Source: Actinokineospora inagensis DSM 44258 (GTDB lineage: Bacteria; Actinomycetota; Actinomycetes; Mycobacteriales; Pseudonocardiaceae). Taken from it: a DNA stretch of 64,000 nt. Shown in pieces: positions 1-64,000 of this stretch. The translations under genes and the position numbers were made by a program. The DNA is taken from NCBI RefSeq assembly GCF_000482865.1, contig NZ_AXWW01000013.1, positions 1 to 64,000 on the forward strand, in the 5' to 3' direction. Under the pieces are notes generated by a model. It was given only the letters and a program-made list of their open reading frames with translations. It did no database searches and had not been told where the DNA came from. Each line of letters starts with the position of its first letter. The stretch's first letter is position 1.

Positions 1-40
1 GCGAGGCGGGCGTGACGGGTGCGAGGCGGGCGTGACGGGC
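1..40. repeat. 20-bp direct tandem repeat, two copies, at window edge
   Basis: Two adjacent 20-bp units (GCGAGGCGGGCGTGACGGGT and the same ending in C) match at 19 of 20 positions. The array starts exactly at the window edge, so more copies may lie outside. Read on the minus strand it falls in the open frame of the remnant next to it. Confidence 0.7.
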
Positions 41-171
41 GCGGGTCAGTGAAGGTGTGGGTCTCGTGTTTGCCGGCGTCGTGACGGGTGATGCGGAAGA
101 CCTGTACGGCGGCGGTGTCGTTGACGTTCTCAGGGACGGACGCGGTGTTCGATCCGGCTGCGGACGGGGAC
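1..171 (-). pseudogene. Gene remnant or partial ORF running off the window
   Basis: On the minus strand a frame is open from the stop at 172-174 to the window edge and encodes a protein-like stretch including VQVFRITRHDAGKHETHTF. I see no ATG, GTG or TTG in this frame inside the window and no ribosome binding site, so the piece would need a start in another frame. It looks like a decayed or frameshifted gene whose 3' part lies outside. I do not recognise the family. The call rests only on its protein-like composition. Confidence 0.2.
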
Positions 172-659
172 TAGGGGTGGCTCCGGTCCAGGCCGCGCGC
201 AGCGGGGGTTGACGGTGAACACGTGGCGACCGCCGCAGCCGGTGACGTGGCGGGACGTGGTCGCAGATGGCGTGCGGGGTGCCCACCGCCCCAAGCGGGT
301 GGGCGAGACTCGACCCAGACGATCAAGCACCGAGGCGATCGGCAAGAGGAACGGCACCCTCACGTGATCGCGCGACCGAGGCACTCCCATGATCGACCCA
401 ACCCCGGCCCCCACCCTTCCCGGGGGGCGTCCCCGAGGCCAGTCTACCGGGCAGGCCCGACAGGCAGGGTGGCGTGGATCTTGCCTGTGGATAACTCGGC
501 ACCGGATTGTGACAAGTTGTCGCTGGACCAGGGGAGGAGCGGCCACCTGAACGGGTGGAATTCGCGGCCCGACGTGGATACACAGCGGCATCGGCGCAGG
601 TGGAACGCGTCGGCCGCCCCGGCAGACGGGAAGTCTGGCAAGGCGGCCGACAAAGATGA
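172..659. other. Intergenic region with a dispersed repeat and a DnaA box
   Basis: No convincing gene is seen here; open frames are arginine/proline-rich shadows. The stretch holds one copy of a 49-bp dispersed repeat (402-450) and, 36 bp further on, TGTGGATAA (486-494), the complement of the consensus DnaA box TTATCCACA. It lies just downstream of the minus-strand dipeptidase gene that stops at 660. Confidence 0.6.
402..450. repeat. 49-bp dispersed repeat, copy 1
   Basis: These 49 bases, starting CCCCGGCCCCCACCC and ending CCAGTCTACCGG, recur without a mismatch at 38021-38069. The flanks differ. Both copies are in gene-free DNA and both are followed within 36-54 bp by a DnaA-box-like nonamer in the same orientation. 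The GC-rich half (CCCCGG...CCGAGG) could form imperfect stems. Its function is unknown. Confidence 0.85.
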
Positions 660-2072
660 CTACGAGCGGGCGTGGGCGTCGAGGAGGTGGGCGACGGCCT
701 CGGTGAGGCGTACGGCTTGTTTCACGTGAAGCCATTCGTTGGGGACGTGGGCGTTGCTGTCCGCGCCGAGGGCTCCGGTGATCACGAACTGGGCGGCCGG
801 GTAGCGGCGGGCCAGCAGGCCCATGAACGGGATCGACCCGCCGAGGCCGACGGTCGCCCACGGGTTGCCGAAGACGTCGGTGGAGACCTGGTCGAGTGCG
901 TCGCGCAGCCAGGGGGCGGGTTGTGGGGCGTTCCAGCCGTCCACGTGTTCGACGCGGCTCAGCTCGACCGTCGCGTTGTACGGGACGTCTACGGTCAGGG
1001 CCTCGCGGACGGCTTCGAGCGCCGCGGTCGAGTCGGCAGTGGGGGGCAGGCGGAAGCTCAACGACAACGTGGTGAAGGGGCGGAGGACGTTGCCCGCGTC
1101 GACCGGGATGGGGAAGCCATCGGCGCCGATGACGGAAAGGGTGGGGCGCCAACTGTTGTTGAGGATCAGCTCGACCTCGTCGTCGTCCACCGGGCGGGTG
1201 TCGGCGTGCAGCGGGAACGTGGTGCGGAAGGCGCCGGGGGTGGCGGCGACGGTGGCCGCGGCCTCGGCGATGCGGTCGTCGGGGATGTCGACGTGCATTT
1301 CCTTGATGACGATCTCGCCGCTTTCGGCGTCCTCGATGCGGTCGAGCAGCCGCCGCAGGACGCGGAAAGAGCTCGGGACCACGCCACTCGCGAGACCGGA
1401 GTGCTGGCCGGAATCCAGGACCCGAACGGTCACCGTCGCCGAGGCAAGACCGCGCAATGACGTGGTCAGCCACAGGCGCTCGTAGTCGTTACCGCCGGAG
1501 TCAAGGCAAACGATCAGGCTGACGTCACCGAGCCTGTCTTCCAGTTGTTCCAGGTACGCGGGCAGGTCGGGGCTACCTGATTCCTCACCGGTTTCCAGGA
1601 TCACCACGCACCGGCTGTGCGAGCCGCCACCGGCGCGGACAGCCTCGATCGCGGCGGTGGCGGCGTAACCGGCGTAGCCGTCGTCGGCCGCGCCGCGGCC
1701 GTAGAGCCTGCCGTCCTTGAGCACCGGCTTCCATGGGCCGAGCCCTTCGGCCCAACCGCCGACCGGCGGCTGTTTGTCGAGGTGGCCGTAGAGCAGCACG
1801 GTGCCCTTGTCGTCACCCGTCGCCGGGACGTCGAGGAGGAGAACGGGGGTGCGGTCCGGGAGCTGCACGACCTCGACCTGGGCGCCGGGGATGTCCCTGG
1901 CGGCCAGCCACTCGCGCACGTGCTCCACGGCCGCGTCCAGGTGCCCGTTGGTCGCCCACTGGGCGTCGAACATCGGGGAGAGTGCTGGTATGGCGACCAG
2001 GTCCGACAGGCTGGGCAGGATCTCTGCTTCCCACGTCTGCCGAACGGTCTGCGCAACGGCGGTCTTGTCCAC
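660..2072 (-). CDS. M20 family metallopeptidase (dipeptidase)
   Basis: A 470-residue zinc-dependent amino- or dipeptidase of the M20 family, probably cytoplasmic, releasing amino acids from small peptides. The family metal-site motifs are all visible: YGHLDKQP (His97, Asp99), GRGAADDGYAG (bridging Asp around 130-131), ETGEESGSPDL (catalytic and metal Glu around 163-164), LDSGG, and a C-terminal GADSNAHVPNE carrying the last metal histidine. The lid domain lies roughly between residues 210 and 330. Length is normal for PepV/CNDP-like members. It is a single gene, divergent from the keto-acid dehydrogenase operon. The exact substrate cannot be told from sequence. Confidence 0.9.
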   Translation of the reverse strand: MDKTAVAQTVRQTWEAEILPSLSDLVAIPALSPMFDAQWATNGHLDAAVEHVREWLAARDIPGAQVEVVQLPDRTPVLLLDVPATGDDKGTVLLYGHLDKQPPVGGWAEGLGPWKPVLKDGRLYGRGAADDGYAGYAATAAIEAVRAGGGSHSRCVVILETGEESGSPDLPAYLEQLEDRLGDVSLIVCLDSGGNDYERLWLTTSLRGLASATVTVRVLDSGQHSGLASGVVPSSFRVLRRLLDRIEDAESGEIVIKEMHVDIPDDRIAEAAATVAATPGAFRTTFPLHADTRPVDDDEVELILNNSWRPTLSVIGADGFPIPVDAGNVLRPFTTLSLSFRLPPTADSTAALEAVREALTVDVPYNATVELSRVEHVDGWNAPQPAPWLRDALDQVSTDVFGNPWATVGLGGSIPFMGLLARRYPAAQFVITGALGADSNAHVPNEWLHVKQAVRLTEAVAHLLDAHARS

Positions 2073-2524
2073 GGACCCGATCCTGCCACCCGGACCGGCC
2101 CGCGACCCGAACGCTTAGGGGTTCATCAGGTTCTACCGGGCAGGGTCGGGGTCGGCGCGCGGGGCGGACCGTTCCCGCACCGCGCCGCGCGCCGCCGAAC
2201 TGTGATGCAGGTCACCGGCGGGTCACGATCGCTCGCCGACGGGTCCGGCCGGGTCCGCCTGAGCTGCCCCTACCCCCGGCTGTTCTGACCCCCTAACGTC
2301 GGGCATCCAAGCGTTTCCGCAGCTCAAAGCACCCCTGTGCACAACTGGACGCACCTTCGCGCTCACTCGTGCACACTCACCCGTGTCAGGATGTGAGAGG
2401 AACGCCGTCAGCGCCGACGGTGGCCAACGCCCCAACCCCGATGGCGGTGGCGAACCCGGCGGCGCGTCCGCATGCCGTCGCCATAAGCGACTGCGCGGCA
2501 CAGACACGACTGAGGAGAACGCGC
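2073..2524. other. Intergenic region between dipeptidase and keto-acid dehydrogenase operon
   Basis: This 452-bp gap separates divergent genes and must hold both promoters. I see no RNA gene or clear operator. An in-frame upstream extension of the E1alpha gene to 2369 exists but has low-complexity composition and is treated as non-coding leader. Confidence 0.4.
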
Positions 2525-3730
2525 ATGTCGTCTGCAGAACAGTGGACGCACCCGGAACCCCGGGAGGGGCCCGCCGCAACGGCCGCCGCCCCGACAGCAG
2601 AGCAGGTGATCGCCGGTTTGCGTGCGACCAGTGAGGGTGGGCCGGAGCTGGTCCAGTTGCTGACGCCGGAGGGCGAGCGGGTCGAGAACCCCGAGTTCGA
2701 CCGGTACGTCGCCGATGTCACGGCCGAGGACCTGCGCTCGCTCTACCGGGACATGGTCCTGGTCCGCCGGGCCGACCGCGAGGGCAACGCCCTGCAGCGA
2801 CAGGGTCAACTGGGCATCTGGGTCCCGCTGCTGGGCCAGGAGGCCGCGCAGATCGGCGCCGGGCGGGCGCTGCGCGCGACCGACATGGTGTTCCCCAGCT
2901 ACCGCGAGCACGGCGTGGCCTGGTGCCGCGACATCAGCCCGAAGGACGTCCTGGGCATCTTCCGCGGCACCGACCACGGCAGTTGGGACTCGCAGGCCAA
3001 GCGCTTCCACCCGTACACCATCGTGATCGGCAACCAGGTGCTCAACGCCGCCGGTTACGCGATGGGCCAGCGCTTCGAGGGCAGGGTCGGCGACGACGAC
3101 GGCGAGGCCACCATGGTCTTCTTCGGCGACGGCGCCACCAGCCAGGGCGATGTGCACGAGGGCTTCGTGTGGGCGGCTGTCTACGACGCGCCGCTGGTGT
3201 TCTTCTGCCAGAACAACCAGTGGGCGATCTCCGAGCCGACCGAGCGCCAGTCCCGGTTGCCGCTCTACCAGCGCGCCCGCGGCTACGGCTTCCCCGGCGT
3301 GCGGGTCGACGGCAACGACGTGCTGGCCTCGCTCGCGGTGTCCCGGTGGGCGCTCGACGAGTGCAGGCACGGCAACGGCCCGGTGCTGATCGAGGCGTTC
3401 ACCTACCGGATGGACGCGCACACGACCACCGACGACCCGACCCGCTACCGGCACTCCGACGAGTTGGAGGCCTGGAAGCTGAAGGACCCGATCGAGCGGG
3501 TCCGGGTCAACCTGGTCCGGCACGGCGACGCCGACCAGGACTTCTTCGACTCGGTGCAGGCCGAGGCGGACGCGCTGGCCGCGGACCTGCGCGAGTTCTG
3601 CTTCACCATGCCGCAGCCGCCGACCGAGCAGATCTTCAACCACGTGTACGCGGAGGCCAGCCCGTACCTCGACGCCCAGCGCGACGAGTTCCTGGCCTAC
3701 CACGCGAACTTCACCGGAGGTGAGCACTGA
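2525..3730 (+). CDS. Branched-chain 2-oxo acid dehydrogenase E1 component, alpha subunit
   Basis: A 401-residue thiamine-diphosphate subunit that decarboxylates branched-chain 2-oxo acids (or pyruvate) as part of the E1-E2-E3 complex. The ThDP/Mg motif GDG (201-203) through NNQ (230-232) is intact. The conserved DPTRYR phosphorylation-loop region follows around residue 300. The ATG at 2525 was chosen because GAGGAGA lies 7 bases upstream; a longer frame from 2369 exists but reads as leader. It is followed directly by E1beta (TGATG overlap) and E2. No E3 gene is in the window. The branched-chain assignment is by family resemblance to actinobacterial BkdA; a pyruvate role is possible. Confidence 0.9.
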   Translation: MSSAEQWTHPEPREGPAATAAAPTAEQVIAGLRATSEGGPELVQLLTPEGERVENPEFDRYVADVTAEDLRSLYRDMVLVRRADREGNALQRQGQLGIWVPLLGQEAAQIGAGRALRATDMVFPSYREHGVAWCRDISPKDVLGIFRGTDHGSWDSQAKRFHPYTIVIGNQVLNAAGYAMGQRFEGRVGDDDGEATMVFFGDGATSQGDVHEGFVWAAVYDAPLVFFCQNNQWAISEPTERQSRLPLYQRARGYGFPGVRVDGNDVLASLAVSRWALDECRHGNGPVLIEAFTYRMDAHTTTDDPTRYRHSDELEAWKLKDPIERVRVNLVRHGDADQDFFDSVQAEADALAADLREFCFTMPQPPTEQIFNHVYAEASPYLDAQRDEFLAYHANFTGGEH

Positions 3731-4758
3731 TGGCCGCACCTGTGATCAACAAACCCGGCGCGGCCACCTCGACGGTCCAGTCGCTCACCCTGGGCAAGGC
3801 GCTCAACCTGGGTCTGCGGGCGGCCATGGAGGCCGACCCCAAGGTACTGGTGATGGGTGAGGACGTCGGCAAGCTCGGCGGCGTCTTCCGGATCACCGAC
3901 GGGCTGCAGAAGGACTTCGGCGAGCACCGCGTGCTGGACACGCCGCTGGCCGAGTCCGGCATCATCGGCACCGCGGTCGGCTTGGCCGTGCGCGGGTTCC
4001 GGCCGGTGTGCGAGATCCAGTTCGACGGGTTCATCTTCCCCGGGTTCGACCAGATCGTGTCCCAGGTCGCCAAGCTGCACGCGCGCACCCTGGGTCGGGT
4101 GAAGGTGCCGCTGGTGATCCGGGTCCCGTTCGGCGGCGGCATCGGCGCGGTCGAGCACCACTCCGAGTCCCCCGAGTCGTACTTCGCGCACACCGCTGGC
4201 CTCAAGGTGGTGTCCTGCTCCAACGCGGTCGACGCGTACTGGATGATCCAGCAGGCGATCCAGTGCGACGACCCGGTGCTGTTCTTCGAGCCCAAGCGGT
4301 ACTACCACTCCGGGTTCATGAAGGCCGAGGTCGACACGGAGGCCACCCCGGAGCCGCTGTTCGCGTCCAGGGTGGTGCGCCAGGGCAGCACCGCGACGCT
4401 GGTCGCCTACGGCCCGTCGGTGAAGGTCGCGGTGGACGCGGCCACCGCCGCCGAGGAGGACGGGCACTCACTGGAGGTCATCGACCTGCGCTCGTTGTCC
4501 CCGCTCGACCTGGCCCCGGTGTTCGAGTCGGTGCGCCGCACCGGCCGGCTCGTGGTGGTCAGCGAGGCGCCCGCGGAGGCGTCGCTGACCTCGGAGATCG
4601 CCGCGCGGGTGCAGCAGGAGTGCTTCTACTCGCTGGAGGCGCCGGTGCTGCGGGTGACCGGGTTCGACACGCCGTACCCCCCGGCCAAGCTGGAAGAGGA
4701 GTTCCTCCCAGACCTGGACCGGGTGCTCGACGCCGTCGACCGCTCGCTGGCGTGGTGA
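3730..4758 (+). CDS. Branched-chain 2-oxo acid dehydrogenase E1 component, beta subunit
   Basis: A 342-residue E1beta subunit pairing with the preceding alpha subunit to form the alpha2beta2 decarboxylase. Recognisable landmarks are VMGEDVGKLGGVFRIT (the cofactor-side Glu), DTPLAESGIIGTAVGLA, FGGGIGAVEHHSESPE, and the C-terminal transketolase-like domain ending in ADHRS-equivalent DAVDRSLAW. Its ATG overlaps the alpha stop by one base (TGATG), indicating translational coupling and equal stoichiometry. Length is typical. Confidence 0.92.
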   Translation: MAAPVINKPGAATSTVQSLTLGKALNLGLRAAMEADPKVLVMGEDVGKLGGVFRITDGLQKDFGEHRVLDTPLAESGIIGTAVGLAVRGFRPVCEIQFDGFIFPGFDQIVSQVAKLHARTLGRVKVPLVIRVPFGGGIGAVEHHSESPESYFAHTAGLKVVSCSNAVDAYWMIQQAIQCDDPVLFFEPKRYYHSGFMKAEVDTEATPEPLFASRVVRQGSTATLVAYGPSVKVAVDAATAAEEDGHSLEVIDLRSLSPLDLAPVFESVRRTGRLVVVSEAPAEASLTSEIAARVQQECFYSLEAPVLRVTGFDTPYPPAKLEEEFLPDLDRVLDAVDRSLAW

Positions 4759-4761
4759 CCC

Positions 4762-6165
4762 GTGCCTGAGTACAAGAGCTTCCCGCTGCCGGACACCGCG
4801 GAGGGTTTGACCGAGGCCGAGATCCTGGGCTGGCGCGTCCAGCCGGGGGACACGGTCACGGTGAACCAGATCATCGTCGAGATCGAGACCGCGAAGGCCG
4901 CCGTCGAACTGCCCTGCCCGTGGGCTGGTGTGGTCACCGAGCTGCACGTGCAGCCCGGCCAGACCGTGGACGTCGGCACCCCGATCCTGACCATCGACGT
5001 CGACCCTGGTGGTGCCGCCGCACCGGCTCCGGCCGCCCCGGCCGCCGCCGCGCCCGCCGAGGAGGAGATGAAGCCGCTGGTCGGCTACGGCTCCAAGGCG
5101 GTCACCGCGAAGCGGCGCGCCCGCAGGGGGCCCGCGGTTCCGACCGAGCCCGCGGCCGCCGCGGCGCAGAGCACGGTCGCGGCCTCGTTCGAGCACCGGC
5201 AGGGCCCGATCCCGGACGGGCCGCCGCCGGGAACCCCGCTGGTGCCGTCGGTTCCGGTGGTGCCGGACACCCCGGCGGCGCTGATCGACCTGCCCGGCGG
5301 GTACGTGCCGCTGGCGAAGCCGCCGGTCCGCAAGCTGGCCAAGGACCTCGGCGTCGACCTGCGGGCGCTGTCCGGCTCCGGCACGAACGGCGTGATCACC
5401 CGCGCCGACGTGCAGCAGGCCGCGACCCGGCCCGCCGTTCCCGAACAGGCGCCGTCCACCCGGGAACGCGGTGAGCGGCGGGTGCCGATCAAGGGCGTCC
5501 GCAAGGTCACCGCCCAGGCCATGGTGAGCAGCGCCTTCACCGCGCCGCACGTCACGGAGTTCCTGACCGTCGACGTCACGCCGATGATGGAGTTGCGGGC
5601 CAGGCTGAAGGACCACCCGGAGTTCCGCGGCGTCAAGCTCACCCCGCTCGCGTTCTGCGCGAAGGCCCTGGTGATGGCGGCCCGCCGGACCCCGGAGGTC
5701 AACAGCGCCTGGGACGAGCGGGCCCAGGAGATCGTCTTCAAGGACTACGTGCACCTCGGGATCGCCGCGGCCACCCCGCGCGGCCTGATCGTGCCGAAGA
5801 TCCGCGACGCCGACACCCTGTCCCTGCGCGACCTCGCGGTCGCCCTGGAGTCGCTGACCACGACCGCGCGCGAGGGCAAGACGCCGCCCGCGGACATGGT
5901 CAACGGCACGATCACCATCACCAACGTCGGCGTGTTCGGCGTCGACACGGGGACGCCGATCATCAACCCTGGTGAGTCCGCGATCCTGGCGTTCGGCGCC
6001 ATCCGGGACACGCCGTGGGTGGTCGACGGGGAGATCAAGGTCCGCAAGGTCTGCCAGTTGGCGCTGAGCTTCGACCACCGCCTGGTGGACGGGCAGCAGG
6101 GCTCGGAGTTCCTGGCCGATGTCGGCGCGCTGCTGGCCAACCCGGCGCTGGCCATCACCTACTAG
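4762..6165 (+). CDS. Dihydrolipoamide acyltransferase (E2 component)
   Basis: A 467-residue E2 core of the keto-acid dehydrogenase complex, transferring the acyl group to CoA. One N-terminal lipoyl domain carries the lipoylation site IETAKAAVE (Lys45). An Ala/Pro-rich linker (about 75-185) leads to the E3-binding domain (RKLAKDLGVDLRALSGSG, about 190-220). A second linker leads to the catalytic domain with SFDHRLVDG (His439, Asp443) near the C terminus. The GTG start lies 3 bases after the E1beta stop. The operon ends after this gene at a strong terminator, so E3 (lpd) must be supplied from elsewhere. Confidence 0.92.
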   Translation: MPEYKSFPLPDTAEGLTEAEILGWRVQPGDTVTVNQIIVEIETAKAAVELPCPWAGVVTELHVQPGQTVDVGTPILTIDVDPGGAAAPAPAAPAAAAPAEEEMKPLVGYGSKAVTAKRRARRGPAVPTEPAAAAAQSTVAASFEHRQGPIPDGPPPGTPLVPSVPVVPDTPAALIDLPGGYVPLAKPPVRKLAKDLGVDLRALSGSGTNGVITRADVQQAATRPAVPEQAPSTRERGERRVPIKGVRKVTAQAMVSSAFTAPHVTEFLTVDVTPMMELRARLKDHPEFRGVKLTPLAFCAKALVMAARRTPEVNSAWDERAQEIVFKDYVHLGIAAATPRGLIVPKIRDADTLSLRDLAVALESLTTTAREGKTPPADMVNGTITITNVGVFGVDTGTPIINPGESAILAFGAIRDTPWVVDGEIKVRKVCQLALSFDHRLVDGQQGSEFLADVGALLANPALAITY

Positions 6166-6180
6166 GCGAACCACCGTGAT

Positions 6181-6214
6181 CCGGCCGCGGGAACCCGTTC
6201 CCGCGGCCGGTTTT
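6181..6214 (+). terminator. Rho-independent terminator of the keto-acid dehydrogenase operon
   Basis: A perfect 14-bp inverted repeat (CCGGCCGCGGGAAC at 6181-6194 and its complement at 6197-6210) is followed by TTTT. It lies 15 bases after the E2 stop. Confidence 0.9.
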
Positions 6215-6243
6215 CGTCGGGGGTGGGTTCTAGCGTGGTCGGC

Positions 6244-6777
6244 ATGGAACCTGGGCACGCGATGGACTGGAACACGCAACTCGTCGAGCAACTGGACTGG
6301 ATGTGGGTCAACCAGTTCCGGCCGCGACTGGACGGCCTCACCGACGACGAGTACCACTGGGAGCCGGTCCCGGACATGTGGGGCGTCCGCTCGACCGGCG
6401 ACCGGTACGCCTTGGACGGCGGCACCCCCGAGCAGCCCACCACGATCGCCTGGCGGATGGGCCACCTGGTGGGTGTTTTCGCCGACCGCAGCGCGCGCCA
6501 CTTCAACGGCCCCGCGTTCGACCGCCCCAACCACGACTACGGCGCGACCGCGGGCGAGGGTGTCGCCCAACTCGACTGGGCCTACGAGATCTGGACCGCC
6601 GGGGTGCGGTCGCTCGGGGACGCGGGCCTGGACCGACCGTGCGGACCGTCCGAGGGACCTTTCGCGAAGTACCCGCTCAGCACCCTGGTCCTGCACATCA
6701 ACCGTGAGGCCCTGCACCACGGCGCCGAGATCGCGCTGCTGCGCGACCTCTACCCGCGGCGGCCTATTCGGGCGTAG
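6244..6777 (+). CDS. DinB family protein
   Basis: A 177-residue member of the DinB/YfiT four-helix-bundle superfamily, metal-dependent proteins of which some are mycothiol- or bacillithiol-dependent transferases. Visible are the opening helix WNTQLVEQLDWMW, the DDEYHWEPVP loop, IAWRMGHLVGVFADR with the first metal-type His, and the late HINREALHHGAEIALLRDL with the remaining His residues. An alternative start lies six codons in. It ends 14 bp inside the convergent TetR gene. Biochemical substrate is unknown. Confidence 0.75.
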   Translation: MEPGHAMDWNTQLVEQLDWMWVNQFRPRLDGLTDDEYHWEPVPDMWGVRSTGDRYALDGGTPEQPTTIAWRMGHLVGVFADRSARHFNGPAFDRPNHDYGATAGEGVAQLDWAYEIWTAGVRSLGDAGLDRPCGPSEGPFAKYPLSTLVLHINREALHHGAEIALLRDLYPRRPIRA

Positions 6778-7414
6778 GGGTCCAGACCGCGCCTTCGACC
6801 AGGTCGCCGAACCCCATCCAGACGAGGTTCATCAGCCAGGAGGCGACCACTTTCTCCGGTACCGACGGGTGGTCGAGCCACCAGTCGGCGAGTGACTCGC
6901 CCGCGCCGACCAGGGCCGCCGCAAGTGCCTCGGTGGACTTGACGGCGGAGTCGTCGAGGTCGCTCTCGGCGGCGGAGCGGGCCAGCAGCGCGGTGACGAG
7001 GGTGATCGCGCGGGCGCGCATGGCCAGCAGTTCCTCGCTGAACGGGCCACCCTGGGAGGTGGCCTGCCGGTGCAGGACGCGCCAACTGGCCCGCTGGTCG
7101 CCGACGAACCGGAAGAACGCGCGCAGGCCGTGCCAGAGCTGCATGTCCGGTGGCAGTTCGGCGCGGACCCCGGCGGCGATGGCGGCCATCAGCAGTCCGG
7201 CTTCGCGGCGGATGCAGGCGGCGAACAGGTCTTCCTTGTGGCCGAGGTACGCGTAGATCATCGGCTTGGAGACACCAGCGACGTCGGAGATCTCGTCCAT
7301 CGACGCGTTGTGGTAGCCGTGTTCGGAGAAGACGCGGACGGCGGCGTCGAGGATCTGGCGCTCGCGGACTTCCCGGGGGAGCCGTTTGACCCGCCGCTGC
7401 TCGTCGACGCTCAC
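6764..7414 (-). CDS. TetR family regulator, probably of the lipid module
   Basis: A 216-residue TetR repressor. The N-terminal helix-turn-helix lies at about 15-65 (RQILDAAVRVFSEHGY, SMDEISDVAGVSKPMIYAYLGHKEDLF). The C-terminal ligand domain is all-helical. The gene faces an SCP2-like gene across a short gap that contains the palindrome CCTACT-CAGA-AGTAGG (7456-7471). The same palindrome core lies between the divergent fabG4-type and fadA2-type genes 3.4 kb away, so this protein is the obvious candidate to control both. By family analogy the ligand would be an acyl-CoA or lipid. Start: the GTG/ATG reading MSVDEQRR; a GGGAGG-like site precedes it. Confidence 0.85.
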   Translation of the reverse strand: MSVDEQRRVKRLPREVRERQILDAAVRVFSEHGYHNASMDEISDVAGVSKPMIYAYLGHKEDLFAACIRREAGLLMAAIAAGVRAELPPDMQLWHGLRAFFRFVGDQRASWRVLHRQATSQGGPFSEELLAMRARAITLVTALLARSAAESDLDDSAVKSTEALAAALVGAGESLADWWLDHPSVPEKVVASWLMNLVWMGFGDLVEGAVWTPTPE

Positions 7415-7455
7415 CGCGCACCTCCCTGTTGCCGAGCCAACCTACCCGCCCGTAG

Positions 7456-7471
7456 CCTACTCAGAAGTAGG
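7456..7471. promoter_or_regulatory. Palindromic operator, copy 1 (TetR candidate site)
   Basis: CCTACT (7456-7461), spacer CAGA, AGTAGG (7466-7471). The core CTACTNNNNAGTAG and the flanking TA...GTTW bases recur at 10875-10896 in front of the fabG4/fadA2-type pair. Position between divergent genes and the shared half-sites support an operator; the binding protein is inferred to be the adjacent TetR. Confidence 0.65.
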
Positions 7472-7486
7472 TTTCGGGAGGGTGCC

Positions 7487-7528
7487 ATGCCGATGACGGC
7501 GAACTTCGGCGTAAATCCTAATGGCTAG
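7487..7528 (+). CDS. Possible 13-residue leader peptide
   Basis: An ATG with a good ribosome binding site (CGGGAGGG, 4-5 bases upstream) opens a frame encoding MPMTANFGVNPNG. Its TAG stop (7526-7528) overlaps the start codon of the SCP2-like gene at 7521 by several bases, a layout suited to translational coupling, since the downstream gene has no clear ribosome site of its own. It may instead be an untranslated accident. No family. Confidence 0.3.
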   Translation: MPMTANFGVNPNG

Positions 7529-8090
7529 GCGACGCCGGGTGGCCGAGCCCATACCGGTCGACGTGGACGCCCTGGCTGACGCGATAGACCCGGCCAGGTT
7601 GGACGTCGGCCAGTTCGTTCAGGTCATCGCGGTGCTGCACCTGCTCGGCCAGGTTGGCACCGGGGTCGACCTGGCCGGGATGCGCACCGAGACCTTCCTG
7701 CGCTTCCTCGACCGCGCCTCCCGCGACCAGCTCGTCGCCCTCACCGAGCACCCCGAGTTGCGGCCGGTCGTGTTCACCGAGTTGTTCCGCCGCATGTCGG
7801 AACACTTCGCGGTTGACCGGGTCGGGTCGCAGCGCGCCGTCGTCCACTGGCGCTTCACCGGCGAGAACGGCGAAGACCGGTTCGAGACGGTTATCGCCGA
7901 AGGTAGGTGCGTCACCGGTGTTGACCCCACCGACGACCCGCGCGTGACGGTGACAATCGCGCCAGTGGACTTCTTGCGCGCCATCACCGGTGCGTCCAAC
8001 CTGCCGATGTTGTTCCTGTCGGGTCGGGTGAGGGTTCAGGGCGACATCGCGTTCGCGGCAAGGCTGATCGGCTACTTCGATCTGCCCTGA
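7521..8090 (+). CDS. SCP2 sterol-binding-like domain protein
   Basis: A 189-residue protein whose second half (about 95-189) resembles the SCP2 sterol-transfer fold: a stretch ending in TVTIAPVDFLRAITGASNLP, then LFLSGRVRVQGDIAFAARLIGYF. That pattern of hydrophobic binding tunnel followed by 'GKxxxxGDxxLAxxL' is typical. The N-terminal half is helical with no assigned function. It probably binds a lipid or acyl chain in the cytoplasm. Location next to the TetR operator and the MaoC/FabG4/FadA2 genes supports a role in lipid metabolism. It is in a likely operon with the next gene (14-bp gap). Confidence 0.7.
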   Translation: MARRRRVAEPIPVDVDALADAIDPARLDVGQFVQVIAVLHLLGQVGTGVDLAGMRTETFLRFLDRASRDQLVALTEHPELRPVVFTELFRRMSEHFAVDRVGSQRAVVHWRFTGENGEDRFETVIAEGRCVTGVDPTDDPRVTVTIAPVDFLRAITGASNLPMLFLSGRVRVQGDIAFAARLIGYFDLP

Positions 8091-8104
8091 ACGGGGGACC
8101 GGGC

Positions 8105-8668
8105 GTGACAGACCCACCGTCACCTCAGCACGATAACCACGTGTCGCGTCGCGGTAAGAGCTGGTTCGGTGTGCTGTTCCGCAGCCCGTCCCTGCCCGTA
8201 CCGCGGCAGGTGCCGCGCACCGCGCTGACCACGATGCGGGGCGCCACCCGGATCGCCGGCCTGCGGATCGCGACCCCGGAGTGGCAGCTCGTCCTCGCCG
8301 ACCGGGCGCGGTCCGCGATCGCCCCGGACACCTGGTCCCGGTTGGTGGCGATGGACGCCGCGTCGACCTGCACCCGGTTCGCCCAGCTCGCCGACCCGCG
8401 CGCAGGGGACGTGCTCGACGGCCTGCTCACGGACCTCTCGCCCGCCCCGCCGGTCCAGGCGGCAACAGATCTCGCCAACCGGCTCCGCGCGCTCGACGCG
8501 GTCGATCATGTGGCGCAGGTGCTGCAGGTCCTGGGGGTGTACCTGTGCGCGGCGGGCGGCCGCGACCTGGGTGACTGCCGGTGCCTGCGCGACCTGATCA
8601 CCGACAACGGGCTCGCCGAGGCGAAGCGGATCTTGCGCGACGGGCTGTCCGAACTGGCATCGACCTAG
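8105..8668 (+). CDS. Hypothetical protein
   Basis: A 187-residue protein that I do not recognise. It starts at GTG (8105) behind a GGGGGA site, 14 bp after the SCP2-like gene, so the two are probably cotranscribed. The N terminus is basic and proline-rich; the remainder is mostly helical with two clustered cysteines (GDCRCLRDL). It has no signal peptide or membrane segment. It ends with a 4-bp overlap on the convergent MaoC gene. Context suggests an accessory role in the same lipid module. Confidence 0.6.
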   Translation: MTDPPSPQHDNHVSRRGKSWFGVLFRSPSLPVPRQVPRTALTTMRGATRIAGLRIATPEWQLVLADRARSAIAPDTWSRLVAMDAASTCTRFAQLADPRAGDVLDGLLTDLSPAPPVQAATDLANRLRALDAVDHVAQVLQVLGVYLCAAGGRDLGDCRCLRDLITDNGLAEAKRILRDGLSELAST

Positions 8669-9492
8669 CTGATCGTCCCGGCCAGATGCGGTTTGGTGGC
8701 GTGGGCATCCGTCAGGTCGAACCGCCACCCGTCATCCGTCTCGGCGCTGCGGAAGCCGAGTTTCGCGGGGAGCGACACAGGCAGCTTGAAGCGGACGTCC
8801 ACGGTGAACGCGTCCGGGAGCAGTCCCTCGAACGCGGCGAGGCAGCGCGCCTTGGTCCACATGCCGTGCGCGATGGCGCGGCGGAAACCGAACAGCCGGG
8901 CGGACAACGGGTGCAGGTGGATCGGGTTGTAGTCACCGGAGACCTCGGCGTAGCGCCTACCGGTGTCACCGGGAACCCGCCAGTACGCCGTCGGCTCGGG
9001 CAGGTCGGGGCGGGCGTCGCCGCTCGACCCGGTGCCGGGGCCGCGCCGCAGGTAGGTGCTGGTGTCGTGCCAGACCGGGTCGCCCGCGACCGAGACCTCG
9101 CTGATCATGTCGAACTGGGTGCCCTTGGCGTGTGGGCGGAGGTTGTCCACGTGCACGCGCAGGTCCAACTTCTCGCCGATCCCCAGCGGTCGGAGTTGGG
9201 TGATGCGGTTGGCGACGTGCACCGAGCCCATCAGCGGGAACGGGAAGTCGTTGTCTGTCATCAGTTTGAATTGCATGGGATAGGTCAAGACGTGCGGATA
9301 GGTCACCGGGAGTTCGTCGGCAACCCGGAACCCACACACACGGCTGTAGTCAGCGAGGTGCGCTGGGTCTACCTCAACGGCGAAGCGTTCGTACACGCGT
9401 GAAGGGAGTTCGCCGCCCCTCTTGGTGAAGCTCGCTAAGAACGCCTTGGGGTATAACGCACTCAGCCGAGGTGACTCGCGTAGCTCGGCCAT
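8665..9492 (-). CDS. MaoC-like (R)-hydratase/dehydratase (HtdX-like)
   Basis: A 275-residue double hot-dog protein of the MaoC dehydratase family, acting on (R)-3-hydroxyacyl or 2-enoyl thioesters. The hydratase-2 signature is present in the C-terminal half: GDYNPIHLHPLSARLFGF then AIAHGMW. The start was set at 9492 because this ATG overlaps the fabG4-type stop (TGATG); the open frame extends nine codons further. The order MaoC-FabG4, divergent from FadA2, equals mycobacterial htdX-fabG4-fadA2, where it is thought to act in fatty acid elongation or degradation. Confidence 0.85.
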   Translation of the reverse strand: MAELRESPRLSALYPKAFLASFTKRGGELPSRVYERFAVEVDPAHLADYSRVCGFRVADELPVTYPHVLTYPMQFKLMTDNDFPFPLMGSVHVANRITQLRPLGIGEKLDLRVHVDNLRPHAKGTQFDMISEVSVAGDPVWHDTSTYLRRGPGTGSSGDARPDLPEPTAYWRVPGDTGRRYAEVSGDYNPIHLHPLSARLFGFRRAIAHGMWTKARCLAAFEGLLPDAFTVDVRFKLPVSLPAKLGFRSAETDDGWRFDLTDAHATKPHLAGTIS

Positions 9493-10829
9493 CACGCCCC
9501 CAGCAGGCTCTGGCCGCACACCCGCACGACGTTGCCGTTGACCGCGCCGGACGCCGGATTGGCATACCAGGCAATGGTTTCCGCGACGTCCACCGGCAAC
9601 CCGCCCTGGGACAGGCTGTTCATCAGCCGCCCCGCCTCGCGGATGAACAACGGCACCGCCGCTGTCATCTTCGTCTCGATAAAACCGGGCGCGACAGCGT
9701 TGATCGTCATCCCGCGTTCAGCGAGCACAGGCGCGTACGCGTTAACCATCCCGATTACACCTGCCTTGCTTGTGCCGTAGTTGGTCTGCCCGGTGTTGCC
9801 CGCGATACCCGCGATCGACGACACGCCGATGATGCGGCCACCGTCGCGCAACACCCCCTCGGCGAGGAGAGCGTCGTTCACGCGCAGTTGGCTGGCCAGG
9901 TTCACCGACAGCACGGCGTCCCAGGCGCCTTCCTTCATGTTCACGAGCTTCTTGTCCCGGGTTATACCGGCGTTGTGCACGACAACGTCGACCCCGCCGT
10001 GACGTTCACGCAGGTGCTCGACCAGCCGCGCCGGGGCGTCGGGAGAGGTGATGTCGAGTTGCAACGTGGACCCGCCGACCCGGTTCGCGACCGCCGCCAA
10101 CTCGTCCCCCTGCGCGGGGATGTCCAGCGTGACAACATGTGCGCCGTCACGGGCCAGCACGTCCGCGATCGACGCGCCGATGCCACGGGACGCGCCGGTC
10201 ACCAACGCCACCTTGCCCGCCAACGGCTCCGACCAGTCACCCGGCTCGACCGCCGGCCCGCCGTGGCCGCCGATCCGGATCACCTGACCGTCCACATAGG
10301 CCGATTTGCCGGACAGCAGGAACCGCAGCGTGGACGCGATCCCCTGCTCCGCACCGGGTTCCACGTACACGAGTTGGGCCGTCGAGCCGCGCACCAGCTC
10401 CTTGCCGACCGACCGCACGAACCCTTCCAGCGCCCGCTGGGCCACGATCTCGCCCGCGTCGGCCAGCCGTTCCGGCGGCGTCCCCAGGACCACGACCCGA
10501 CCGCACGCGCCCAGCGACCGCAGCACGGGGTGGAAGAAGTCGTAGAGCCCACGCAGGTCTTCGACGGCCTTGGCGCCGGTCGCGTCGAACACCAGCGCGG
10601 CGTGGCTCGCGGCGGGCGCGGTCAGCACCTCGATCCCGGCGCCCGCGCAGACTGCGGTGACCTGATCACCCAACCGTCCGCCGGGGCAGGCGCCGAGCAG
10701 CACCGGACCGTCGAGGCCGGGCGCGCCGAGGCGGTACCGGCGGAGCCTGGTCGGGTTCGGCAGACCGAGCCGCTTGACCAGTGCCCGACCCAGGCCGGAG
10801 TTGCTGAACTGCTGGTAGCGGTCGGTCAT
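9492..10829 (-). CDS. fabG4: High-molecular-weight 3-oxoacyl-CoA/ACP reductase (FabG4-like)
   Basis: A 445-residue two-domain SDR. The N-terminal ~200 residues form a degenerate flavodoxin-like Rossmann domain. The C-terminal catalytic domain has VTGASRGIGASIA for the nucleotide, NAG (HNAGITRDK), SSIAG and the catalytic YGTSK (Tyr351, Lys355). This architecture matches M. tuberculosis FabG4 (Rv0242c), an NADH-preferring reductase of long-chain 3-oxoacyl-CoA. ATG at 10829 has GGGAG 8 bases upstream. It is translationally coupled to the MaoC gene. The promoter region shared with the divergent thiolase holds the CTACT-N4-AGTAG operator. Confidence 0.88.
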   Translation of the reverse strand: MTDRYQQFSNSGLGRALVKRLGLPNPTRLRRYRLGAPGLDGPVLLGACPGGRLGDQVTAVCAGAGIEVLTAPAASHAALVFDATGAKAVEDLRGLYDFFHPVLRSLGACGRVVVLGTPPERLADAGEIVAQRALEGFVRSVGKELVRGSTAQLVYVEPGAEQGIASTLRFLLSGKSAYVDGQVIRIGGHGGPAVEPGDWSEPLAGKVALVTGASRGIGASIADVLARDGAHVVTLDIPAQGDELAAVANRVGGSTLQLDITSPDAPARLVEHLRERHGGVDVVVHNAGITRDKKLVNMKEGAWDAVLSVNLASQLRVNDALLAEGVLRDGGRIIGVSSIAGIAGNTGQTNYGTSKAGVIGMVNAYAPVLAERGMTINAVAPGFIETKMTAAVPLFIREAGRLMNSLSQGGLPVDVAETIAWYANPASGAVNGNVVRVCGQSLLGA

Positions 10830-10874
10830 CCGCGACACTCCCTCATTCACCGGCGAGCTCATCCACCGGCGGGC

Positions 10875-10896
10875 TAATCTACTGGTGAGTAGGTTA
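10875..10896. promoter_or_regulatory. Palindromic operator, copy 2 (TetR candidate site)
   Basis: TAATCTACT-GGTG-AGTAGGTTA, a near-perfect palindrome with the same CTACT-N4-AGTAG core and same GTT flank as 7456-7471. It sits between the divergent FabG4-like and thiolase genes, 42 bp from the thiolase start, where it could control both. Confidence 0.65.
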
Positions 10897-10937
10897 CGAT
10901 GGTAGCGCAGGGCCGGCCCCGCGTTCAGGAGGATGGA

Positions 10938-12209
10938 ATGACCCCCAGTGGCGTGCGCACGGTGGCGGTGCTCGGCGGGAACCGCATCCCGTTCGCCCGG
11001 TCGAACGGCCCGTACGCCCGAGCGTCCAACCAGGACATGTTCACCGCCGCGCTGGACGGCCTCGTCGCCCGGTTCGGCCTGCAGGGACAACGACTCGGCG
11101 AGGTCGCCGCGGGCGCGGTCCTCAAGCACAGCCGGGATTTCAACCTGACCCGCGAGTGCGTCCTGGGCAGCCGCCTGTCCGCCGAGACCCCCGCGTACGA
11201 CGTCCAGCAGGCCTGCGGCACCGGTCTGCAGGCGATCATCCAGGCGGCCAACAAGATCGCCCTGGGCCAACTCGACTCCGCCATCGCCGGTGGTGTCGAC
11301 ACGACCAGCGACGCGCCGCTGCAGGTGAACGACGACCTGCGGCGCATCCTCATCGGACTCAACGGCGCCCGCACACTCGGTCAGCGGCTGCGGCTGCTCG
11401 GCAAGATCCGTCCCGGGCACATCGTCCCAGACATCCCGCGCAACGCGGAGCCGCGCACTGGGCTGTCCATGGGGGAGCACGCCGCGCTCACCGCCGAGCG
11501 GTGGGGAATCGGCCGCGCGGCGCAGGACGAGTTGGCCGCCGCGAGCCACCAGAAGCTCGCCGCCGCCTACGACCGCGGGTTCTTCGACGACCTGGTCACC
11601 CCGTTCCAGGGCCTTACCCGCGACCAGAACCTGCGCGCCGACTCCACGGCCGACAAGCTCGCCAAGCTGAAGCCCGTGTTCGGGTCGACGATGACCGCGG
11701 GCAACTCGACTCCGCTGTCCGACGGTGCCTCGGCCGTGCTGCTCGCGAGTGAGGAGTGGGCCGCCGCGCGCAGTCTGCCGGTCCTGGCGTACCTCACCTT
11801 CAGCGAGACCGCGGCGGTCGACTACGTGCACGGCGACGAGGGCCTGTTGATGGCCCCCGCCTATGCCGTCCCCCGGATGCTCGACCGCGCGGGCCTCGCC
11901 TTCGGCGACTTCGACTTCTACGAGGTCCACGAGGCGTTCGCGTCCCAGGTGCTCTCGACGCTCGCGGCCTGGGAGGACCCGGAGTTCTGCAAGACCCGCC
12001 TGGGGCTGGCCGAACCGCTCGGCCCGGTCGACCGGTCGAAGCTCAACGTCACCGGGTCGTCGCTGGCGGCAGGGCACCCGTTCGCGGCGACCGGCGGCCG
12101 CATCGTGGCCACCCTGGCCAAGCTGCTGCACCAGCGCGGATCCGGCCGCGGCCTGATCTCGATCTGCGCTGCCGGTGGCCAGGGGGTGACCGCTGTATTG
12201 GAGAAGTAG
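10938..12209 (+). CDS. fadA2: Acetyl-CoA C-acyltransferase (FadA2-like thiolase)
   Basis: A 423-residue thiolase catalysing thiolytic cleavage of 3-oxoacyl-CoA, or its reverse. The nucleophile lies in QQACGTGLQA (Cys93). The histidine motif is AAGHPFAATGGR, and the second cysteine is in SICAAGGQG (about 410). The ATG at 10938 follows AGGAGG at 5 bases spacing; a frame from 10899 lacks such a site. It is divergent from fabG4-htdX, as in mycobacteria, and shares their operator. Confidence 0.88.
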   Translation: MTPSGVRTVAVLGGNRIPFARSNGPYARASNQDMFTAALDGLVARFGLQGQRLGEVAAGAVLKHSRDFNLTRECVLGSRLSAETPAYDVQQACGTGLQAIIQAANKIALGQLDSAIAGGVDTTSDAPLQVNDDLRRILIGLNGARTLGQRLRLLGKIRPGHIVPDIPRNAEPRTGLSMGEHAALTAERWGIGRAAQDELAAASHQKLAAAYDRGFFDDLVTPFQGLTRDQNLRADSTADKLAKLKPVFGSTMTAGNSTPLSDGASAVLLASEEWAAARSLPVLAYLTFSETAAVDYVHGDEGLLMAPAYAVPRMLDRAGLAFGDFDFYEVHEAFASQVLSTLAAWEDPEFCKTRLGLAEPLGPVDRSKLNVTGSSLAAGHPFAATGGRIVATLAKLLHQRGSGRGLISICAAGGQGVTAVLEK

Positions 12210-12250
12210 CGCTCTCTAGCTCCAACACTAGATATCCGTAGACAACCCGA

Positions 12251-13261
12251 TCAACGCAGGAACGCGGGCCGGTCGTGGTGGTCCCCCGCCGGGAGGTAGA
12301 CGTCGGCGGAGTGCTCGATGGTGATCCCGGCCACGTCGAACGAGTGCAGGACGGCGCGGTTGAGTTCGAGGGCCACCCGGTCCCGCCAGAGCGTGCGCTC
12401 ACGCGCGACGTCGAGACCCAGCCGACCGGCGATGGTCGGGGCCAAGCCGTACGCGGCGTCCTCGGCGAGCACGTCCTCCCCGATCGCCCGGCAGATGTAG
12501 ACACCGTTGTGCGGGGCGGCCGGGTAGTCGATGCCGCCGATGGTCAGCCTGGTGTTCGAGATGACCGGGACGGCGTGCCAGCGGAGACCGAGCTCGGCGA
12601 ACCACGGCAGCTCCGGGTGGGTCAGCGCGACCTCCAGCACCGCGTCGCGCGGGATGGGGAACAGCCGGACACCCTCGGTGCCGGTCTCGATGACCAGCGG
12701 CAGCAGGTCGAACGGGCCGCGGGGGACCGGCGGGCGCCAACCGAGCTTGCCGACCCCGGTGGTGAACTCGATGTAGCGGCGGTCGCCGAGGACGTGCGCG
12801 CGTTCCCGGTACCCCGCGTACCGGACCAGTTGGTCGTTGCGGATCCGCGGCCCCGGCCGCCACGGCGAGTCGGGCGCGAACACGCTGACCATCGGCTTGA
12901 TGGTGCCGGTCCCGGCCGCCATCCGCAGGTGGTGGACGCACTCGGCGGCGACGTCGGGGGCCTCCCTGACCTCGCGCAGGTCGCGCACCAGCAGACCGCG
13001 CCACGGGATGCTGTCCGGGCACCAGCCGCTCTCCCGCAGGGCGAGCCGGGCGCCGAAGGCGAGCTCGGCCGGGGTGTGCCGGTAGGTGCCGGTGGCGGCG
13101 ACCTCGGCGCGGACCTTGGCCAGCCGGGTGTCCAGCGGTCCCGCCTTGGGGCGCGCCCCGTGGAACATGCGGAGGAACTGCTCAGCGGCGCGGAAGACCG
13201 TGCTGCCCGCCGGCCGGGTGGAGGTGGGTGGCGGAGCGATGTCGTCGCGCAGGGCGGTCAC
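12251..13261 (-). CDS. Divergent nitric oxide synthase oxygenase-like protein
   Basis: A 336-residue protein aligning from about residue 25 to 318 with the NOS oxygenase fold. Matching blocks include ATGTYRHTPAEL, the proximal region LALRESGWC with a cysteine (Cys81) where NOS has its heme thiolate, QLVRYAGY (Gln144-Tyr151), GPFDLLPLV, HPELPWFAELGLRWHAVP, and LWRDRVALELNRAVLHSF. It departs from NOS at key places: WRNxxRCxGR reads LRESGWCPDS, and the substrate segment WYMGTEIG reads VYICRAIG, so the arginine-binding Glu is Ala259. DHHTA reads EHSAD, and the C-terminal ~50 residues with the pterin-site Trp are absent. It probably folds like NOS and may bind heme; canonical arginine oxidation is doubtful. 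GTG start; 79 bp downstream of trmB on the same strand. Confidence 0.75.
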   Translation of the reverse strand: MTALRDDIAPPPTSTRPAGSTVFRAAEQFLRMFHGARPKAGPLDTRLAKVRAEVAATGTYRHTPAELAFGARLALRESGWCPDSIPWRGLLVRDLREVREAPDVAAECVHHLRMAAGTGTIKPMVSVFAPDSPWRPGPRIRNDQLVRYAGYRERAHVLGDRRYIEFTTGVGKLGWRPPVPRGPFDLLPLVIETGTEGVRLFPIPRDAVLEVALTHPELPWFAELGLRWHAVPVISNTRLTIGGIDYPAAPHNGVYICRAIGEDVLAEDAAYGLAPTIAGRLGLDVARERTLWRDRVALELNRAVLHSFDVAGITIEHSADVYLPAGDHHDRPAFLR

Positions 13262-13340
13262 ATCACTGGATATCGGTACTCAAGCGATCAGGCTCGACTA
13301 CTCGGACGTGTGGTCCTCACCGACCGCCTGTCACAGACGG

Positions 13341-14045
13341 TCAGTCCTTCACTCGTTCGAAGATGAGGTCCCGGCTGATCCGGCCCTCCTCGCGGGCCCG
13401 CGACTCGAACTTGGTGACCGGTCGCCACTCGGGTCGCGGCGCCCACCCGTCGAACCGGTTGCGCAGCAGGGGTTCCCCGGTCAGCACTTCGAGCATCTGG
13501 TCGGCGTAGTGCGCCCAGTCGGTGGCGCAGTGCAGGGTGCCGCCGGGGGCGAGTCGCGACGCGAGCAGCCGCACGAACTCGGGCTGCACCAGGCGCCGCT
13601 TGTGGTGCTTCTTCTTCGGCCACGGGTCCGGGAAGAAGATCCGCACCCCGGACAGCGAGTCGGCCGCGATGTGCTCGGTCAGCAGGACGACGGCGTCACC
13701 GAGCAGCAGCCGCAGATTGGTCAGCTCCATCGCCTCGGCGCGCAGCATCAACTGGGCCAGACCGGGCTCGTAGACGTCGACCGCCAGGTAGTTCAGCTCG
13801 GGCGCGGCCTTGGCGAGCTGCGAGGTCGTCTCGCCCATGCCAGGGCCGATCTCCAGCAGCAGCGGCGCGGACCGGCCGAACCACGTGTCGGCGTCCAACG
13901 GCCCCGCGGCCAGGTCGGCGACCTGCCGCCCCAGCTCCGGCCAGCGCCGGTCCCACGCACGGGCCTGGCCGACGGTCATCCGACCGGCGCGGTGGACGAA
14001 GCTGACGACGCCGCGTCTGCGCGGTACCTGGTCGGTCGGTGTCAC
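13341..14045 (-). CDS. trmB: tRNA (guanine-N7-)-methyltransferase TrmB
   Basis: A 234-residue SAM-dependent enzyme that methylates guanine 46 of tRNA. SAM motif LLLEIGPGMGETT (about 63-75), the acidic AVDVYEPG, and the family-specific FFPDPWPKKKHHKRRLVQPEF (about 135-155) with the catalytic Asp are all clear. Length is normal with a short basic N-terminal extension. GTG start at 14045. It precedes the NOS-like gene on the same strand. Confidence 0.95.
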   Translation of the reverse strand: MTPTDQVPRRRGVVSFVHRAGRMTVGQARAWDRRWPELGRQVADLAAGPLDADTWFGRSAPLLLEIGPGMGETTSQLAKAAPELNYLAVDVYEPGLAQLMLRAEAMELTNLRLLLGDAVVLLTEHIAADSLSGVRIFFPDPWPKKKHHKRRLVQPEFVRLLASRLAPGGTLHCATDWAHYADQMLEVLTGEPLLRNRFDGWAPRPEWRPVTKFESRAREEGRISRDLIFERVKD

Positions 14046-14093
14046 CCGCCCAGCGTGCCATCCGCCCGGCGCGCGCCGGGCGGCCGGGCAGGC

Positions 14094-14669
14094 TCAGGCG
14101 GCGGGCGCCAGGGACTCCAACCGGGACAGGTTGGCCCGCAGGTCCGGCAGGCCCGCGACCGGGATGGGGGCGGGCTGCGGTCCGGCGTGCACCGGGAACA
14201 CGTCGACCCAGCCGGTGTGCCGGTGCGTGTGCGCCAGGGTGGTCGGCATACCCGGCTCGGCGAGCGCCCGTTCCGACGGCATGTACTCCCAGTACCCGGA
14301 GTCGCCGTCGACGCCCCAGGGCACGAACACCCAGCCCGGTCTGGCGTCGAGCAGCTTGGCGACCCGGTCCTCCACCGCGAAGCCCTCACGGCGGGACCCG
14401 AGCTCACCCGCGGCCAGCGCGCGCAGCCACCAGGGGGCGGCCAGCCGCGGCTCGGCGGCGCTCGCGGCGTGGAACAGGGCGAGCACCTGCGGCTCGGGGG
14501 CCCGGTGCACCCAGGCCCGGCGGGCTTCCGCGGGCGCGGTGGCGGGGGCCCCGTTGTGCTGTTCCAGGGCTTCCGACCACTCCAGGCCGATCAGCGGCTC
14601 CACGTGCAGGCCGCGCTGGGTGGGCACGGTGAGCCGCTTCTGCGAAGCGTTGGCGTCAAGCACCGTCAA
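14094..14669 (-). CDS. Hypothetical protein
   Basis: A 191-residue protein of unknown function. The TTG start at 14669 is preferred because GGAGG lies 6 bases upstream (an in-frame GTG two codons later is too far from it). No signal peptide, membrane segment or metal motif is evident. It is Ala/Pro-rich with conserved-looking aromatic blocks WVHRAPEPQVLALFHAA, APWWLRALAAGELG and GWVFVPWGVDGDSGYWEYMP. It ends 48 bp before trmB on the same strand. I do not recognise the family. Confidence 0.65.
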   Translation of the reverse strand: MTVLDANASQKRLTVPTQRGLHVEPLIGLEWSEALEQHNGAPATAPAEARRAWVHRAPEPQVLALFHAASAAEPRLAAPWWLRALAAGELGSRREGFAVEDRVAKLLDARPGWVFVPWGVDGDSGYWEYMPSERALAEPGMPTTLAHTHRHTGWVDVFPVHAGPQPAPIPVAGLPDLRANLSRLESLAPAA

Positions 14670-14832
14670 GGTCCACCTCCAAGGGTTCCGAGACGGGTCC
14701 GTGTGTCCATCTGACCCCGGGGAGCTGACCGGCGTCTGTAACGTGTGTGCGGTCTCACACCTACTTAACGTGGTCTTAATCCTGCTGCTTGTTGTAAGAA
14801 ACTTCGCCCACGGGCACCAGGGTCGGAAGTCC

Positions 14833-15585
14833 TCAGGCGTCCCGGCGCACCGCGGCAAAGATTCCCGCACCCAGTACGACCACTGTGATCGCGGCGAAGT
14901 ACGCCAGGTACGCCCACGGCCCCAGCGGGAGGTTCTGCAGGTCATCGCCCCCGTCCCGGATGCCGAGGAACCGGTCGGCGGCGAAGAACGGCATCCAGTG
15001 CTGGATGTCCCGGCCCACCTTGGGGATCACCCCGATCAGGCCCTCCACGAGCAGCGCGTAGACGAGCAGGATCGCCACCGCGCCCGCGGTCTGGCGCACC
15101 AGGATGCCGACGCCGAGGGCGAGCGCCCCGGTGAGCGCGAACACGAGCACCTCGCCCGCCACCGACCGCCAGTCGGCCGCGGTCACCAGGTCCAGGTCCG
15201 GACCGCTGTGCAGCGCCCGGAAGACAGCCCACGAGCCGAACCCGACGACGGCGCCGATCACCGCGGTCAGCACGACCACCACGGCCGACTTGGCCAGCAG
15301 CGCGGCGACCCGCTGCGGGGCGGCCTGGAAGGTGCTGCGGATGGTGCCGAACCGGTACTCGCTGGTGACGGCGAGCGCGGCCAGCACCATCACCACGGCC
15401 CGGCCGAGGCTCGCGGTGCCCTGGGTGGCGGCCGGGGTGAACTCGAAGCCGGGCGCGTTGGTGGGGTTGACCTGGGTGGCCAACAGCACGGTGAACCCGA
15501 CCGGCAGCACGATCGCCAGCAGGCCGCACCACCAGGGTGAGCGGGTGCTCAGCAGCTTGATCCGCTCGGCGGTGAGCAGGCTCAT
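14833..15585 (-). CDS. ABC-2 type transporter permease
   Basis: A 250-residue integral membrane protein with about six hydrophobic segments, the permease of the ABC exporter whose ATPase overlaps it by 4 bp (ATGA). It opens with AERIKLLSTRSPWW, shared almost exactly with the two permeases at 16.7-18.2 kb, followed by the EYRFGTIRSTFQAAP loop characteristic of this family. The substrate is unknown; related systems export lantibiotics or other peptides. Confidence 0.85.
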   Translation of the reverse strand: MSLLTAERIKLLSTRSPWWCGLLAIVLPVGFTVLLATQVNPTNAPGFEFTPAATQGTASLGRAVVMVLAALAVTSEYRFGTIRSTFQAAPQRVAALLAKSAVVVVLTAVIGAVVGFGSWAVFRALHSGPDLDLVTAADWRSVAGEVLVFALTGALALGVGILVRQTAGAVAILLVYALLVEGLIGVIPKVGRDIQHWMPFFAADRFLGIRDGGDDLQNLPLGPWAYLAYFAAITVVVLGAGIFAAVRRDA

Positions 15586-16568
15586 CCGGACGTGACCTCC
15601 CCGTTCCCGGCCGGTTCCCCGGCGCGGTGTTCCCCAGCGCCGTGTTCCTCGCTGCGGTGTTCCTCAGTGCGGTATTCGACCGTGTCGCCGGTCAACTGGA
15701 TGAACGCCTGCTCCAGCGAACCGACCTGCGGGTTCAGCTCGTGCAGCACGATGTTGTTGGCAGCGGCCAACTCCCCGATGGCGGCGCTTGCCACCCCGCC
15801 GATCCGCAGCGCGTCGCCGTCCTCGGTGATCTCGGTGATCTCGCTGCCCTCGGCGCGCAGCAGGTCCCGCAACCGGTCGAGCTGAGGGCTGCGGACCAGG
15901 ACGGTGCTCTCGGTGGCGTGCTCGACGAAGTCCTCGACGGTGCCCTGGTAGATCAGCTTGCCGCGACCGATGACCACCAGGTCTTGCGCGGTGAGGGCCA
16001 TCTCGGACAGCAGGTGGCTGGAGACGAACACCGTGCGGCCCTCATCGGCCAACCGGTGCATGAACTTGCGGATCCAGAGGATGCCCTCCGGGTCCAGACC
16101 GTTGACCGGCTCGTCGAACAGCAACACCCGGGGATCACCGAGCAGCGCGGCGGCGATGCCGAGCCGCTGGGACATGCCGAGGGAGAAACCGCCCGCGCGT
16201 TTGCCCGCCACGCCGGTGAGGCCGACCAGGTCCAGCACCTCGTCCACCCTGGCTCGCGGGATCTTGGACGCGGCGGCGAGCCAGCGCAGGTGGTCACGAG
16301 CGGACCGGTTGGGGTGCACCCACTTCGCGTCCAGCAGGGCGCCGACGGTGCGCAGCGGCTGGTGCAGGTCGTGGTAGTGCTGACCGTCGATGCGGACGTC
16401 GCCCGAGGTGGGGCGGTCCAGGCCGAGGACCATCCGCATGGTGGTCGACTTGCCCGCGCCGTTCGGCCCGAGGAACCCGGTGACCCGGCCCTCCGCGACG
16501 GTGAACGACAGGTTGTCGACCGCGACGGTGCGGCCGTAGTGCTTGGTCAGACCGGTCGCCTCGATCAT
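15582..16568 (-). CDS. ABC transporter ATP-binding protein
   Basis: A 328-residue ATPase of the bacitracin/lantibiotic-export type. Walker A is GPNGAGKS (about 34-41). The signature SLGMSQR replaces LSGGQ, as in BcrA-like proteins, and Walker B is LLFDEPVNGLDPEG. The tail of ~100 residues beyond the nucleotide domain is typical. ATG at 16568 begins MIEATGLTKHYG. It overlaps its permease by 4 bp. It shares a 139-bp stretch without a mismatch with the second ATPase gene. Confidence 0.9.
   Translation of the reverse strand: MIEATGLTKHYGRTVAVDNLSFTVAEGRVTGFLGPNGAGKSTTMRMVLGLDRPTSGDVRIDGQHYHDLHQPLRTVGALLDAKWVHPNRSARDHLRWLAAASKIPRARVDEVLDLVGLTGVAGKRAGGFSLGMSQRLGIAAALLGDPRVLLFDEPVNGLDPEGILWIRKFMHRLADEGRTVFVSSHLLSEMALTAQDLVVIGRGKLIYQGTVEDFVEHATESTVLVRSPQLDRLRDLLRAEGSEITEITEDGDALRIGGVASAAIGELAAANNIVLHELNPQVGSLEQAFIQLTGDTVEYRTEEHRSEEHGAGEHRAGEPAGNGEVTSG
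15985..16123. repeat. 139-bp exact duplicate inside ABC ATPase gene 1
   Basis: Positions 15985-16123 are identical to 18572-18710, including silent positions, although the flanking parts of the two ATPase genes differ at many codons. It covers the Walker B to H-loop region. This points to recent gene conversion between tandem paralogues. Confidence 0.9.
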
Positions 16569-16719
16569 GGCGCCGATCCTGGCACCAATCCGGCGGCGGC
16601 GCAGGCGAACCGCGTGGGAAACGGCGGAAACCCGGGTCATCTCCCCGTGATGACCCGGGTTCCCGCATCCCCGAGGTGGGTCCCGCCGTTCCCCGTTCGA
16701 CCGGCGGGACCGCGGTGGA

Positions 16720-17442
16720 TCAGGCGTCCCGCTTCTCGGCCACCGCCAGCGCGGCGACCAGCAGGACGGCGGCGACACCGGCGAAGTAGGCCAGCGATGC
16801 CCACGGGCCGATCGGGCCGGGCACCGTGCTGTCGGTGAAGCGGCTGACCGCGGTGAACGGCATCCAGTTGTGGATGTCCTCGCCGACCCGCGGGATCAAC
16901 TGGACCAGGTTCTCCACCAGCAGCGGCCAGATCAGCAGGACCGAGATGGCCCCGGCGGACTGGCGGATCAGGGTGCCGACGGCGACCGCGATGACCGCGC
17001 CGACGGCGTAGACCAGGCCGAGCCCGGCGACCGCGCGCCAGTCACCGCCGGTGACCAGGTTCATCTCCGGGCCGCCGTCGATGACCCTGGCGGTGATCCA
17101 GGAGCCGAACGCGGCGACCTCGCCGATCACCGCGGCCAGCACGGCGACCACGGCGGTCTTGGCCAGCAGCACCGCCGTGCGGTGCGGGACCGCCTGGAAG
17201 GTGGCCCGGATGGTGGCGAACCGGTACTCGGTGGTGATCGCCAGCGCGGCCATCACGGTCACGATCATCAGGCCGAACTGGGCGCCGAACTGGCTGTGCC
17301 GCACGGTGAGCGGGCCGCCGCTGTGGTTGAGCGCGACCAGCGCGGCGAAGCCGATGGTCATGCCGAGCGCGAGCAGCGTGGACCACCACGGCGAGCGGGT
17401 GGTGAACAGCTTGATCCGCTCGGTGGCGAGCAGGGTGGTCAT
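16720..17442 (-). CDS. ABC-2 type transporter permease
   Basis: A 240-residue permease with about six membrane segments. Its opening LLATERIKLFTTRSPWW and the TTEYRFATIRATFQAVPHR loop closely match its neighbour, of which it is a tandem duplicate. Its ATG overlaps the stop of the upstream permease by one base (TGATG). With that protein it probably forms a heterodimeric channel driven by the ATPase at 18.2-19.2 kb. Confidence 0.85.
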   Translation of the reverse strand: MTTLLATERIKLFTTRSPWWSTLLALGMTIGFAALVALNHSGGPLTVRHSQFGAQFGLMIVTVMAALAITTEYRFATIRATFQAVPHRTAVLLAKTAVVAVLAAVIGEVAAFGSWITARVIDGGPEMNLVTGGDWRAVAGLGLVYAVGAVIAVAVGTLIRQSAGAISVLLIWPLLVENLVQLIPRVGEDIHNWMPFTAVSRFTDSTVPGPIGPWASLAYFAGVAAVLLVAALAVAEKRDA

Positions 17443-18206
17443 CAGGCGTCCCTCCGGTTGGCGACGGTGACCGCGACCGCGAACAGCACGACGGCGAAGG
17501 CGGCGAACGCGGCGATCGCGGGCCACGGGGCGAGCACCGCGTCCGACGGCGGCGGGCCGTGCAGCACGTCGCGCGCGCTGGGGTCGGGGTTCCCGGTGAT
17601 GAACTTGTTGGCCACGTTGAACGGCAGCCACTTGTGGATCTTGTCGCCGACCTTCGGGATGAGCTGCACCAGCGGCTCGGCCAACTGGGTCCAGATCATC
17701 AGGACCGCGATGGCGCCCGCGGAGTGCCGCAGCATCAGGCCGACGGCGACCGCGATGACGGCGGCGACGGCGTAGACCAGGCCGACCCCGGCGATGGCCC
17801 GCCAGTCGTAGCTGGAGTTGATCGCCAGGTCCGAGGTGGGCTTGATCAGCTTCGCGATGCCCCACGACCCGAACGCGGCGGCCTCGCCGACGACCCCGGC
17901 GAGCAGGGCGACCACGGTGGCCTTGGCGACCAGCGGCGACGGCCTGCGCGGCACGGCGAGGAAGGTGGCCCGGATGGTGGAGAACCGGTACTCGGTGGTG
18001 ACAGCGAGCGCGGCCATCACCATGATCACGACCAGGCCGAAGCCGTAGCCGAACTGGGTGGCGCTGATGTTCATCGGGTCGGCGGCGTCCGACGTGCCCG
18101 CCATCAGCGCGCTGAACCCGATGGTGAGGACGAGCGCGAGCAGTGCGCACCACCACGGTGACCGCGTGGTGAGCAGCTTCATCCGCTCGACGGCGAGGAG
18201 GGTCAT
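17442..18206 (-). CDS. ABC-2 type transporter permease
   Basis: A 254-residue membrane protein, first of two tandem permeases, 4 bp downstream of the ATPase gene. Landmarks are LLAVERMKLLTTRSPWW and VTTEYRFSTIRATFLAVPRR. Hydrophobic segments are spread through the length, with a soluble loop DVLHGPPPSDAV near the end. The ATPase-permease-permease order indicates one operon. Confidence 0.85.
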   Translation of the reverse strand: MTLLAVERMKLLTTRSPWWCALLALVLTIGFSALMAGTSDAADPMNISATQFGYGFGLVVIMVMAALAVTTEYRFSTIRATFLAVPRRPSPLVAKATVVALLAGVVGEAAAFGSWGIAKLIKPTSDLAINSSYDWRAIAGVGLVYAVAAVIAVAVGLMLRHSAGAIAVLMIWTQLAEPLVQLIPKVGDKIHKWLPFNVANKFITGNPDPSARDVLHGPPPSDAVLAPWPAIAAFAAFAVVLFAVAVTVANRRDA

Positions 18207-18210
18207 GTCG

Positions 18211-19155
18211 TCACTTCCCCGCCGGGACGAGCGTGGCCGGGGTGGCGCCGTCGACGAGGTCCGTGTGGTACTCGACCGAGTCGCCGGTGAGCTGGATGAA
18301 CGCCTCTTCCAGCGAGCCGCGCTGCGGGCTGAGCTCGTGCAGCACGGTCTGCGTGCGGGCGGCGAGCTCGCCGATGTCGGCGCAGTCCATGCCGGAGACG
18401 ATGAGGCTGTCGCCCTCGTCCCGGATGGTGACACCGGCGCGACCCAGCTCCGAGCGCAGCGCCGTCAACTGCGGCCCGCGCACCTTGACGGTGTTCTCGG
18501 TGGCCATCGCGACGAAGTCCTCGGTGCTGCTCTGCGAGATCAGCTTGCCGCGGCCGATGACGACCAGTTCCTGCGCGGTGAGGGCCATCTCGGACAGCAG
18601 GTGGCTGGAGACGAACACCGTGCGGCCCTCATCGGCCAACCGGTGCATGAACTTGCGGATCCAGAGGATGCCCTCCGGGTCCAGACCGTTGACCGGCTCG
18701 TCGAACAGCAGCACCTGCGGGTCGCCCAGCAGGGCGGCGGCGATGCCGAGCCGCTGGGACATGCCCAGCGAGAAGCCGCCCGCGCGCTTGTTGGCGACGC
18801 CGGTGAGGCCGACCAGGTCCAGCACCTCGTCCACCCGGCCCGCGGACAGGTTGTTCGACCGCGCCATCCACGCCAGGTGGGCGCGGGCCGAGCGGTTCGG
18901 GTGCACCCACTTGGCGTCCAGCAGCGCGCCGACGGTGCGCAGCGGCTGGTGCAGGTCGCGGTAGCGCTTGCCGTCGATCAGCGCCGACCCCCCGGTCGGG
19001 GTGTCCAGCCCCAGGATCATCCGCATCGTGGTGGACTTCCCGGCGCCGTTCGGGCCGAGGAAGCCGGTCACCCGACCGGTCGGCACCGAGAACGACAGGT
19101 TGTCGACCGCCAGTGTGTTGCCGTACCTCTTGGTGAGGCCGACTGCCTCGATCAT
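18211..19155 (-). CDS. ABC transporter ATP-binding protein
   Basis: A 314-residue ATPase paralogous to the one at 15.6-16.6 kb: Walker A GPNGAGKS, signature SLGMSQR, Walker B LLFDEPVNGLDPEG, and an accessory C-terminal domain. ATG at 19155 begins MIEAVGLTKRYG, behind AGGAGC. It heads an operon with two permeases. A divergent TetR gene lies 256 bp upstream and could regulate export, though no data here show it. Confidence 0.9.
   Translation of the reverse strand: MIEAVGLTKRYGNTLAVDNLSFSVPTGRVTGFLGPNGAGKSTTMRMILGLDTPTGGSALIDGKRYRDLHQPLRTVGALLDAKWVHPNRSARAHLAWMARSNNLSAGRVDEVLDLVGLTGVANKRAGGFSLGMSQRLGIAAALLGDPQVLLFDEPVNGLDPEGILWIRKFMHRLADEGRTVFVSSHLLSEMALTAQELVVIGRGKLISQSSTEDFVAMATENTVKVRGPQLTALRSELGRAGVTIRDEGDSLIVSGMDCADIGELAARTQTVLHELSPQRGSLEEAFIQLTGDSVEYHTDLVDGATPATLVPAGK
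18572..18710. repeat. 139-bp exact duplicate inside ABC ATPase gene 2
   Basis: This is the partner of 15985-16123, with identity over 139 bases and divergence on both sides. Confidence 0.9.
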
Positions 19156-19389
19156 CTTCTGCTCCTTCTGGCCAATCCCTGTGCGCGAACCGACCCCAGT
19201 GCCGATCCGGGCTCCCCCGTTGACCCTGACCATGGTGCCCGGTGCGGACTCGCGTCCGCGTCGTTCTGTGGTCGCCTGCCGGGTCAACTCTGAGTCGTAG
19301 CCTCCCGCGTTGGGCCGGTCGGGGATATGGGTGACGACCCTGAGTGCACCCTGATCCGCTTCCCCGGTCCGGATGGGTGACAGGGTTAA

Positions 19390-19403
19390 TGAACCGTGAT
19401 TCA
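19390..19403. promoter_or_regulatory. Candidate TetR operator
   Basis: TGAA-CCGTGA-TTCA lies 8 bp before the TetR GTG start, inside an AT-rich patch that contrasts with its surroundings. It could serve autoregulation. Half-sites are short, so confidence is low. Confidence 0.3.
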
Positions 19404-19411
19404 ATAATGGG

Positions 19412-19990
19412 GTGGCCCGGCCCCGCACGATCACCGACCAGCGCCTGCTCGACGCGGCGCACGCGGTGATCGGCCGAATCGGACCCGGGTTCACCCTGGC
19501 CCAGGTCGCCGCGGCGGCCGGGGTCTCGGTGGGGACGGTCGCGAGCCGGTTCGGCTCGAAGGACGGCCTGCTGGTGGCGATCTTCGACCACGCCACCGCC
19601 GAGGTCGTCACCACGATGCGCTCGATGGCCGAGGCGGAGCACGACCCGGTCGCCGGACTGCGCGCCGCCGCCGTGGGGACGTACCTGTCCCTGGGCGACG
19701 CGGACACTGCGGCCAACCACCTCGGGCAACTCGGACACGACCTGATCGACCCGCGACTACGCGACCGGCTCGGCACGCACTTCGAGGTGATGCGCGCCGA
19801 ACTGGCCCGCGCCTTCGACCGCGCGCGGCCGCTGCTGCCGGGGGCACCGAGCCCGGACGTGGCGGCACGGGTGCTGTTGTCGCTGGTAAGCGGCGGGTCC
19901 CTGGACTGGTCCGTCCGGCCGCGCGGTCGGCTCGTGGACCGCTTGGCCGAAGACGTCGACGCGGTGCTGGACGGCTGGCGCCGAGGATAG
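19412..19990 (+). CDS. TetR family regulator
   Basis: A 192-residue TetR protein. The HTH at about 10-55 reads RLLDAAHAVIGRIGPGFTLAQVAAAAGVSVGTVASRFGSKDGLL. The C-terminal part is an effector domain. GTG start at 19412. The SDR gene begins 9 bp after its stop with a clear AGGAGG, so the two form an operon; the divergent ABC exporter is the other possible target. Confidence 0.85.
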   Translation: MARPRTITDQRLLDAAHAVIGRIGPGFTLAQVAAAAGVSVGTVASRFGSKDGLLVAIFDHATAEVVTTMRSMAEAEHDPVAGLRAAAVGTYLSLGDADTAANHLGQLGHDLIDPRLRDRLGTHFEVMRAELARAFDRARPLLPGAPSPDVAARVLLSLVSGGSLDWSVRPRGRLVDRLAEDVDAVLDGWRRG

Positions 19991-19999
19991 GAGGAACAG

Positions 20000-20923
20000 A
20001 TGGCTCTGGCAGGTGGACTGGCAGGGAAGGTCGCGGTGGTCACCGGCGCGACCCGGGGCTGCGGTCGGGGCATCGCGGTGGAGTTGGGCGCGGCAGGGGC
20101 GACGGTGTACGTCACCGGCCGCAGCACGCGGGAGTCGGCGTCGCCGATGCGGCGGACCGAGACGATCGACGAGACGGCCGAACTGGTGGACGCCGCGGGC
20201 GGGGTCGGCGTCCCGGTCCGCTGCGACTTCTCCGTCGTATCCGATGTGGACGCCCTGCGGGACCGGATCGCCGCCGACCACGGCCGGATCGACGTGCTCG
20301 TCGACGACGTGTGGGGCGGCGACCAGTTCGTCGAGTTCGGCACGCCGTGGTGGGAGTCCGATCTGGACCAGGGGATCGGCGTGCTGCGCAACGGGATCGA
20401 GACGCACCTGGTCACCCTGCACCGGCTGCTGCCGCTGGTGGTGGCCAACCGGGGCGGCCTGGTGGTCGAGGTGACCGACGGCGACAGCGAGGACTACCCG
20501 GGACCGGTCGGCCTGCCGTACTTCCTGGTCAAGTCCGGGGTCCGCGCGCTCGGCCGGGCCCTGGGCGCGGAACTGGCCGCGCACGGGGTCACCGGACTGG
20601 CCGTCACGCCCGGGTTCCTGCGCTCGGAGATGATGCTGGAGCACTTCGAGGTCACCGAGGACAACTGGCGCGACGGGGTGGCGAAGGACCCGAACTACAT
20701 CATGGCCGAGTCGCCGCGCTACCTCGGCCGCGCGATCGCCGCGCTGGCCGCCGACCCGGCGGTGTCCCGGTTCGCGGGCAGGACCCTGGCGAGCTGGACC
20801 CTGATGCGCGAGTACGGGTTCACCGACGTCGACGGCAGCAAGCCGGACTGGGGCCGCTGGCTGGCCGACGTGGTCACCACCGGCACTGATCCGTCCACAG
20901 TGGATGCCAGTGCCTACCGCTGA
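20000..20923 (+). CDS. Short-chain dehydrogenase/reductase
   Basis: A 307-residue NAD(P)-dependent oxidoreductase. Nucleotide motif VTGATRGCGRGIA is at about 15-27, and the catalytic pair YFLVK is near residue 175. The usual catalytic Ser block reads VVEVTDGDSEDYPG, with Thr at the expected Ser place. The long insertion DDVWGGDQFVEFGTPWWE and the C-terminal extension resemble DHRS1-like SDRs. It is cotranscribed with the TetR gene. Substrate unknown. Confidence 0.82.
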   Translation: MALAGGLAGKVAVVTGATRGCGRGIAVELGAAGATVYVTGRSTRESASPMRRTETIDETAELVDAAGGVGVPVRCDFSVVSDVDALRDRIAADHGRIDVLVDDVWGGDQFVEFGTPWWESDLDQGIGVLRNGIETHLVTLHRLLPLVVANRGGLVVEVTDGDSEDYPGPVGLPYFLVKSGVRALGRALGAELAAHGVTGLAVTPGFLRSEMMLEHFEVTEDNWRDGVAKDPNYIMAESPRYLGRAIAALAADPAVSRFAGRTLASWTLMREYGFTDVDGSKPDWGRWLADVVTTGTDPSTVDASAYR

Positions 20924-20935
20924 ACCCGGGTACCG

Positions 20936-21592
20936 CTAGACGTCGCCGGGGCGGACCAGGCCGGTCTCGTAGGCCAGCACCACCGCCTGCACCCGGTCCC
21001 GCAGCTCCAGCTTGGCCAGCACCCGGCCGACGTGCGTCTTCACCGTCGCCTCGGACAGGAACAGCTTGCGGGCGATCTCGGTGTTCGACAGGCCCTGGGC
21101 CATCAGCACCAGCACCTCGCGCTCCCGCTCGGTCAGCACGTCGAGCACCGAGGCGTCCCGCAGTTCCCCGCCGCCCGGACCGAGGAACCGGTCCAGCAGC
21201 CTGCGGGTCACGCTGGGCGACACGACCGCCTCACCGCTGGCCACCGACCGCAGCGCGGACACCAGGTGGTCCGGCGGGGTGTCCTTGAGCAGGAACCCGC
21301 TCGCCCCGTTGCGCAGCGCCGACAGCGCGTACTCGTCCAGGTCGAACGTGGTCATCACCAGCACCTTCGAGGTGCCGGCCTCGGTGATCGCCTTGGTCGC
21401 CTCGACCCCGTCGAGCACCGGCATCCGGACGTCCATCAGCACCACGTCCGGGCGCAGCCGCTCAGCCAGCTCGATCGCCGCCCGGCCGTCCCCGGCCTCG
21501 CCGACGACCTCCATGTCCTCCTGCGCGCCGAGCACCATCCGGAACCCGACCCGCATCAGCTCCTGGTCGTCGACCAGCACCACCCTGATCAC
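20936..21592 (-). CDS. NarL/LuxR-type response regulator
   Basis: A 218-residue response regulator. The receiver domain has the acidic pair VDDQ (8-9), phospho-acceptor Asp54 in VLMDVRMP, Thr in VMTTFD and Lys in LLKDTPP. The C-terminal LuxR-type HTH includes LTEREREVLVLMAQGLSNTEIARKL. GTG at 21592 was preferred over a TTG three codons earlier, because conserved sequence starts VIRVVLVDD. It lies 25 bp after its histidine kinase. Confidence 0.92.
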   Translation of the reverse strand: MIRVVLVDDQELMRVGFRMVLGAQEDMEVVGEAGDGRAAIELAERLRPDVVLMDVRMPVLDGVEATKAITEAGTSKVLVMTTFDLDEYALSALRNGASGFLLKDTPPDHLVSALRSVASGEAVVSPSVTRRLLDRFLGPGGGELRDASVLDVLTEREREVLVLMAQGLSNTEIARKLFLSEATVKTHVGRVLAKLELRDRVQAVVLAYETGLVRPGDV

Positions 21593-21617
21593 GTGCCCCA
21601 ACTTAGCCCGCCCCCCG

Positions 21618-22799
21618 TCACGACGCGCTGACCGGGAGCACGGCCCGCACCCGCCAGCCGCCGTCCGGCTGGGGGCCTGCCTGCAGCGTGCCGCCGAAGA
21701 CGTTGGCCCGCTCGCGCATGCCGATCAGCCCGTTGCCGCCGACCGCCAGCCCGTGCCGGGGGGCACCGGAGCCGCAGTCGGAGATGTCCAGTTCCACCCG
21801 GTCGCCGACCCGGCGCACCTGCACCGCCGCCGTCGCCCCCGGCCCGGCGTGCTTGATCGTGTTGGTCAGCGCCTCCTGCACGATCCGGTAGATGCCCAGG
21901 CCGACCCCGGCGGGCAGGTCGTCGAGCTCACCGGTCAGGTCCAGCCGGACCGGGACGCCGATCGCGCGGACCCGCTCGGCCAGGTCCGAGATGGACTGGG
22001 CGCCCGGCTGCGGGGCCCGGTCGGACTCGGTGTCGTCGCTGCGCAGCACGCCGAGCAGGCGGCGCAGCTCGGTCAGCGCCTCCCGGCCGGTCGCCGAGAT
22101 GGTGCGGATCGCCTTCTCGGCGAGGTCCGGCTGCTTGCGCACCGCGTACGCGGCCCCGTCGGCCTGCACCACGATCACGCTCACCGCGTGCGCGACCACG
22201 TCGTGCAGCTCCCGGGCGATCCTGGCCCGCTCCTGGCCGACGGCGATCCTGGCCTGCTGGTCCCGCTCGGTCTCCAGCAGCGCCAGCCGCTGCTCGACCT
22301 CCCGGTGGTAGGCGGCGCGGGCCCCGGAGAACTCGCCGAGCACCCAGCAGAACGCGAAGATCACCACGATCACCAGGGTGGGCAGGATCCCCTGCGGCAG
22401 GCCCATCCGCCACACCGCCCACAGCACCGTGCCGATCGCCAGCCACAGCACGTACAGCGCGCCCTGCCTGCGCCCGATGTAGGCGACGATCGTGTACAGC
22501 GCCATGCCCAGCGCGATGTCGGCCACCCGGATCCTGGCGTCGATCCCGCCCGGGTTCGGCCCGTGCGTGATCAACTGCGCGAACCCGGACGCGAGGATCA
22601 GGTACCCCGCCAGCAGCGGGTCCCGTCTGCGGATCACCAGCGGCGCCAGCAGACCGATCCCGACCAGCCAGTACACCACCTGGTTGACCCCGCCCGGGAC
22701 CGCGAAGACGGAGACCAGCTCCATGCAGGCGAGCATGGCGGCGATGACGCTGTCCCCGGCTATCGGGTGCGCCTTCATCCACAGACTGAACCTCCGCAC
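21618..22799 (-). CDS. Two-component sensor histidine kinase
   Basis: A 393-residue membrane histidine kinase. About five to six hydrophobic segments fill residues 10-160, with no sizeable extracellular domain. A dimerisation helix carries the phospho-acceptor in ARELHDVVAHAVSVIVVQADG (HisKA_3 type), and the ATPase domain has EALTNTIKHA and GNGLIGMRERA. The GTG at 22799 has a TACGCT hexamer 6 bases upstream and may be leaderless. It is coupled to the NarL regulator. Intramembrane-sensing kinases of this type often report envelope stress. Confidence 0.88.
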   Translation of the reverse strand: MRRFSLWMKAHPIAGDSVIAAMLACMELVSVFAVPGGVNQVVYWLVGIGLLAPLVIRRRDPLLAGYLILASGFAQLITHGPNPGGIDARIRVADIALGMALYTIVAYIGRRQGALYVLWLAIGTVLWAVWRMGLPQGILPTLVIVVIFAFCWVLGEFSGARAAYHREVEQRLALLETERDQQARIAVGQERARIARELHDVVAHAVSVIVVQADGAAYAVRKQPDLAEKAIRTISATGREALTELRRLLGVLRSDDTESDRAPQPGAQSISDLAERVRAIGVPVRLDLTGELDDLPAGVGLGIYRIVQEALTNTIKHAGPGATAAVQVRRVGDRVELDISDCGSGAPRHGLAVGGNGLIGMRERANVFGGTLQAGPQPDGGWRVRAVLPVSAS

Positions 22800-22944
22800 G
22801 GTGCGAGCGTAGGCACCGACGGTTGCCACCCGCGTCCCCCCGGCGTCGCATTGCCGCTCCAACCGCAGGCTGAGCGGGGAGATCATGTCCACCGCCGCGG
22901 CCGCCATGGCACGATTCCGGGGCGAGCAGGGAGGGGATACCGCG

Positions 22945-24498
22945 TTGTCGACCGAGCAGCACCTGGCCGGACCGCTGTCCGCTGCGGTGGCGAACCTGTG
23001 CCAGCGGCTGCAGCCGCAGGTGTCCGCGCGCACCGCGGCGGGCTTCCGCGAGGTGCTGCGCAGGCTCGGCGCGCCGCTGCAGGTCGCGGTCGCGGGCCGG
23101 ATCAAGTCGGGCAAGTCGACCCTGGTCAACGCGCTGATCGGCAGGCGGGTCGCGCCGACCGACGTCGGCGAGTGCACCCGGCTGGTCACCCGCTTCCAGT
23201 ACGGCACGGTCGACCGGGTGGAGCTGGTGTTCTTCGACGGCACCAAGCAGGTCCTGCCGTTCGACGTGGGCGGCATGATCCCCAAGGACCTGGAGGTCGA
23301 CTTCGACAAGGTCTCGCACCTGGAGGCCTACCTGACCAACGCGGTGCTGCAGAACTTCACCGTCATCGACACCCCCGGGCTCGGCTCGCTCGACCTGGCG
23401 TCGGTGAAGCGCACGGAGCAGTTGCTCGGGGCAGCCGCCCAACAGGACGACGCGGCGGACTCCGACGAGCTGGACGAGACCTCCCGCAACGCCGTCGCGG
23501 GCGCCGAGGCCGTGCTCTACGTGGTGACCCAGGGGGTGCGGGCCGACGACCAGCAGGCACTGGCCGCGTTCACCGCCGCGACCGCCAGCCGCGAAGCCGG
23601 ACCGGTCAACGCCATCGCCGTGCTCAACAAGGCCGACACGATCACCCCCGAGTCGGTCGAGGGCAGCGACGGGGACGTGTGGAAGGCGGCGACCATGCTC
23701 GCCGAGAAGCAGGCCTCGACGTTGAAGCCGCGGGTCGCCGACGTCATCCCGGTCATCGGCCTGATCGCCGAGTCCGCCGAGTCCGGCGGCTTCACCTCGG
23801 CCGACGCCGACGCGCTGCGCCTGCTGTCCGGGTTGGACGACGCCACCTGGGAGACCATGCTGATCTCCGCGGACATCTTCACCTCCTGGGAGTGCGACGT
23901 CCCCACCGGCACCCGGCTGCGCCTGCTGGAGACCCTCGACCTCTACGGCATCCGCCGCGCCGTCGACGCCCTGCGCGCCGAGCCCGACCTGACCGCAGGC
24001 GCGCTGCGCCGCAGGCTGCTCGACGCCTCCGGCCTAGCCGGGGTCCGCACCCGGCTGGACGCCGTGTTCCGCGCCCGCGCCGACGGCATCAAGGCCGCCG
24101 CAGCGCTGGCCTCGGTCACCGCCCTCGCGCACGCCTCCGGCGACCCGGGCGAACGCCAGCGCGTGCACGACGCCATCGAGGTCCTGCTCGCCAAGCCCGA
24201 GGCCCACCAACTGCGCCTGCTGGAAGCCCTCACCCTGGTCACCTCCGGCGCCGTGAACATGCCCGACGACCTCGCCGAGGAAGTCCTCCGGGTCGGCAGC
24301 ACCGCCGAGATCGGCGAACAGTTGGGCATGAAGGGCCGCCCGCACAAGGAACTCTCCGCGTACGCCCTCGAACGCGCGGGCTGGTGGCGTTCCTTCGCCT
24401 CCTTCGGTGCCACCCCGGCCCAAAGCCGGGTCGCCCACGTCATTCACCGGGCGTACTTCCTGATCTGGCAGCAACTCAAAGCCCAGGCCGCCGGATGA
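22945..24498 (+). CDS. Dynamin-like GTPase
   Basis: A 517-residue dynamin-family large GTPase. G1 is GRIKSGKSTLVN (Lys57), G3 is DTPGLGS (about 141), and G4 is LNKAD (about 226). Helical middle and effector regions follow. No membrane segment is evident. The TTG at 22945 was chosen for its GGAGGGG 8 bases upstream; in-frame ATGs at 22885 and 22906 are alternatives and the first also has a purine-rich site. It overlaps the next gene by 4 bp. Paired with the second dynamin at 25.5 kb, it resembles IniA/IniC- or DynA/DynB-type partners that remodel or repair the cell membrane. Confidence 0.85.
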   Translation: MSTEQHLAGPLSAAVANLCQRLQPQVSARTAAGFREVLRRLGAPLQVAVAGRIKSGKSTLVNALIGRRVAPTDVGECTRLVTRFQYGTVDRVELVFFDGTKQVLPFDVGGMIPKDLEVDFDKVSHLEAYLTNAVLQNFTVIDTPGLGSLDLASVKRTEQLLGAAAQQDDAADSDELDETSRNAVAGAEAVLYVVTQGVRADDQQALAAFTAATASREAGPVNAIAVLNKADTITPESVEGSDGDVWKAATMLAEKQASTLKPRVADVIPVIGLIAESAESGGFTSADADALRLLSGLDDATWETMLISADIFTSWECDVPTGTRLRLLETLDLYGIRRAVDALRAEPDLTAGALRRRLLDASGLAGVRTRLDAVFRARADGIKAAAALASVTALAHASGDPGERQRVHDAIEVLLAKPEAHQLRLLEALTLVTSGAVNMPDDLAEEVLRVGSTAEIGEQLGMKGRPHKELSAYALERAGWWRSFASFGATPAQSRVAHVIHRAYFLIWQQLKAQAAG

Positions 24499-25067
24499 CG
24501 GTCACCCCGGACGACTTCGACGCGGCCACCGCGAGCGTGCTGACGGCTCTGGCGACTGCCACCGACCGCGACTGGACGCAAGCACCCGGTACCGGTGACT
24601 GGAACGCACGGGTGACCGCTGAGCACATCGGGGACGGCCTGATGTCCTACGCGGCGCAGCTCGCTGTCCGGCCGACGACCGGATACGTGCGGTTCCTCGC
24701 CCAGGTCGACGCCGACGCCACCGCGGCCGACGTGGTGGAGTTCGCGGCGGCAGGCGCGGGGATGCTGTCGGCGTCGCTGCGGGTCGCCGACCCGGACCTG
24801 CTCGCGTACCACCCGAGCGGCATGGCCGACCCCGCGGCGTTCGCGGGCATGGGGTGCGTGGAGGTGTTGGTGCACGGCGTCGACATCGCGCGCGGGCTGG
24901 GCAGCGCGCTGGAACCGCCGCGGGATGTGTGCGCACGGGTAGTGGCGGCGATGTTCCCGCGCTTGGACGTCGCCGGGCTCGATCCGTGGACGGCGCTGCT
25001 GTGGGCGACGAACCGGGTCGAGGTCCCCGGTCGTCCGTCCCAACGCGGCTGGCGGTGGCGCGGCTGA
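24495..25067 (+). CDS. Maleylpyruvate isomerase N-terminal-like (DinB superfamily) protein
   Basis: A 190-residue member of the mycothiol-dependent maleylpyruvate isomerase / DinB_2 superfamily. Expected signatures are seen: WNARVTAEHIGDGLMSYA with the first metal-type His, and VEVLVHGVDIARGLG with the second. A third ligand is not certain. ATG at 24495 overlaps the dynamin stop (ATGA), so it is translationally coupled. An enzyme of thiol chemistry inside a dynamin operon is unusual; its role there is unknown. Confidence 0.75.
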   Translation: MTVTPDDFDAATASVLTALATATDRDWTQAPGTGDWNARVTAEHIGDGLMSYAAQLAVRPTTGYVRFLAQVDADATAADVVEFAAAGAGMLSASLRVADPDLLAYHPSGMADPAAFAGMGCVEVLVHGVDIARGLGSALEPPRDVCARVVAAMFPRLDVAGLDPWTALLWATNRVEVPGRPSQRGWRWRG

Positions 25068-25130
25068 GGAACCACCCGTCGGTGCCGTGCGTCGGCTATA
25101 CGATGCGGCGGCACGTGGGCGACAGGCTGG

Positions 25131-25520
25131 GTGAGGCGGATGGCTTCCTGGTTCAAGAGCAGGCGCGAGGACGGGGAATCGGCGATCGACGAGCGGGTGG
25201 CGCCTGAGGTGTACGAGCAGGCGGTGCGGGAGCGGCAGGCACTGGTCGCGTTGTGCCTGTACGCGCACGACCGGGCCCGCAGTTCCGGGGTCGCGGAGCG
25301 GATCGAGGAGGGGTTGGCCGCGGTCGGGGTGACCTCGTCGCGGCCGGACGGTGACCGGTTCGACCCGGCGGTGCACGAGGCAGGGGGGACGGTCGGCACC
25401 GACGACGAGTCGTTGGCGGGGACGGTCGCCGAGACCGAGGTGGTCGGGTTCGACGACCGGGGGCAGGTGTTGCGCGCCCCGATCGTCACCGTCTACACCA
25501 GCAGGGCGACCACCGCATGA
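25131..25520 (+). CDS. GrpE-like nucleotide exchange factor
   Basis: A 129-residue protein (126 from the ATG at 25140). The C-terminal half has the GrpE beta-domain pattern: RFDPAVHEAGGTVGTDD, then GTVAETEVVGFDDRG and LRAPIVTVY. This compares with the family's FDPxxHEA and LRPAxVxV. The N-terminal helix is far shorter than in classical GrpE (~200 residues). GrpE normally exchanges nucleotide on DnaK, but no Hsp70 gene is in the window. It overlaps the following dynamin by 4 bp. Which of the two starts is used is unclear. Confidence 0.65.
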   Translation: MRRMASWFKSRREDGESAIDERVAPEVYEQAVRERQALVALCLYAHDRARSSGVAERIEEGLAAVGVTSSRPDGDRFDPAVHEAGGTVGTDDESLAGTVAETEVVGFDDRGQVLRAPIVTVYTSRATTA

Positions 25521-27346
25521 CGCAGCCGAAGTTGTCGCTGCCCAAGCAGGTGGCGCAGACCCGCGAGCAGTTGTTGGCACTGCTGCGGGACGCGGCCCCG
25601 GAGTCGGCGCAGTGGGTCGAGCAGATCCGCGCGAAGCGGCGCAAGAAACCGTCCGTTGTGGTCGTCGGCGAGACGAACCGGGGGAAGAGTTCCCTGGTCA
25701 ACGCCATGATCGACCGACCGGGCCTGTCCCCGGTCGACGCCGATGTCGCCACCGCGACCTACCTGTTGTTCGGGCACGCCGAGCAGTGGTCGGCGCGGGC
25801 GTGCTACCCGGGGCAACTGGCGCCGGTGCCGGTGGAGATCGACAAGCTGGTCAACTGGGTGTCGGCGGCGCACGAGCTGCCGGACGGGGAGCTGCCGCCG
25901 CGCTACGTGGAGGTCGACGGGCCGTCCGCGCTGCTCGAGGAGCTGATCGTGGTCGACACGCCGGGGGTCGGCGGGCTCGACTCGGTGCACGGCGAGCTGG
26001 CGATCGAGGCGGCAGCGTCGGCGACGGCGCTGCTGTTCGTCGTCGACGCCTCCGCCCCGTTCACCGGCGGCGAGCTGGCGTTCCTGGCGAACATCGGCGA
26101 GCGGGTGGAGACCGTCGTCTTCGCACTGTCCAAGGTGGACGCCTACCGGGGCTGGCGGCAGGTGCTGGACGCGAACCGGGCGCTGCTGGCCGAGCACGCG
26201 CCCCGGTTCAAGGACGCCACCTTCCACCCCGTGTCCTCGCGGATGTTCGAGCTGGCGGGCAAGGCACCCAACCCCGAGGCCGCTGCCATGCTCAAGGAGC
26301 GGTCGGGCATCGCCGAGCTGGTCGGGTCGCTGCGGGCGCTGCTGGTGGGCCGCTCGGCGATGCTCGGTGAGGCCAACACGCTGCGCGCGCTGTCGTCCGC
26401 GCTGGGTGAGTTGAAGGTGACGCTGGAGAACGAGCGGCGCGCGTTGACCACCGGCGAGGCGGAGGCGGAGGCGCTGCGCGCGCGCAAGGACGAGCTGACC
26501 GCGGAGCGCCGGTCGTCGACCCGGGGCTGGCAGGTGAAGCTGCGCAGCGAGGTGCAGCGGGCCCGGCTGGAGAACGCGCACGAGGTCAGCCGCCAGATGC
26601 GCGACCTGCAGTCGTGGTTCCGCCAGGCCATCGACCTCGCCGACCGGGACCGGCTGCGTGAGCTGCCCGGCCAGGTCGACGCGGCCATGCAGATGGTCAG
26701 CGGCCGGGTCGGCGAGTCGGTGGGCACCCGGCTCAACCAGGTCGCCGACTCCGTCCTCAGTGCACTGTTCAGCGCGGACGAGCTGGCCGTGATCCGCAGC
26801 CAGTTCGCCCGCGCGGGCGGCTCCCAGGTCGTGGTGCGCACCGCCGAGAAGCGCACCCCGACGGCCGAGGACAAGCTGCTGGTGTTCATGGGCGTCTCGG
26901 GCGGGTTCGGCGCGGGCAAGATGGCCGTCATCCCGCTGGCAGGCGCGATCGCGGCGCCGATCCTGCTGGTGCCGACGATCGTGATCGGCCTCGGCGCGGG
27001 CTGGTGGATCGCCCGCACCCGCAAGCACACCGCGGACAAGCAGCACATGAAGACCTGGCTCAACGAGTCCATCGCGGACGCGCGTTCCACATTGGACCAG
27101 TTGGTGTCCGAGCAGATGATCGACGCCGAGTCGCAGTTGTCGCTGGCGCTCGACGAGGCGCTCGGCAAGCGGATCGCGGGCATCGAGGAGCAGTTGCGCG
27201 AGGTGGACAAGGCGCTGCGGCTGGATGTCAGCGAGCGCCAGAAGCGCGCCACGGCCGTCGGCAAGCGGCTCACCGACGTGGTCGCCGGGCAGGATCGGGC
27301 GGAGCGGCTCCTTGCCGGTATCCGCACGGTTCGCGACAAGAACTAA
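25517..27346 (+). CDS. Dynamin-like GTPase with transmembrane hairpin
   Basis: A 609-residue dynamin-family GTPase. G1 is GETNRGKSSLVN (Lys57), G3 is DTPGVGGLD (about 146), and G4 is LSKVD (about 205). Charged coiled-coil segments lie at about 290-345 and in the C-terminal 100 residues. A long hydrophobic stretch at about 457-496 (GKMAVIPLAGAIAAPILLVP...) should embed in the membrane as a hairpin, the paddle equivalent. The ATG overlaps the GrpE-like stop. Likely works with the soluble dynamin encoded upstream. Confidence 0.88.
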   Translation: MTQPKLSLPKQVAQTREQLLALLRDAAPESAQWVEQIRAKRRKKPSVVVVGETNRGKSSLVNAMIDRPGLSPVDADVATATYLLFGHAEQWSARACYPGQLAPVPVEIDKLVNWVSAAHELPDGELPPRYVEVDGPSALLEELIVVDTPGVGGLDSVHGELAIEAAASATALLFVVDASAPFTGGELAFLANIGERVETVVFALSKVDAYRGWRQVLDANRALLAEHAPRFKDATFHPVSSRMFELAGKAPNPEAAAMLKERSGIAELVGSLRALLVGRSAMLGEANTLRALSSALGELKVTLENERRALTTGEAEAEALRARKDELTAERRSSTRGWQVKLRSEVQRARLENAHEVSRQMRDLQSWFRQAIDLADRDRLRELPGQVDAAMQMVSGRVGESVGTRLNQVADSVLSALFSADELAVIRSQFARAGGSQVVVRTAEKRTPTAEDKLLVFMGVSGGFGAGKMAVIPLAGAIAAPILLVPTIVIGLGAGWWIARTRKHTADKQHMKTWLNESIADARSTLDQLVSEQMIDAESQLSLALDEALGKRIAGIEEQLREVDKALRLDVSERQKRATAVGKRLTDVVAGQDRAERLLAGIRTVRDKN

Positions 27347-27442
27347 CGGCGTAACGCCGGGAACCGGTGCGGCGAACCGTCAGTCATATCCGCAACAACC
27401 CAGTGAAAACGCCCGCAAGGGTTAAGCCAGAGGGGGCTACCC

Positions 27443-28225
27443 GTGTACGTCGACGAGACCGGTGCCGACCACACCACCACTGACACCTCCGCGGACGAGG
27501 CGCACCACGACGAACTGACCGTTGAGGTCAACGGCGAGGAGTACGAGGTCCAGGAGAACTACGACTACGACCAGGACGGTCACAACGACACGGCCGTGGT
27601 CCAGACCGAGGACGGCTACCTCGCCTTCACCGACACCGACGGCGACGGCCACGCCGACACCGCGGTCGAGTTGGACGACCAGGGCAACGTGACCGCCGCG
27701 GCCGAGTACGACGCCACCTCCGGTGAGTGGACCGAGGCCGACCCGGGCTCCGTGCACAACCCGGCGGGCGACGGCACCGACGACCACGGGCACTCGACCG
27801 GCCACACCACCGATCACACCGGCGGCCACACGGCAGATCAAACCGGCCACACGGGCGACGACAGCACGCACGGCACGCACACCACCGCCGCGGGCCACGA
27901 CGAGATCACCGTCGACACCAAGGACGGCGAGATGTCCGCGGGCACCGCGGAGTACGACGCGGACGGCGACGGCAAGAACGACACCGCCGTGGTGACCGAC
28001 GAGCAGGGCAACACCTACGCGTTCACCGACAGCGACGGCGACGGGCACGCCGACGAGGCCGTCGTGATCCAGGCCGACGGGGACGTCACCGTCGCCGAGC
28101 ACGGCACCGACGCGGAGTGGACCACGGTGGAGACCGGCCACATCGGCGCCGACGGCTCGTACGAGTCGGACAACTCGGGCCACACCGCCACCACCTCGGG
28201 GTCCGACTCGGCCTGGCAGGGCTGA
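27443..28225 (+). CDS. Acidic calcium-loop repeat protein (DUF6802-like)
   Basis: A 260-residue, strongly acidic, His/Thr/Gly-rich protein. Two similar halves (about 22-100 and 150-240) each carry two DxDxDGxxD loops: YDQDGHND, DTDGDGHAD, DADGDGKND and DSDGDGHAD, each followed by AVV or AVE. A histidine-rich linker (HTTDHTGGHTADQTGH) joins them. The loops resemble EF-hand/thrombospondin-type calcium sites. No signal peptide is seen, so secretion by a standard route is unsupported. GTG at 27443 follows GAGGGGG. The family is known in Pseudonocardiaceae but has no established function. Confidence 0.75.
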   Translation: MYVDETGADHTTTDTSADEAHHDELTVEVNGEEYEVQENYDYDQDGHNDTAVVQTEDGYLAFTDTDGDGHADTAVELDDQGNVTAAAEYDATSGEWTEADPGSVHNPAGDGTDDHGHSTGHTTDHTGGHTADQTGHTGDDSTHGTHTTAAGHDEITVDTKDGEMSAGTAEYDADGDGKNDTAVVTDEQGNTYAFTDSDGDGHADEAVVIQADGDVTVAEHGTDAEWTTVETGHIGADGSYESDNSGHTATTSGSDSAWQG

Positions 28226-28634
28226 TCGTTCACCCGCGCCGGGCGAACGAGATGATCGACACCCGGTGATTCGGCACACGCAGCGTGAGGTCCCGGTACG
28301 CCACAGGCGCACCGGGACCTCGCTTGTTTGGCCCTGTTACCGTGTCAGTGCTCACCTTATGTCGTGATCTTTTCCCGCAAGACCGCTCGATCGGGGGAAA
28401 ATCCGATCCGCAAGTGGGTACTGAATCGATTCCCTTATCGTTCTTGTGAGAGAACCGACAGGCAAGGTCTCGGTTACCTCGCCGTCACCGGGCTAACCTC
28501 GTAAGCATTCCTTCACGGCACGCACCCGCTCGACAGGGCGGGTGCTGCGCCATTCGGTTAGGACGCCGCCGTCCCCGGTCAGGTTGGTGGTGTCCTGATC
28601 GGCATTTCGGCGTTCAGTCAGGAGACGAGGCGAG
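28226..28634. other. Intergenic region upstream of pckG
   Basis: A 409-bp gap containing an imperfect hairpin (TCGTTC at 28226-28231 with GAACGA at 28245-28250), the terminator at 28287-28321, and a comparatively AT-rich stretch around 28360-28450 that probably carries the pckG promoter. A long leader cannot be excluded; I recognise no riboswitch class. Confidence 0.4.
28287..28321 (+). terminator. Rho-independent terminator after the calcium-loop protein gene
   Basis: An 11-bp perfect stem (GAGGTCCCGGT and its complement) with a 13-base loop is followed by GCTTGTTT. Confidence 0.7.
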
Positions 28635-30467
28635 ATGACGGCAGTGACAATCCCTGGCGTTGACCAGGCACCGACGACGCACAAACGACTCCTGGCGTGG
28701 GTGCGCGAGGTGGCCGAGCTGACCGCTCCGGAGCGGGTGGTCTGGGTCGACGGGTCCGAAGAGGAATGGACCCGGCTCACCGACAAGCTGGTCGACGCAG
28801 GCACGTTCACCCGCCTGGCCGCCAAGCCGAACTCGTTCTACGCGGCGTCCGACCCCAACGACGTCGCGCGGGTCGAGGAGCGCACCTTCATCTGCTCGGT
28901 CGACGAGCAGGACTCGGGTCCCACCAACAACTGGATGGACCCGGCCGAGATGAAGTCGGTCATGACGGAGCTCTACCGCGGCTCGATGCGCGGTCGCACC
29001 ATGTACGTGATCCCGTTCTGCATGGGCCCGCTCGACGCCGAGCAGCCGATGCTGGGCGTGGAGATCACCGACTCCGAGTACGTCGTGGTCTCGATGAAGA
29101 TCATGACCCGGATGGGCACCAAGGCGCTGGCGAAGTTCGTCGACGCCGACGGCACCGAGCGCGACTTCGTGCCCGCGCTGCACTCGATCGGCGCCCCGCT
29201 GGAGCCGGGCCAGGCCGACGTCGCGTGGCCGTGCAACGACACGAAGTACATCGTGCACTTCCCCGAGGAGCGGCTGATCTGGAGCTTCGGCTCCGGCTAC
29301 GGCGGCAACGCGCTGCTGGGCAAGAAGTGCTACTCGCTGCGGATCGCCTCGGTGATCGGCCGCGACGAGGGCTGGCTGGCCGAGCACATGCTGATCCTCA
29401 AGCTGACCTCGCCCGAGGACAAGGTCTACTTCGTCGCGGCGGCGTTCCCCAGCGCCTGCGGCAAGACCAACCTGGCCATGCTGGAGCCGACCATCCCGGG
29501 CTGGAAGGTCGAGACCATCGGCGACGACATCGCCTGGATGCGGTTCGGCGAGGACGGTCGCCTCTACGCGGTCAACCCGGAGAACGGCTTCTTCGGCGTC
29601 GCCCCGGGCACCGACTACCACACCAACCCGAACGCGATGCGCACCATCGCCAAGGGCAACTCGCTGTTCACCAACGTCGCGCTGACCGACGACGGCGACA
29701 TCTGGTGGGAGGGCATCGGCGAGGCGCCCGCGCACCTGACCTCGTGGAAGAAGGCTGACTGGTCACCACAGTCCGGACTCGATGGTGAGAAGGCGGCGCA
29801 CCCGAACTCGCGCTACTGCACCCCGATCGACCAGTGCGACACGAAGGCCGCCGAGTGGGACGACCCGAAGGGCGTGCCGATCTCGGCGATCTTCTTCGGC
29901 GGCCGCCGGGCCACCACCATCCCGCTGGTGACCGAGTCGCGGGACTGGCAGCACGGCACCTTCATGGGCGCCACGCTCTCCAGCGAGACCACCGCCGCCG
30001 CGGTGGGCGCGGTCGGCGTGGTGCGCCGCGACCCGATGGCGATGCTGCCGTTCATCGGCTACAACGCCGGTGACTACTTCAACCACTGGATCGAGACCGG
30101 CAAGCGCGCCGACGCGACCAAGCTGCCGAAGATCTTCTACGTCAACTGGTTCCGCCGCGGCGACGACAAGCGGTTCCTGTGGCCCGGGTTCGGCGAGAAC
30201 AGCCGGGTGCTGAAGTGGGCGATCGAGCGGATCGAGGGCAAGGCCGCCGCGCGGGAGACCCCGATCGGCTGGGTGCCCACCGCCGACGAGCTCGACCTGG
30301 CCGGTGTGGACGGTGACCGCGCGGACATCGACGCGGCGCTGGCGTTCGACGCCGACGAGTGGCGGGCCGAGTTGCCGCTGATCGAGGAGTGGTTCGACAA
30401 GATCGGCGACAAGCTGCCCACCCCGCTGCGCGACGAGCTGGAGGCGCTGAAGCAGCGCCTCGGCTGA
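28635..30467 (+). CDS. pckG: Phosphoenolpyruvate carboxykinase (GTP)
   Basis: A 610-residue GTP-dependent enzyme converting oxaloacetate to phosphoenolpyruvate, the first step of gluconeogenesis. The kinase-1 P-loop with the reactive cysteine is [12 protein letters not shown] (about 269-280). The metal site [20 protein letters not shown] and the GTP-site [13 protein letters not shown] are intact. ATG at 28635 follows GGAGACGAGG. It stands alone between two terminators. Full family length. Confidence 0.97.
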
Positions 30468-30481
30468 CAGGTGACCACCGC

Positions 30482-30515
30482 GAAGACCCCCTACCGACGC
30501 AGGTAGGGGGTCTTC
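30482..30515 (+). terminator. Rho-independent terminator of pckG
   Basis: A perfect 14-bp stem (GAAGACCCCCTACC and complement) with loop GACGCA, 14 bp after the pckG stop. Confidence 0.92.
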
Positions 30516-30603
30516 GTCGTACGCGGGTGTTCGCCGCGTCACAGCGGGGTCACCCGGGTGTCTGAGAGGGTAGGGCGGATTTGGCGGAGGAGGAGTGAGG
30601 TCG

Positions 30604-30837
30604 GTGCCCGAACACCGCGCATGGCGCTGGCTGCGGTCAGGCTACGACGACCGCGTGCACGCCTTCCCGGCCGACGAGCGGCCCGCCAGCTTCGTCGAGG
30701 CGGTCTGCGCGCACACCGTGCCGTTCGGCAAGCTCACCCGGTCGCACACCGGGGCCCGCTGCCTGTCCTGCCTGCTGATCGTCGGCGACCACCTGCCCGA
30801 CCGGCTGCCTGCCCGGCCGGTGGACACTGTGGACTAA
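30604..30837 (+). CDS. Small hypothetical protein with possible zinc site
   Basis: A 77-residue protein. GTG at 30604 is preferred over the in-frame GTG at 30595, because the GGAGGAGGAG site then has normal spacing. It contains VCAHTVPFGKLTRSHTGARCLSC, i.e. Cys-x-His ... His ... CxxC, suggesting a small zinc-binding fold. Tryptophan-rich start. I do not recognise a named family with certainty; similar short proteins are common in Pseudonocardiaceae. Confidence 0.6.
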   Translation: MPEHRAWRWLRSGYDDRVHAFPADERPASFVEAVCAHTVPFGKLTRSHTGARCLSCLLIVGDHLPDRLPARPVDTVD

Positions 30838-30914
30838 CTCGGGACAACCCCGGTGCCGGGTCGCCGCGCGCCGTCTCGATCATCGAAATCCCACACGTCA
30901 CACCCGTCCCATAG

Positions 30915-30946
30915 TTGTCCACAGGCTGTGGACAAGGTTGTGCACA
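30915..30946. promoter_or_regulatory. DnaA-box cluster with perfect palindrome
   Basis: TTGTCCACA (30915-30923) faces TGTGGACAA (30927-30935); together TTGTCCACAG, one base, CTGTGGACAA form a 21-bp perfect palindrome. TTGTGCACA (30938-30946, one mismatch) follows. These match the actinobacterial DnaA nonamer TTGTCCACA. The cluster lies in a 264-bp gene-free gap (30838-31101) upstream of the DUF3311/symporter operon. Confidence 0.65.
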
Positions 30947-31101
30947 GCCTGTGGAGCGTCGTGGGGAACCGCCTGCGGGGGTCGGCGATCGGCTCGCCAA
31001 CAATCGGCCAAATGGGTTCACGCTCGGTGAGCCGGTGACGGGAGGCGGGTTCGCGCTCTAGTGTGTCGCGGCAAGCCGCCGTCACGGAGAGCGAGGCACC
31101 G

Positions 31102-31374
31102 ATGACACACGCACCCGGCCGCTCCGGCATCCGCTGGAGCAACTGGAACCTCCTGCTGCTGATCCCGCTCGTGCTGCTGGTCACCCCGATCTTCAACCGG
31201 ACCGATCCGAGGCTGTTCGGGATGCCGTTCTTCTACTGGTTCCAGTTCGCCGGGGTCGTCCCCGGCGTGCTGGTCACCTCGATCGTCTACCTCAAGACCC
31301 GCGGCGCCCCGACCACGCCCGCCCCCGGCGACGAGCCGGGCGTGGACACCCTGGACGAGGGGGTGGCGCGGTGA
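31102..31374 (+). CDS. DUF3311 small membrane protein, symporter partner
   Basis: A 90-residue protein with two hydrophobic segments (LLLLIPLVLLVTPIF and FYWFQFAGVVPGVLVTSIVYL) and a hydrophilic Pro/Asp-rich tail. DUF3311 proteins are typically encoded directly before sodium:solute symporters of the MctP/YhjB type, as here: the GTG of the symporter overlaps its stop (GTGA). It is presumably an accessory subunit. The ATG at 31102 gives normal family length. Confidence 0.82.
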   Translation: MTHAPGRSGIRWSNWNLLLLIPLVLLVTPIFNRTDPRLFGMPFFYWFQFAGVVPGVLVTSIVYLKTRGAPTTPAPGDEPGVDTLDEGVAR

Positions 31375-33002
31375 AGTGGACCGAGTTGGTCGTCTTCGTG
31401 GTGCTGTTCGGCGTCGTCACCGTGCTCGGGTTCGTCGCGGCCCGGTGGCAACGCGGCGAGTCGCTCGACCACCTCGACGAGTGGGGTCTCGGCGGCCGCA
31501 AGTTCGGCTCGTGGATCACCTGGTTCCTGATCGGTGGCGACCTCTACACCGCGTACACCTTCGTCGCCGTGCCCGCGCTGATGTTCAGCTCCGGCGCCGT
31601 CGGGTTCTACGCGCTGCCGTACACGGTGGTCCTCTACCCGCTGGCGTTCATGCCGCTGCTGCGGATCTGGTCGGTGTCGCGGGCCAAGGGCTACGTCACC
31701 CCGGCCGACTTCGTCCGCGGCCGCTACGGCTCGTCGGTGCTGGCGCTGCTGGTCGCGATCACCGGGATCGTGGCGACCATGCCGTACATCGCGCTGCAAC
31801 TGGTCGGGCTGGAGGCGGTGCTGCGCACGTTGGGGCTCAACGGGTCCGGCGTCGTCGGACACCTGCCGCTGCTGGTCGCCTTCGTGATCCTCGCGGTCTA
31901 CACCTACCAGTCCGGGCTGCGCGCGCCGGCGCTGATCGCCTTCGTCAAGGACATCCTGGTGTACCTGGTGATCATCGTCGCGGTGGTCTACCTGCCGTCG
32001 AAGCTCGGTGGCTGGAGCGCGGTCTTCCACGCCGCCGACGCCAAGTTCACCGCCACCGCGAGCCCGGCGGACGGCGTCCTGCTCAACGGCAACAACCAGT
32101 TGCAGTACGCGACGCTGGCCCTCGGGTCGGCGCTGGCGCTGTTCCTCTACCCGCACTCGATCACCGGCGTGCTCGCCTCGCGCGGGCGCACCGTGATCAA
32201 GCGGAACATGTCGGCGCTGCCCGCGTACTCGCTGCTGCTCGGCCTGTTGGCCCTGCTCGGTTTCGTGGCGATCGCGGCGGGCACCAAGCCGCTGATCAAC
32301 AACGCCACCGGCAACCCGGACACCAACACGATCATCCCCAACCTGTTCGCGGGCCAGTTCCCGTCCTGGTTCGCCGGGATCGCCTTCGCCGCCATCGGCA
32401 TCGGCGCCCTGGTCCCCGCCGCGATCATGTCCATCGCCGCGGCGAACCTGTGGACCCGCAACATCTACAAGGAGTACTTCCGCCGGAACGCCACGCCGAA
32501 GGACGAGGCGCGGCAGGCGAAGCTGGCGTCCCTGGTGGTGAAGTTCGGCGCGGTCGCGTTCGTGCTGTTCATCGACCCGCAGTTCTCCATCGACCTGCAG
32601 CTCATCGGCGGCGTGCTGATCCTGCAGACGCTGCCTGCCGTGGTGATCGCGCTCTACACCCGGTGGCTGCACATCTGGGGCCTGGTCGCGGGCTGGGTCG
32701 TCGGCATGGGCTGGGGGTTGACCATGCTCTACGGCATCAAGAGCGCCGATGGGAAACGCGCGCACTTCGGCGCGTCCGCGTTGAAGCTCGGCGACCTCAG
32801 CGTGTTCGGCTGGCACCCGCTCGCCGGGTCGACCGTGCAGATCTACGTCGGGATCGTCGCGCTGGGGGCGAACCTGGTGATCGCCGTCGCGGTCTCCTCG
32901 ATCGCCCGCGGCCTGCGCGCGTTCAACGGGCTGGACGAGACCAACCCGGCCGACTACCACGTCGACGAGACCCCGGCCGCCACACCGGTCGCGGCGCGCT
33001 GA
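31371..33002 (+). CDS. Sodium:solute symporter (monocarboxylate/organic acid type)
   Basis: A 543-residue inner-membrane SSS-family transporter with about 13 membrane segments. Landmarks are LDEWGLGGRKFGSWITWFLIGGDLYTAYTF (sodium-site helix 1 region) and AAIMSIAAANLWTRNIYKEYF (helix 8 with Ser/Thr of Na2). It is most like MctP-type carriers that take up lactate, pyruvate or similar acids. Coupled to the DUF3311 gene by a 4-bp overlap and closed by a strong terminator. Its proximity to pckG fits growth on organic acids, but that is inference. Confidence 0.88.
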   Translation: MKWTELVVFVVLFGVVTVLGFVAARWQRGESLDHLDEWGLGGRKFGSWITWFLIGGDLYTAYTFVAVPALMFSSGAVGFYALPYTVVLYPLAFMPLLRIWSVSRAKGYVTPADFVRGRYGSSVLALLVAITGIVATMPYIALQLVGLEAVLRTLGLNGSGVVGHLPLLVAFVILAVYTYQSGLRAPALIAFVKDILVYLVIIVAVVYLPSKLGGWSAVFHAADAKFTATASPADGVLLNGNNQLQYATLALGSALALFLYPHSITGVLASRGRTVIKRNMSALPAYSLLLGLLALLGFVAIAAGTKPLINNATGNPDTNTIIPNLFAGQFPSWFAGIAFAAIGIGALVPAAIMSIAAANLWTRNIYKEYFRRNATPKDEARQAKLASLVVKFGAVAFVLFIDPQFSIDLQLIGGVLILQTLPAVVIALYTRWLHIWGLVAGWVVGMGWGLTMLYGIKSADGKRAHFGASALKLGDLSVFGWHPLAGSTVQIYVGIVALGANLVIAVAVSSIARGLRAFNGLDETNPADYHVDETPAATPVAAR

Positions 33003-33014
33003 CCGCCCAACGGC

Positions 33015-33050
33015 GAAGGGGCGGGACCCGACCCCGGGTCCCGCCCCTTC
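33015..33050. terminator. Bidirectional terminator after the symporter
   Basis: A 16-bp perfect stem (GAAGGGGCGGGACCCG and complement) with loop ACCC, between convergent genes ending at 33002 and 33069. Confidence 0.92.
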
Positions 33051-33068
33051 CTCGTTCTCGGTCGGCCG

Positions 33069-33410
33069 TTACCGCTGGCGGACCACCAGCATGGCCACCA
33101 CCAGCGCCGCGCTGAGCAGCGACGGCACGATCCCGGCGATGAACGCCAACCCGATCAGGCCGGTCAGCACGCAGACGACCAGCAACATCGCCCGGTGCAG
33201 GGTCGGCGCCCAGTCACCGAGCAACCGCTCGGCGACGACCAGGGCGCGGTCGGCCCCGGTCCGGTGGGCCTGCGGCGGCTCGGGCCGCTCGACTTCGGTG
33301 GCCCGGTCCACCGGCGGGCTCGGCACGGCCCGCTCGGCGACTTCCAGATCTTCGAACCTCAGGTGCAGCGTGCGGCGGACGTCCGTGCCCACGGACTCCG
33401 TTCCTGTCAC
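33069..33410 (-). CDS. Hypothetical membrane protein
   Basis: A 113-residue protein: a hydrophilic N-terminal ~70 residues rich in Glu/Arg/Pro, then two hydrophobic segments (AMLLVVCVLTGLIGLAFIAGIVP and LLSAALVVAMLVV) and a basic end. GTG at 33410 is preferred; a TTG two codons earlier is possible. I do not recognise it. It lies convergent to the symporter. Confidence 0.55.
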   Translation of the reverse strand: MTGTESVGTDVRRTLHLRFEDLEVAERAVPSPPVDRATEVERPEPPQAHRTGADRALVVAERLLGDWAPTLHRAMLLVVCVLTGLIGLAFIAGIVPSLLSAALVVAMLVVRQR

Positions 33411-34101
33411 GGCCAAGGTGTCCGGCTCCTTCGTGGTACTGCGATTACCGATCAGTTTCCCGGTCGAGCTGGTGCCCCGGTGGCAACTACCGGGTAGTAG
33501 ACGGTAAGCGGAGCGTGTTCGTCGGTGAGCGGCATCCTTGTGACGCCCCTCACCTATCGAGTGACGCTATGACCGATAGCTACTACGGATGGCCTACGAC
33601 GACCGCCATCCGTCGGCTGTAGAACTGAACGGGTGGAGTACGCGCGGCGACATCGGCCCAGGAGGGGGCACCGCGAACCAGCCGGGCGGAGCAACCGGGC
33701 GACCCTCTGTGCCGATGTCCACTTCATCCGCGTGGAGCAATCCCATTCTGCGACGTGAAATTCGGTCACGCTCCGTTGGTCGCGGTTAGTCGACCCTTGG
33801 TCGAGCTCCGGCAGGCCGGGACAACGCCGTCGAGCGCGGTCCGCACACCGCGTCGGTCGCGGCGGGATCTCGCGGGGATCGGGCGCGCTCGGCGGCACCG
33901 GTCCACTTCGATCGGCAGGTCGGGCGGGTGGATCGGCAAGTGGCCGGAAAGGCCCTGGAGACAGCAGAAACCCCGTAGTGCTGCCAGGTCGGGGGTCCGC
34001 CAGCACTACGGGGTCAACCGGAACATCGTGCGTCGCTCCGGGGGTGTTACAACGGGCCGGAGATGTGCCCTGCATCACATCTCACGGCCCGAGCTCGTGG
34101 T
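33411..34101. other. Intergenic region
   Basis: A 691-bp stretch with no convincing gene. A minus-strand open frame (33554-34078) is Arg/Pro-rich and lacks a ribosome site. The only clear structure is the stem-loop at 33970-34014. Promoter signals for the minus-strand gene at 33410 should lie near its right side. Confidence 0.45.
33970..34014 (-). terminator. Stem-loop, probable terminator of the small basic protein gene
   Basis: A 14-bp perfect stem (ACCCCGTAGTGCTG at 33970-33983 and its complement at 34001-34014) encloses a 17-base GC-rich loop. It lies 88 bp past the stop of the minus-strand gene at 34102. It has no U-run, so a structured small RNA or processing site is an alternative. 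Confidence 0.55.
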
Positions 34102-34257
34102 TCAGCGCCACACGTTGTGCGAGTGCGCCATCGCGATCAGCTCGTGGCGCATCGCCGGGGTGGCGGCCTTCTCGATCGCGCGGTTCACGGCCTTGCGCGT
34201 GCGGGCCTCGGCGCGGCGGGCTCGGATCTTCGCGGTCACGTTCATCTTCGCTGGCAT
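34102..34257 (-). CDS. Small basic hypothetical protein
   Basis: A 51-residue, highly basic, helical protein (MPAKMNVTAKIRARR..., then TRKAVNRAIEKAATPAMRHELIAMA). ATG at 34257 has AGAGGGG immediately before it; ATG at 34245 is an alternative start. Net charge suggests nucleic-acid or ribosome contact, but nothing more can be said. I do not recognise a family. Confidence 0.6.
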   Translation of the reverse strand: MPAKMNVTAKIRARRAEARTRKAVNRAIEKAATPAMRHELIAMAHSHNVWR

Positions 34258-34573
34258 CCCCTCTAAGGACCTCGGTAGCCGCTCTGGCTGAGTGGCATGG
34301 CTCAAGTATGCGCCATGCGATCGGCAAAAGCACGTGTTTGTCCGGTGAAGTGGGGCACACACCGATGAATCATCGGCAGTGGCCTGGGTCTCACCGGATA
34401 GTGTCCGGTTTCTTGTGAGCCGGCGAACACTGTGCTAACGCTCGGCAGATCTGACTGTGCCTTCGGCTGTCTTTGGCTATCTACGGCATCTGCTAGATAC
34501 CTGGATAAACCGTGAGCCCCGGTGGCGCGCCGGGGAAATATCGGGCAAGCGCTAGAGACGCCGATACGGTCCG
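34258..34573. other. Intergenic region with AT-richer patch
   Basis: A 316-bp gap between divergent genes. It holds an inverted repeat TATCTA (34478-34483) / TAGATA (34494-34499) in an AT-richer patch about 75 bp before the AAA ATPase gene, a possible promoter/operator. No RNA gene seen. Confidence 0.35.
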
Positions 34574-35770
34574 GTGGTGGATCCGGTTCGCAACCCCTTC
34601 GCGCCCGGCGCGGGCCAACGGCCGCCCGAGCTGGCGGGCCGCGAACGGGAGCTGGCCGCGTTCGACGTCGTGCTGGAACGGGTCGCGCGCGGCAAACCGG
34701 AACGCAGCCTGGTGCTGACCGGCCTGCGCGGCGTCGGCAAGACGGTGCTGCTCGGCGAGCTGCGGTCGATGGCCGTCCGGCGCGGCTGGGGCGCCGGGAA
34801 GATCGAGGCCCGGCCCGATGCCGACCTGCGGCGACCGCTGTCGGCCGCGCTGCACCGGGCCATCCGCGACCTGGCCGTCCGGCACCGCGCCCCCGACCGG
34901 GTCGAACAGGTGCTCGGCGTGCTGAAGGCGTTCGCCCTGAAGGCGTCACCGGACGGCGCGAAGCTGCGCGAACGCTGGCAACCGGGCATCGACGTCCCGG
35001 CCACCCAGGGCCGCGCCGACTCCGGCGACATCGAGATCGACCTGGTCGAGCTGTTCACCGAGGTCGCCGAGCTCGCCAAGGACGTCGGCACCGGCGTCGC
35101 CGTCCTGATCGACGAGATGCAGGACATCGGCGCCGACGACATCTCCGCCCTGTGCGCCGCCTGCCACGAGCTGTCCCAGTCCGGCGCCCCGCTCGTCGTC
35201 GTCGGCGCGGGCCTGCCGCACCTGCCCGCCGTGCTGAGCGCGGGCAAGTCCTACTCCGAGCGCCTCTTCCGCTACGTCCGCATCGACCGGCTGGACCGGA
35301 TCGACGCCGACCGCGCCGTCCTCGCCCCCGTCGACCGCGAGGACGCCGAGATCACCCCCGACGCCCTCGAAGCCCTCTTCGAGCGATCCGGCGGCTACCC
35401 CTACTTCATCCAGGCCTTCGGCAAAGCCGCCTGGGACGCCGCCCCCGCCGACCCGATCACCGCCGAAGACGTCCTCGTCGCCGCCCCCGAGGCCGAGGCG
35501 GAGCTGGCCGTCGGCTTCTTCGGCTCCCGCTACGAACGCGCCACTCCCGCCGAACGCGAATACCTCCGCGCCATCGCCGACCTCACCCACGGCCGCGACG
35601 AACCGGCCAGCACCTCCGACATCGCCGTCTCGCTGGGCCGCAAACCCTCCTCCCTGTCACCCGCTCGCGACAGCCTCATCAAGAAGGGCCTCATCTACTC
35701 CGCCGAACGCGGCCGCATCGCCTTCACCGTCCCGCACTTCGGCCGCTACCTGCTCGCCATGGACGAGTAG
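34574..35770 (+). CDS. AAA family ATPase (orc1/cdc6-like or archaeal-ATPase type)
   Basis: A 398-residue P-loop ATPase. Walker A is GLRGVGKTVLL (50-57), Walker B is VAVLIDEMQD (about 175-182), and sensor-like GAGLPHLP follows. The second half has YPYFIQAFGKAAWD and a C-terminal winged-helix-like segment (TSDIAVSLGRKPSSLSPARDSLIKKGLIY) that may bind DNA or protein. No partner protein is encoded beside it, so its role is unclear; such orphan ATPases are widespread in actinomycetes. GTG start at 34574. Confidence 0.8.
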   Translation: MVDPVRNPFAPGAGQRPPELAGRERELAAFDVVLERVARGKPERSLVLTGLRGVGKTVLLGELRSMAVRRGWGAGKIEARPDADLRRPLSAALHRAIRDLAVRHRAPDRVEQVLGVLKAFALKASPDGAKLRERWQPGIDVPATQGRADSGDIEIDLVELFTEVAELAKDVGTGVAVLIDEMQDIGADDISALCAACHELSQSGAPLVVVGAGLPHLPAVLSAGKSYSERLFRYVRIDRLDRIDADRAVLAPVDREDAEITPDALEALFERSGGYPYFIQAFGKAAWDAAPADPITAEDVLVAAPEAEAELAVGFFGSRYERATPAEREYLRAIADLTHGRDEPASTSDIAVSLGRKPSSLSPARDSLIKKGLIYSAERGRIAFTVPHFGRYLLAMDE

Positions 35771-35820
35771 CCCACCCGGGCTGCGGTGGCGGGGCGGGCG
35801 GGACCTGGCAGGATTCGGGC

Positions 35821-37125
35821 ATGTCGCTGCGTTTGCGTGCTGCCGTGGTCCTGCCGTGTGACGCCGCCGGTTCGGTGGTGCGCGACGGCGTGGTGGATGT
35901 CGATGACACCGGCCGGATTGTCTACTGTGGACCAGCCAGTGCCGCGCCGGTGACGGCGGCGGAGACGGAAGCGCTGGACGGCATCCTGATGCCCGGTCTG
36001 GTCAACGCCCACGCGCACAGTCCGATGACGTTGTTGCGCGGGCTCGGCGGCGACCTGCCGTTGCTGCGGTGGCTCACCGAGGTCATCTGGCCGACCGAGG
36101 CCAAACTGACCCCCGACGACGTTTACGCGGGAATGGTGCTCGGGTCGTTGGAAATGCTCAAGGCGGGCGTCACCACCAGCGCCGAGATGTATTTCTTCGG
36201 CGAAGAACTGGTGCGCGCCGTCCTCGACACCGGCGCCCGCCTCGTCTACGGCCCGGCGATCATCGACGCGCCCGGCTGGGACTGGGAGCACCAACTCCAG
36301 CAGGCCTGCGCCTGGATCGACGCGGACGGCCTGCGGTTCGGGCACGGAGACCGGATCGAACTGGGCTACGGCCCGCATTCCGCGTACACGCTTTCCCCGG
36401 AGGCGTTGAAAGAAGTGGGGGAGGCGGCCCGGGAACGCGGGGCGTTGGTGCAGATCCACGTGGCCGAGTCATTGCCGGAAGACGTGCGGCAACGCGAGGA
36501 ATTCGGTTCGGTCCCCCGACTGCTCGACCAGGTGGACCTGTTCGGCGGTCGGGTGCTCGCGGCACACGCGGTCCACCTGTCGGACGAGGACATCGAAATC
36601 CTGCTCCGCCGCGACGTCGGGGTGGCGCATTGCCCGGGGTCGAACATGAAGTTGGCCTCCGGGACCGCGCGAACGGTTGACCTCCGCGACGCCGGGGTCA
36701 AGGTGGGATTGGGCACGGACGGCCCGGCGAGCAACGACGACCTCGACCTCTGGGAGGACGCGCGGCTGGCAGGCCTGCTCGCCCGAGTATCCACAATGGA
36801 CTCCACCGCGCTCAAGGCCACCGACCTGCTGCTGATGTCAACCCGAGGCGGCGCGGACGCGCTGTCCCGCCCGGACATCGGACGGCTCGAACCGGGAGCG
36901 TGGGCCGACCTCGTGCACGTCGACGCGACCGGCCCCGCGTTCCCCGCGGGCCTCGACGTGACCGACGAACACCTGATCGCGAACCTCGTGTGGTCCGCCG
37001 GTTCCCGCGCCGTCCAGGACGTGTGGGTGGCCGGTCAACAGGTGGTCGCCAACCGGGAACCCACCCAGGTCGACGAGCAGGCGGCCATCGCGAAAGCACG
37101 AGCGATCACCCGCAGGCTGATCTAA
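35821..37125 (+). CDS. Amidohydrolase (S-adenosylhomocysteine/methylthioadenosine deaminase-like)
   Basis: A 434-residue metal-dependent deaminase/hydrolase of the amidohydrolase superfamily (MtaD/TrzN-like). Metal ligands are in NAHAHSP (His64, His66), IHVAES (about 213), HAVHLS (about 247) and GTDGPASN (Asp about 300). VAHCPGSNMKLASG precedes the last. Likely substrates are adenosine derivatives or guanine-like bases; sequence alone does not decide. ATG at 35821. It ends with a 4-bp overlap on a convergent SDR gene. Confidence 0.85.
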   Translation: MSLRLRAAVVLPCDAAGSVVRDGVVDVDDTGRIVYCGPASAAPVTAAETEALDGILMPGLVNAHAHSPMTLLRGLGGDLPLLRWLTEVIWPTEAKLTPDDVYAGMVLGSLEMLKAGVTTSAEMYFFGEELVRAVLDTGARLVYGPAIIDAPGWDWEHQLQQACAWIDADGLRFGHGDRIELGYGPHSAYTLSPEALKEVGEAARERGALVQIHVAESLPEDVRQREEFGSVPRLLDQVDLFGGRVLAAHAVHLSDEDIEILLRRDVGVAHCPGSNMKLASGTARTVDLRDAGVKVGLGTDGPASNDDLDLWEDARLAGLLARVSTMDSTALKATDLLLMSTRGGADALSRPDIGRLEPGAWADLVHVDATGPAFPAGLDVTDEHLIANLVWSAGSRAVQDVWVAGQQVVANREPTQVDEQAAIAKARAITRRLI

Positions 37126-37790
37126 CGCGGACGAACGACGACCTCGGTGAAATGCGCGTCGTCACCAGCCAGAACGGCGGTGCGGACAGCAGCGGCGACA
37201 GACTCGGCCCGCAGATAGCGATCCGGCTCGTAAGCGCCGCCCTCATCCGCCCGAATCCCGCGCTGCATGTCCGTGTCAGTGCGACCGGGAAACACCGAGG
37301 TAACCCGCAGTTCAGGCTCCTCCGCCCGCAAAACGTCAGCATAAGCCCGAAGCGCGAACTTGCTCGCCGCGTACGGCCCCCACCCGGGATTCGCGGTACG
37401 ACCCGCACCCGAATTGACGAACACAACCTGCCCACGCGCAGAACGCAACGCGGGCAACAACAACCGAGTCAACTCGACAGCAGCGATCACGTTGACCTCA
37501 TAAGTACGCCGCCACACCTCAGCGGTCGCGTCGGCAAGCCGCCCAACCCGACCAATCCCGGCGGAATGCACCAAAACATCCACAGTGGACAAACCGGTGA
37601 CCGCGGCAGCCAAGGCGGCTTGGTCGGTCAGCTCAACCGCCCAGGGCCGGGCATCCGGCAACTCACCGGCCAACCCCCGCAACGCAGCCACATCCCGACC
37701 CCCCAACAACAGCGAATGCGTACCACCAAGCACCCGCGCGACAGCCGCACCAATCCCACGGGACGCACCAGTGATCAAAGCCAAAGGCAT
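37122..37790 (-). CDS. Short-chain dehydrogenase/reductase
   Basis: A 222-residue classical SDR. ITGASRGIGAAVA is the nucleotide motif (6-18), HSAG replaces NNAG, VNSGAG carries the catalytic Ser, and YAASKFALRAY the catalytic Tyr and Lys. Shorter than most classical SDRs and lacking a C-terminal extension. Convergent with the amidohydrolase. Substrate unknown. Confidence 0.85.
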   Translation of the reverse strand: MPLALITGASRGIGAAVARVLGGTHSLLLGGRDVAALRGLAGELPDARPWAVELTDQAALAAAVTGLSTVDVLVHSAGIGRVGRLADATAEVWRRTYEVNVIAAVELTRLLLPALRSARGQVVFVNSGAGRTANPGWGPYAASKFALRAYADVLRAEEPELRVTSVFPGRTDTDMQRGIRADEGGAYEPDRYLRAESVAAAVRTAVLAGDDAHFTEVVVRPR

Positions 37791-38020
37791 ACCCCCAACC
37801 TAAGCCCCACCCCTCGGCAACGCCTCACCCCACCCTCCCCACAGCTCCAGCGAAGTCGGCGAATTGGTCGTAGGGAGCATCGGACGACATGTCCGGCCAC
37901 GCAGAGACCGCCAAGTCGCGCAGGCCGCCATCACGAGGCTCGGGCACCGCCCCAGAAAACGCCACAGGCCAACAACCGCACCCGGTCCACCGAGCGCAAC
38001 GTCAAGTCGCACCCGCCCGT

Positions 38021-38069
38021 CCCCGGCCCCCACCCTTCCCGGGGGGCGTCCCCGAGGCCAGTCTACCGG
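38021..38069. repeat. 49-bp dispersed repeat, copy 2
   Basis: Identical over 49 bases to 402-450. A DnaA box follows 54 bp later, in the same relative orientation as at copy 1. Confidence 0.85.
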
Positions 38070-38183
38070 TGCGGCAAGATCATCAGGGACCTGCGGTGCG
38101 GGCTGTGGACAGCGGGACGGAGTGTGGACAACTTCCCGAGCCAGGGGTGAACACGCAGGTCAAGGATGGTGTCCGTCCGGTGG

Positions 38184-38455
38184 GATCGCTGGTCAGCGAC
38201 ACATGGCCGAACCGGTGCGATCGCTGGTCAGGGACGACGTCTGGTCGAGTCGGGGTGAGATCGCCCGTCAGGAACGGCACCTGACCGAACCGGGGTTTGG
38301 ACTGCCCGTCAACAACGACGTCGGGCCAAGCCGAGGCGAGATCGCCCATCCAGAACGGCACCTGACCGGACCGGAGCGGCATCACCCGTCAACAACGACG
38401 TCAGGCCAAACCGGGGATCACTGGTCAACGACGATGCCTGGCCTGAGTCGGGACG
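38184..38455. repeat. Degenerate tandem array, seven units of 35-41 bp
   Basis: Units start at 38184, 38219, 38259, 38299, 38340, 38379 and 38416. Most open with GATCGCYSGTCA and close with CCGAACCGGGG-like sequence. A higher-order pattern is visible: units 3 and 5 share AACGGCACCTGACCG, while units 4 and 6 share CCCGTCAACAACGACGTC. The array therefore seems to have grown partly by doubling an ~80-bp pair. A weaker eighth unit may precede (about 38145-38183). Function unknown; non-coding by composition. Confidence 0.7.
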
Positions 38456-38620
38456 GGATTGGCCGGTGGTTCGACCCAAAACGTAAGCCGGGTACCGATC
38501 TGCCCTCGGCATCACAGGCAAGACGCCGGCGCATCCTCGGCAGCGCGGCCAGAGAACAGCACGGCCAGAGAACCCAGAGAACCCAGTGGGCAAGTCGATA
38601 CCCGGCCGACGGGCTGGTCA

Positions 38621-38654
38621 GCGGCCCTCCCGCCCAAGCGGGCGGGAGGGCCGC
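38621..38654 (-). terminator. Terminator of the PhoX-like gene
   Basis: A 15-bp perfect stem (GCGGCCCTCCCGCCC and complement) with tetraloop AAGC, 5 bp beyond the minus-strand stop at 38659. Confidence 0.9.
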
Positions 38655-38658
38655 CTGC

Positions 38659-40707
38659 TCACTCGCCGACGCGGCAGCCGGACTTCCACACCATGGCCAC
38701 GGCGGGGCGGGGCTGGGCGGTGCCGCCATCAGGCCAGTGGGCCAGCGGGTTGTCGGCGCTGGCGCCGTCCAGCTCACCGGGATGTTGCACCGAGACCAGG
38801 ATGAAGTCGTCCTGCACGACCGGGCCGCAGGTTTCGGCGCCGACGGGGACGGTCAGGAACTGCTTGAGGTATCCGCGGTAGTGGCCGTCGACCGGGACGG
38901 CGAACAGGCCGTCGTTGGAGCCGAGGGCGTTGCCGTCGGTGGCGATCCACAGGTTGCCGTGCCGGTCGAACGCGACGTTGTCCGGGCAGGAGATCGGGCT
39001 GACCTGGGTTTTGTCGTAGCCGCCGAAGTAGGTGTCCGGGGAGTTGGGGTCGCCGCAGACCAGCAGCAGGCGCCAGGAGAACGTGGTGGCGGTGTGGTCG
39101 CCGTGCGTCTCGGCCCATTCGAGGACGTGGCCGTGTTTGTTGCCGTTGCGCGGGTTGATCTCGGTCGGGCCTTCTTTGCCCGGCTTGCCGCGGTCGGTGT
39201 TGTTGGTGAGCGCGGCGTAGATCCGGCCGTTGACCGGGTTCGGCTCGACGTCCTCGGGGCGGTCCATCTTGGTGGCGCCCACCCTGTCCGCGGCGAGGCG
39301 GGTGAAGACGTACACCTCCTCGGCGGTGAAGCCGTCGACGTACGAGCGGTCGCCGGACACCAGCTTGATCCACTTGCCGGTGCCGTCGAACTCGCCGTCG
39401 GCCGGGAGCCTGCCGGTGCCGTCGAACTCGGCCGCCGGGCTGTCGCCGGTGAACTGGGCGACGTACAGGGTGCCCTCGGTGAGCAGGCGCTTGTTGTGCG
39501 CGCGGTCGCCGTGGCGGTAGCGGTCCTTGGAGACGAACTTGTAGATGTAGTCGAACCGTTCGTCGTCACCCATGTAGCAGACGACGCGGCCGTCGCGGGC
39601 GACCTGGATGGTGGCGCCCTCGTGCTTGAACCGGCCGAGCGCGGTGTGCTTCACCGGCGCGGCACCGGGGTCCAGCGGGTCGATCTCCACGACCCAGCCG
39701 AACCGGTTGAACTCGTTGGCCTCCTTGGCCAGGTCGAAGCGGGGGTCGAACCGCTCCCACTTCCGCACGCTCTCGCCCTTGGGGGTGCCGTAGCGGGCGA
39801 CCCTGGCGGCGGCGGTCGGGTCGGTGACCTTCTCGCCGTTGCCGAAGTAGCCGTTGAAGTTCTCCTCGCCGGACAGGATGGTGCCCCACGGGGTCACCCC
39901 GCCCGCGCAGTTGCCGAAGGTGCCGCTCACCCGGCGGCCGGTCGGGTCGGTCGACGTGCGCAGGAACTGGCTGCCCGCCGCCGGGCCGGTGAACTCGAAC
40001 GGCGTGCTGACGGTGATCCGCCGGTTGCACCTGCGGTCGATCTTCGGCACCAGCTTGCCGCTGCGCCGGTCCCGTTCCACCCGCACCACGGAGAACCCGT
40101 GCGCCGCCCAGCCGATCTTGACCTGCTCCTCGGTCGGGTTCGCCGCGGTGTAGCCCTTGAACATGAACGACTCGGTCGTGTACTCGTGGTTCGAGCCCAG
40201 CAGGTACGCGTCGTGGCCCAACGGCACCAGACCGCAGAAGTCGTTGTTGTAGCCGAACTGCCGCGCCTGCCCGGCCGCGGTCTGGTGGTCGAAGTCGAAC
40301 GCGGGCGCGCCCGGCAACACCGCGTCACCCCACCGGATCACCACGGCGTCGTGGTACCCCTCGGGCGTGACGATCCGGTCTTCGCGGTTGGGCGCCACCG
40401 CCGTGAAGTCCAACCCCTTCGGCCCACGCGGGCGCCCGTGGCCACCGTCGCGCGCCGGGGCCGCCGCCGCGGTACCGGCAACCCCGCCGACACCGGCCCC
40501 CGCCACGGCGAGCACCGCCCCCGCCCGGAGCATCCCCCGGCGACTGACGATCGACCGGACCACGTCACCGAAGTAGGCGTTGTCCGAAGAGTTGGGCGCC
40601 TCGTGCGAGCAGGCGTTCGCGCAGCGGTACTGGCACGTCACCGCGGACCGACCAAGCGGGTGGTTCGGCAGCAGCGGCAACGGGATCCGGCCGTCGGTGG
40701 GGGACAC
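38659..40707 (-). CDS. PhoX family alkaline phosphatase-like protein (Tat-exported)
   Basis: A 682-residue secreted phosphatase of the PhoX/DUF839 family, a beta-propeller enzyme that uses Fe and Ca and releases phosphate from esters. The opening LPLLPNHPLGRSAVTCQYRCANACSHE is family-typical and precedes the twin-arginine signal SRRGMLRAGAVLAVAGAG at about residues 55-75. Later blocks include NCAGGVTPWGTILSGEENFNGYF, RPEDVEPNP and CPDNVAFDRHGNLWIATDG. GTG at 40707 was chosen because CGGAGG lies 4 bases before it; the frame extends to 40809. It may serve phosphate scavenging. Confidence 0.88.
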   Translation of the reverse strand: MSPTDGRIPLPLLPNHPLGRSAVTCQYRCANACSHEAPNSSDNAYFGDVVRSIVSRRGMLRAGAVLAVAGAGVGGVAGTAAAAPARDGGHGRPRGPKGLDFTAVAPNREDRIVTPEGYHDAVVIRWGDAVLPGAPAFDFDHQTAAGQARQFGYNNDFCGLVPLGHDAYLLGSNHEYTTESFMFKGYTAANPTEEQVKIGWAAHGFSVVRVERDRRSGKLVPKIDRRCNRRITVSTPFEFTGPAAGSQFLRTSTDPTGRRVSGTFGNCAGGVTPWGTILSGEENFNGYFGNGEKVTDPTAAARVARYGTPKGESVRKWERFDPRFDLAKEANEFNRFGWVVEIDPLDPGAAPVKHTALGRFKHEGATIQVARDGRVVCYMGDDERFDYIYKFVSKDRYRHGDRAHNKRLLTEGTLYVAQFTGDSPAAEFDGTGRLPADGEFDGTGKWIKLVSGDRSYVDGFTAEEVYVFTRLAADRVGATKMDRPEDVEPNPVNGRIYAALTNNTDRGKPGKEGPTEINPRNGNKHGHVLEWAETHGDHTATTFSWRLLLVCGDPNSPDTYFGGYDKTQVSPISCPDNVAFDRHGNLWIATDGNALGSNDGLFAVPVDGHYRGYLKQFLTVPVGAETCGPVVQDDFILVSVQHPGELDGASADNPLAHWPDGGTAQPRPAVAMVWKSGCRVGE

Positions 40708-40858
40708 GGAGCCTCCGGTGGTGGGAACGGTCACTGGGAATGGCGTGACCGTAGGAGGCACAAACCGACCGAAGCGGACATTCGGGTGAACGGGGGGCGA
40801 ACAGACCAAAGGTGTGCCCCGATGGTCGCGCCACGCGACCAGTCGATCACCACGGGGT

Positions 40859-40912
40859 ATCGCGGAAGGGAGCGGCTTCCCGAGTTCGAGAAAGCCGGCC
40901 CCCTTCCGCGAT
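40859..40912 (-). terminator. Terminator of ino1
   Basis: A 12-bp outer stem (ATCGCGGAAGGG at 40859-40870, complement at 40901-40912) encloses a smaller GGCTT/AAGCC stem. It starts 6 bp past the ino1 stop. Confidence 0.75.
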
Positions 40913-40917
40913 GTGAA

Positions 40918-42009
40918 CTACCGGTCGACCTCGCCGCGGATGAACTTCTCCACCGCGTCGTAGGCGTCGTCGTCGGAGTACTGCTCGGGTGGGGACTTCA
41001 TGAAGTACGAGGAGGCCGACAGGATCGGGCCGCCGATGCCGCGGTCCAGGGCGATCTTGGCGGCGCGCACCGCGTCGATGATCACGCCCGCCGAGTTCGG
41101 CGAGTCCCAGACCTCCAGCTTGTACTCCAGGTTGAGCGGGGTGTCGCCGAACGAGCGGCCCTCGAGGCGGACGTAGGCCCACTTGCGGTCGTCGAGCCAC
41201 GGGACGTGGTCCGACGGGCCGATGTGCACGTCGGCCTTGGCCATCTCGTGCGGGATCTGCGAGGTCACCGACTGGGTCTTGGAGATCTTCTTCGACTGGA
41301 GCCGCTTGCGCTCCAACATGTTCATGAAGTCCATGTTGCCGCCGAAGTTGAGCTGGTAGGTGCGCTGCAGCTCCACCCCCCGGTCCTCGAACAGCTTCGC
41401 CATGACCCGGTGCGTGATCGTCGCGCCGACCTGGGACTTGATGTCGTCGCCGACGATCGGGACACCTGCCTCGGTGAACTTCGCGGCCCACTCGGGGTCG
41501 GAGGCGATGAACACCGGCAGCGCGTTGACGAAGGCGACACCGGCGTCGATGGCGCACTGCGCGTAGAACCGGTCCGCCTCCTCGGAGCCGACCGGCAGGT
41601 ACGACACGAGCACGTCGACCTCGGCCTCGCGCAGCGCGGCGACCACGTCGACCGGCTGCTCGTCGGACTCGCTGATCATCTCCCGGTAGTACTCGCCGAG
41701 GCCGTCGTAGGTGTGGCCGCGCTGCACCGAGACACCCAGCGGCGGCACGTCGCAGATCTTGATGGTGTTGTTCTCGCTGGCCACGATCGCCTCGGACAGG
41801 TCGCGGCCGACCTTCTTGGCGTCAACGTCGAACGCGGCGACGAACTCGACGTCGCGGACGTGGTAGTCGCCGAACTGGACGTGCATCAGCCCCGGCACCC
41901 GCGTCGTCGGGTCGGCGTCGCGGTAGTAGTGCACGCCCTGCACCAGCGACGCGGCGCAGTTGCCGACGCCGACGATGGCCACCCGCACGCTCTGGCGGTT
42001 CTCGCCCAT
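40918..42009 (-). CDS. ino1: Inositol-3-phosphate synthase
   Basis: A 363-residue NAD-dependent enzyme converting glucose 6-phosphate to inositol 3-phosphate, the precursor of mycothiol and phosphatidylinositol. The dinucleotide motif [16 protein letters not shown] is at about 10-25. The conserved core includes [29 protein letters not shown] and [16 protein letters not shown] at 42009 follows AAGGAG at 7 bases. It lies 73 bp after a PadR gene in the same direction, the same arrangement as mycobacterial Rv0047c-ino1. Confidence 0.95.
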
Positions 42010-42082
42010 GCCGGTTCTCCTTCTCGTTTTCCGCCGCGCGCCGAGCGCGGTCCTCGTCACAGGCGCCTGGCCTGCCTGCCGG

Positions 42083-42628
42083 TCATTCCGTTGGACCGGG
42101 CTGCTCGCTCTGCTCGTGCGCGATCAGCTCGTTGAGCCAGCGCACCTCGCGCTCGCTCGTTTCCAGTCCCAGCCGGTGCAGCTCCCGGGTGTAGCGGTCG
42201 ATCTGCTCACCGGCCCGCGCCAACGAGGAACGCAGACCCTCGCGGCGTTCTTCCACCCGGCGGCGTCTGCCTTCCAGGATGCGCATCCGCACCTCGGCCG
42301 GGGTTTTCGAGAAGAACGCCAGGTGGACGCCGAACCCGTCGTCGTCCCAGGTCTGCGGGCCAGCGTCGGCGAGCAAACCGGCGAAGTGCTCCTTGCCCTC
42401 CGCGGTGAGCTTGTAAACGCGCTTGCCGCGCCTGCCCCACGAGCGGGCGTCGCCGTCCGGTGTCTCCTCGACGATCCAGCCGGACCGCAGGAGGCGGCGC
42501 AGCGTGGGGTAGAGCGAGCCGTAGGAGAACGTCCGCAACGTCCCGAGCAGTTCGTGCAAGCGCTTGCGCAGCTCGTACCCGTGCATCGGGGCCTCGTGGA
42601 GCAGCCCGAGGATCGCGAACTCGAGCAC
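42083..42628 (-). CDS. PadR family transcriptional regulator
   Basis: A 181-residue PadR-type winged-helix repressor. The DNA-binding domain is at 1-90 ([57 protein letters not shown]), and the C-terminal part is a dimerisation coiled coil. The GTG at 42628 was chosen for its GAAGGAGG 5 bases upstream. It probably controls its own operon with ino1; a palindrome 63 bp upstream is a likely site. Confidence 0.9.
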
Positions 42629-42690
42629 GGGCACCTCCTTCGAAAACCTGACCGCCACCGCACGACATGAGTTGACCTACTGGACACTTA

Positions 42691-42703
42691 TATCGTGCCG
42701 ATA
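42691..42703. promoter_or_regulatory. Candidate PadR operator
   Basis: TATCG-TGC-CGATA, a perfect inverted repeat in an AT-rich patch (ACTTATATCG...CGATACAT) 63 bp upstream of the padR start. On the minus strand it overlaps a plausible -10 (GATATA). Autoregulation is inferred. Confidence 0.5.
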
Positions 42704-42893
42704 CATCGCGAGCCTGGCCAACCGAAGACCGTGTGTCAATCGCCACGCGGGCGGATCAACCCGCCGGATCACCGCGAGCCACCCGCATCCCCGCCGGTCA
42801 ACCGGTACGCAGGTCACGAATCGGATCCCGGGCGCATGTCGACGCGGCGAATCGGCTCACCTCCGTGATAACGCGGCCGCGTAGGCTGTCCTC

Positions 42894-43298
42894 GTGCGAA
42901 CGCAGCGGCAGGTGGTCGACTACGCGTTGCAGCGCAGGTCGCTGCTCGCCGGGGTCTACTCGGGTCGCGTCGGCACCACCGAGGTGTGCGACGCGAACCC
43001 GTACCTGCTGCGCGCCGCGAAGTTCCACGGTCAACCGACCGACGTGACCTGCCCGGTGTGCCGCAAGGAGCAGCTAACCAACGTGAGCTGGGTGTACGGC
43101 GACGAACTCAAGCACGTCTCCGGCTCGGCGCGCGTCCCGGAGGAGCTGGCCAAGATGGCGGCGGTGTACGAGGAGTTCTCCGTGCACACGGTCGAGGTCT
43201 GCCGGACATGTTCCTGGAACCACCTGGTGCAGTCATACGTCCTGGGGACCGGGGGCGTTCGCACGCCCAAGACCCGCAGGAGGACGGCAGCGGAGTGA
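42894..43298 (+). CDS. DUF5318 family protein
   Basis: A 134-residue conserved actinobacterial protein (Rv0049-like). It has two Cys pairs, TCPVCRKE and VCRTCSWNH, indicating a zinc ribbon. No enzymatic motif is seen. The GTG at 42894 has TAGGCT 6-12 bases upstream and no ribosome site, so the mRNA is probably leaderless. Constant position before the PBP gene across actinobacteria hints at a cell-envelope or growth link, unproven. Confidence 0.85.
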   Translation: MRTQRQVVDYALQRRSLLAGVYSGRVGTTEVCDANPYLLRAAKFHGQPTDVTCPVCRKEQLTNVSWVYGDELKHVSGSARVPEELAKMAAVYEEFSVHTVEVCRTCSWNHLVQSYVLGTGGVRTPKTRRRTAAE

Positions 43299-43398
43299 GT
43301 GCCCGCGTGACCGGGTCCAACGCATGGCACGCACGCGCTGCCGCGCATGACCACCGAACGACGCCCATCCCGGGCCGTCGGGCCGGGGAGGCCTTTTC

Positions 43399-46251
43399 GT
43401 GAACGACCACAATGACCAGCGGCGACGGCCGGAGCCGGACTGGCCCACCGGGGACGACCCGGACGGGGCCAAATCCCGCGCGTCCGGACCCCCCGCCGAG
43501 GAACGCACCGGGTTCTGGAGCCCGCTGTGGGAGGAAGAGGGGGGAGCCGTCGACGGCAAGGGCGTCGACGGCAAGGGCGTCGAACCCCCGGCAGACAACA
43601 AGGCCGCGGATGAGGGCGTCACCCGCCAGGTCAACCGCCCCAACGGCGGTCGCAGCGGCCCCAACGCCCAGTCCGGCCCCAACGGCGGTCCGGCCCGCCC
43701 CGGTCCCAACGGCGGCCCCGGCGGTCGCCCGCCCGCAGGTCGCGGTCCCAACGGCGCACCCATTCCCCCCGGCCGTCCCGGTCCCGCCAACGGACGCGGC
43801 CCAGCCGGCCCCAACGGCCCAGGCCCCAACGGCCCGGGTCCGAACGCCCCCGGCGGCCCGACCACGGTGATGAACAGCCCCGGCGGCCCGCGCAAGCCCG
43901 GCGCGCCCGACCCGGCAGGCCCCACCACGGCCCTGCCGAACCCGAACCGCGACCAGGCGACGATGGCGATCCGCCAAGGCGGCAGGCCGGACCCGAACGC
44001 CGAGGGGCCGACCGTGTTCATGCCCAAGCCGGTCGGGCAGGCCCGGTCCGAGCCGCAACTGCTGACCCACCGCGAGCCCGAACTGGAAGAGGGCTTCAAC
44101 GACGAGGTCGACACCGAGGCCGATGCCGGGCCGACCGAAGAGGAACTGCGCAAGATGCGCAAGAAGAAGATCTGGCGGCGGGTGCGGCGCACCTGCTACG
44201 TGCTGGCGGGCCTGATGATCGTCGGGCCGATCGTGGCCTTCTTCATCACCTACCAGCTCGTCGACGTGAACAACCCCGAGGACGTGGCCCGCGACCAGGC
44301 CAAGGTCGTCACCCTGCTCTACAGCGACGGGCAGCCGATGACCCAGATCGCCGCTGCGGGCGCGAACCGGGTGATGCTCAAGCCGGAGGACATCCCCGAC
44401 GACGTCAAGCACGCGGTGTACGCGGCCGAGGACCAGACCTTCGAGACCAACTCCGGGTTCGACCTCACCGGCATCATGCGCGCGGTGTGGAACAACGTCA
44501 CCGGCGGCGGCGGTGGTGGCTCGACGATCAGCCAGCAGTACATCAAGCAGGCCACCGGCAACGACGACCCGACGCTGACCCGCAAGTGGGTCGAGGTCGT
44601 GAAGTCGTACAAGATGAACAAGACCTACGACAAGAAGTACATCATCACCGCGTACCTGAACACGGTGTACTTCGGTCGCGGGGCTTACGGCATCGCGGCG
44701 GCGGCCAAGGCGTACTACGGGGTCGACGACCTGCACAAGCTGAGCAGGCCGCAGGCCGCGCTGCTCGCGGGCATGATCCAGACGCCTGCGAAGTCGAAGC
44801 AGGCGGCCTACCAGCACCAGCGCTACGACTACGTGTCCAAGCGGATGGTGGAGAACGGCTGGATGACCGACCAGGAGCGCACCTCGGCGCAGTTCCCGGC
44901 CCCGGCGGACCCGACCACCACCAAGGCCGCCTCGCTGACCGGCGCGCGCGCGTTCCTGCCCGGGATGATCACCGACGAACTGGAGGACCTCGGCTACTCC
45001 GAGGACCGGCTCAAGCAGAACGGCTACAAGATCACCACCACCATCGACGAGCGGGCGCAGGGGATCGCCGAGGACTCGGTGACGACGGTGATGAAGGGCC
45101 AACCGGCGACCAGCCACGTCGGTCTCGTCGCGGTCGACCCGAACAACGGCGGCATCCTCGCCTACTACGGCGGCAGCGACCCCAACGGCGTGAACTGGGC
45201 GAAGACACAGCAGGAACCCGGTTCGTCGTTCAAGCCGTTCGACCTGGTCGGGCTGCTGAAGAAGGGCATGGGGCTGCAGAAGATGTACGACAGCTCCCCG
45301 AAGGCGTTCCCCCCGGGCTCGAAACACATCGTGAAGAACGCGGCAGCCCCGAAGTGCCAGCAGTGCACGGTCGCCGAGGCCATGAAGGAGTCGCTGAACG
45401 TGGTGTTCAGCGACATGGTCTACAACGACGTGAAACCGGCGGGCACGGCCGAGGCGGCCAAGGAAGCGGGCATCACCTCCGACCTGTCCAAGGCGCTCGA
45501 CCTGAACATCGCCATCGGCGGTGGCCAGACCCGGGTCAGCGTCCGGGACATGGCCGGGGCGTACGCGACCTTCGCCGACGGCGGCACCCGCAGGCCGACG
45601 CACCTGATCGCCAAGATCCAGTACCCGGACGGCGCCACCGCCTGGGAGGCCTCGGCCGAGCCCTCCTACGCCGAGGCGCTGGCGTTCACCCCGAACGACC
45701 CCGACCTGAACTCCAAGATCGCCCGCAACGTCACCGAGTCGCTGCTGCCGATCCCGCAGTCGTCGAACATCCCCTGCTCGGACGGGCGGCTGTGCGCGGG
45801 CAAGACCGGTACCCACCAGTACATGGACACCCCGGACAACGCCAAGGCGTGGATGGTCGGCTACACCCCGCAGGTGTCCACCGCGGTCGCGCTCAGCGCC
45901 GAGAACGGCCAACCCATCCGCGACGCCGTCACCGGCAAGGCCGTCTACGGTTCCGGCCTGCCCGGCCACGTGTGGCAGAAGTTCATGAACGAGTACCTCA
46001 AGGGCGCCCCGAAGGTGAACTTCCCCCGGTTCGTGGCGATCGGCGACGAGGAGCCGGTGACCGACACCAGTGACTCCCGTCCGCCAGTGACGACCACCCC
46101 TACCACCCCGCCGGTGACGACCACCACGACACCACCGGCGACAACCACGACCACACCAACCGAAACGACAACCACCACCACAACCACCAAGCGGACCCGC
46201 CCGCAACCACCGACGCTGACAACGGACGTCCCCCAACCCGGTGACGGGTAA
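43399..46251 (+). CDS. Class A penicillin-binding protein (PonA-like)
   Basis: A 950-residue bifunctional peptidoglycan synthase. The N-terminal ~250 cytoplasmic residues are rich in Pro, Gly and Asn (repeated GPNG), followed by one membrane anchor (about 266-288). The glycosyltransferase domain has its catalytic Glu in AAEDQTFETNSGFD (about 341) and GGSTISQQYIKQ. The transpeptidase has SSFKPF (Ser about 609), SLN (about 665) and KTGT (about 802). A Thr/Pro-rich tail (TTTPTTPPVTTTT) ends the protein. GTG start at 43399. Same position as ponA1 in mycobacteria. Confidence 0.93.
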   Translation: MNDHNDQRRRPEPDWPTGDDPDGAKSRASGPPAEERTGFWSPLWEEEGGAVDGKGVDGKGVEPPADNKAADEGVTRQVNRPNGGRSGPNAQSGPNGGPARPGPNGGPGGRPPAGRGPNGAPIPPGRPGPANGRGPAGPNGPGPNGPGPNAPGGPTTVMNSPGGPRKPGAPDPAGPTTALPNPNRDQATMAIRQGGRPDPNAEGPTVFMPKPVGQARSEPQLLTHREPELEEGFNDEVDTEADAGPTEEELRKMRKKKIWRRVRRTCYVLAGLMIVGPIVAFFITYQLVDVNNPEDVARDQAKVVTLLYSDGQPMTQIAAAGANRVMLKPEDIPDDVKHAVYAAEDQTFETNSGFDLTGIMRAVWNNVTGGGGGGSTISQQYIKQATGNDDPTLTRKWVEVVKSYKMNKTYDKKYIITAYLNTVYFGRGAYGIAAAAKAYYGVDDLHKLSRPQAALLAGMIQTPAKSKQAAYQHQRYDYVSKRMVENGWMTDQERTSAQFPAPADPTTTKAASLTGARAFLPGMITDELEDLGYSEDRLKQNGYKITTTIDERAQGIAEDSVTTVMKGQPATSHVGLVAVDPNNGGILAYYGGSDPNGVNWAKTQQEPGSSFKPFDLVGLLKKGMGLQKMYDSSPKAFPPGSKHIVKNAAAPKCQQCTVAEAMKESLNVVFSDMVYNDVKPAGTAEAAKEAGITSDLSKALDLNIAIGGGQTRVSVRDMAGAYATFADGGTRRPTHLIAKIQYPDGATAWEASAEPSYAEALAFTPNDPDLNSKIARNVTESLLPIPQSSNIPCSDGRLCAGKTGTHQYMDTPDNAKAWMVGYTPQVSTAVALSAENGQPIRDAVTGKAVYGSGLPGHVWQKFMNEYLKGAPKVNFPRFVAIGDEEPVTDTSDSRPPVTTTPTTPPVTTTTTPPATTTTTPTETTTTTTTTKRTRPQPPTLTTDVPQPGDG

Positions 46252-46273
46252 CCGCACGACCGTCGAACTGACC

Positions 46274-46307
46274 GGCAGGGCCGGGGACACCAGTCCCCGG
46301 CCCTGCC
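46274..46307 (+). terminator. Terminator of the PBP gene
   Basis: A 15-bp perfect stem (GGCAGGGCCGGGGAC and complement) with loop ACCA, followed by CGTTGTTTG. Confidence 0.9.
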
Positions 46308-46363
46308 CGTTGTTTGCCCGCGGCCCTACCCCGTTCGCACACCGCAGGCCGTAACATCGCCGC

Positions 46364-47995
46364 GTGCCAGGCGATCAGGTGCGGCCCGACGAGGCCGAGT
46401 CCCCGACCGGGGCCGTCCGCGCGCCCGAAGCGGGCCAGGTCAGCGACACAGCCGTGCTCACCGAGCAGGACCGGGTGCTGCCGTCGCGCTCCGAGTCGCT
46501 CGCCCGCTACGCCGCCACCCCGCTCGGCGGGCCGGTCGGCGCGCACGCCGCCATCGGCAGGCACTGGTTCTGGACGCCGCTGCGGGTCGCGCTGCTGCTC
46601 GCCGTCGTCGGCCTCGCCCTCGGCTGGTTCAGCAAGGCCGCCTGCGTGCAGCAGTACAACTCCGGCGACAAACTCGAACTGGACTGGCGCTCCGGCAGGC
46701 CGTACGTGGCCATGTGCTACTCCGACATCATCCCGCTCTACACCGCGGAACGGCTCGACCAGCCGGACACCTTCCCGTACAAGACGTTCTGGTACGACGA
46801 CGAGGGCAAGCCGACCCAGCAGTTGCGGTACATGGAGTACCCGGTGCTCACCGGCATGTTCCAGTGGGTCAACGCCAAGCTCACCCACGGGTACCTGGAG
46901 ATCGAGAAACAGGGCTGGCTGCCGACAGCGCTACCGGTGGTCGTCTACTTCACGATCAGCGCGCTGTGGTTGTCCGTGGCCTGGCTCATCACCATCTGGT
47001 TCACCGGCCGAACAGCGAGACACCGACCGTGGGACGCCGGGCTCATCGCCCTGTCCCCACTGGTCGCGGTGCACGCGTTCACCAACTTCGACACCCTCGC
47101 CACCGCGTTCGCCGCTGGCGCCCTCTTCGCCTGGTCCCGCAAACGCACCGGCTGGGCGGGCATCCTCATCGGCCTCGGCGCCGCCGCCAAGCTCTACCCC
47201 GCGTTCCTGCTCGGCCCGCTGCTCATCCTGTGCCTGCGCTCCGGCCGCGTGCGCGCCTGGTGGCAGACCACCGGCCTCGCCGTGTTCGCCTGGGGCATCA
47301 GCAACATCTGGCTGATCATCCCCGAGCAGTACCGCCAGGGCTGGTGGGAGTTCTTCCGCCGCAACGCCGAACGCGGCGCCGACCCCGACTCCATCTACAA
47401 CGTCCTGCAGAAGTTCACCGGCTGGGACGGCTTCGACGGCATCGTCCCGTTCGGCGAGTCCCCGCACTGGCTCAACCTGGTCAGCGGCGCCCTGTTCGTG
47501 GCGTGCTGCCTCGGCATCGCCTTCGTCGGCCTGCACGCGGGCACCCGCCCCCGCGTCGCCCAACTGTGCTTCCTGGTGGTCGCCGCGTTCCTGCTGACCA
47601 ACAAGGTGTGGAGCCCCCAGTACAGCCTGTGGCTGGTACCACTCGCCGCCCTCGCCATCCCGCGCTGGAAACTCCTCCTCGCCTGGATGACCGTCGACGC
47701 CCTCGTCTGGGCCCCCCGGATGATGTACTACCTCGGCGAGGACAACAAAGGCCTCCCCGAAGAGTGGTTCCTCGGCACCGTCGTCGCCCGCGACCTCGCC
47801 GTCATCGGCCTCTGCGTCCTCATCATCCACGAGATCTACCACCCCCACCTCGACCGCGTCCGCCGCTTCCCCGGCGACGACCCCGCGGGCGGCGTCCTCG
47901 AAGACGCCCCCGACAAGATCGTCATCACCCTCACCCCCAAATCCCCCACCCCACCCCCGGCGGAAACCCACGACAAGGAACCCGCCCCCGCATAG
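46364..47995 (+). CDS. GT87-type polyprenol-phosphate mannosyltransferase-like membrane protein
   Basis: A 543-residue membrane protein of the DUF2029/GT87 family (Rv0051-like). A first membrane segment near residue 70 is followed by an extracytoplasmic loop CVQQYNSGDKLELDWRSG and MCYSDIIPLY with the Asp typical of GT-C enzymes, then about nine more hydrophobic segments. GKAA-type AAKLYPAFLLGPL is characteristic. These enzymes transfer mannose from polyprenol phosphate to cell-wall glycolipids. GTG at 46364. A paralogue lies at 51.7-53.1 kb. Confidence 0.85.
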   Translation: MPGDQVRPDEAESPTGAVRAPEAGQVSDTAVLTEQDRVLPSRSESLARYAATPLGGPVGAHAAIGRHWFWTPLRVALLLAVVGLALGWFSKAACVQQYNSGDKLELDWRSGRPYVAMCYSDIIPLYTAERLDQPDTFPYKTFWYDDEGKPTQQLRYMEYPVLTGMFQWVNAKLTHGYLEIEKQGWLPTALPVVVYFTISALWLSVAWLITIWFTGRTARHRPWDAGLIALSPLVAVHAFTNFDTLATAFAAGALFAWSRKRTGWAGILIGLGAAAKLYPAFLLGPLLILCLRSGRVRAWWQTTGLAVFAWGISNIWLIIPEQYRQGWWEFFRRNAERGADPDSIYNVLQKFTGWDGFDGIVPFGESPHWLNLVSGALFVACCLGIAFVGLHAGTRPRVAQLCFLVVAAFLLTNKVWSPQYSLWLVPLAALAIPRWKLLLAWMTVDALVWAPRMMYYLGEDNKGLPEEWFLGTVVARDLAVIGLCVLIIHEIYHPHLDRVRRFPGDDPAGGVLEDAPDKIVITLTPKSPTPPPAETHDKEPAPA

Positions 47996-48014
47996 AACTC
48001 CGCCGACCTCCGAC

Positions 48015-48054
48015 GGTTTCGGTAGCGCGCGAACAATCACGCGCCACCGAAACC
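48015..48054. terminator. Bidirectional terminator
   Basis: GGTTTCGGT (48015-48023) pairs with ACCGAAACC (48046-48054); the inner GCGCG/CGCGC extends the stem past one mismatch. It lies between convergent genes ending at 47995 and 48061. Confidence 0.75.
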
Positions 48055-48060
48055 CGCACA

Positions 48061-48291
48061 TCAGCCCACTCGGCTGGCGACGTACTCCCGCTCAGCCCGC
48101 GCGAGGTCGGCCAATGCCCGCTCGGCGGTGTTCATCAGGGAGCGAAGTGCTGTCCCCTCGATGGTGAGGGTGCAGCCGTCCTGCTCCGTGCCGAAGGTGA
48201 ACTCCACGTCATCGACGTTGTGGATCTTGTAGGTGATGTCGCAGCCTGCGCCGATCGTGGCGTAGACATCGACCATGGGGTTGCGGAGCAA
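48061..48291 (-). CDS. Small hypothetical protein
   Basis: A 76-residue protein with an N-terminal beta-like part (VDVYATIGAGCDITYKIHNVDDVEFTF) and a C-terminal helix (LMNTAERALADLARAERE). The TTG at 48291 has GGAAGG 7 bases upstream; the ATG at 48276 has none. I do not recognise it. It is flanked by a slightly lower-GC stretch and the XRE gene, so it may belong to an accessory insert between conserved genes. Confidence 0.6.
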   Translation of the reverse strand: MLRNPMVDVYATIGAGCDITYKIHNVDDVEFTFGTEQDGCTLTIEGTALRSLMNTAERALADLARAEREYVASRVG

Positions 48292-48587
48292 GGGAATGCC
48301 TTCCGTTCGGGTGGACCCCGCGGTCCACCGCGGGGATACAAATAATCCAACCTTCGGGGATTAAGTCAGTCCAGGTTCGTTCCGCATCACACCCGCCACG
48401 TTCACGTCGCCGACCTGCGGGGTATCAGCACGATTCTCACTCGAAAGGGCGAGCAGCGGGCCCGCATTCCATTCACCCCGATCGAAGCGGAAAAGGCATC
48501 ATTAAAGTGTCGTTTGCGCATCATAGAAATCGCCGCAGCCTGCACGATCAGCGTGGCCACATTGCCGCGATGTGCCACACTGGCGCT

Positions 48588-49766
48588 ATGTCCGCAGGTA
48601 GAAGCAGGTTGGCTCAGGCCAGGGCGGCACATGGCTATACGCAGGAGAAATTCGCCGATGCTTTGGGCGTGACCCGCTTGACGGTGCAACGGTGGGAACA
48701 TGGCCAGTTCTCCCCGCGCCCGGAGATGCGCGCCAAGATGGCGGCCCTGCTTAAGGTCACCGCAGCGGAGGCCAGTACCTGGTTCGGTGACCGCGAGCGG
48801 CCACACGTCATCTCACCTGCGCACGCCGAGGTGCCCGATGTTCCCCAAGAGCTGACCGAGCTGCGGGCGGCCGTCTTCGGCGGCGGTCCTCAACAGGCGC
48901 CGGTGGATCTTGGCAAGCTGGTCAACCGCGCCCACCAGCTGTACCAGCACGCCGACTACGACGGGGCCACCCGTGTGCTGACCAACCTCATCCCGAGGTT
49001 CAACAGCCAACAGGCCGGCGCGGGTCAGCGAGCTGCCGGGTACATCGCCGCCGCCAAGTTGGCGACGAAACTCGGGGACACGCACCTCGCCTGGGTAGCC
49101 GCCGACCGTGCCCACCAGGCGGCTCGCGAGGGTGGGAGCCCGGCGTTGGTCGGTGTCGCCCGGTACCAGGTCGCCGCCGCTTTGCACCGGAGCGGTGACG
49201 TCGACCAAGCCCGGGCCGTTGCCGCCGACGCGAGTGACGATCTTGCCCGGACTCGGGCGGTTGAGCCCCAACACCTGTCCGCACGCGGGTCGTTGCTGTT
49301 GCTGTCGGCTGTGTTGTCCGCTCGGCTCGACGAGCCCGGCGCGGCGCGGGCGTCGCTGGCGGAAGCGCGCGAGCTCGCCGGTGAGCTGGGGGCGGATGGG
49401 AACCACCTGTGGACCGGTTTCGGGCCGACCAACGTGGTCATCCACGAGCTGTCCGTCGCGGTCGAGTCAGGTGCCCATGACCGGGTCCGCGCTCTGGGAG
49501 ACACGATCGACACCGATCTGATGCCCACCGGGTTGGTTTCCCGCCGCGCGCAGGTCCACCTCGACCTCGGCCGGGCAGCGGCCTCCACCAACACAGACGC
49601 TCTGGCGGTCTTGCACCTGCTTGAAGCGGAGCGGGTGGCGACCCAGTCGGTCTCGCGGAATGTGGTCGCCCGTCAACTGATCGCCACCCTGGTGTCGCGG
49701 GAACAGCGCAGCGCGACCCCGGGTCTCCGGGCCTTGGCGCGGCGTGTTGGGGTCATCCATGGCTGA
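48588..49766 (+). CDS. XRE-family HTH regulator with TPR-like domain
   Basis: A 392-residue regulator. The N-terminal XRE helix-turn-helix is at about 5-65 (AQARAAHGYTQEKFADALGVTRLTVQRWEHGQ), followed by TPR-like helical repeats (about 110-390). No obvious ribosome site precedes the ATG at 48588; ATG at 48570 is an alternative. It overlaps the flavoprotein gene by 8 bp. Such XRE-TPR/flavoprotein pairs recur in actinomycetes, often near secondary-metabolite or differentiation genes. Confidence 0.82.
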   Translation: MSAGRSRLAQARAAHGYTQEKFADALGVTRLTVQRWEHGQFSPRPEMRAKMAALLKVTAAEASTWFGDRERPHVISPAHAEVPDVPQELTELRAAVFGGGPQQAPVDLGKLVNRAHQLYQHADYDGATRVLTNLIPRFNSQQAGAGQRAAGYIAAAKLATKLGDTHLAWVAADRAHQAAREGGSPALVGVARYQVAAALHRSGDVDQARAVAADASDDLARTRAVEPQHLSARGSLLLLSAVLSARLDEPGAARASLAEARELAGELGADGNHLWTGFGPTNVVIHELSVAVESGAHDRVRALGDTIDTDLMPTGLVSRRAQVHLDLGRAAASTNTDALAVLHLLEAERVATQSVSRNVVARQLIATLVSREQRSATPGLRALARRVGVIHG

Positions 49767-50265
49767 GCGGGTGCTCTACCTGGTTGGTTGTGCGGCGCCG
49801 CCGGTGCGTGACCTGGGCACTTTCGTCGCTCTGCTGCAGGCTCGGGGTTGGGACGTGTGTGTCATCGCCACGCCCACTGCGGCCGGGTGGGTTGATGGCG
49901 ACGCCCTTGCCGTGCAGACCGGGTACCCGGTGTTGAGCGCGGCGCGGCGTCCCGATGTAGTCGGTGGGTTGCCCAGGGCCGACGTGGTTGTCGTGGCGCC
50001 GGCTACGTTCAACACGGTCAACAAGTGGGCGGCGGGTATTTCGGACACGCTCGCTCTCGGCGTCCTCAACGAGGCCATCGGCCTGCGCCTGCCGGTGTAT
50101 GTCGCCCCGTACGCGAAGGCCACCCTGGCCGCACATCCCGCGTTCGGCGAGAGCCTGACCAAGTTGGCCCGCTGGGGTGTGACCGTTCTCCCCAACGAAC
50201 TCATCCGGCCTGTGGAAGGGCAGTCGTTCCGATGGGCTCGGCTGCTGGACAGCATCCCCGGGTGA
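49759..50265 (+). CDS. HFCD-family flavoprotein
   Basis: A 168-residue flavoprotein of the homo-oligomeric flavin-containing Cys decarboxylase fold (Dfp/EpiD-like). The FMN signature is VVVAPATFNTVNKWAAGISDTLAL (about 75-98). The conserved proline-asparagine region PAT.NT is intact; a full phosphopantothenoyl-cysteine decarboxylase domain set is not. It is translated with the XRE regulator. Partner substrate unknown. Confidence 0.82.
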   Translation: MAERVLYLVGCAAPPVRDLGTFVALLQARGWDVCVIATPTAAGWVDGDALAVQTGYPVLSAARRPDVVGGLPRADVVVVAPATFNTVNKWAAGISDTLALGVLNEAIGLRLPVYVAPYAKATLAAHPAFGESLTKLARWGVTVLPNELIRPVEGQSFRWARLLDSIPG

Positions 50266-50395
50266 AAGAAAGTGCCGGCTGTGCGCGAGATGCCGCCGGC
50301 GTGCCGCGGGGTGGAATATCTGGTGGCCGACCCCCGCTGTCCGAATGAGACACTGGCGGTTCGGGCGGTGAGTGATGGGATGATCGGAGGGGGAC

Positions 50396-51289
50396 GTGGC
50401 GAGTCGGCGGGGCTTCATCTTTGGCTTCCTGGCCTATGTGACCTGGGGGTTCTTCCCCCTGTACTGGCCGTTGCTGGCGCCCGCCGGGCCGGTGGAGATC
50501 TTGGCGCACCGGATTTGCTGGTCACTGGCGGTGGTCGCGGTGATCGTGGCGGTGAGCAGGCGGTGGCGGCACCTCAGGGCGATCACGAAGGCGCAGTTCG
50601 GGTTCATCGCGGTGGGGGCGGTGACGATCGGGGCGAACTGGGGGATGTACATCTACGGGGTCAACAGCAACCAGGTCGTCGAGACCGCGCTCGGCTACTT
50701 CATCAACCCGCTGGTGACGATCGCGCTCGGGGTGCTGTTCATGGGGGAGCGGCTGCGGCCCGCGCAGTGGTTGGGGTTGGCGGTCGCGTTCGCGGCGGTG
50801 GTGGAGTTGACGTTCGACTACGGGCGGTTGCCGTGGATCGCGTTGACGTTGGCGTTCTCGTTCGGCACGTACGGGTTGATGAAGAAGAAGGCGAACGTCG
50901 GGTCGACCGAGGGCCTGGCGCTGGAGACGGCCATCCTCACCCCGGTCGCGTTCGGGTACCTCATGTTCGCGCCGAGCACGTTCGCCGATCACGGGTGGGG
51001 GCACGCCGCCCTCCTGGTCGGCACCGGGGTGGTCACGGCGATCCCGCTGCTGCTGTTCGGCGCCGCCGCGACGAAGGTGCCGATGACGACGCTCGGGTTG
51101 CTGCAGTACTTCGTGCCGATCATCCAGTTCGCCATCGGGCTGCTGATCTTCCACGAGCAGATGACCACGGCGCGGTGGGTCGGGTTCGGGCTGGTGTGGC
51201 TGGCGTTGCTCAGCATCACCGCCGAGTCGCTGATCAGCAGGCGGCGGACAACCACGAAAACTGCCCAGCCGGAGCCCGAACTGGTCTAG
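50396..51289 (+). CDS. rarD: RarD/EamA family transporter
   Basis: A 297-residue drug/metabolite-superfamily permease with ten predicted membrane segments and two EamA halves. RarD hallmarks: GFLAYVTWGFFPLYW, EILAHRICWS, NWGMYIYGVNSNQVVETALGYFINPL, and LGLLQYFVPIIQFAIGLLIF. Some homologues confer chloramphenicol resistance; actual substrate is not known. GTG at 50396 after GGAGGGGG. Stop overlaps the convergent DUF3052 gene. Confidence 0.92.
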   Translation: MASRRGFIFGFLAYVTWGFFPLYWPLLAPAGPVEILAHRICWSLAVVAVIVAVSRRWRHLRAITKAQFGFIAVGAVTIGANWGMYIYGVNSNQVVETALGYFINPLVTIALGVLFMGERLRPAQWLGLAVAFAAVVELTFDYGRLPWIALTLAFSFGTYGLMKKKANVGSTEGLALETAILTPVAFGYLMFAPSTFADHGWGHAALLVGTGVVTAIPLLLFGAAATKVPMTTLGLLQYFVPIIQFAIGLLIFHEQMTTARWVGFGLVWLALLSITAESLISRRRTTTKTAQPEPELV

Positions 51290-51675
51290 CGATCACGCAC
51301 CCGGCGAACCATCTTCAGCCCGGACCACACCGCGTCGACCGCGCAGACCTTCACGTCGACCAGGCCGTGGTTGAGGGCGTACGACCGGACCACGCCGTCG
51401 TCCAGATCGGTCGGGACCTTCGACGCCTTCTTCGGCCACGCCACCCACAGCGCGCCGTTGACCGTCAACCGGGCAACTGCGGGCGCCCAGCCGCGCTCGA
51501 GGTCGGTCAGCCACGGGCAGAACAGCAAGATCACGTCGTACGGGTCGCGGCCCGCGCGCCGGTGGAAGTCGAAGCCGAGCTCGACCCCGTCCGGGACGCC
51601 GGTGACCAGCACCCGCGAGTCGGCCTTGACGCCGAGCTTCGCGGCGAGCGGTGTGCCGGAGTAGCCGGAGGTCAC
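51286..51675 (-). CDS. DUF3052-like protein
   Basis: A 129-residue protein beginning VTSGYSGTPLAAKLGVKADSRVLV, with WPKKASKVPTDLDDGVVRSYALNHGLVDVKVCAVD. This matches the DUF3052 family, of unknown function. The GTG overlaps the stop of the upstream membrane glycosyltransferase (GTGA), so it is translated by coupling and has no separate ribosome site. Confidence 0.8.
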   Translation of the reverse strand: MTSGYSGTPLAAKLGVKADSRVLVTGVPDGVELGFDFHRRAGRDPYDVILLFCPWLTDLERGWAPAVARLTVNGALWVAWPKKASKVPTDLDDGVVRSYALNHGLVDVKVCAVDAVWSGLKMVRRVRDR

Positions 51676-53090
51676 GCCCGCGACGGTAGGGCAGGCGCGA
51701 GTGGACTGTCCACAGTGTCCTTCGAACCGAGGAACGCGATGAACAGGCCGACCAGCAGGGCGGCCCGACCCCACACGCCGATCATCACCAGTTGCGCGGC
51801 GAACCCCTCGTAGATCCCGGACGGCTGCTTGGCGGCGATCTTGGCGAACCAGAGGAAGATCCCGATGCCCATGGCGGCGTCGGCGATGAAGTACGCGGTG
51901 ATCCAACCCCAGCGCAGGTTGAGCAGCACGAACATCGGCACCAGCCACAGCGTGTACTGCGGCGAGTGCACCTTGTGGAACAGCAGGAACCCGCACAGCA
52001 TGGCCGCCGACACCGCGATCCACGGGTAGCTGCCCTCGCGCTGGTAGCGGACCCAGCCGACCACGGCGGCGACGGCGAACCCGGTGAACACCAGCACCGG
52101 GGAGGCGACCCCGATGAAGTCGTGCACCGCCTTGTTCGACGGATCGGAGTCCGGGCGCAGCGCCCAGAACCAGATCGAGTTGGCGGTGATGTCGGCCTTG
52201 CGCTGCTCCTGGAACACGAACGACGCGAGCCAGCCGTCGAACCCGGCGATGGCGAACGGCAGGTTCACCAGGACCGCCGTACCGATCGCGGCCAGCGCCA
52301 CCTTGACCATGCCCGCCACGTCGCGGACCTTGCCCACCGGCAGTTCCCGACCGCCGCGGCCGCCGGTGAGCACGTAGAGCATGAGTGGCAGCACGAAGAT
52401 CGCCGGGTAGAGCTTGAACGCGAACCCGAGACCGAGGAACACCGCGCTCACCATGGCCCGGTGCACCAGCGGCCGGTCGACACCGCGCGCGCCCCAACCC
52501 CGGTGCACCACGTAGACTGCGGCGACCGCGCACGCCACGACCGGGAGCTCCCAGTTGTGGAACGCGTAGAGCACCAGCGGCGGTGACAGCGCCCAGATCA
52601 GCGCCCGCCACCGGGACAACCGGCCGAGCAGCCACGCGGTGGCCAACCCGAACGGCGCCATCAGCAGCGCGGAGAACAGCAGGAACCCGGCGTCGGTGTG
52701 CGCGAAGATCGCGCCCGCCCAGATCAGCAGGCCGGTCAGCACCGGGTACTCGACCGTGCCGCCGGTCAGCTCGCCGTCCTCGGTGATCCCGCCGTGCACG
52801 TACGGGAACACGTGCCGGTCGATGTCCCGGCCGATCCACAGGTACTGGATGTCCGAGTAGCAGACCTCGGCGTACTTGCGCTCGCCGAAATCGGGCTGGC
52901 TGCGGCCCCACTGGTCGAACTCGGGGCCGGTGCACCGGTTCTTGTTCACGAACCCGATCAGCAGGGTGATCCCGCAGAGCAGGACCAGCACCGCGAGCGC
53001 GCCCCGACCGAGCCGGGTCAGCACCGGTCGCCCCCGCTCGGGGTCACCGGTGGACGCGGCTGCGGTCACGCCCGCGGGCACCGTGCTCAC
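51672..53090 (-). CDS. GT87-type mannosyltransferase-like membrane protein
   Basis: A 472-residue membrane protein paralogous to the one at 46.4 kb. After a first membrane segment (LAVLVLLCGITLLIGFV) comes the extracytoplasmic NRCTGPEFDQWG and EVCYSDIQYLW with its Asp, then many hydrophobic segments, AFKLYPAIFVLPLML and HSPQYTLWLVPMF. It probably adds mannose to lipoglycans from polyprenol phosphate donors. GTG start at 53090 overlaps the endonuclease IV stop. Confidence 0.85.
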   Translation of the reverse strand: MSTVPAGVTAAASTGDPERGRPVLTRLGRGALAVLVLLCGITLLIGFVNKNRCTGPEFDQWGRSQPDFGERKYAEVCYSDIQYLWIGRDIDRHVFPYVHGGITEDGELTGGTVEYPVLTGLLIWAGAIFAHTDAGFLLFSALLMAPFGLATAWLLGRLSRWRALIWALSPPLVLYAFHNWELPVVACAVAAVYVVHRGWGARGVDRPLVHRAMVSAVFLGLGFAFKLYPAIFVLPLMLYVLTGGRGGRELPVGKVRDVAGMVKVALAAIGTAVLVNLPFAIAGFDGWLASFVFQEQRKADITANSIWFWALRPDSDPSNKAVHDFIGVASPVLVFTGFAVAAVVGWVRYQREGSYPWIAVSAAMLCGFLLFHKVHSPQYTLWLVPMFVLLNLRWGWITAYFIADAAMGIGIFLWFAKIAAKQPSGIYEGFAAQLVMIGVWGRAALLVGLFIAFLGSKDTVDSPLAPALPSRA

Positions 53091-53854
53091 CCGAGGGCCT
53101 CGCGCAGGAACGCGATGTCGGCGGCTTGGCCCTCGCTCGGCGTCTCGACCACGACCGGGGCGCCCGCGCCCGCGACGACCGCGACCAACTGGTCGGCGTC
53201 GATGGTGCCGGTGGCGATGTTGTCGTGCCGGTCGCGGGCGGAGTCGAACTCGTCGCGGGAGCTGTTGAGGTGCACCAGGTCGATCCGGCCGGTGATCGCC
53301 TTGACCCGGTCGACGATGCCGACCAGGTCCTCACCGGCGGCGAAGGCGTGGCAGGTGTCCAGGCAGAACCCGGCGCCGAACTCGGCGACGGTGTCCCAGA
53401 GCCGGGCGAGCATGTCGAACCGGCGGGCCATGGCGTTGTCGCCGCCCGCGGTGTTCTCGATCAGGATCGGCACCGCGAAGCCGCCGTCGGCGTGTTGCCG
53501 CTCGAAGAACTTGCGCCAGTTGTCCAGGCCGACCTGGGGGTCCTCGCCCTTGTTGACGTGGCCGCCGTGCACGACCAGCCCCTTGGCGCCGACCTTGGCG
53601 GCGGCGTCCGCGTGCTGGGTGATCAGCTTGCGGGACGGGATCCGGATCCGGTTGTTGGTCGAGGCCAGGTTGACCACGTAGGGCGAGTGCACGAACAGGG
53701 TGAGGTCGGTGGCCAGCAGTTCGTCGGTCCTGGGGTGCGGCTTGGGGGCCTTCCAGTCCTGCGGGTCGGCGAGGAAGAACTGCACCACCTCGGCGCCGCG
53801 TACGCGGGCCGCGGCGAGCGGGTCGTCATCGCGGACGTGGGCACCGATGCTCAT
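53087..53854 (-). CDS. nfo: Deoxyribonuclease IV (AP endonuclease)
   Basis: A 255-residue TIM-barrel nuclease of base-excision repair that cleaves DNA 5' of abasic sites. Zinc-ligand blocks of the family are present: [50 protein letters not shown] and [24 protein letters not shown]. Length is normal. First gene of a three-gene minus-strand cluster linked by 4-bp overlaps. Confidence 0.93.
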
Positions 53855-54049
53855 GGCCGGAAAGGGTAGTCGTCGAGTCCGACCGTGGGACCCCTCGGTG
53901 GTCGGTCCGGTGGGCGCGGACCGGGGCGTTCTGCTCCAACCGGGCTAATGCGAAGCACTTTCGGGCAAAGACACCCGGTGAGCGTCACCATGTCGGGTTA
54001 CAGTCGTTGTCTCCGAGTGAAGTTACTCATCGGTATCCGGAGGATCTTC

Positions 54050-55066
54050 ATGCGACGGCGTGGCAAGACCGGGGTAGCCACCCTGGTGCTCGTGCTCAGC
54101 GGGACCACCGCGGCACTCCTGGCGGGCAGCGGTACGGCCGCGGCCGCCGAACCGATCGTGGTCGGCGACTGCGCGACCACGGTCCAAGGCGCCCCGGGCA
54201 CCCCGATCTCACTCAGCCCGGCCGCCGTGCTGCGCCCGGTGCTCGACATCGTCAACGCCGTGCCGCTCCTGGGGCCGTCGCTCGCGGGTGGGGTCAGCGG
54301 CGCGGTGTCGTCCATGGGCAACATCCCGCTCGGCGCGATCCCCGCGGCGAACTCGACCATCCCGGGCGGAACCATCGCCGCCGCGGCGGTACCGCAGATC
54401 AAGAACGCGATCGGCAAGGTCCCGCTCATCGGATCCGTGCTCAACGGTGTCGTCTCCAGCGTGCAGAGCACGTTGACCGCGGGCTGCTCGATCACCGTCC
54501 AGGTCGTCAACGCGGCGACCGCGCCGGTCCAGGACGGCGCGAAGGCGGTCGCGGGCGCGGTCCAACAGGGCACCGCCGCGCTGCCGAACCTGGTCCCCGG
54601 CCTCATCCCGGGGACCCCGAACAAGCCGGGCACCAACCCGGGCACGACCCCCGGCAACCCGCAGACCCCCGGCGGCACTCCCGGCACGACCGGCAACCCC
54701 ACGACCGGGCCGAACACGTCCGTGATCGGCGGGATCACCCCGGGCGGCCTGCCGCTCTACGGGTCCGGCCTGAGCTTCGGCCGCTCCCCGATGACCGACT
54801 ACGCAGGCATCCCGTACGCCGAGGCCGGGCTGTTCTCCCCGTCGCCGGGTGTCCGGTACGGCGGATCGGTGCCCGGGTACGCGCCGCAGTTCGGCATCCT
54901 CGGCAGCGGCGACGCCAACGGGGTCCAAGCGGCCGGGCACGCGGAGGCGATGGACTCGCCCGGCGGTCGCGGCATCGAACTCCCCGTGCTGCTCGCGGTC
55001 TTCGCGCTGTCCGGCGTGACGGCGGCGCTCGTGCGGACCTGGGTGCTGCGCCGGACCCCGGCCTGA
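54050..55066 (+). CDS. Secreted hypothetical protein with C-terminal anchor
   Basis: A 338-residue exported protein. A signal peptide occupies ~1-33 (basic start RRRGKTGVA, hydrophobic core, AAAA end). The middle is Ala/Val/Gly-rich with repeated LxxVxSxVQ-like helices. A Pro/Gly/Asn/Thr linker ([17 protein letters not shown]) follows at about 195-225. A hydrophobic segment ([18 protein letters not shown]) before Arg residues anchors the C terminus. ATG at 54050 after GGAGGA. No known family; position next to rpsF is chance or lineage-specific. Confidence 0.75.
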
Positions 55067-55183
55067 CCCGAACTCGCGGTCCCGCGCAGGGGCCGGAAAG
55101 TCCGACTGTTACCCTTCTGCGGCAAGACCCTCCTGCCACGGAACGTCCGTGGCCGCCGAGCCCACAGGAGGTGAGTGGTCTTC

Positions 55184-55474
55184 ATGCGTCATTACGAGGT
55201 CATGGTCATCCTCGACCCCACACTCGACGAGCGCACCGTCGCACCGTCGCTCGACACGTTCCTCAACGTCATCCGCACTTCGGGCGGGAACGTGGAGAAG
55301 GTCGACATCTGGGGCAAGCGCCGCCTCTCGTTCGAGATCAAGAAGCACAGCGAGGGCATCTACGCGGTGCTCGACGTCAACGCCGAGCCCGCCGCGGTCA
55401 AGGAGCTCGACCGCCAACTGTCGCTGCAGGAGTCCGTTCTGCGGACCAAGGTCATGCGGCGCGAGACGGCCTGA
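55184..55474 (+). CDS. rpsF: 30S ribosomal protein S6
   Basis: A 96-residue ribosomal protein S6. Starts [12 protein letters not shown] and contains [23 protein letters not shown], typical of actinobacterial S6. An AGGAGGTGA site precedes it. First gene of the rpsF-ssb-rpsR-rplI operon. Confidence 0.97.
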
Positions 55475-55476
55475 GC

Positions 55477-56004
55477 ATGGCAGGGGACACGATCATCACG
55501 GTCGTCGGCAACCTGACCGCTGACCCGGAACTGCGGTTCACCCCGTCCGGTGCCGCCGTCGCCAGCTTCACCGTGGCGTCCACCCCGCGCACCTTCGACC
55601 GCCAGAGCGGCGAGTGGAAGGACGGCGAGGCGCTGTTCCTGCGCTGCAACATCTGGCGGCAGGCGGCGGAGAACGTCGCCGAGTCGCTGACCCGCGGCTC
55701 CCGCGTGCTGGTCACCGGGCGGCTCAAGCAGCGGTCCTTCGAAACCCGCGAGGGTGAGAAGCGCACCGTCATGGAGCTCGAGGTCGACGAGGTCGGCCCG
55801 TCCCTGCGGTACGCCACCGCGAAGGTCAACAAGGTCAGCCGGGGCACCGGCGGCGAAGGTGGCGGCTTCGGCGGTGGCGGCGGAAGTCGCGGCGGCAGCG
55901 GCGGCGGGGGCTACAACGGCCCGTCCGCGCCGCCGGACGACCCGTGGGGTTCGGCACCGCCCGCAGGCGGCGGTGGCGGCTTCAACGACGAACCGCCGTT
56001 CTGA
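55477..56004 (+). CDS. ssb: Single-stranded DNA-binding protein
   Basis: A 175-residue SSB: an OB-fold (1-115: [58 protein letters not shown]), a Gly-rich linker, and the acidic tip NDEPPF that binds partner proteins. It starts 2 bp after rpsF. Full length and normal. Confidence 0.97.
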
Positions 56005-56064
56005 CCGGGTAGCAGCGCACCCAACCCCAGACGCTTTCTCGACATACCACTCAGGAGTTTCCCC

Positions 56065-56313
56065 GTGGCCAAGCCACCGATTCGCAAGCCGAAGAAGAAG
56101 GTCTGCGTGTTCTGCAAGGACGCGAAGAAAGAGCGTCCGGTGAACATCGACTACAAGGACACCACGCTGCTGCGCAAGTACATCTCCGACCGCGGCAAGA
56201 TCCGCGCGCGTCGGGTGACCGGCAACTGCAGCCAGCACCAGCGCGACGTCGCCATCGCGGTCAAGAACGCCCGCGAGGTCGCCCTGCTCCCGTACACCTC
56301 GACCGCCCGCTGA
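56065..56313 (+). CDS. rpsR: 30S ribosomal protein S18
   Basis: An 82-residue S18, partner of S6 in the small subunit platform. It has CVFCKD and a third Cys in GNCSQHQRD, i.e. the zinc-binding (C+) form. GTG start at 56065 behind AGGAG. Confidence 0.96.
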
Positions 56314-56329
56314 CCAGGAGGGGACGATC

Positions 56330-56785
56330 ATGAAGCTCATCCTCACCACCGATGTCAGCGGACTCGGCGGCCCCGGTGACCTCGTCGAGGTCAAGGACGG
56401 CTACGGCCGCAACTATCTGCTGCCCCGCGGCTTCGCCATCCTGGCCACCCGCGGCGCGGAGAAGCAGGTCCAGGTCATCCGCCGGGCGCAGGAGGCCAGC
56501 CGGATCCGCAACCTCGACCACGCCAAGGAGGTCAAGGCCGCGCTGTCCGCGCTGGGCACCGTCCCGCTGAAGGCCAAGGCCGCCTCGGGCTCGGGCAAGC
56601 TGTTCGGCTCGATCACCACCGCCGACGTCGTCGCCGCGGTCAAGGCCGCCGGTGGCCCGGTGCTCGACAAGCGCGCCGTCGAGCTGTCCGGCCACATCAA
56701 GACGGTGGGCAAGCACTCGGTCAGCGTGCGCCTGCACCCCGACGTCACCGCCGCGTTCACGGTGCACGTCGCCGCCACGAGCTGA
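56330..56785 (+). CDS. rplI: 50S ribosomal protein L9
   Basis: A 151-residue L9: N-terminal RNA-binding domain [34 protein letters not shown]-type, central helix, and C-terminal domain. ATG after AGGAGGGG. Last gene of the operon; a terminator follows 16 bp later. Confidence 0.97.
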
Positions 56786-56801
56786 GACCCGCTCGACTCC
56801 C

Positions 56802-56840
56802 GCAACCGCCCCGCTCGGTCACGCTGAGTGGGGCGGTTGC
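56802..56840 (+). terminator. Terminator of the rpsF-rplI operon
   Basis: A 15-bp stem (GCAACCGCCCCGCTC with GAGTGGGGCGGTTGC, one G-U pair) and a 9-base loop. It separates the operon from dnaB. Confidence 0.9.
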
Positions 56841-56850
56841 GTCTGCTCAG

Positions 56851-57076
56851 TTGTCCACAGGCTGAGCCGCACCCGAGCGAGCGACCGGTCTCGCGACACG
56901 CCGAAAAGCGACAACAGCGCGACACGCCGGGCAACGTCCCGGGCAATTTCTCCACAGCCTGTCCACAGGCCCTGACCTGGGGTTCTTTCCACAGCACGGA
57001 CACCTGTCCCCAGGTTGTCCACAGCCCGCCGGGTAGCTGTGCCCAGTGGTTCGCGCTCATCCCCAGGTTGTCCACA
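56851..57076 (+). promoter_or_regulatory. Cluster of DnaA boxes upstream of dnaB
   Basis: Three exact TTGTCCACA nonamers (56851, 57015, 57068) and near matches CTGTCCACA (56959), TTCTCCACA (56948) and CTTTCCACA (about 56985) all lie on the plus strand within 226 bp of gene-free DNA. No dnaA or dnaN is nearby, so this is not the canonical oriC; control of dnaB or DnaA titration is inferred. Confidence 0.65.
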
Positions 57077-57237
57077 GGTGCATCCCCAGCGTGGTTTGCA
57101 AGCCGCCGATCAGGGGTCCTAGCGTCGCCTGGCGACATCGGCGCGGCGGGTCGATCACCACCCGAATGTCGTACCGAGCACCTATCGTCTGACCCACCCA
57201 CCCGTGGCGGACCCGGGGCTCGCGGCTTGTCGGCAGT

Positions 57238-57273
57238 GACGTTCGTTCGAAGTGCGACGTTCGTTCGAAGTGC
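57238..57273. repeat. 18-bp perfect tandem duplication in the dnaB leader
   Basis: GACGTTCGTTCGAAGTGC occurs twice without a gap, ending 16 bp before the dnaB start. It includes the palindrome TTCGAA. Function unknown. Confidence 0.75.
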
Positions 57274-57289
57274 AGAGGAGGGGCAGTCA

Positions 57290-58663
57290 GTGGCGCTCGC
57301 CAACGACCTCTCGGTGCCGCCGGAACCCGGCGACTTCGGCATGGACCGCAAGCCCCCGCAGGACCTGCCCGCCGAACAGAGCGTGCTCGGCGGCATGATG
57401 CTGTCCAAGGACGCCATCGCCGACGTGGTCGAGGTGCTCCGCCCCGGCGACTTCTACAAGCCCGGCCACCAGATCGTCTACGACACGATCCTCGACCTGT
57501 ACGGCCGCGGCGAGCCCGCCGACCCGATCACCGTGTCCGCCGAATTGGAACGGCGCGGCGAACTGCGCAAGGTCGGCGGCGCCAACTACCTGCACACACT
57601 CATCTCGTTCGTGCCCACCGCCGCCAACGCGGGCTACTACGCCGAGATCGTCGCCGAGAAGGCGACGCTGCGCAGGCTGGTCGAGGCGGGCACCCGCATC
57701 GTGCAACTGGGCTACCAGGGCGCGGAGGGCGCCGACGTCACCGAGATCGTCGACCGCGCGCAGGCGTCCATCTACGAGGTCACCGAGCGCAGCACGAGCG
57801 AGGACTACATCGCGCTCGAGGAACTGCTGCAGCCCACCATGGACGAGATCGACGCCATCGCCTCCCGCGGCGGCATCTCCCAGGGCATCCCCACCGGCTT
57901 CGCCGACCTCGACGAGATCACCAACGGCCTGCACCCCGGCCAGATGATCATCGTCGCGGCCCGCCCCGGCGTCGGCAAGTCCACCCTGGGCCTCGACTTC
58001 GCCCGCTCCTGCTCCATCAAGCACGGCATGAGCAGCGTCATCTTCTCCCTGGAGATGAGCCGCACCGAGATCGTCATGCGCATGCTCTCCGCCGAGGCCA
58101 AGATCCGCCTCGGCGACATGCGCGGCGGCCGGATGACCGACGACGACTGGACCCGCCTCGCCCGCCGGATGAGCGAGATCAGCGAGGCCCCCATGTTCAT
58201 CGACGACTCACCGAACATGACCATGATGGAGATCCGCGCCAAGGCGCGGCGGCTCAAGCAGCGGCACGACCTGAAGCTCGTCGTCGTCGACTACATGCAG
58301 TTGATGACCTCCGGCAAGCGCGTCGAGTCCCGCCAGCAGGAGGTCTCCGAGTTCTCCCGGCAGCTCAAGCTGCTGGCCAAGGAGATCGAGGTCCCGGTCA
58401 TCGCCATCAGCCAGCTCAACCGCGGCCCCGAGCAACGCACCGACAAACGCCCCATGCTCTCCGACCTGCGCGAGTCCGGCTCCCTGGAACAGGACGCCGA
58501 CATGGTCATCCTCATCAACCGCCCCGACGCCTGGGAACGCGACGACCCCCGCGCGGGGGAAGCCGACCTCATCCTCGCCAAACACCGCGCAGGCCCCACC
58601 GCCACCGTCGTCGTCGCCCACCAACTCCACTACAGCCGCTTCGCCGACCTCGCCCAGGGCTAG
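57290..58663 (+). CDS. dnaB: Replicative DNA helicase DnaB
   Basis: A 457-residue hexameric 5'-3' helicase that unwinds DNA at the fork. The N-terminal primase-interacting domain (1-130) includes PPQDLPAEQSVLGGMML. Walker A is ARPGVGKSTLG (about 223-231) and Walker B is LKLVVVDYMQLM; the arginine-finger region SQLNRGPEQR and DLRESGSLEQDAD follow. No intein is present, unlike the M. tuberculosis gene. GTG at 57290 after GAGGAGGGG. Confidence 0.96.
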   Translation: MALANDLSVPPEPGDFGMDRKPPQDLPAEQSVLGGMMLSKDAIADVVEVLRPGDFYKPGHQIVYDTILDLYGRGEPADPITVSAELERRGELRKVGGANYLHTLISFVPTAANAGYYAEIVAEKATLRRLVEAGTRIVQLGYQGAEGADVTEIVDRAQASIYEVTERSTSEDYIALEELLQPTMDEIDAIASRGGISQGIPTGFADLDEITNGLHPGQMIIVAARPGVGKSTLGLDFARSCSIKHGMSSVIFSLEMSRTEIVMRMLSAEAKIRLGDMRGGRMTDDDWTRLARRMSEISEAPMFIDDSPNMTMMEIRAKARRLKQRHDLKLVVVDYMQLMTSGKRVESRQQEVSEFSRQLKLLAKEIEVPVIAISQLNRGPEQRTDKRPMLSDLRESGSLEQDADMVILINRPDAWERDDPRAGEADLILAKHRAGPTATVVVAHQLHYSRFADLAQG

Positions 58664-59082
58664 CGACCGCGCGCCGCGCGGTACGAGTCGACGAACGTGT
58701 CGAGCAAGGTGGCGAATCGGACGCGGTCTGCCGCGGACCAGGACTCCATGGCCTGACCGAAGGCGGCGCGGCGTTTCTCGTGGACGGCCTCGGCGTGGGC
58801 GAGGCCCGCGGGGGTGAGGGACAGCACGACTCGACGGCCGTCGGTCTGGTCGGCGCCGCGGGTGACGGCCCCCTCGGTGACGGCGTGGGCGACGAGCCTG
58901 CTGGCGCGGGGTTGGTCGACGGCGAGTGCCGCCGCGATCTCGGTGACCGTGCTCGGTCCCAGTTCCTCCAGCGCGTCGACCACCAGGGTGACGGTCGGGT
59001 CGTGCCCGCCCGCCAGCGTTCGGCGGGTTTGCAGGCGGCGGATGGTGACCATCGCGCGTTCGACCGTTGCCACGGGGTCCAT
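58660..59082 (-). CDS. MarR family regulator
   Basis: A 140-residue MarR-type winged-helix protein: STVTEIAAALAVDQPRASRLVAHAVTEGAVTRGADQTDGRRVVLSLTPAG is the DNA-binding core with wing. ATG at 59082. A 32-bp palindrome starts 3 bp upstream and also covers the start region of the divergent gene, so autoregulation and co-regulation are likely. It ends in a 4-bp overlap with dnaB. Confidence 0.85.
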   Translation of the reverse strand: MDPVATVERAMVTIRRLQTRRTLAGGHDPTVTLVVDALEELGPSTVTEIAAALAVDQPRASRLVAHAVTEGAVTRGADQTDGRRVVLSLTPAGLAHAEAVHEKRRAAFGQAMESWSAADRVRFATLLDTFVDSYRAARGR

Positions 59083-59084
59083 GC

Positions 59085-59116
59085 ATGTAATCTTACAAGT
59101 ACTTGTCGGATTACAT
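59085..59116. promoter_or_regulatory. 32-bp palindromic operator of the divergent MarR pair
   Basis: ATGTAATC (59085-59092), TT, ACAAGT, ACTTGT, CG, GATTACAT (59109-59116): symmetrical except for the two spacer pairs. AT-rich in GC-rich surroundings and squeezed between start codons at 59082 and 59131. Size and symmetry fit one or two MarR dimers. Confidence 0.85.
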
Positions 59117-59130
59117 ACACAGGAGCGGCC

Positions 59131-59481
59131 GTGAAGCCGATCGGGTACTGGGTGAAGGAGTTGGACCGGCGCTTGGAGGAGCGGTTCGAGCAGGAACTCG
59201 GGGACGTGTCGCGGCGGGAGTGGCAGGTGCTCAACGCGCTGCCGGACGATCCCGTCGACCTGCTCGCACCGTTCTCGGGTACGCCGGAAGCGGTCGAGAG
59301 GTTGCGCGCGCGGGGGTGGGTGTCGGGTCGCGAACTCACCGAGGACGGCGCGACGGCGAAGGCCGAGATCGCGGCGAAGGTCACCCGGCTCCGCGCGTCG
59401 GTCACCACCGGGATCGGCGATGACGAGTACCTCGCCACGGTGAGAGTCCTGGAGCGGATGGTGCACAACCTGGGCGGGTGA
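59131..59481 (+). CDS. MarR-like winged-helix protein
   Basis: A 116-residue protein beginning MKPIGYWVKELDRRLEERFEQELGD-type helices, then SRREWQVLNAL and a wing-like RELTEDGATAK. It resembles small MarR regulators, though the recognition helix region (PVDLLAPFSGTPEAVERL) is unusual. GTG at 59131 follows AGGAG. It shares the palindromic control region with the divergent MarR gene. Confidence 0.7.
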   Translation: MKPIGYWVKELDRRLEERFEQELGDVSRREWQVLNALPDDPVDLLAPFSGTPEAVERLRARGWVSGRELTEDGATAKAEIAAKVTRLRASVTTGIGDDEYLATVRVLERMVHNLGG

Positions 59482-59523
59482 CCGAGGCTGGGAATAACCG
59501 ACCCCACCGGTAGCGTCGTGCTA

Positions 59524-59542
59524 GGTTGTTCAATATTCAACC
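59524..59542. promoter_or_regulatory. Candidate operator before the dioxygenase gene
   Basis: GGTTG-TTCAATATT-CAACC, 12 bp before the dioxygenase ATG, directly after a TAGGTT hexamer that could be the -10. The AT-rich centre stands out. It may be a MarR-type site; it differs from the 59085-59116 palindrome. Confidence 0.45.
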
Positions 59543-59554
59543 AAGAGGTGGGAC

Positions 59555-60334
59555 ATGACCGCACAGCCCGTGCTCTACCTGAGCCACGGCGCCCCGCCGT
59601 TGGCCGATGACGCGTTGTGGACCGAACAGCTCGCGCGGTGGTCGACCGGGTTGGCGCGGCCTGCGGCGATCCTGATCGTGTCCGCGCACTGGGAGGAAGC
59701 GCCGCTGGCGATCGGGGCGACGGAGACGGTGCCGTTGACCTACGACTTCTGGGGGTTCCCGGAGCGCTACTACCAGGTGCGCTACCCCGCGCCCGGTGCG
59801 CCGGAGTTGGCGGCCAAGGTGCGGAAGTTGCTGCGCGGCAAGGGAACCCCGGTGCAGGACGAACCCGCGCGCGGGTTGGACCACGGCGCGTACGTGCCGC
59901 TGGTCGAGATGTTCCCCGATGCCGACGTCCCGGTGTTGCAGATCTCGATGCCGACCCTGGACCCGGCGACGTTGCTGGAGATCGGCCGGAAGCTCGCGCC
60001 GTTGCGCGACGAAGGGGTGCTGATCATCGGGAGCGGCTTCTTCACGCACAACCTGTCCGGCCTGAGCATGAGCCGCGACCCCGGCCACACCCCGCCCGCC
60101 TGGTCCAGCGAGTTCGACGACTGGGGCGACCGGGCCATCGCCGAGCACGACCTGGACGCGTTGGTCGACTTCCAGCGCAAGGCGCCCGCGGCCCGGCTGG
60201 CGCACCCGAGGACCGAGCACTTCGCGCCGCTGTTCGTCGCGCTGGGGGCCACTGTGGACAGTCCGGGGGAGCAGCGGGCGGTGATCGACGGCTTCTGGTA
60301 CGGCCTGTCCAAGCGGTCCTGGCAGTTCGGCTGA
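59555..60334 (+). CDS. DODA-type extradiol aromatic ring-opening dioxygenase
   Basis: A 259-residue member of the 4,5-DOPA dioxygenase/YgiD family, metal-dependent (Fe or Zn) extradiol dioxygenases acting on catechols. Metal-site histidines are seen in LSHGAPP (about 10), VSAHWEE (about 45) and GLDHGAYVPL (about 109); the later GSGFFTHNL and HPRTEHFAPLF carry the remaining conserved His. ATG at 59555 after AAGAGGTGGG. Regulated perhaps by the neighbouring MarR-type genes, which often respond to phenolics. Confidence 0.88.
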   Translation: MTAQPVLYLSHGAPPLADDALWTEQLARWSTGLARPAAILIVSAHWEEAPLAIGATETVPLTYDFWGFPERYYQVRYPAPGAPELAAKVRKLLRGKGTPVQDEPARGLDHGAYVPLVEMFPDADVPVLQISMPTLDPATLLEIGRKLAPLRDEGVLIIGSGFFTHNLSGLSMSRDPGHTPPAWSSEFDDWGDRAIAEHDLDALVDFQRKAPAARLAHPRTEHFAPLFVALGATVDSPGEQRAVIDGFWYGLSKRSWQFG

Positions 60335-60341
60335 GAAAACG

Positions 60342-60374
60342 GGACTGGCCCGGGGGGAGTCCCCGGGCCAGTCC
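60342..60374. terminator. Bidirectional terminator
   Basis: A 14-bp perfect stem (GGACTGGCCCGGGG and complement) with a 5-base loop between convergent genes ending at 60334 and 60389; AAAAC precedes it, giving a U-run on the minus strand. Confidence 0.92.
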
Positions 60375-60388
60375 ACTTCGGACGCGGA

Positions 60389-63300
60389 TCAGTGGAACAG
60401 GTTCCGCAGCTGCGACTGGGTGTCGCTCAGCGACGACACGGCGGGCAGCGCGGAGTGCGTGTCCAGGCCGGACAGCGCGGGGGTGTGCACCGGGAGCGCC
60501 GAACCGTTCACCGGCAGCCCGTTCACCGGCAGCCCGTTGACCGGGAGACCGTTGACCGGGAGACCGTTGACGGGGAGAGCGTTGACCGGCAGCCCGTTCA
60601 CCGGCAGCGAGGAGCCGCCGACCGGCAGGTGCGGCAGCGCCGGGGCCTGGAACAGGTTGCCGGAGAAGGCACCGCTCAGGCCGTCGGTGGGCAGGTTCGA
60701 GCGACCCGCGGCGGGCGGGGTGACGTGCACCGGCAGGCCGCCGGTCAGCCCGTCGGTGGGCAGGCCACCGATCACGTTGCCGCCGGGCAGGCCACCGCCG
60801 AGCAGACCCGCCACCGGCAGGCCATCGACCAGGCTCGCGCCGGGCAGGCCGCCGCCGGTGAGGCCACCGGTCAGGCCGCTGGTCGGCAGGGTGCCGCTGG
60901 TGGGCAGGGCGTGGGTCAGCGTGCCGGTGGACAGGCCGCCGAGCGGGCTGCCCATGGCCGAGCGCTGGGTGGGCAGGCCGCCGAAGATCCCGTTGAACGG
61001 CAGCTCGGTGGCCTCGAGGCCACCGACGGTGGGCAGCCGCAGCGGGGTCTCGTCGGTGACGCTTGTGTCACCGATGTGCGCGGTGTTGACCTGCTTGGCG
61101 GCGGCGACGGCGTTCGCCGCCACCTCGACCGGCACGTTGTAGACCGGGGCGTTGGCGTTGGTGGGCGCGGTGAGGTGGATGCCGTTGAGGCTGCCGCCCT
61201 GACCGCTGGTGGTGGAGTGGCCGCCGACCTGGCCGGTGGTGTTGTTGTCCGAGATGCCGAAGGCGTGGCTGCCGACCGCGGACACCGCGTCGCCGTGCGG
61301 CTGGACGAAGGCGCCCGCCGGGACGTCGGCGAGGGTGCCGGAGAGGAACCCGTAATCGCCGTTGGTGGTCAGGTCGCCACCGGAGTTGGCGGTGCTCGAC
61401 GAGGTCGAGTTGGCCTTGTTGTCCCCGGCGACACCGGAGACCGCTGCGCCGAACGCCTGGACGACCGGGCCCGCCTGGGCACCGACGATGTTGCCGGAGA
61501 TCGAACCGCGCTGGCCGCTGGTGGTGGCCTTGTCGCCCGCGGTGGTGGTGACGGTGTTGTCGGCGCCCGCGATGTTCTTGCCCGCGACGGCGATCGAGTC
61601 GCCGAAGGGCTGCAGCGCACCGGCGACCGGCACCGTCGCGATGTTGCCCGCGAGGCTGCCGTCCTTGCCGTCGGTGGTCGCGATGCCGCCGGTGGCGATG
61701 TCGGAGACGTTGCTGCCCTTGGCGTTGCCGTGGCCGCCGACGGTGCCGCCGATGCCGAACGCCTGGATCGGCAGGGCCGCCGGGCTCTGCACGATGTTGC
61801 CGGAGGCGGTGCCGCCGGTGGCCGAGGCCTTCGAGTCGCTGCCCGCGATGATCTGGTTCTCCAGCGCGGTGTCCGACGTGGTGTTGGCGACCGCGCCGAC
61901 CCCGTTGCCGAACGCCTGGATGGGCGCCGCGATCGGGGTGTTGACCAGGTTGGCCGCGCCGACCGCGTTGTCGTCGGCCGTGTTGGCGTCGCCGCCCGCG
62001 CTGGAGAACTTGGTCTCGGTGGCGGTGATGTCGGAGTTGCCGCCCGCGCCGATGCCGTTGCTGATCAGCTCGGTGGGCACGGTGACCGGGATCTGGCCGC
62101 CGTTGCCGCCGCCGACGGAGTCGTCGCCGCTGGTGCCCGCGTCGCCGCCCGCGTTGGTGGTGGTGATGTTCTCGCAGGCGATGGTGGAGTTGCCACCGAT
62201 GACGCCGCCGTTGGCGCAGGAATCGATCGGCGCCGAGATCGGGTTGTTGACCAGGGTGCCGGAGAGCACGCCCTGCTCGCCGCGGGTGATCGCGGTGCCG
62301 CCGACGCCGGTGTCGATCACGTTGTTCTGGTCGGTGGTGGCGTTGCCGATCACGCCTGCCGCGTTGCCGATGGCCGAGACCGGGGCAGCGGTGGAGGTGG
62401 CGCCGATCGCGCCGCCGAGCACCGAGTCGGTGCCGTTGGAGCGGTTGCCGCCGCCCGCGACGGACACCAGGTCCGAGGCGCAGGTGGTGTGCGACTGGCC
62501 GACGACGACCGACGAGGTGCAGTCGGCGGTGGTGGGCGCGGTGATGGCGGGCTGCACGATGTTGCCGCCGCCGGTGGAGTCGACGCCGTTGGTGTGCACG
62601 TACACCGGGTTGCCGCCGAGGTCGGGGCTCTGCGCGCCGGACTGGGCGGTGGTGGAGTTGACCGAGTTGGCGGTGGCCTTGCCGAGCACGCCGAGACCGG
62701 TGCCGGTGCCGCGGACCGGGGCGGTCAGCGGGACGACGGCGCCGTTGCCGCCGAGGGTGGAGTCCTCGCCGTCGGTCTTGATGACGCCACCGGCCAGGCT
62801 GTCGGAGCTGGTGGTGGAGTCCGAGTCGGCCTTGCCGCCGACGGTGACCGCGTTGCCGTTGAGCTGGACCGGGCTCGCGCCCTGGGCGCCGACGACGTTG
62901 CCGGACAGCGTGCCGTCCGCACCGGTGGTGGTGATGTCGCCGTCGGCGTGCGCGGTCTGGTCGGCGGTGTTGTGCGTGGTGGCGTCGCCCAGGATGCTGG
63001 CGGCGTTGCCGGTCACCTGGACCGGGGCGGCGTAGTCGAGGTTGACGACGTTGCCCGCGATCGCGCGGTCCTCGCCGGTCGTGCTGACCGGGCGGGAGAT
63101 GTTGGTGGTCTGGGTCGAGTTGTTGGTGACCGACGAGTCGCCGCCGAGGGCGATCGCGTTGCCGGACACGTCGACCGGGACGGTGACGCCGCTGACGATC
63201 TTGTTGGCGCGCAGCGGGGCGTTGTTGCCGGTGAGCAGCTTCTCCGAGGCCGAGTCGGCCAGCGGGGCGACCAGCGTGCCACCCGGGACGGCCTTGAGGA

Positions 63301-63535
63301 CCTCGCGGGGGCTGGTGGAGATGGTGCGGTTGACGTCCGGCAGGCGCTTGTCGCCCAGCACGGTGCCGATCGCGTTGTTCTGCACCCTTGCGTCGACGAC
63401 GACCTTCGTGTCCAACGCGGGCGCGGGGGTGTCCGGGTTGACGTTGTCATCGGCGGAGGCGATTCCGGTGCCCAGCATGAGCAAGCCACCGGTGACCAGC
63501 GCGGTCTGGAATCCGCGCTTAGCCCAGGTCTGCAT
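60389..63535 (-). CDS. Large secreted protein with chaplin-like repeats
   Basis: A 1048-residue exported protein. The signal peptide is at ~1-28 (KRGFQTALVTGGLLMLGTGIASA). Residues ~105-790 comprise about 13 tandem repeats of 50-60 residues with the pattern SGNIVxxPxxxPIQxxGNxxxxxG, then an N/T/S-rich stretch and TTxGxxG. The SGN(V/I)V...P...GN core recalls streptomycete chaplins, and two repeats have cysteines at chaplin-like places (DSCANGG...IACEN). The C-terminal ~200 residues are Gly/Leu/Pro-rich, including GGLP and LPVNG runs. No membrane anchor or LPxTG site. It probably forms amyloid-like surface layers. ATG at 63535, behind AGGAGAACC. Confidence 0.8.
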   Translation of the reverse strand: MQTWAKRGFQTALVTGGLLMLGTGIASADDNVNPDTPAPALDTKVVVDARVQNNAIGTVLGDKRLPDVNRTISTSPREVLKAVPGGTLVAPLADSASEKLLTGNNAPLRANKIVSGVTVPVDVSGNAIALGGDSSVTNNSTQTTNISRPVSTTGEDRAIAGNVVNLDYAAPVQVTGNAASILGDATTHNTADQTAHADGDITTTGADGTLSGNVVGAQGASPVQLNGNAVTVGGKADSDSTTSSDSLAGGVIKTDGEDSTLGGNGAVVPLTAPVRGTGTGLGVLGKATANSVNSTTAQSGAQSPDLGGNPVYVHTNGVDSTGGGNIVQPAITAPTTADCTSSVVVGQSHTTCASDLVSVAGGGNRSNGTDSVLGGAIGATSTAAPVSAIGNAAGVIGNATTDQNNVIDTGVGGTAITRGEQGVLSGTLVNNPISAPIDSCANGGVIGGNSTIACENITTTNAGGDAGTSGDDSVGGGNGGQIPVTVPTELISNGIGAGGNSDITATETKFSSAGGDANTADDNAVGAANLVNTPIAAPIQAFGNGVGAVANTTSDTALENQIIAGSDSKASATGGTASGNIVQSPAALPIQAFGIGGTVGGHGNAKGSNVSDIATGGIATTDGKDGSLAGNIATVPVAGALQPFGDSIAVAGKNIAGADNTVTTTAGDKATTSGQRGSISGNIVGAQAGPVVQAFGAAVSGVAGDNKANSTSSSTANSGGDLTTNGDYGFLSGTLADVPAGAFVQPHGDAVSAVGSHAFGISDNNTTGQVGGHSTTSGQGGSLNGIHLTAPTNANAPVYNVPVEVAANAVAAAKQVNTAHIGDTSVTDETPLRLPTVGGLEATELPFNGIFGGLPTQRSAMGSPLGGLSTGTLTHALPTSGTLPTSGLTGGLTGGGLPGASLVDGLPVAGLLGGGLPGGNVIGGLPTDGLTGGLPVHVTPPAAGRSNLPTDGLSGAFSGNLFQAPALPHLPVGGSSLPVNGLPVNALPVNGLPVNGLPVNGLPVNGLPVNGSALPVHTPALSGLDTHSALPAVSSLSDTQSQLRNLFH
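60503..60607 (-). repeat. Seven LPVNG pentapeptide repeats (15-bp units)
   Basis: Within the chaplin-like gene, seven consecutive 15-bp units encode LPVNG (one reads LPVNA). Codon use varies between units (for example CTGCCGGTGAACGGC and CTCCCGGTCAACGGT), so the array is not a brand-new expansion. Confidence 0.9.
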
Positions 63536-63706
63536 GGTTCTCCTTCATGGGTTGAACAGGCACGGGTGACCACGACGCCGGGCGCGTCGGGAGGCGGGTG
63601 GTCACCCGGGATTTCGGCGAGAGGTACTGGCTCAAGGCGCGGCCTCGGCCCCGCGGACGTGGGCGCTGGACCTGGGGAGCGCTGGGCTCCCCGGCCGCGC
63701 CGCGGA
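63536..63706. other. Intergenic region
   Basis: A 171-bp gap between two minus-strand genes. No terminator-like perfect stem or promoter consensus stands out. Confidence 0.4.
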
Positions 63707-64000
63707 TCAGTCGGGGGTGACGCCGGGCTGTGCGGCGACCGCCGCGACAACCACGACCGGGGTCGCGCGGTGCGCGAGTGCCGGGGTGGTGTCGGAATCG
63801 GCCGGGGTGACGGCCACCAGGCCGTGACCGAGGGCGTCCGCCGCGCCTGCGCCGGTGGTGTTCACCGGGCCTGCGGGAGCGGGCATGCTCAACGGCGCCA
63901 GCGGGCTGGGGCCGGTGGGTCGGGTGGGGTTCGGCCGGTCGGCCCGCGCGTCGGCGGTCTCGGGGGAGCCGCGCTGGGACAGGCCGGTGCCCGCGGCGCG
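63707..64000 (-). CDS. C-terminal part of a minus-strand gene running off the window
   Basis: The frame is open from the window edge to the stop at 63707-63709, giving 97 residues rich in Ala, Pro, Thr and Val (for example PTRPTGPSPLAPLSMPAPAG and DALGHGLVAVTPADSDTTPA). The start lies outside. Composition suits an exported or surface-associated protein, as does the next gene, but no family is recognised. An internal ATG at 63892 could also begin a short protein. Confidence 0.5.
   Translation of the reverse strand, partial: RAAGTGLSQRGSPETADARADRPNPTRPTGPSPLAPLSMPAPAGPVNTTGAGAADALGHGLVAVTPADSDTTPALAHRATPVVVVAAVAAQPGVTPD

Follow-up and report, generated by a model that had tools for sequence, protein, structure and literature searches.

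A maintained relative of nitric oxide synthase in actinobacteria that very probably does not make nitric oxide from arginine

Nitric oxide synthases (NOS) are among the most studied heme enzymes, and it is usual to regard their heme-ligating cysteine, arginine-binding glutamate and pterin site as a single catalytic unit. The closest described systems are the bacterial NOS oxygenases, such as those of B. subtilis and B. cereus (bcNOS). PMC13291759 describes what Cys194, Glu371 and Arg375 do in iNOS, and an extract of PMC3005942 presents the glutamate as necessary for high-affinity arginine binding and pterin-free NOS chemistry with H2O2 as known in principle. An extract of PMC12922734 places the pterin and its lariats at the centre of the dimer interface of a cyanobacterial NOS. 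A genome-mining study of NOS deals, in its available part, with the NOSs of biosynthetic clusters (PMC10831120). Among the open-access PMC papers listed for our queries we recognised none that describes the proteins treated here, namely one actinobacterial protein and its non-canonical NOS relatives, to which we give the working name NOSL.

The window gene and its protein

The gene lies at 12251-13261 on the minus strand of the window, by which we mean the whole stretch of 64,000 nucleotides analysed, and its open reading frame, with GTG as start codon, encodes 336 amino acids. The product, a member of group I of NOSL, is a NOS oxygenase core that lacks the pterin region at the C-terminus. Residues 21-315 match positions 4-298 of the 362 positions of the Pfam profile NO_synthase (PF02898) with 306.9 bits (cut-off 22.7; E 2.2e-91); this is the sole Pfam family in the protein, with no second domain attached. 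A PDB sequence search gives 81 matches; in the 60 listed NOS is the matched molecule (one row is named 'subunit A' only), with a best E value of 1.2e-72. A sequence-only reading of this DNA had claimed an alignment over the NOS oxygenase core, which these searches bear out, and the residue changes it described are all present. Cys81 (codon 13019-13021, minus strand) occupies the heme-ligand position in LRESGWCP, where LRESGWC stands for WRNxxRC; VYICRAIG stands for WYMGTEIG, so that Ala259 (codon 12485-12487, minus strand) aligns with the arginine-binding glutamate (Glu371 of iNOS); Asp263 takes the position of the pterin-contacting arginine (Arg375 of iNOS); and EHS replaces DHH. The end of the protein is indeed absent, but the loss, which the same reading had put at about 50 residues, is a little larger, as the C-terminal 64 positions of the profile have no counterpart. 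The following DNA holds no trace of the missing end, again as had been stated: the ORF of a convergent thiolase ends at 12209, which leaves 41 bases to the gene end at 12251 and therefore no room for a lost tail. A frame error at the 3' end was considered and rejected in view of these 41 bases and of the same ending in relatives. Just 3' of the gene, CTACGGATATCTAGTG (gene orientation; 12226-12241, minus strand) resembles by eye GTACCGATATCCAGTG, which lies just 5' of it (13265-13280, minus strand), and the two stretches are thus seen by eye to flank the gene.

Twenty-three relatives in named genomes, several of which are normal NOSs, share 39-85% identity with the window protein; the values are 74-85% in Actinokineospora globicatena, A. 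diospyrosa and A. iranica, and about 60% in Allokutzneria and Gandjariella. With such relatives, and with the altered residues fixed in a clade, the observation is not due to chance. The same genome also possesses a normal NOS on another contig (G000:C43, locus L001), which scores 485 bits (the window gene: 306) and retains all motifs (WYLGTEIG, DHHTE, DWSWIVPPMSG); the window gene is a paralogue of it. NCBIfam gives no model hit for either of the two. Residue 251, which we take to correspond to Phe363 of iNOS, a position over the heme in NOS, is His (APHNG) in the window copy alone and Tyr or Phe in the other 22 group I members.

An AlphaFold2 model of the window protein, built from 22 alignment rows, has a pLDDT of 83.5 and a pTM of 0.82, with pLDDT below 50 at residues 1-16 and 318-336. 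The 50 Foldseek hits listed, out of 278, are NOS chains, with TM values of 0.81-0.84 by query length. The predicted fold is that of NOS, as the sequence-only reading had expected, an outcome that was favoured, and is partly built in, because normal NOSs stand in the alignment. Low model confidence around Cys81 is not diagnostic, since the control, a normal NOS (L013) modelled with the same 22 sequences, shows equally low values there. By its sequence and its predicted fold, NOSL belongs to the NOS family.

Spread, phylogeny and residue census

NOSL is present in all 16 genomes of the genus that were searched, 11 of which, including the window genome, also carry a normal NOS, and five of which do not. 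A profile made from 29 NOSL proteins (A3) finds matches in 223 of 342 genomes of the same family, which, judging by the named relatives, would be Pseudonocardiaceae. The NOSL scores form a separate upper group of at least 534 bits in 109 genomes, and the next match has 507 bits (G025). This match and the lower-scoring ones of G061 and G016 represent a third NOSL branch (group III), which likewise lacks the pterin region; in G079 a form with tyrosine at the heme-ligand position is present and no copy falls in the upper score group. At least 113 of the 342 family genomes possess a NOSL member, a lower bound as the search for further third-branch or Tyr-form copies covered these genomes and a single genus. 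In a sample of 298 genomes across the order, matches outside the family reach at most 448 bits, so that within this sample NOSL is not seen beyond the family.

In a tree of 68 rows the 47 NOSL rows form one clade (SH-aLRT 100) among the NOSs of Pseudonocardiaceae, and inside it the 25 rows without the glutamate, Tyr form included, form one clade as well (SH-aLRT 99). Both clades stay when the motif columns are removed (bootstrap/SH-aLRT 99/96 for NOSL and 100/97 for the Glu-less rows); without these columns group II is recovered in 26% of bootstrap trees and cannot clearly be called a single clade. On this tree the glutamate was lost once, in the clade that holds the window gene.

The residue census comprises 23 group I proteins (including that of the window), 86 of group II, three of group III, two of the Tyr form and 14 normal NOSs. 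Apart from Cys194, Glu371 and Arg375, the iNOS numbers used below are our own assignments. The heme-ligand cysteine is kept in all 112 members of groups I to III (23/23, 86/86 and 3/3), and its column is one of the 60 out of 298 that are invariant across them. The WxWxxPP motif of the pterin region is found in 0/112 NOSL proteins versus 14/14 normal NOSs; the proximal tryptophan is replaced by Leu, Met or Val in 112/112, and the glycine two residues after the cysteine is lost in 23/23 group I and 85/86 group II proteins. The arginine-binding glutamate is kept in 14/14 normal NOSs, 3/3 group III and 78/86 group II proteins (Asp in the other eight) and in none of the 23 of group I, which have Ala (19), Thr (2), Ser (1) or Gly (1) instead, preceded by Val (22) or Ile (1) for the tryptophan. 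At the position of Arg375 group I has Asp or Glu (23/23), group II Arg (86/86) and group III Gly (3/3); at that of Arg382 the residues are Ala (21), Gly (1) and Cys (1) in group I, Ala or Gly in 86/86 of group II, and Arg in 3/3 of group III. DHH or DHY is kept in 86/86 group II proteins, and a Cys-Pro pair at the ligand position marks 23/23 of group I versus 1/86 of group II. The losses do not follow one simple ladder, because position 367 is Tyr in 23/23 of group I and Phe in 89/89 of groups II and III.

The new pocket residues of group I are themselves conserved (P82 in 23/23, V254 in 22/23, D263 and A270 in 21/23 each, V264 in 20/23, A259 in 19/23), and this suggests that a new function, not drift, lies behind them; in our survey of homologues the altered residues prove to be fixed in a clade, a point that the sequence-only reading had proposed to check. 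If a difference is called fixed at ≥90% in group I and 85% in normal NOSs, 11 of the 14 fixed differences between the two fall within residues 75-89, 251-270 and 316-318, stretches that had been picked as motifs of the finding, and therefore no probability is given for this clustering.

In the genus g28, with eight genomes in our sample, Tyr replaces the heme-ligand Cys in 7/7 intact trmB-linked copies (L226-L232); the eighth copy (G126; L237, L248) is divided between two frames and is not among the seven read at the ligand position. Tyrosine can ligate heme in other proteins, and the replacement may mean either that the ligand was switched or that heme was lost; its occurrence in all seven intact copies implies that at least one lineage can do without thiolate chemistry. 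Two proteins from another family of the same order (L199 and L200, of G387 and G357; 324-326 aa), set aside from the census, belong to a separate NOS-like family in which Gly takes the heme-ligand position (RGIGR and KGIGR instead of RCxGR), the glutamate is kept and WxW is absent. They are roughly 50 N-terminal residues shorter and match the NOSL profile weakly (196-198 bits); G370 and G379 give two similar hits.

Maintenance, gene neighbourhood and upstream element

Median dN/dS values by the Nei-Gojobori method are 0.379 for NOSL (16 sequences, 120 pairs), 0.355 for normal NOS (11 sequences, 55 pairs) and 0.279 for trmB (16 sequences, 120 pairs), of which only the comparison between genes counts because high GC distorts the method. 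By this comparison NOSL is under purifying selection, with a dN/dS similar to that of normal NOS. The gene is intact, as the sequence-only reading had stated, and the comparison with relatives demonstrates the codon selection; the codon score of the window gene, trained on a set that includes this gene, proves nothing alone. In 11 of the 23 group I genomes (5/16 in the genus and 6/7 outside it) NOSL is the single NOS-family match, and so it does not depend on a normal NOS.

The conserved upstream neighbour is trmB (13341-14045, minus strand), so named after its Pfam family Methyltransf_4 (PF02390), and beyond it lies F3 (14094-14663, minus strand), a conserved protein without Pfam match that accompanies trmB at 37 of the 40 relative loci fetched (L081-L120). 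The adjacency to trmB had been noted in the sequence-only reading, and it persists among relatives: in 19/23 group I and 70/86 group II copies, i.e. 89/109, a trmB of the same orientation is situated no more than 400 bases upstream of NOSL. It is 400-3000 bases away in three group I and eight group II copies, on the opposite strand in one group I copy (L090), 1.3-1.7 kb away in the three group III copies, and not in the fetched stretch in eight group II copies, seven of which are g28 copies sitting elsewhere. In 18 of the 22 group I loci other than that of the window (L081-L102), NOSL is followed on the same strand by an amidohydrolase (F6), whose closest solved structure is an MTA/SAH deaminase; the distance is -1 to 152 bases in 17 of them and 535 in the remaining one; it is not in the stretch at L083, L085, L088 and L094, and in group II, where present, it lies 1.1-3.0 kb from NOSL. 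In the window F6 is located elsewhere (35821-37122, plus strand): it has been relocated and the gene order broken by rearrangement. By position, F3 and trmB are the only neighbours conserved throughout. The link to trmB looks positional rather than operonic, and an operon with trmB was rejected as an explanation, because NOSL has a promoter-like element of its own and other genes stand between NOSL and trmB in some genomes. No redox partner was recognised among seven neighbour proteins scanned with Pfam.

The promoter-like element consists of a box, GAGTAGTCGAG (13293-13303, minus strand), 31 nt from the start codon, and a -10-like CCGATA (13271-13276, minus strand), 9 nt upstream of the GTG. 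A relaxed box, G[TC]A[ACG]T[CT][ACG]AG, occurs at 30-31 nt in 23/23 group I genes (13/23 in the exact form) and CGATA 8-9 nt before the start in 23/23, compared with at most 1 (box) and 2 (CGATA) in 200 shuffles of the same sequences, which overstate the case since the patterns were read off these same, related sequences. The arrangement is common to distant genera and to g28 copies away from trmB (L113, L118). In group II, 69/86 genes carry AGTGAC at 33-35 nt, and in 84/86 a TANNNT ends 7-8 nt ahead of the start. The short distance between element and start suggests a leaderless NOSL transcript. Across the window genome the group I pattern has 37 sites (one exact, that of NOSL; one with two mismatches; 35 with three) versus 12 in a reversed control, and for this reason no regulon is claimed. 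The group II upstream stretch was also considered as coding sequence, with MPRLAVTR-like peptides read from an upstream start; we read it as a DNA element because third codon positions are kept and first and second ones vary (by eye), and because there is an in-frame stop at the window gene, whose open frame begins just a few codons ahead of the GTG.

Possible function and comparison with known systems

We regard it as highly probable that NOSL is a maintained NOS descendant and not an arginine NOS. Its residues make arginine-to-NO chemistry very unlikely: with no pterin site, NOS-type oxygen activation is unlikely, and with no glutamate, so is high-affinity arginine binding (extracts of PMC13291759 and PMC3005942). 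The sequence-only reading is thus borne out in part: its negative half, that NO is not synthesised from arginine, is well supported, and its positive half, a heme protein that acts on another substrate or as a sensor, is plausible.

As to what the protein does instead, we prefer, with a confidence that stays short of even, the view that NOSL is a second NOS-fold lineage, derived from normal NOS, which has become a pterin-free heme-thiolate enzyme with another substrate. A normal NOS would have duplicated in Pseudonocardiaceae, as the tree suggests, and the resulting lineage would have been inherited vertically beside trmB, as the conserved locus suggests. The pterin region and the proximal tryptophan are lost in groups I to III, and the arginine at the Arg382 position in groups I and II; then, once, in the clade of the window gene, the arginine-binding glutamate, the preceding tryptophan, the pterin-contacting arginine and DHH disappeared and their replacements became fixed. 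The protein would still bind heme via Cys81, would bind neither arginine nor tetrahydrobiopterin, and would oxidise another small substrate in a P450- or peroxygenase-like manner. Loss of the proximal tryptophan should make the thiolate a stronger donor. The distal pocket may be larger, to judge from residue sizes, and differently charged, and its conserved new residues would favour a new small ligand. The substrate of group II may still carry a guanidine, amidine or amine, since the guanidine-facing glutamate and tryptophan stay and Tyr367, Asn/Asp376 and Arg382, which we take to be amino-acid-facing positions, are replaced. The C-terminal stretch missing in NOSL presumably takes part in the dimer interface. 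By analogy with the cyanobacterial NOS, where the pterin and its lariats form the centre of that interface, the NOSL dimer is probably weaker. Against an enzyme speak the loss of the glycine after the cysteine, the tyrosine in g28, the pattern at position 367 and the fact that no redox partner was recognised among the seven neighbour proteins scanned.

There are other explanations. The foremost of these, which we consider clearly less probable than the enzyme, is a heme sensor or heme/NO-handling protein, in which the Cys-Pro-bound heme would signal heme, NO or redox state to a partner without catalysis. The Cys-Pro pair is reminiscent of heme-regulatory motifs and is present in 23/23 group I proteins, tyrosine, a possible heme ligand, in 7/7 intact g28 copies suits heme binding better than P450 chemistry, and NOSL has its own conserved promoter-like element. 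However, a two-residue motif is weak evidence and only 1/86 group II proteins share it, Glu or Asp is kept in 86/86 of group II although gas or heme sensing would not need it, there is one Pfam family and no second domain, and the neighbours conserved throughout, by position, are F3 and trmB only. Alternatively, the fold might be kept as a heme-free scaffold or pseudoenzyme for a protein-protein or ligand-binding role, the heme being lost or dispensable. The loss of the proximal tryptophan, the glycine after the cysteine and the pterin region would fit such a role, as would the tyrosine in one genus and the separate family with Gly at the cysteine position in another genus of the order, but a Cys81 unchanged in 112/112 proteins of groups I to III, in one of the 60 invariant columns, makes it an unlikely one. 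That NOSL retains some NO synthase activity, or regulates the normal NOS via mixed dimers, is in our view very improbable: a normal NOS is also present in 11/16 genus genomes, including that of the window, but 11/23 group I genomes have no second NOS-family match, the missing pterin region would be central to the dimer interface (extract of PMC12922734), and the glutamate for high-affinity arginine binding (extract of PMC3005942) is gone. A decaying pseudogene or recent strain-specific truncation, which the many lost catalytic motifs and the split Tyr-form copy of G126 might suggest and of which the sequence-only reading had named the truncation as a possible objection, is rejected as having next to no probability, given an open gene in 16/16 genus genomes, one well supported clade, a dN/dS similar to normal NOS, fixed new residues and a conserved upstream element.

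Across the family one may tentatively see, with somewhat less assurance than for the enzyme itself, a series leading from NOS to a new kind of heme protein, in which the pterin region and proximal tryptophan, then parts of the substrate site, then the glutamate were given up, and in one genus the thiolate was exchanged for tyrosine; the NOS fold would then have been repurposed for sensing or chemistry outside NO biology. The natural series, in which parts of NOS were lost one after another and the gene stayed under purifying selection, would offer ready-made intermediates for the role of each NOS part and for other uses of the NOS fold. It also cautions against taking a PF02898 match in an actinobacterial genome for NO production, a non-canonical member being present in at least 113 of the 342 genomes of the family.

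Compared with known systems, NOSL shares with cytochrome P450 and the heme-thiolate peroxygenases a Cys-ligated heme without pterin, provided that it binds heme; this is an analogy only, as their fold is unrelated to that of NOSL, which matches PF02898 only. TxtD, PtnF and Laj3, NOSs of actinobacterial biosynthetic clusters, belong to the same family as NOSL and are likened to it here by their description in an extract of PMC10831120. The bacterial NOS oxygenases (PF02898; B. subtilis NOS, bcNOS) are of the same sequence family and have the cysteine at the heme-ligand position, and chains of B. subtilis NOS and human eNOS superpose on the NOSL model with TM values of about 0.83. In contrast to them, NOSL is devoid of the pterin/C-terminal region, the proximal tryptophan and the glycine after the cysteine, and group I also of the arginine-binding glutamate, the pterin-contacting arginine and DHH. 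The normal NOS of the same genome (L001) is a member of the same family but retains all motifs, and the NOSL clade is nested among such normal NOSs of Pseudonocardiaceae; NOSL fails three defining catalytic features of NOS and is therefore not filed as a NOS.
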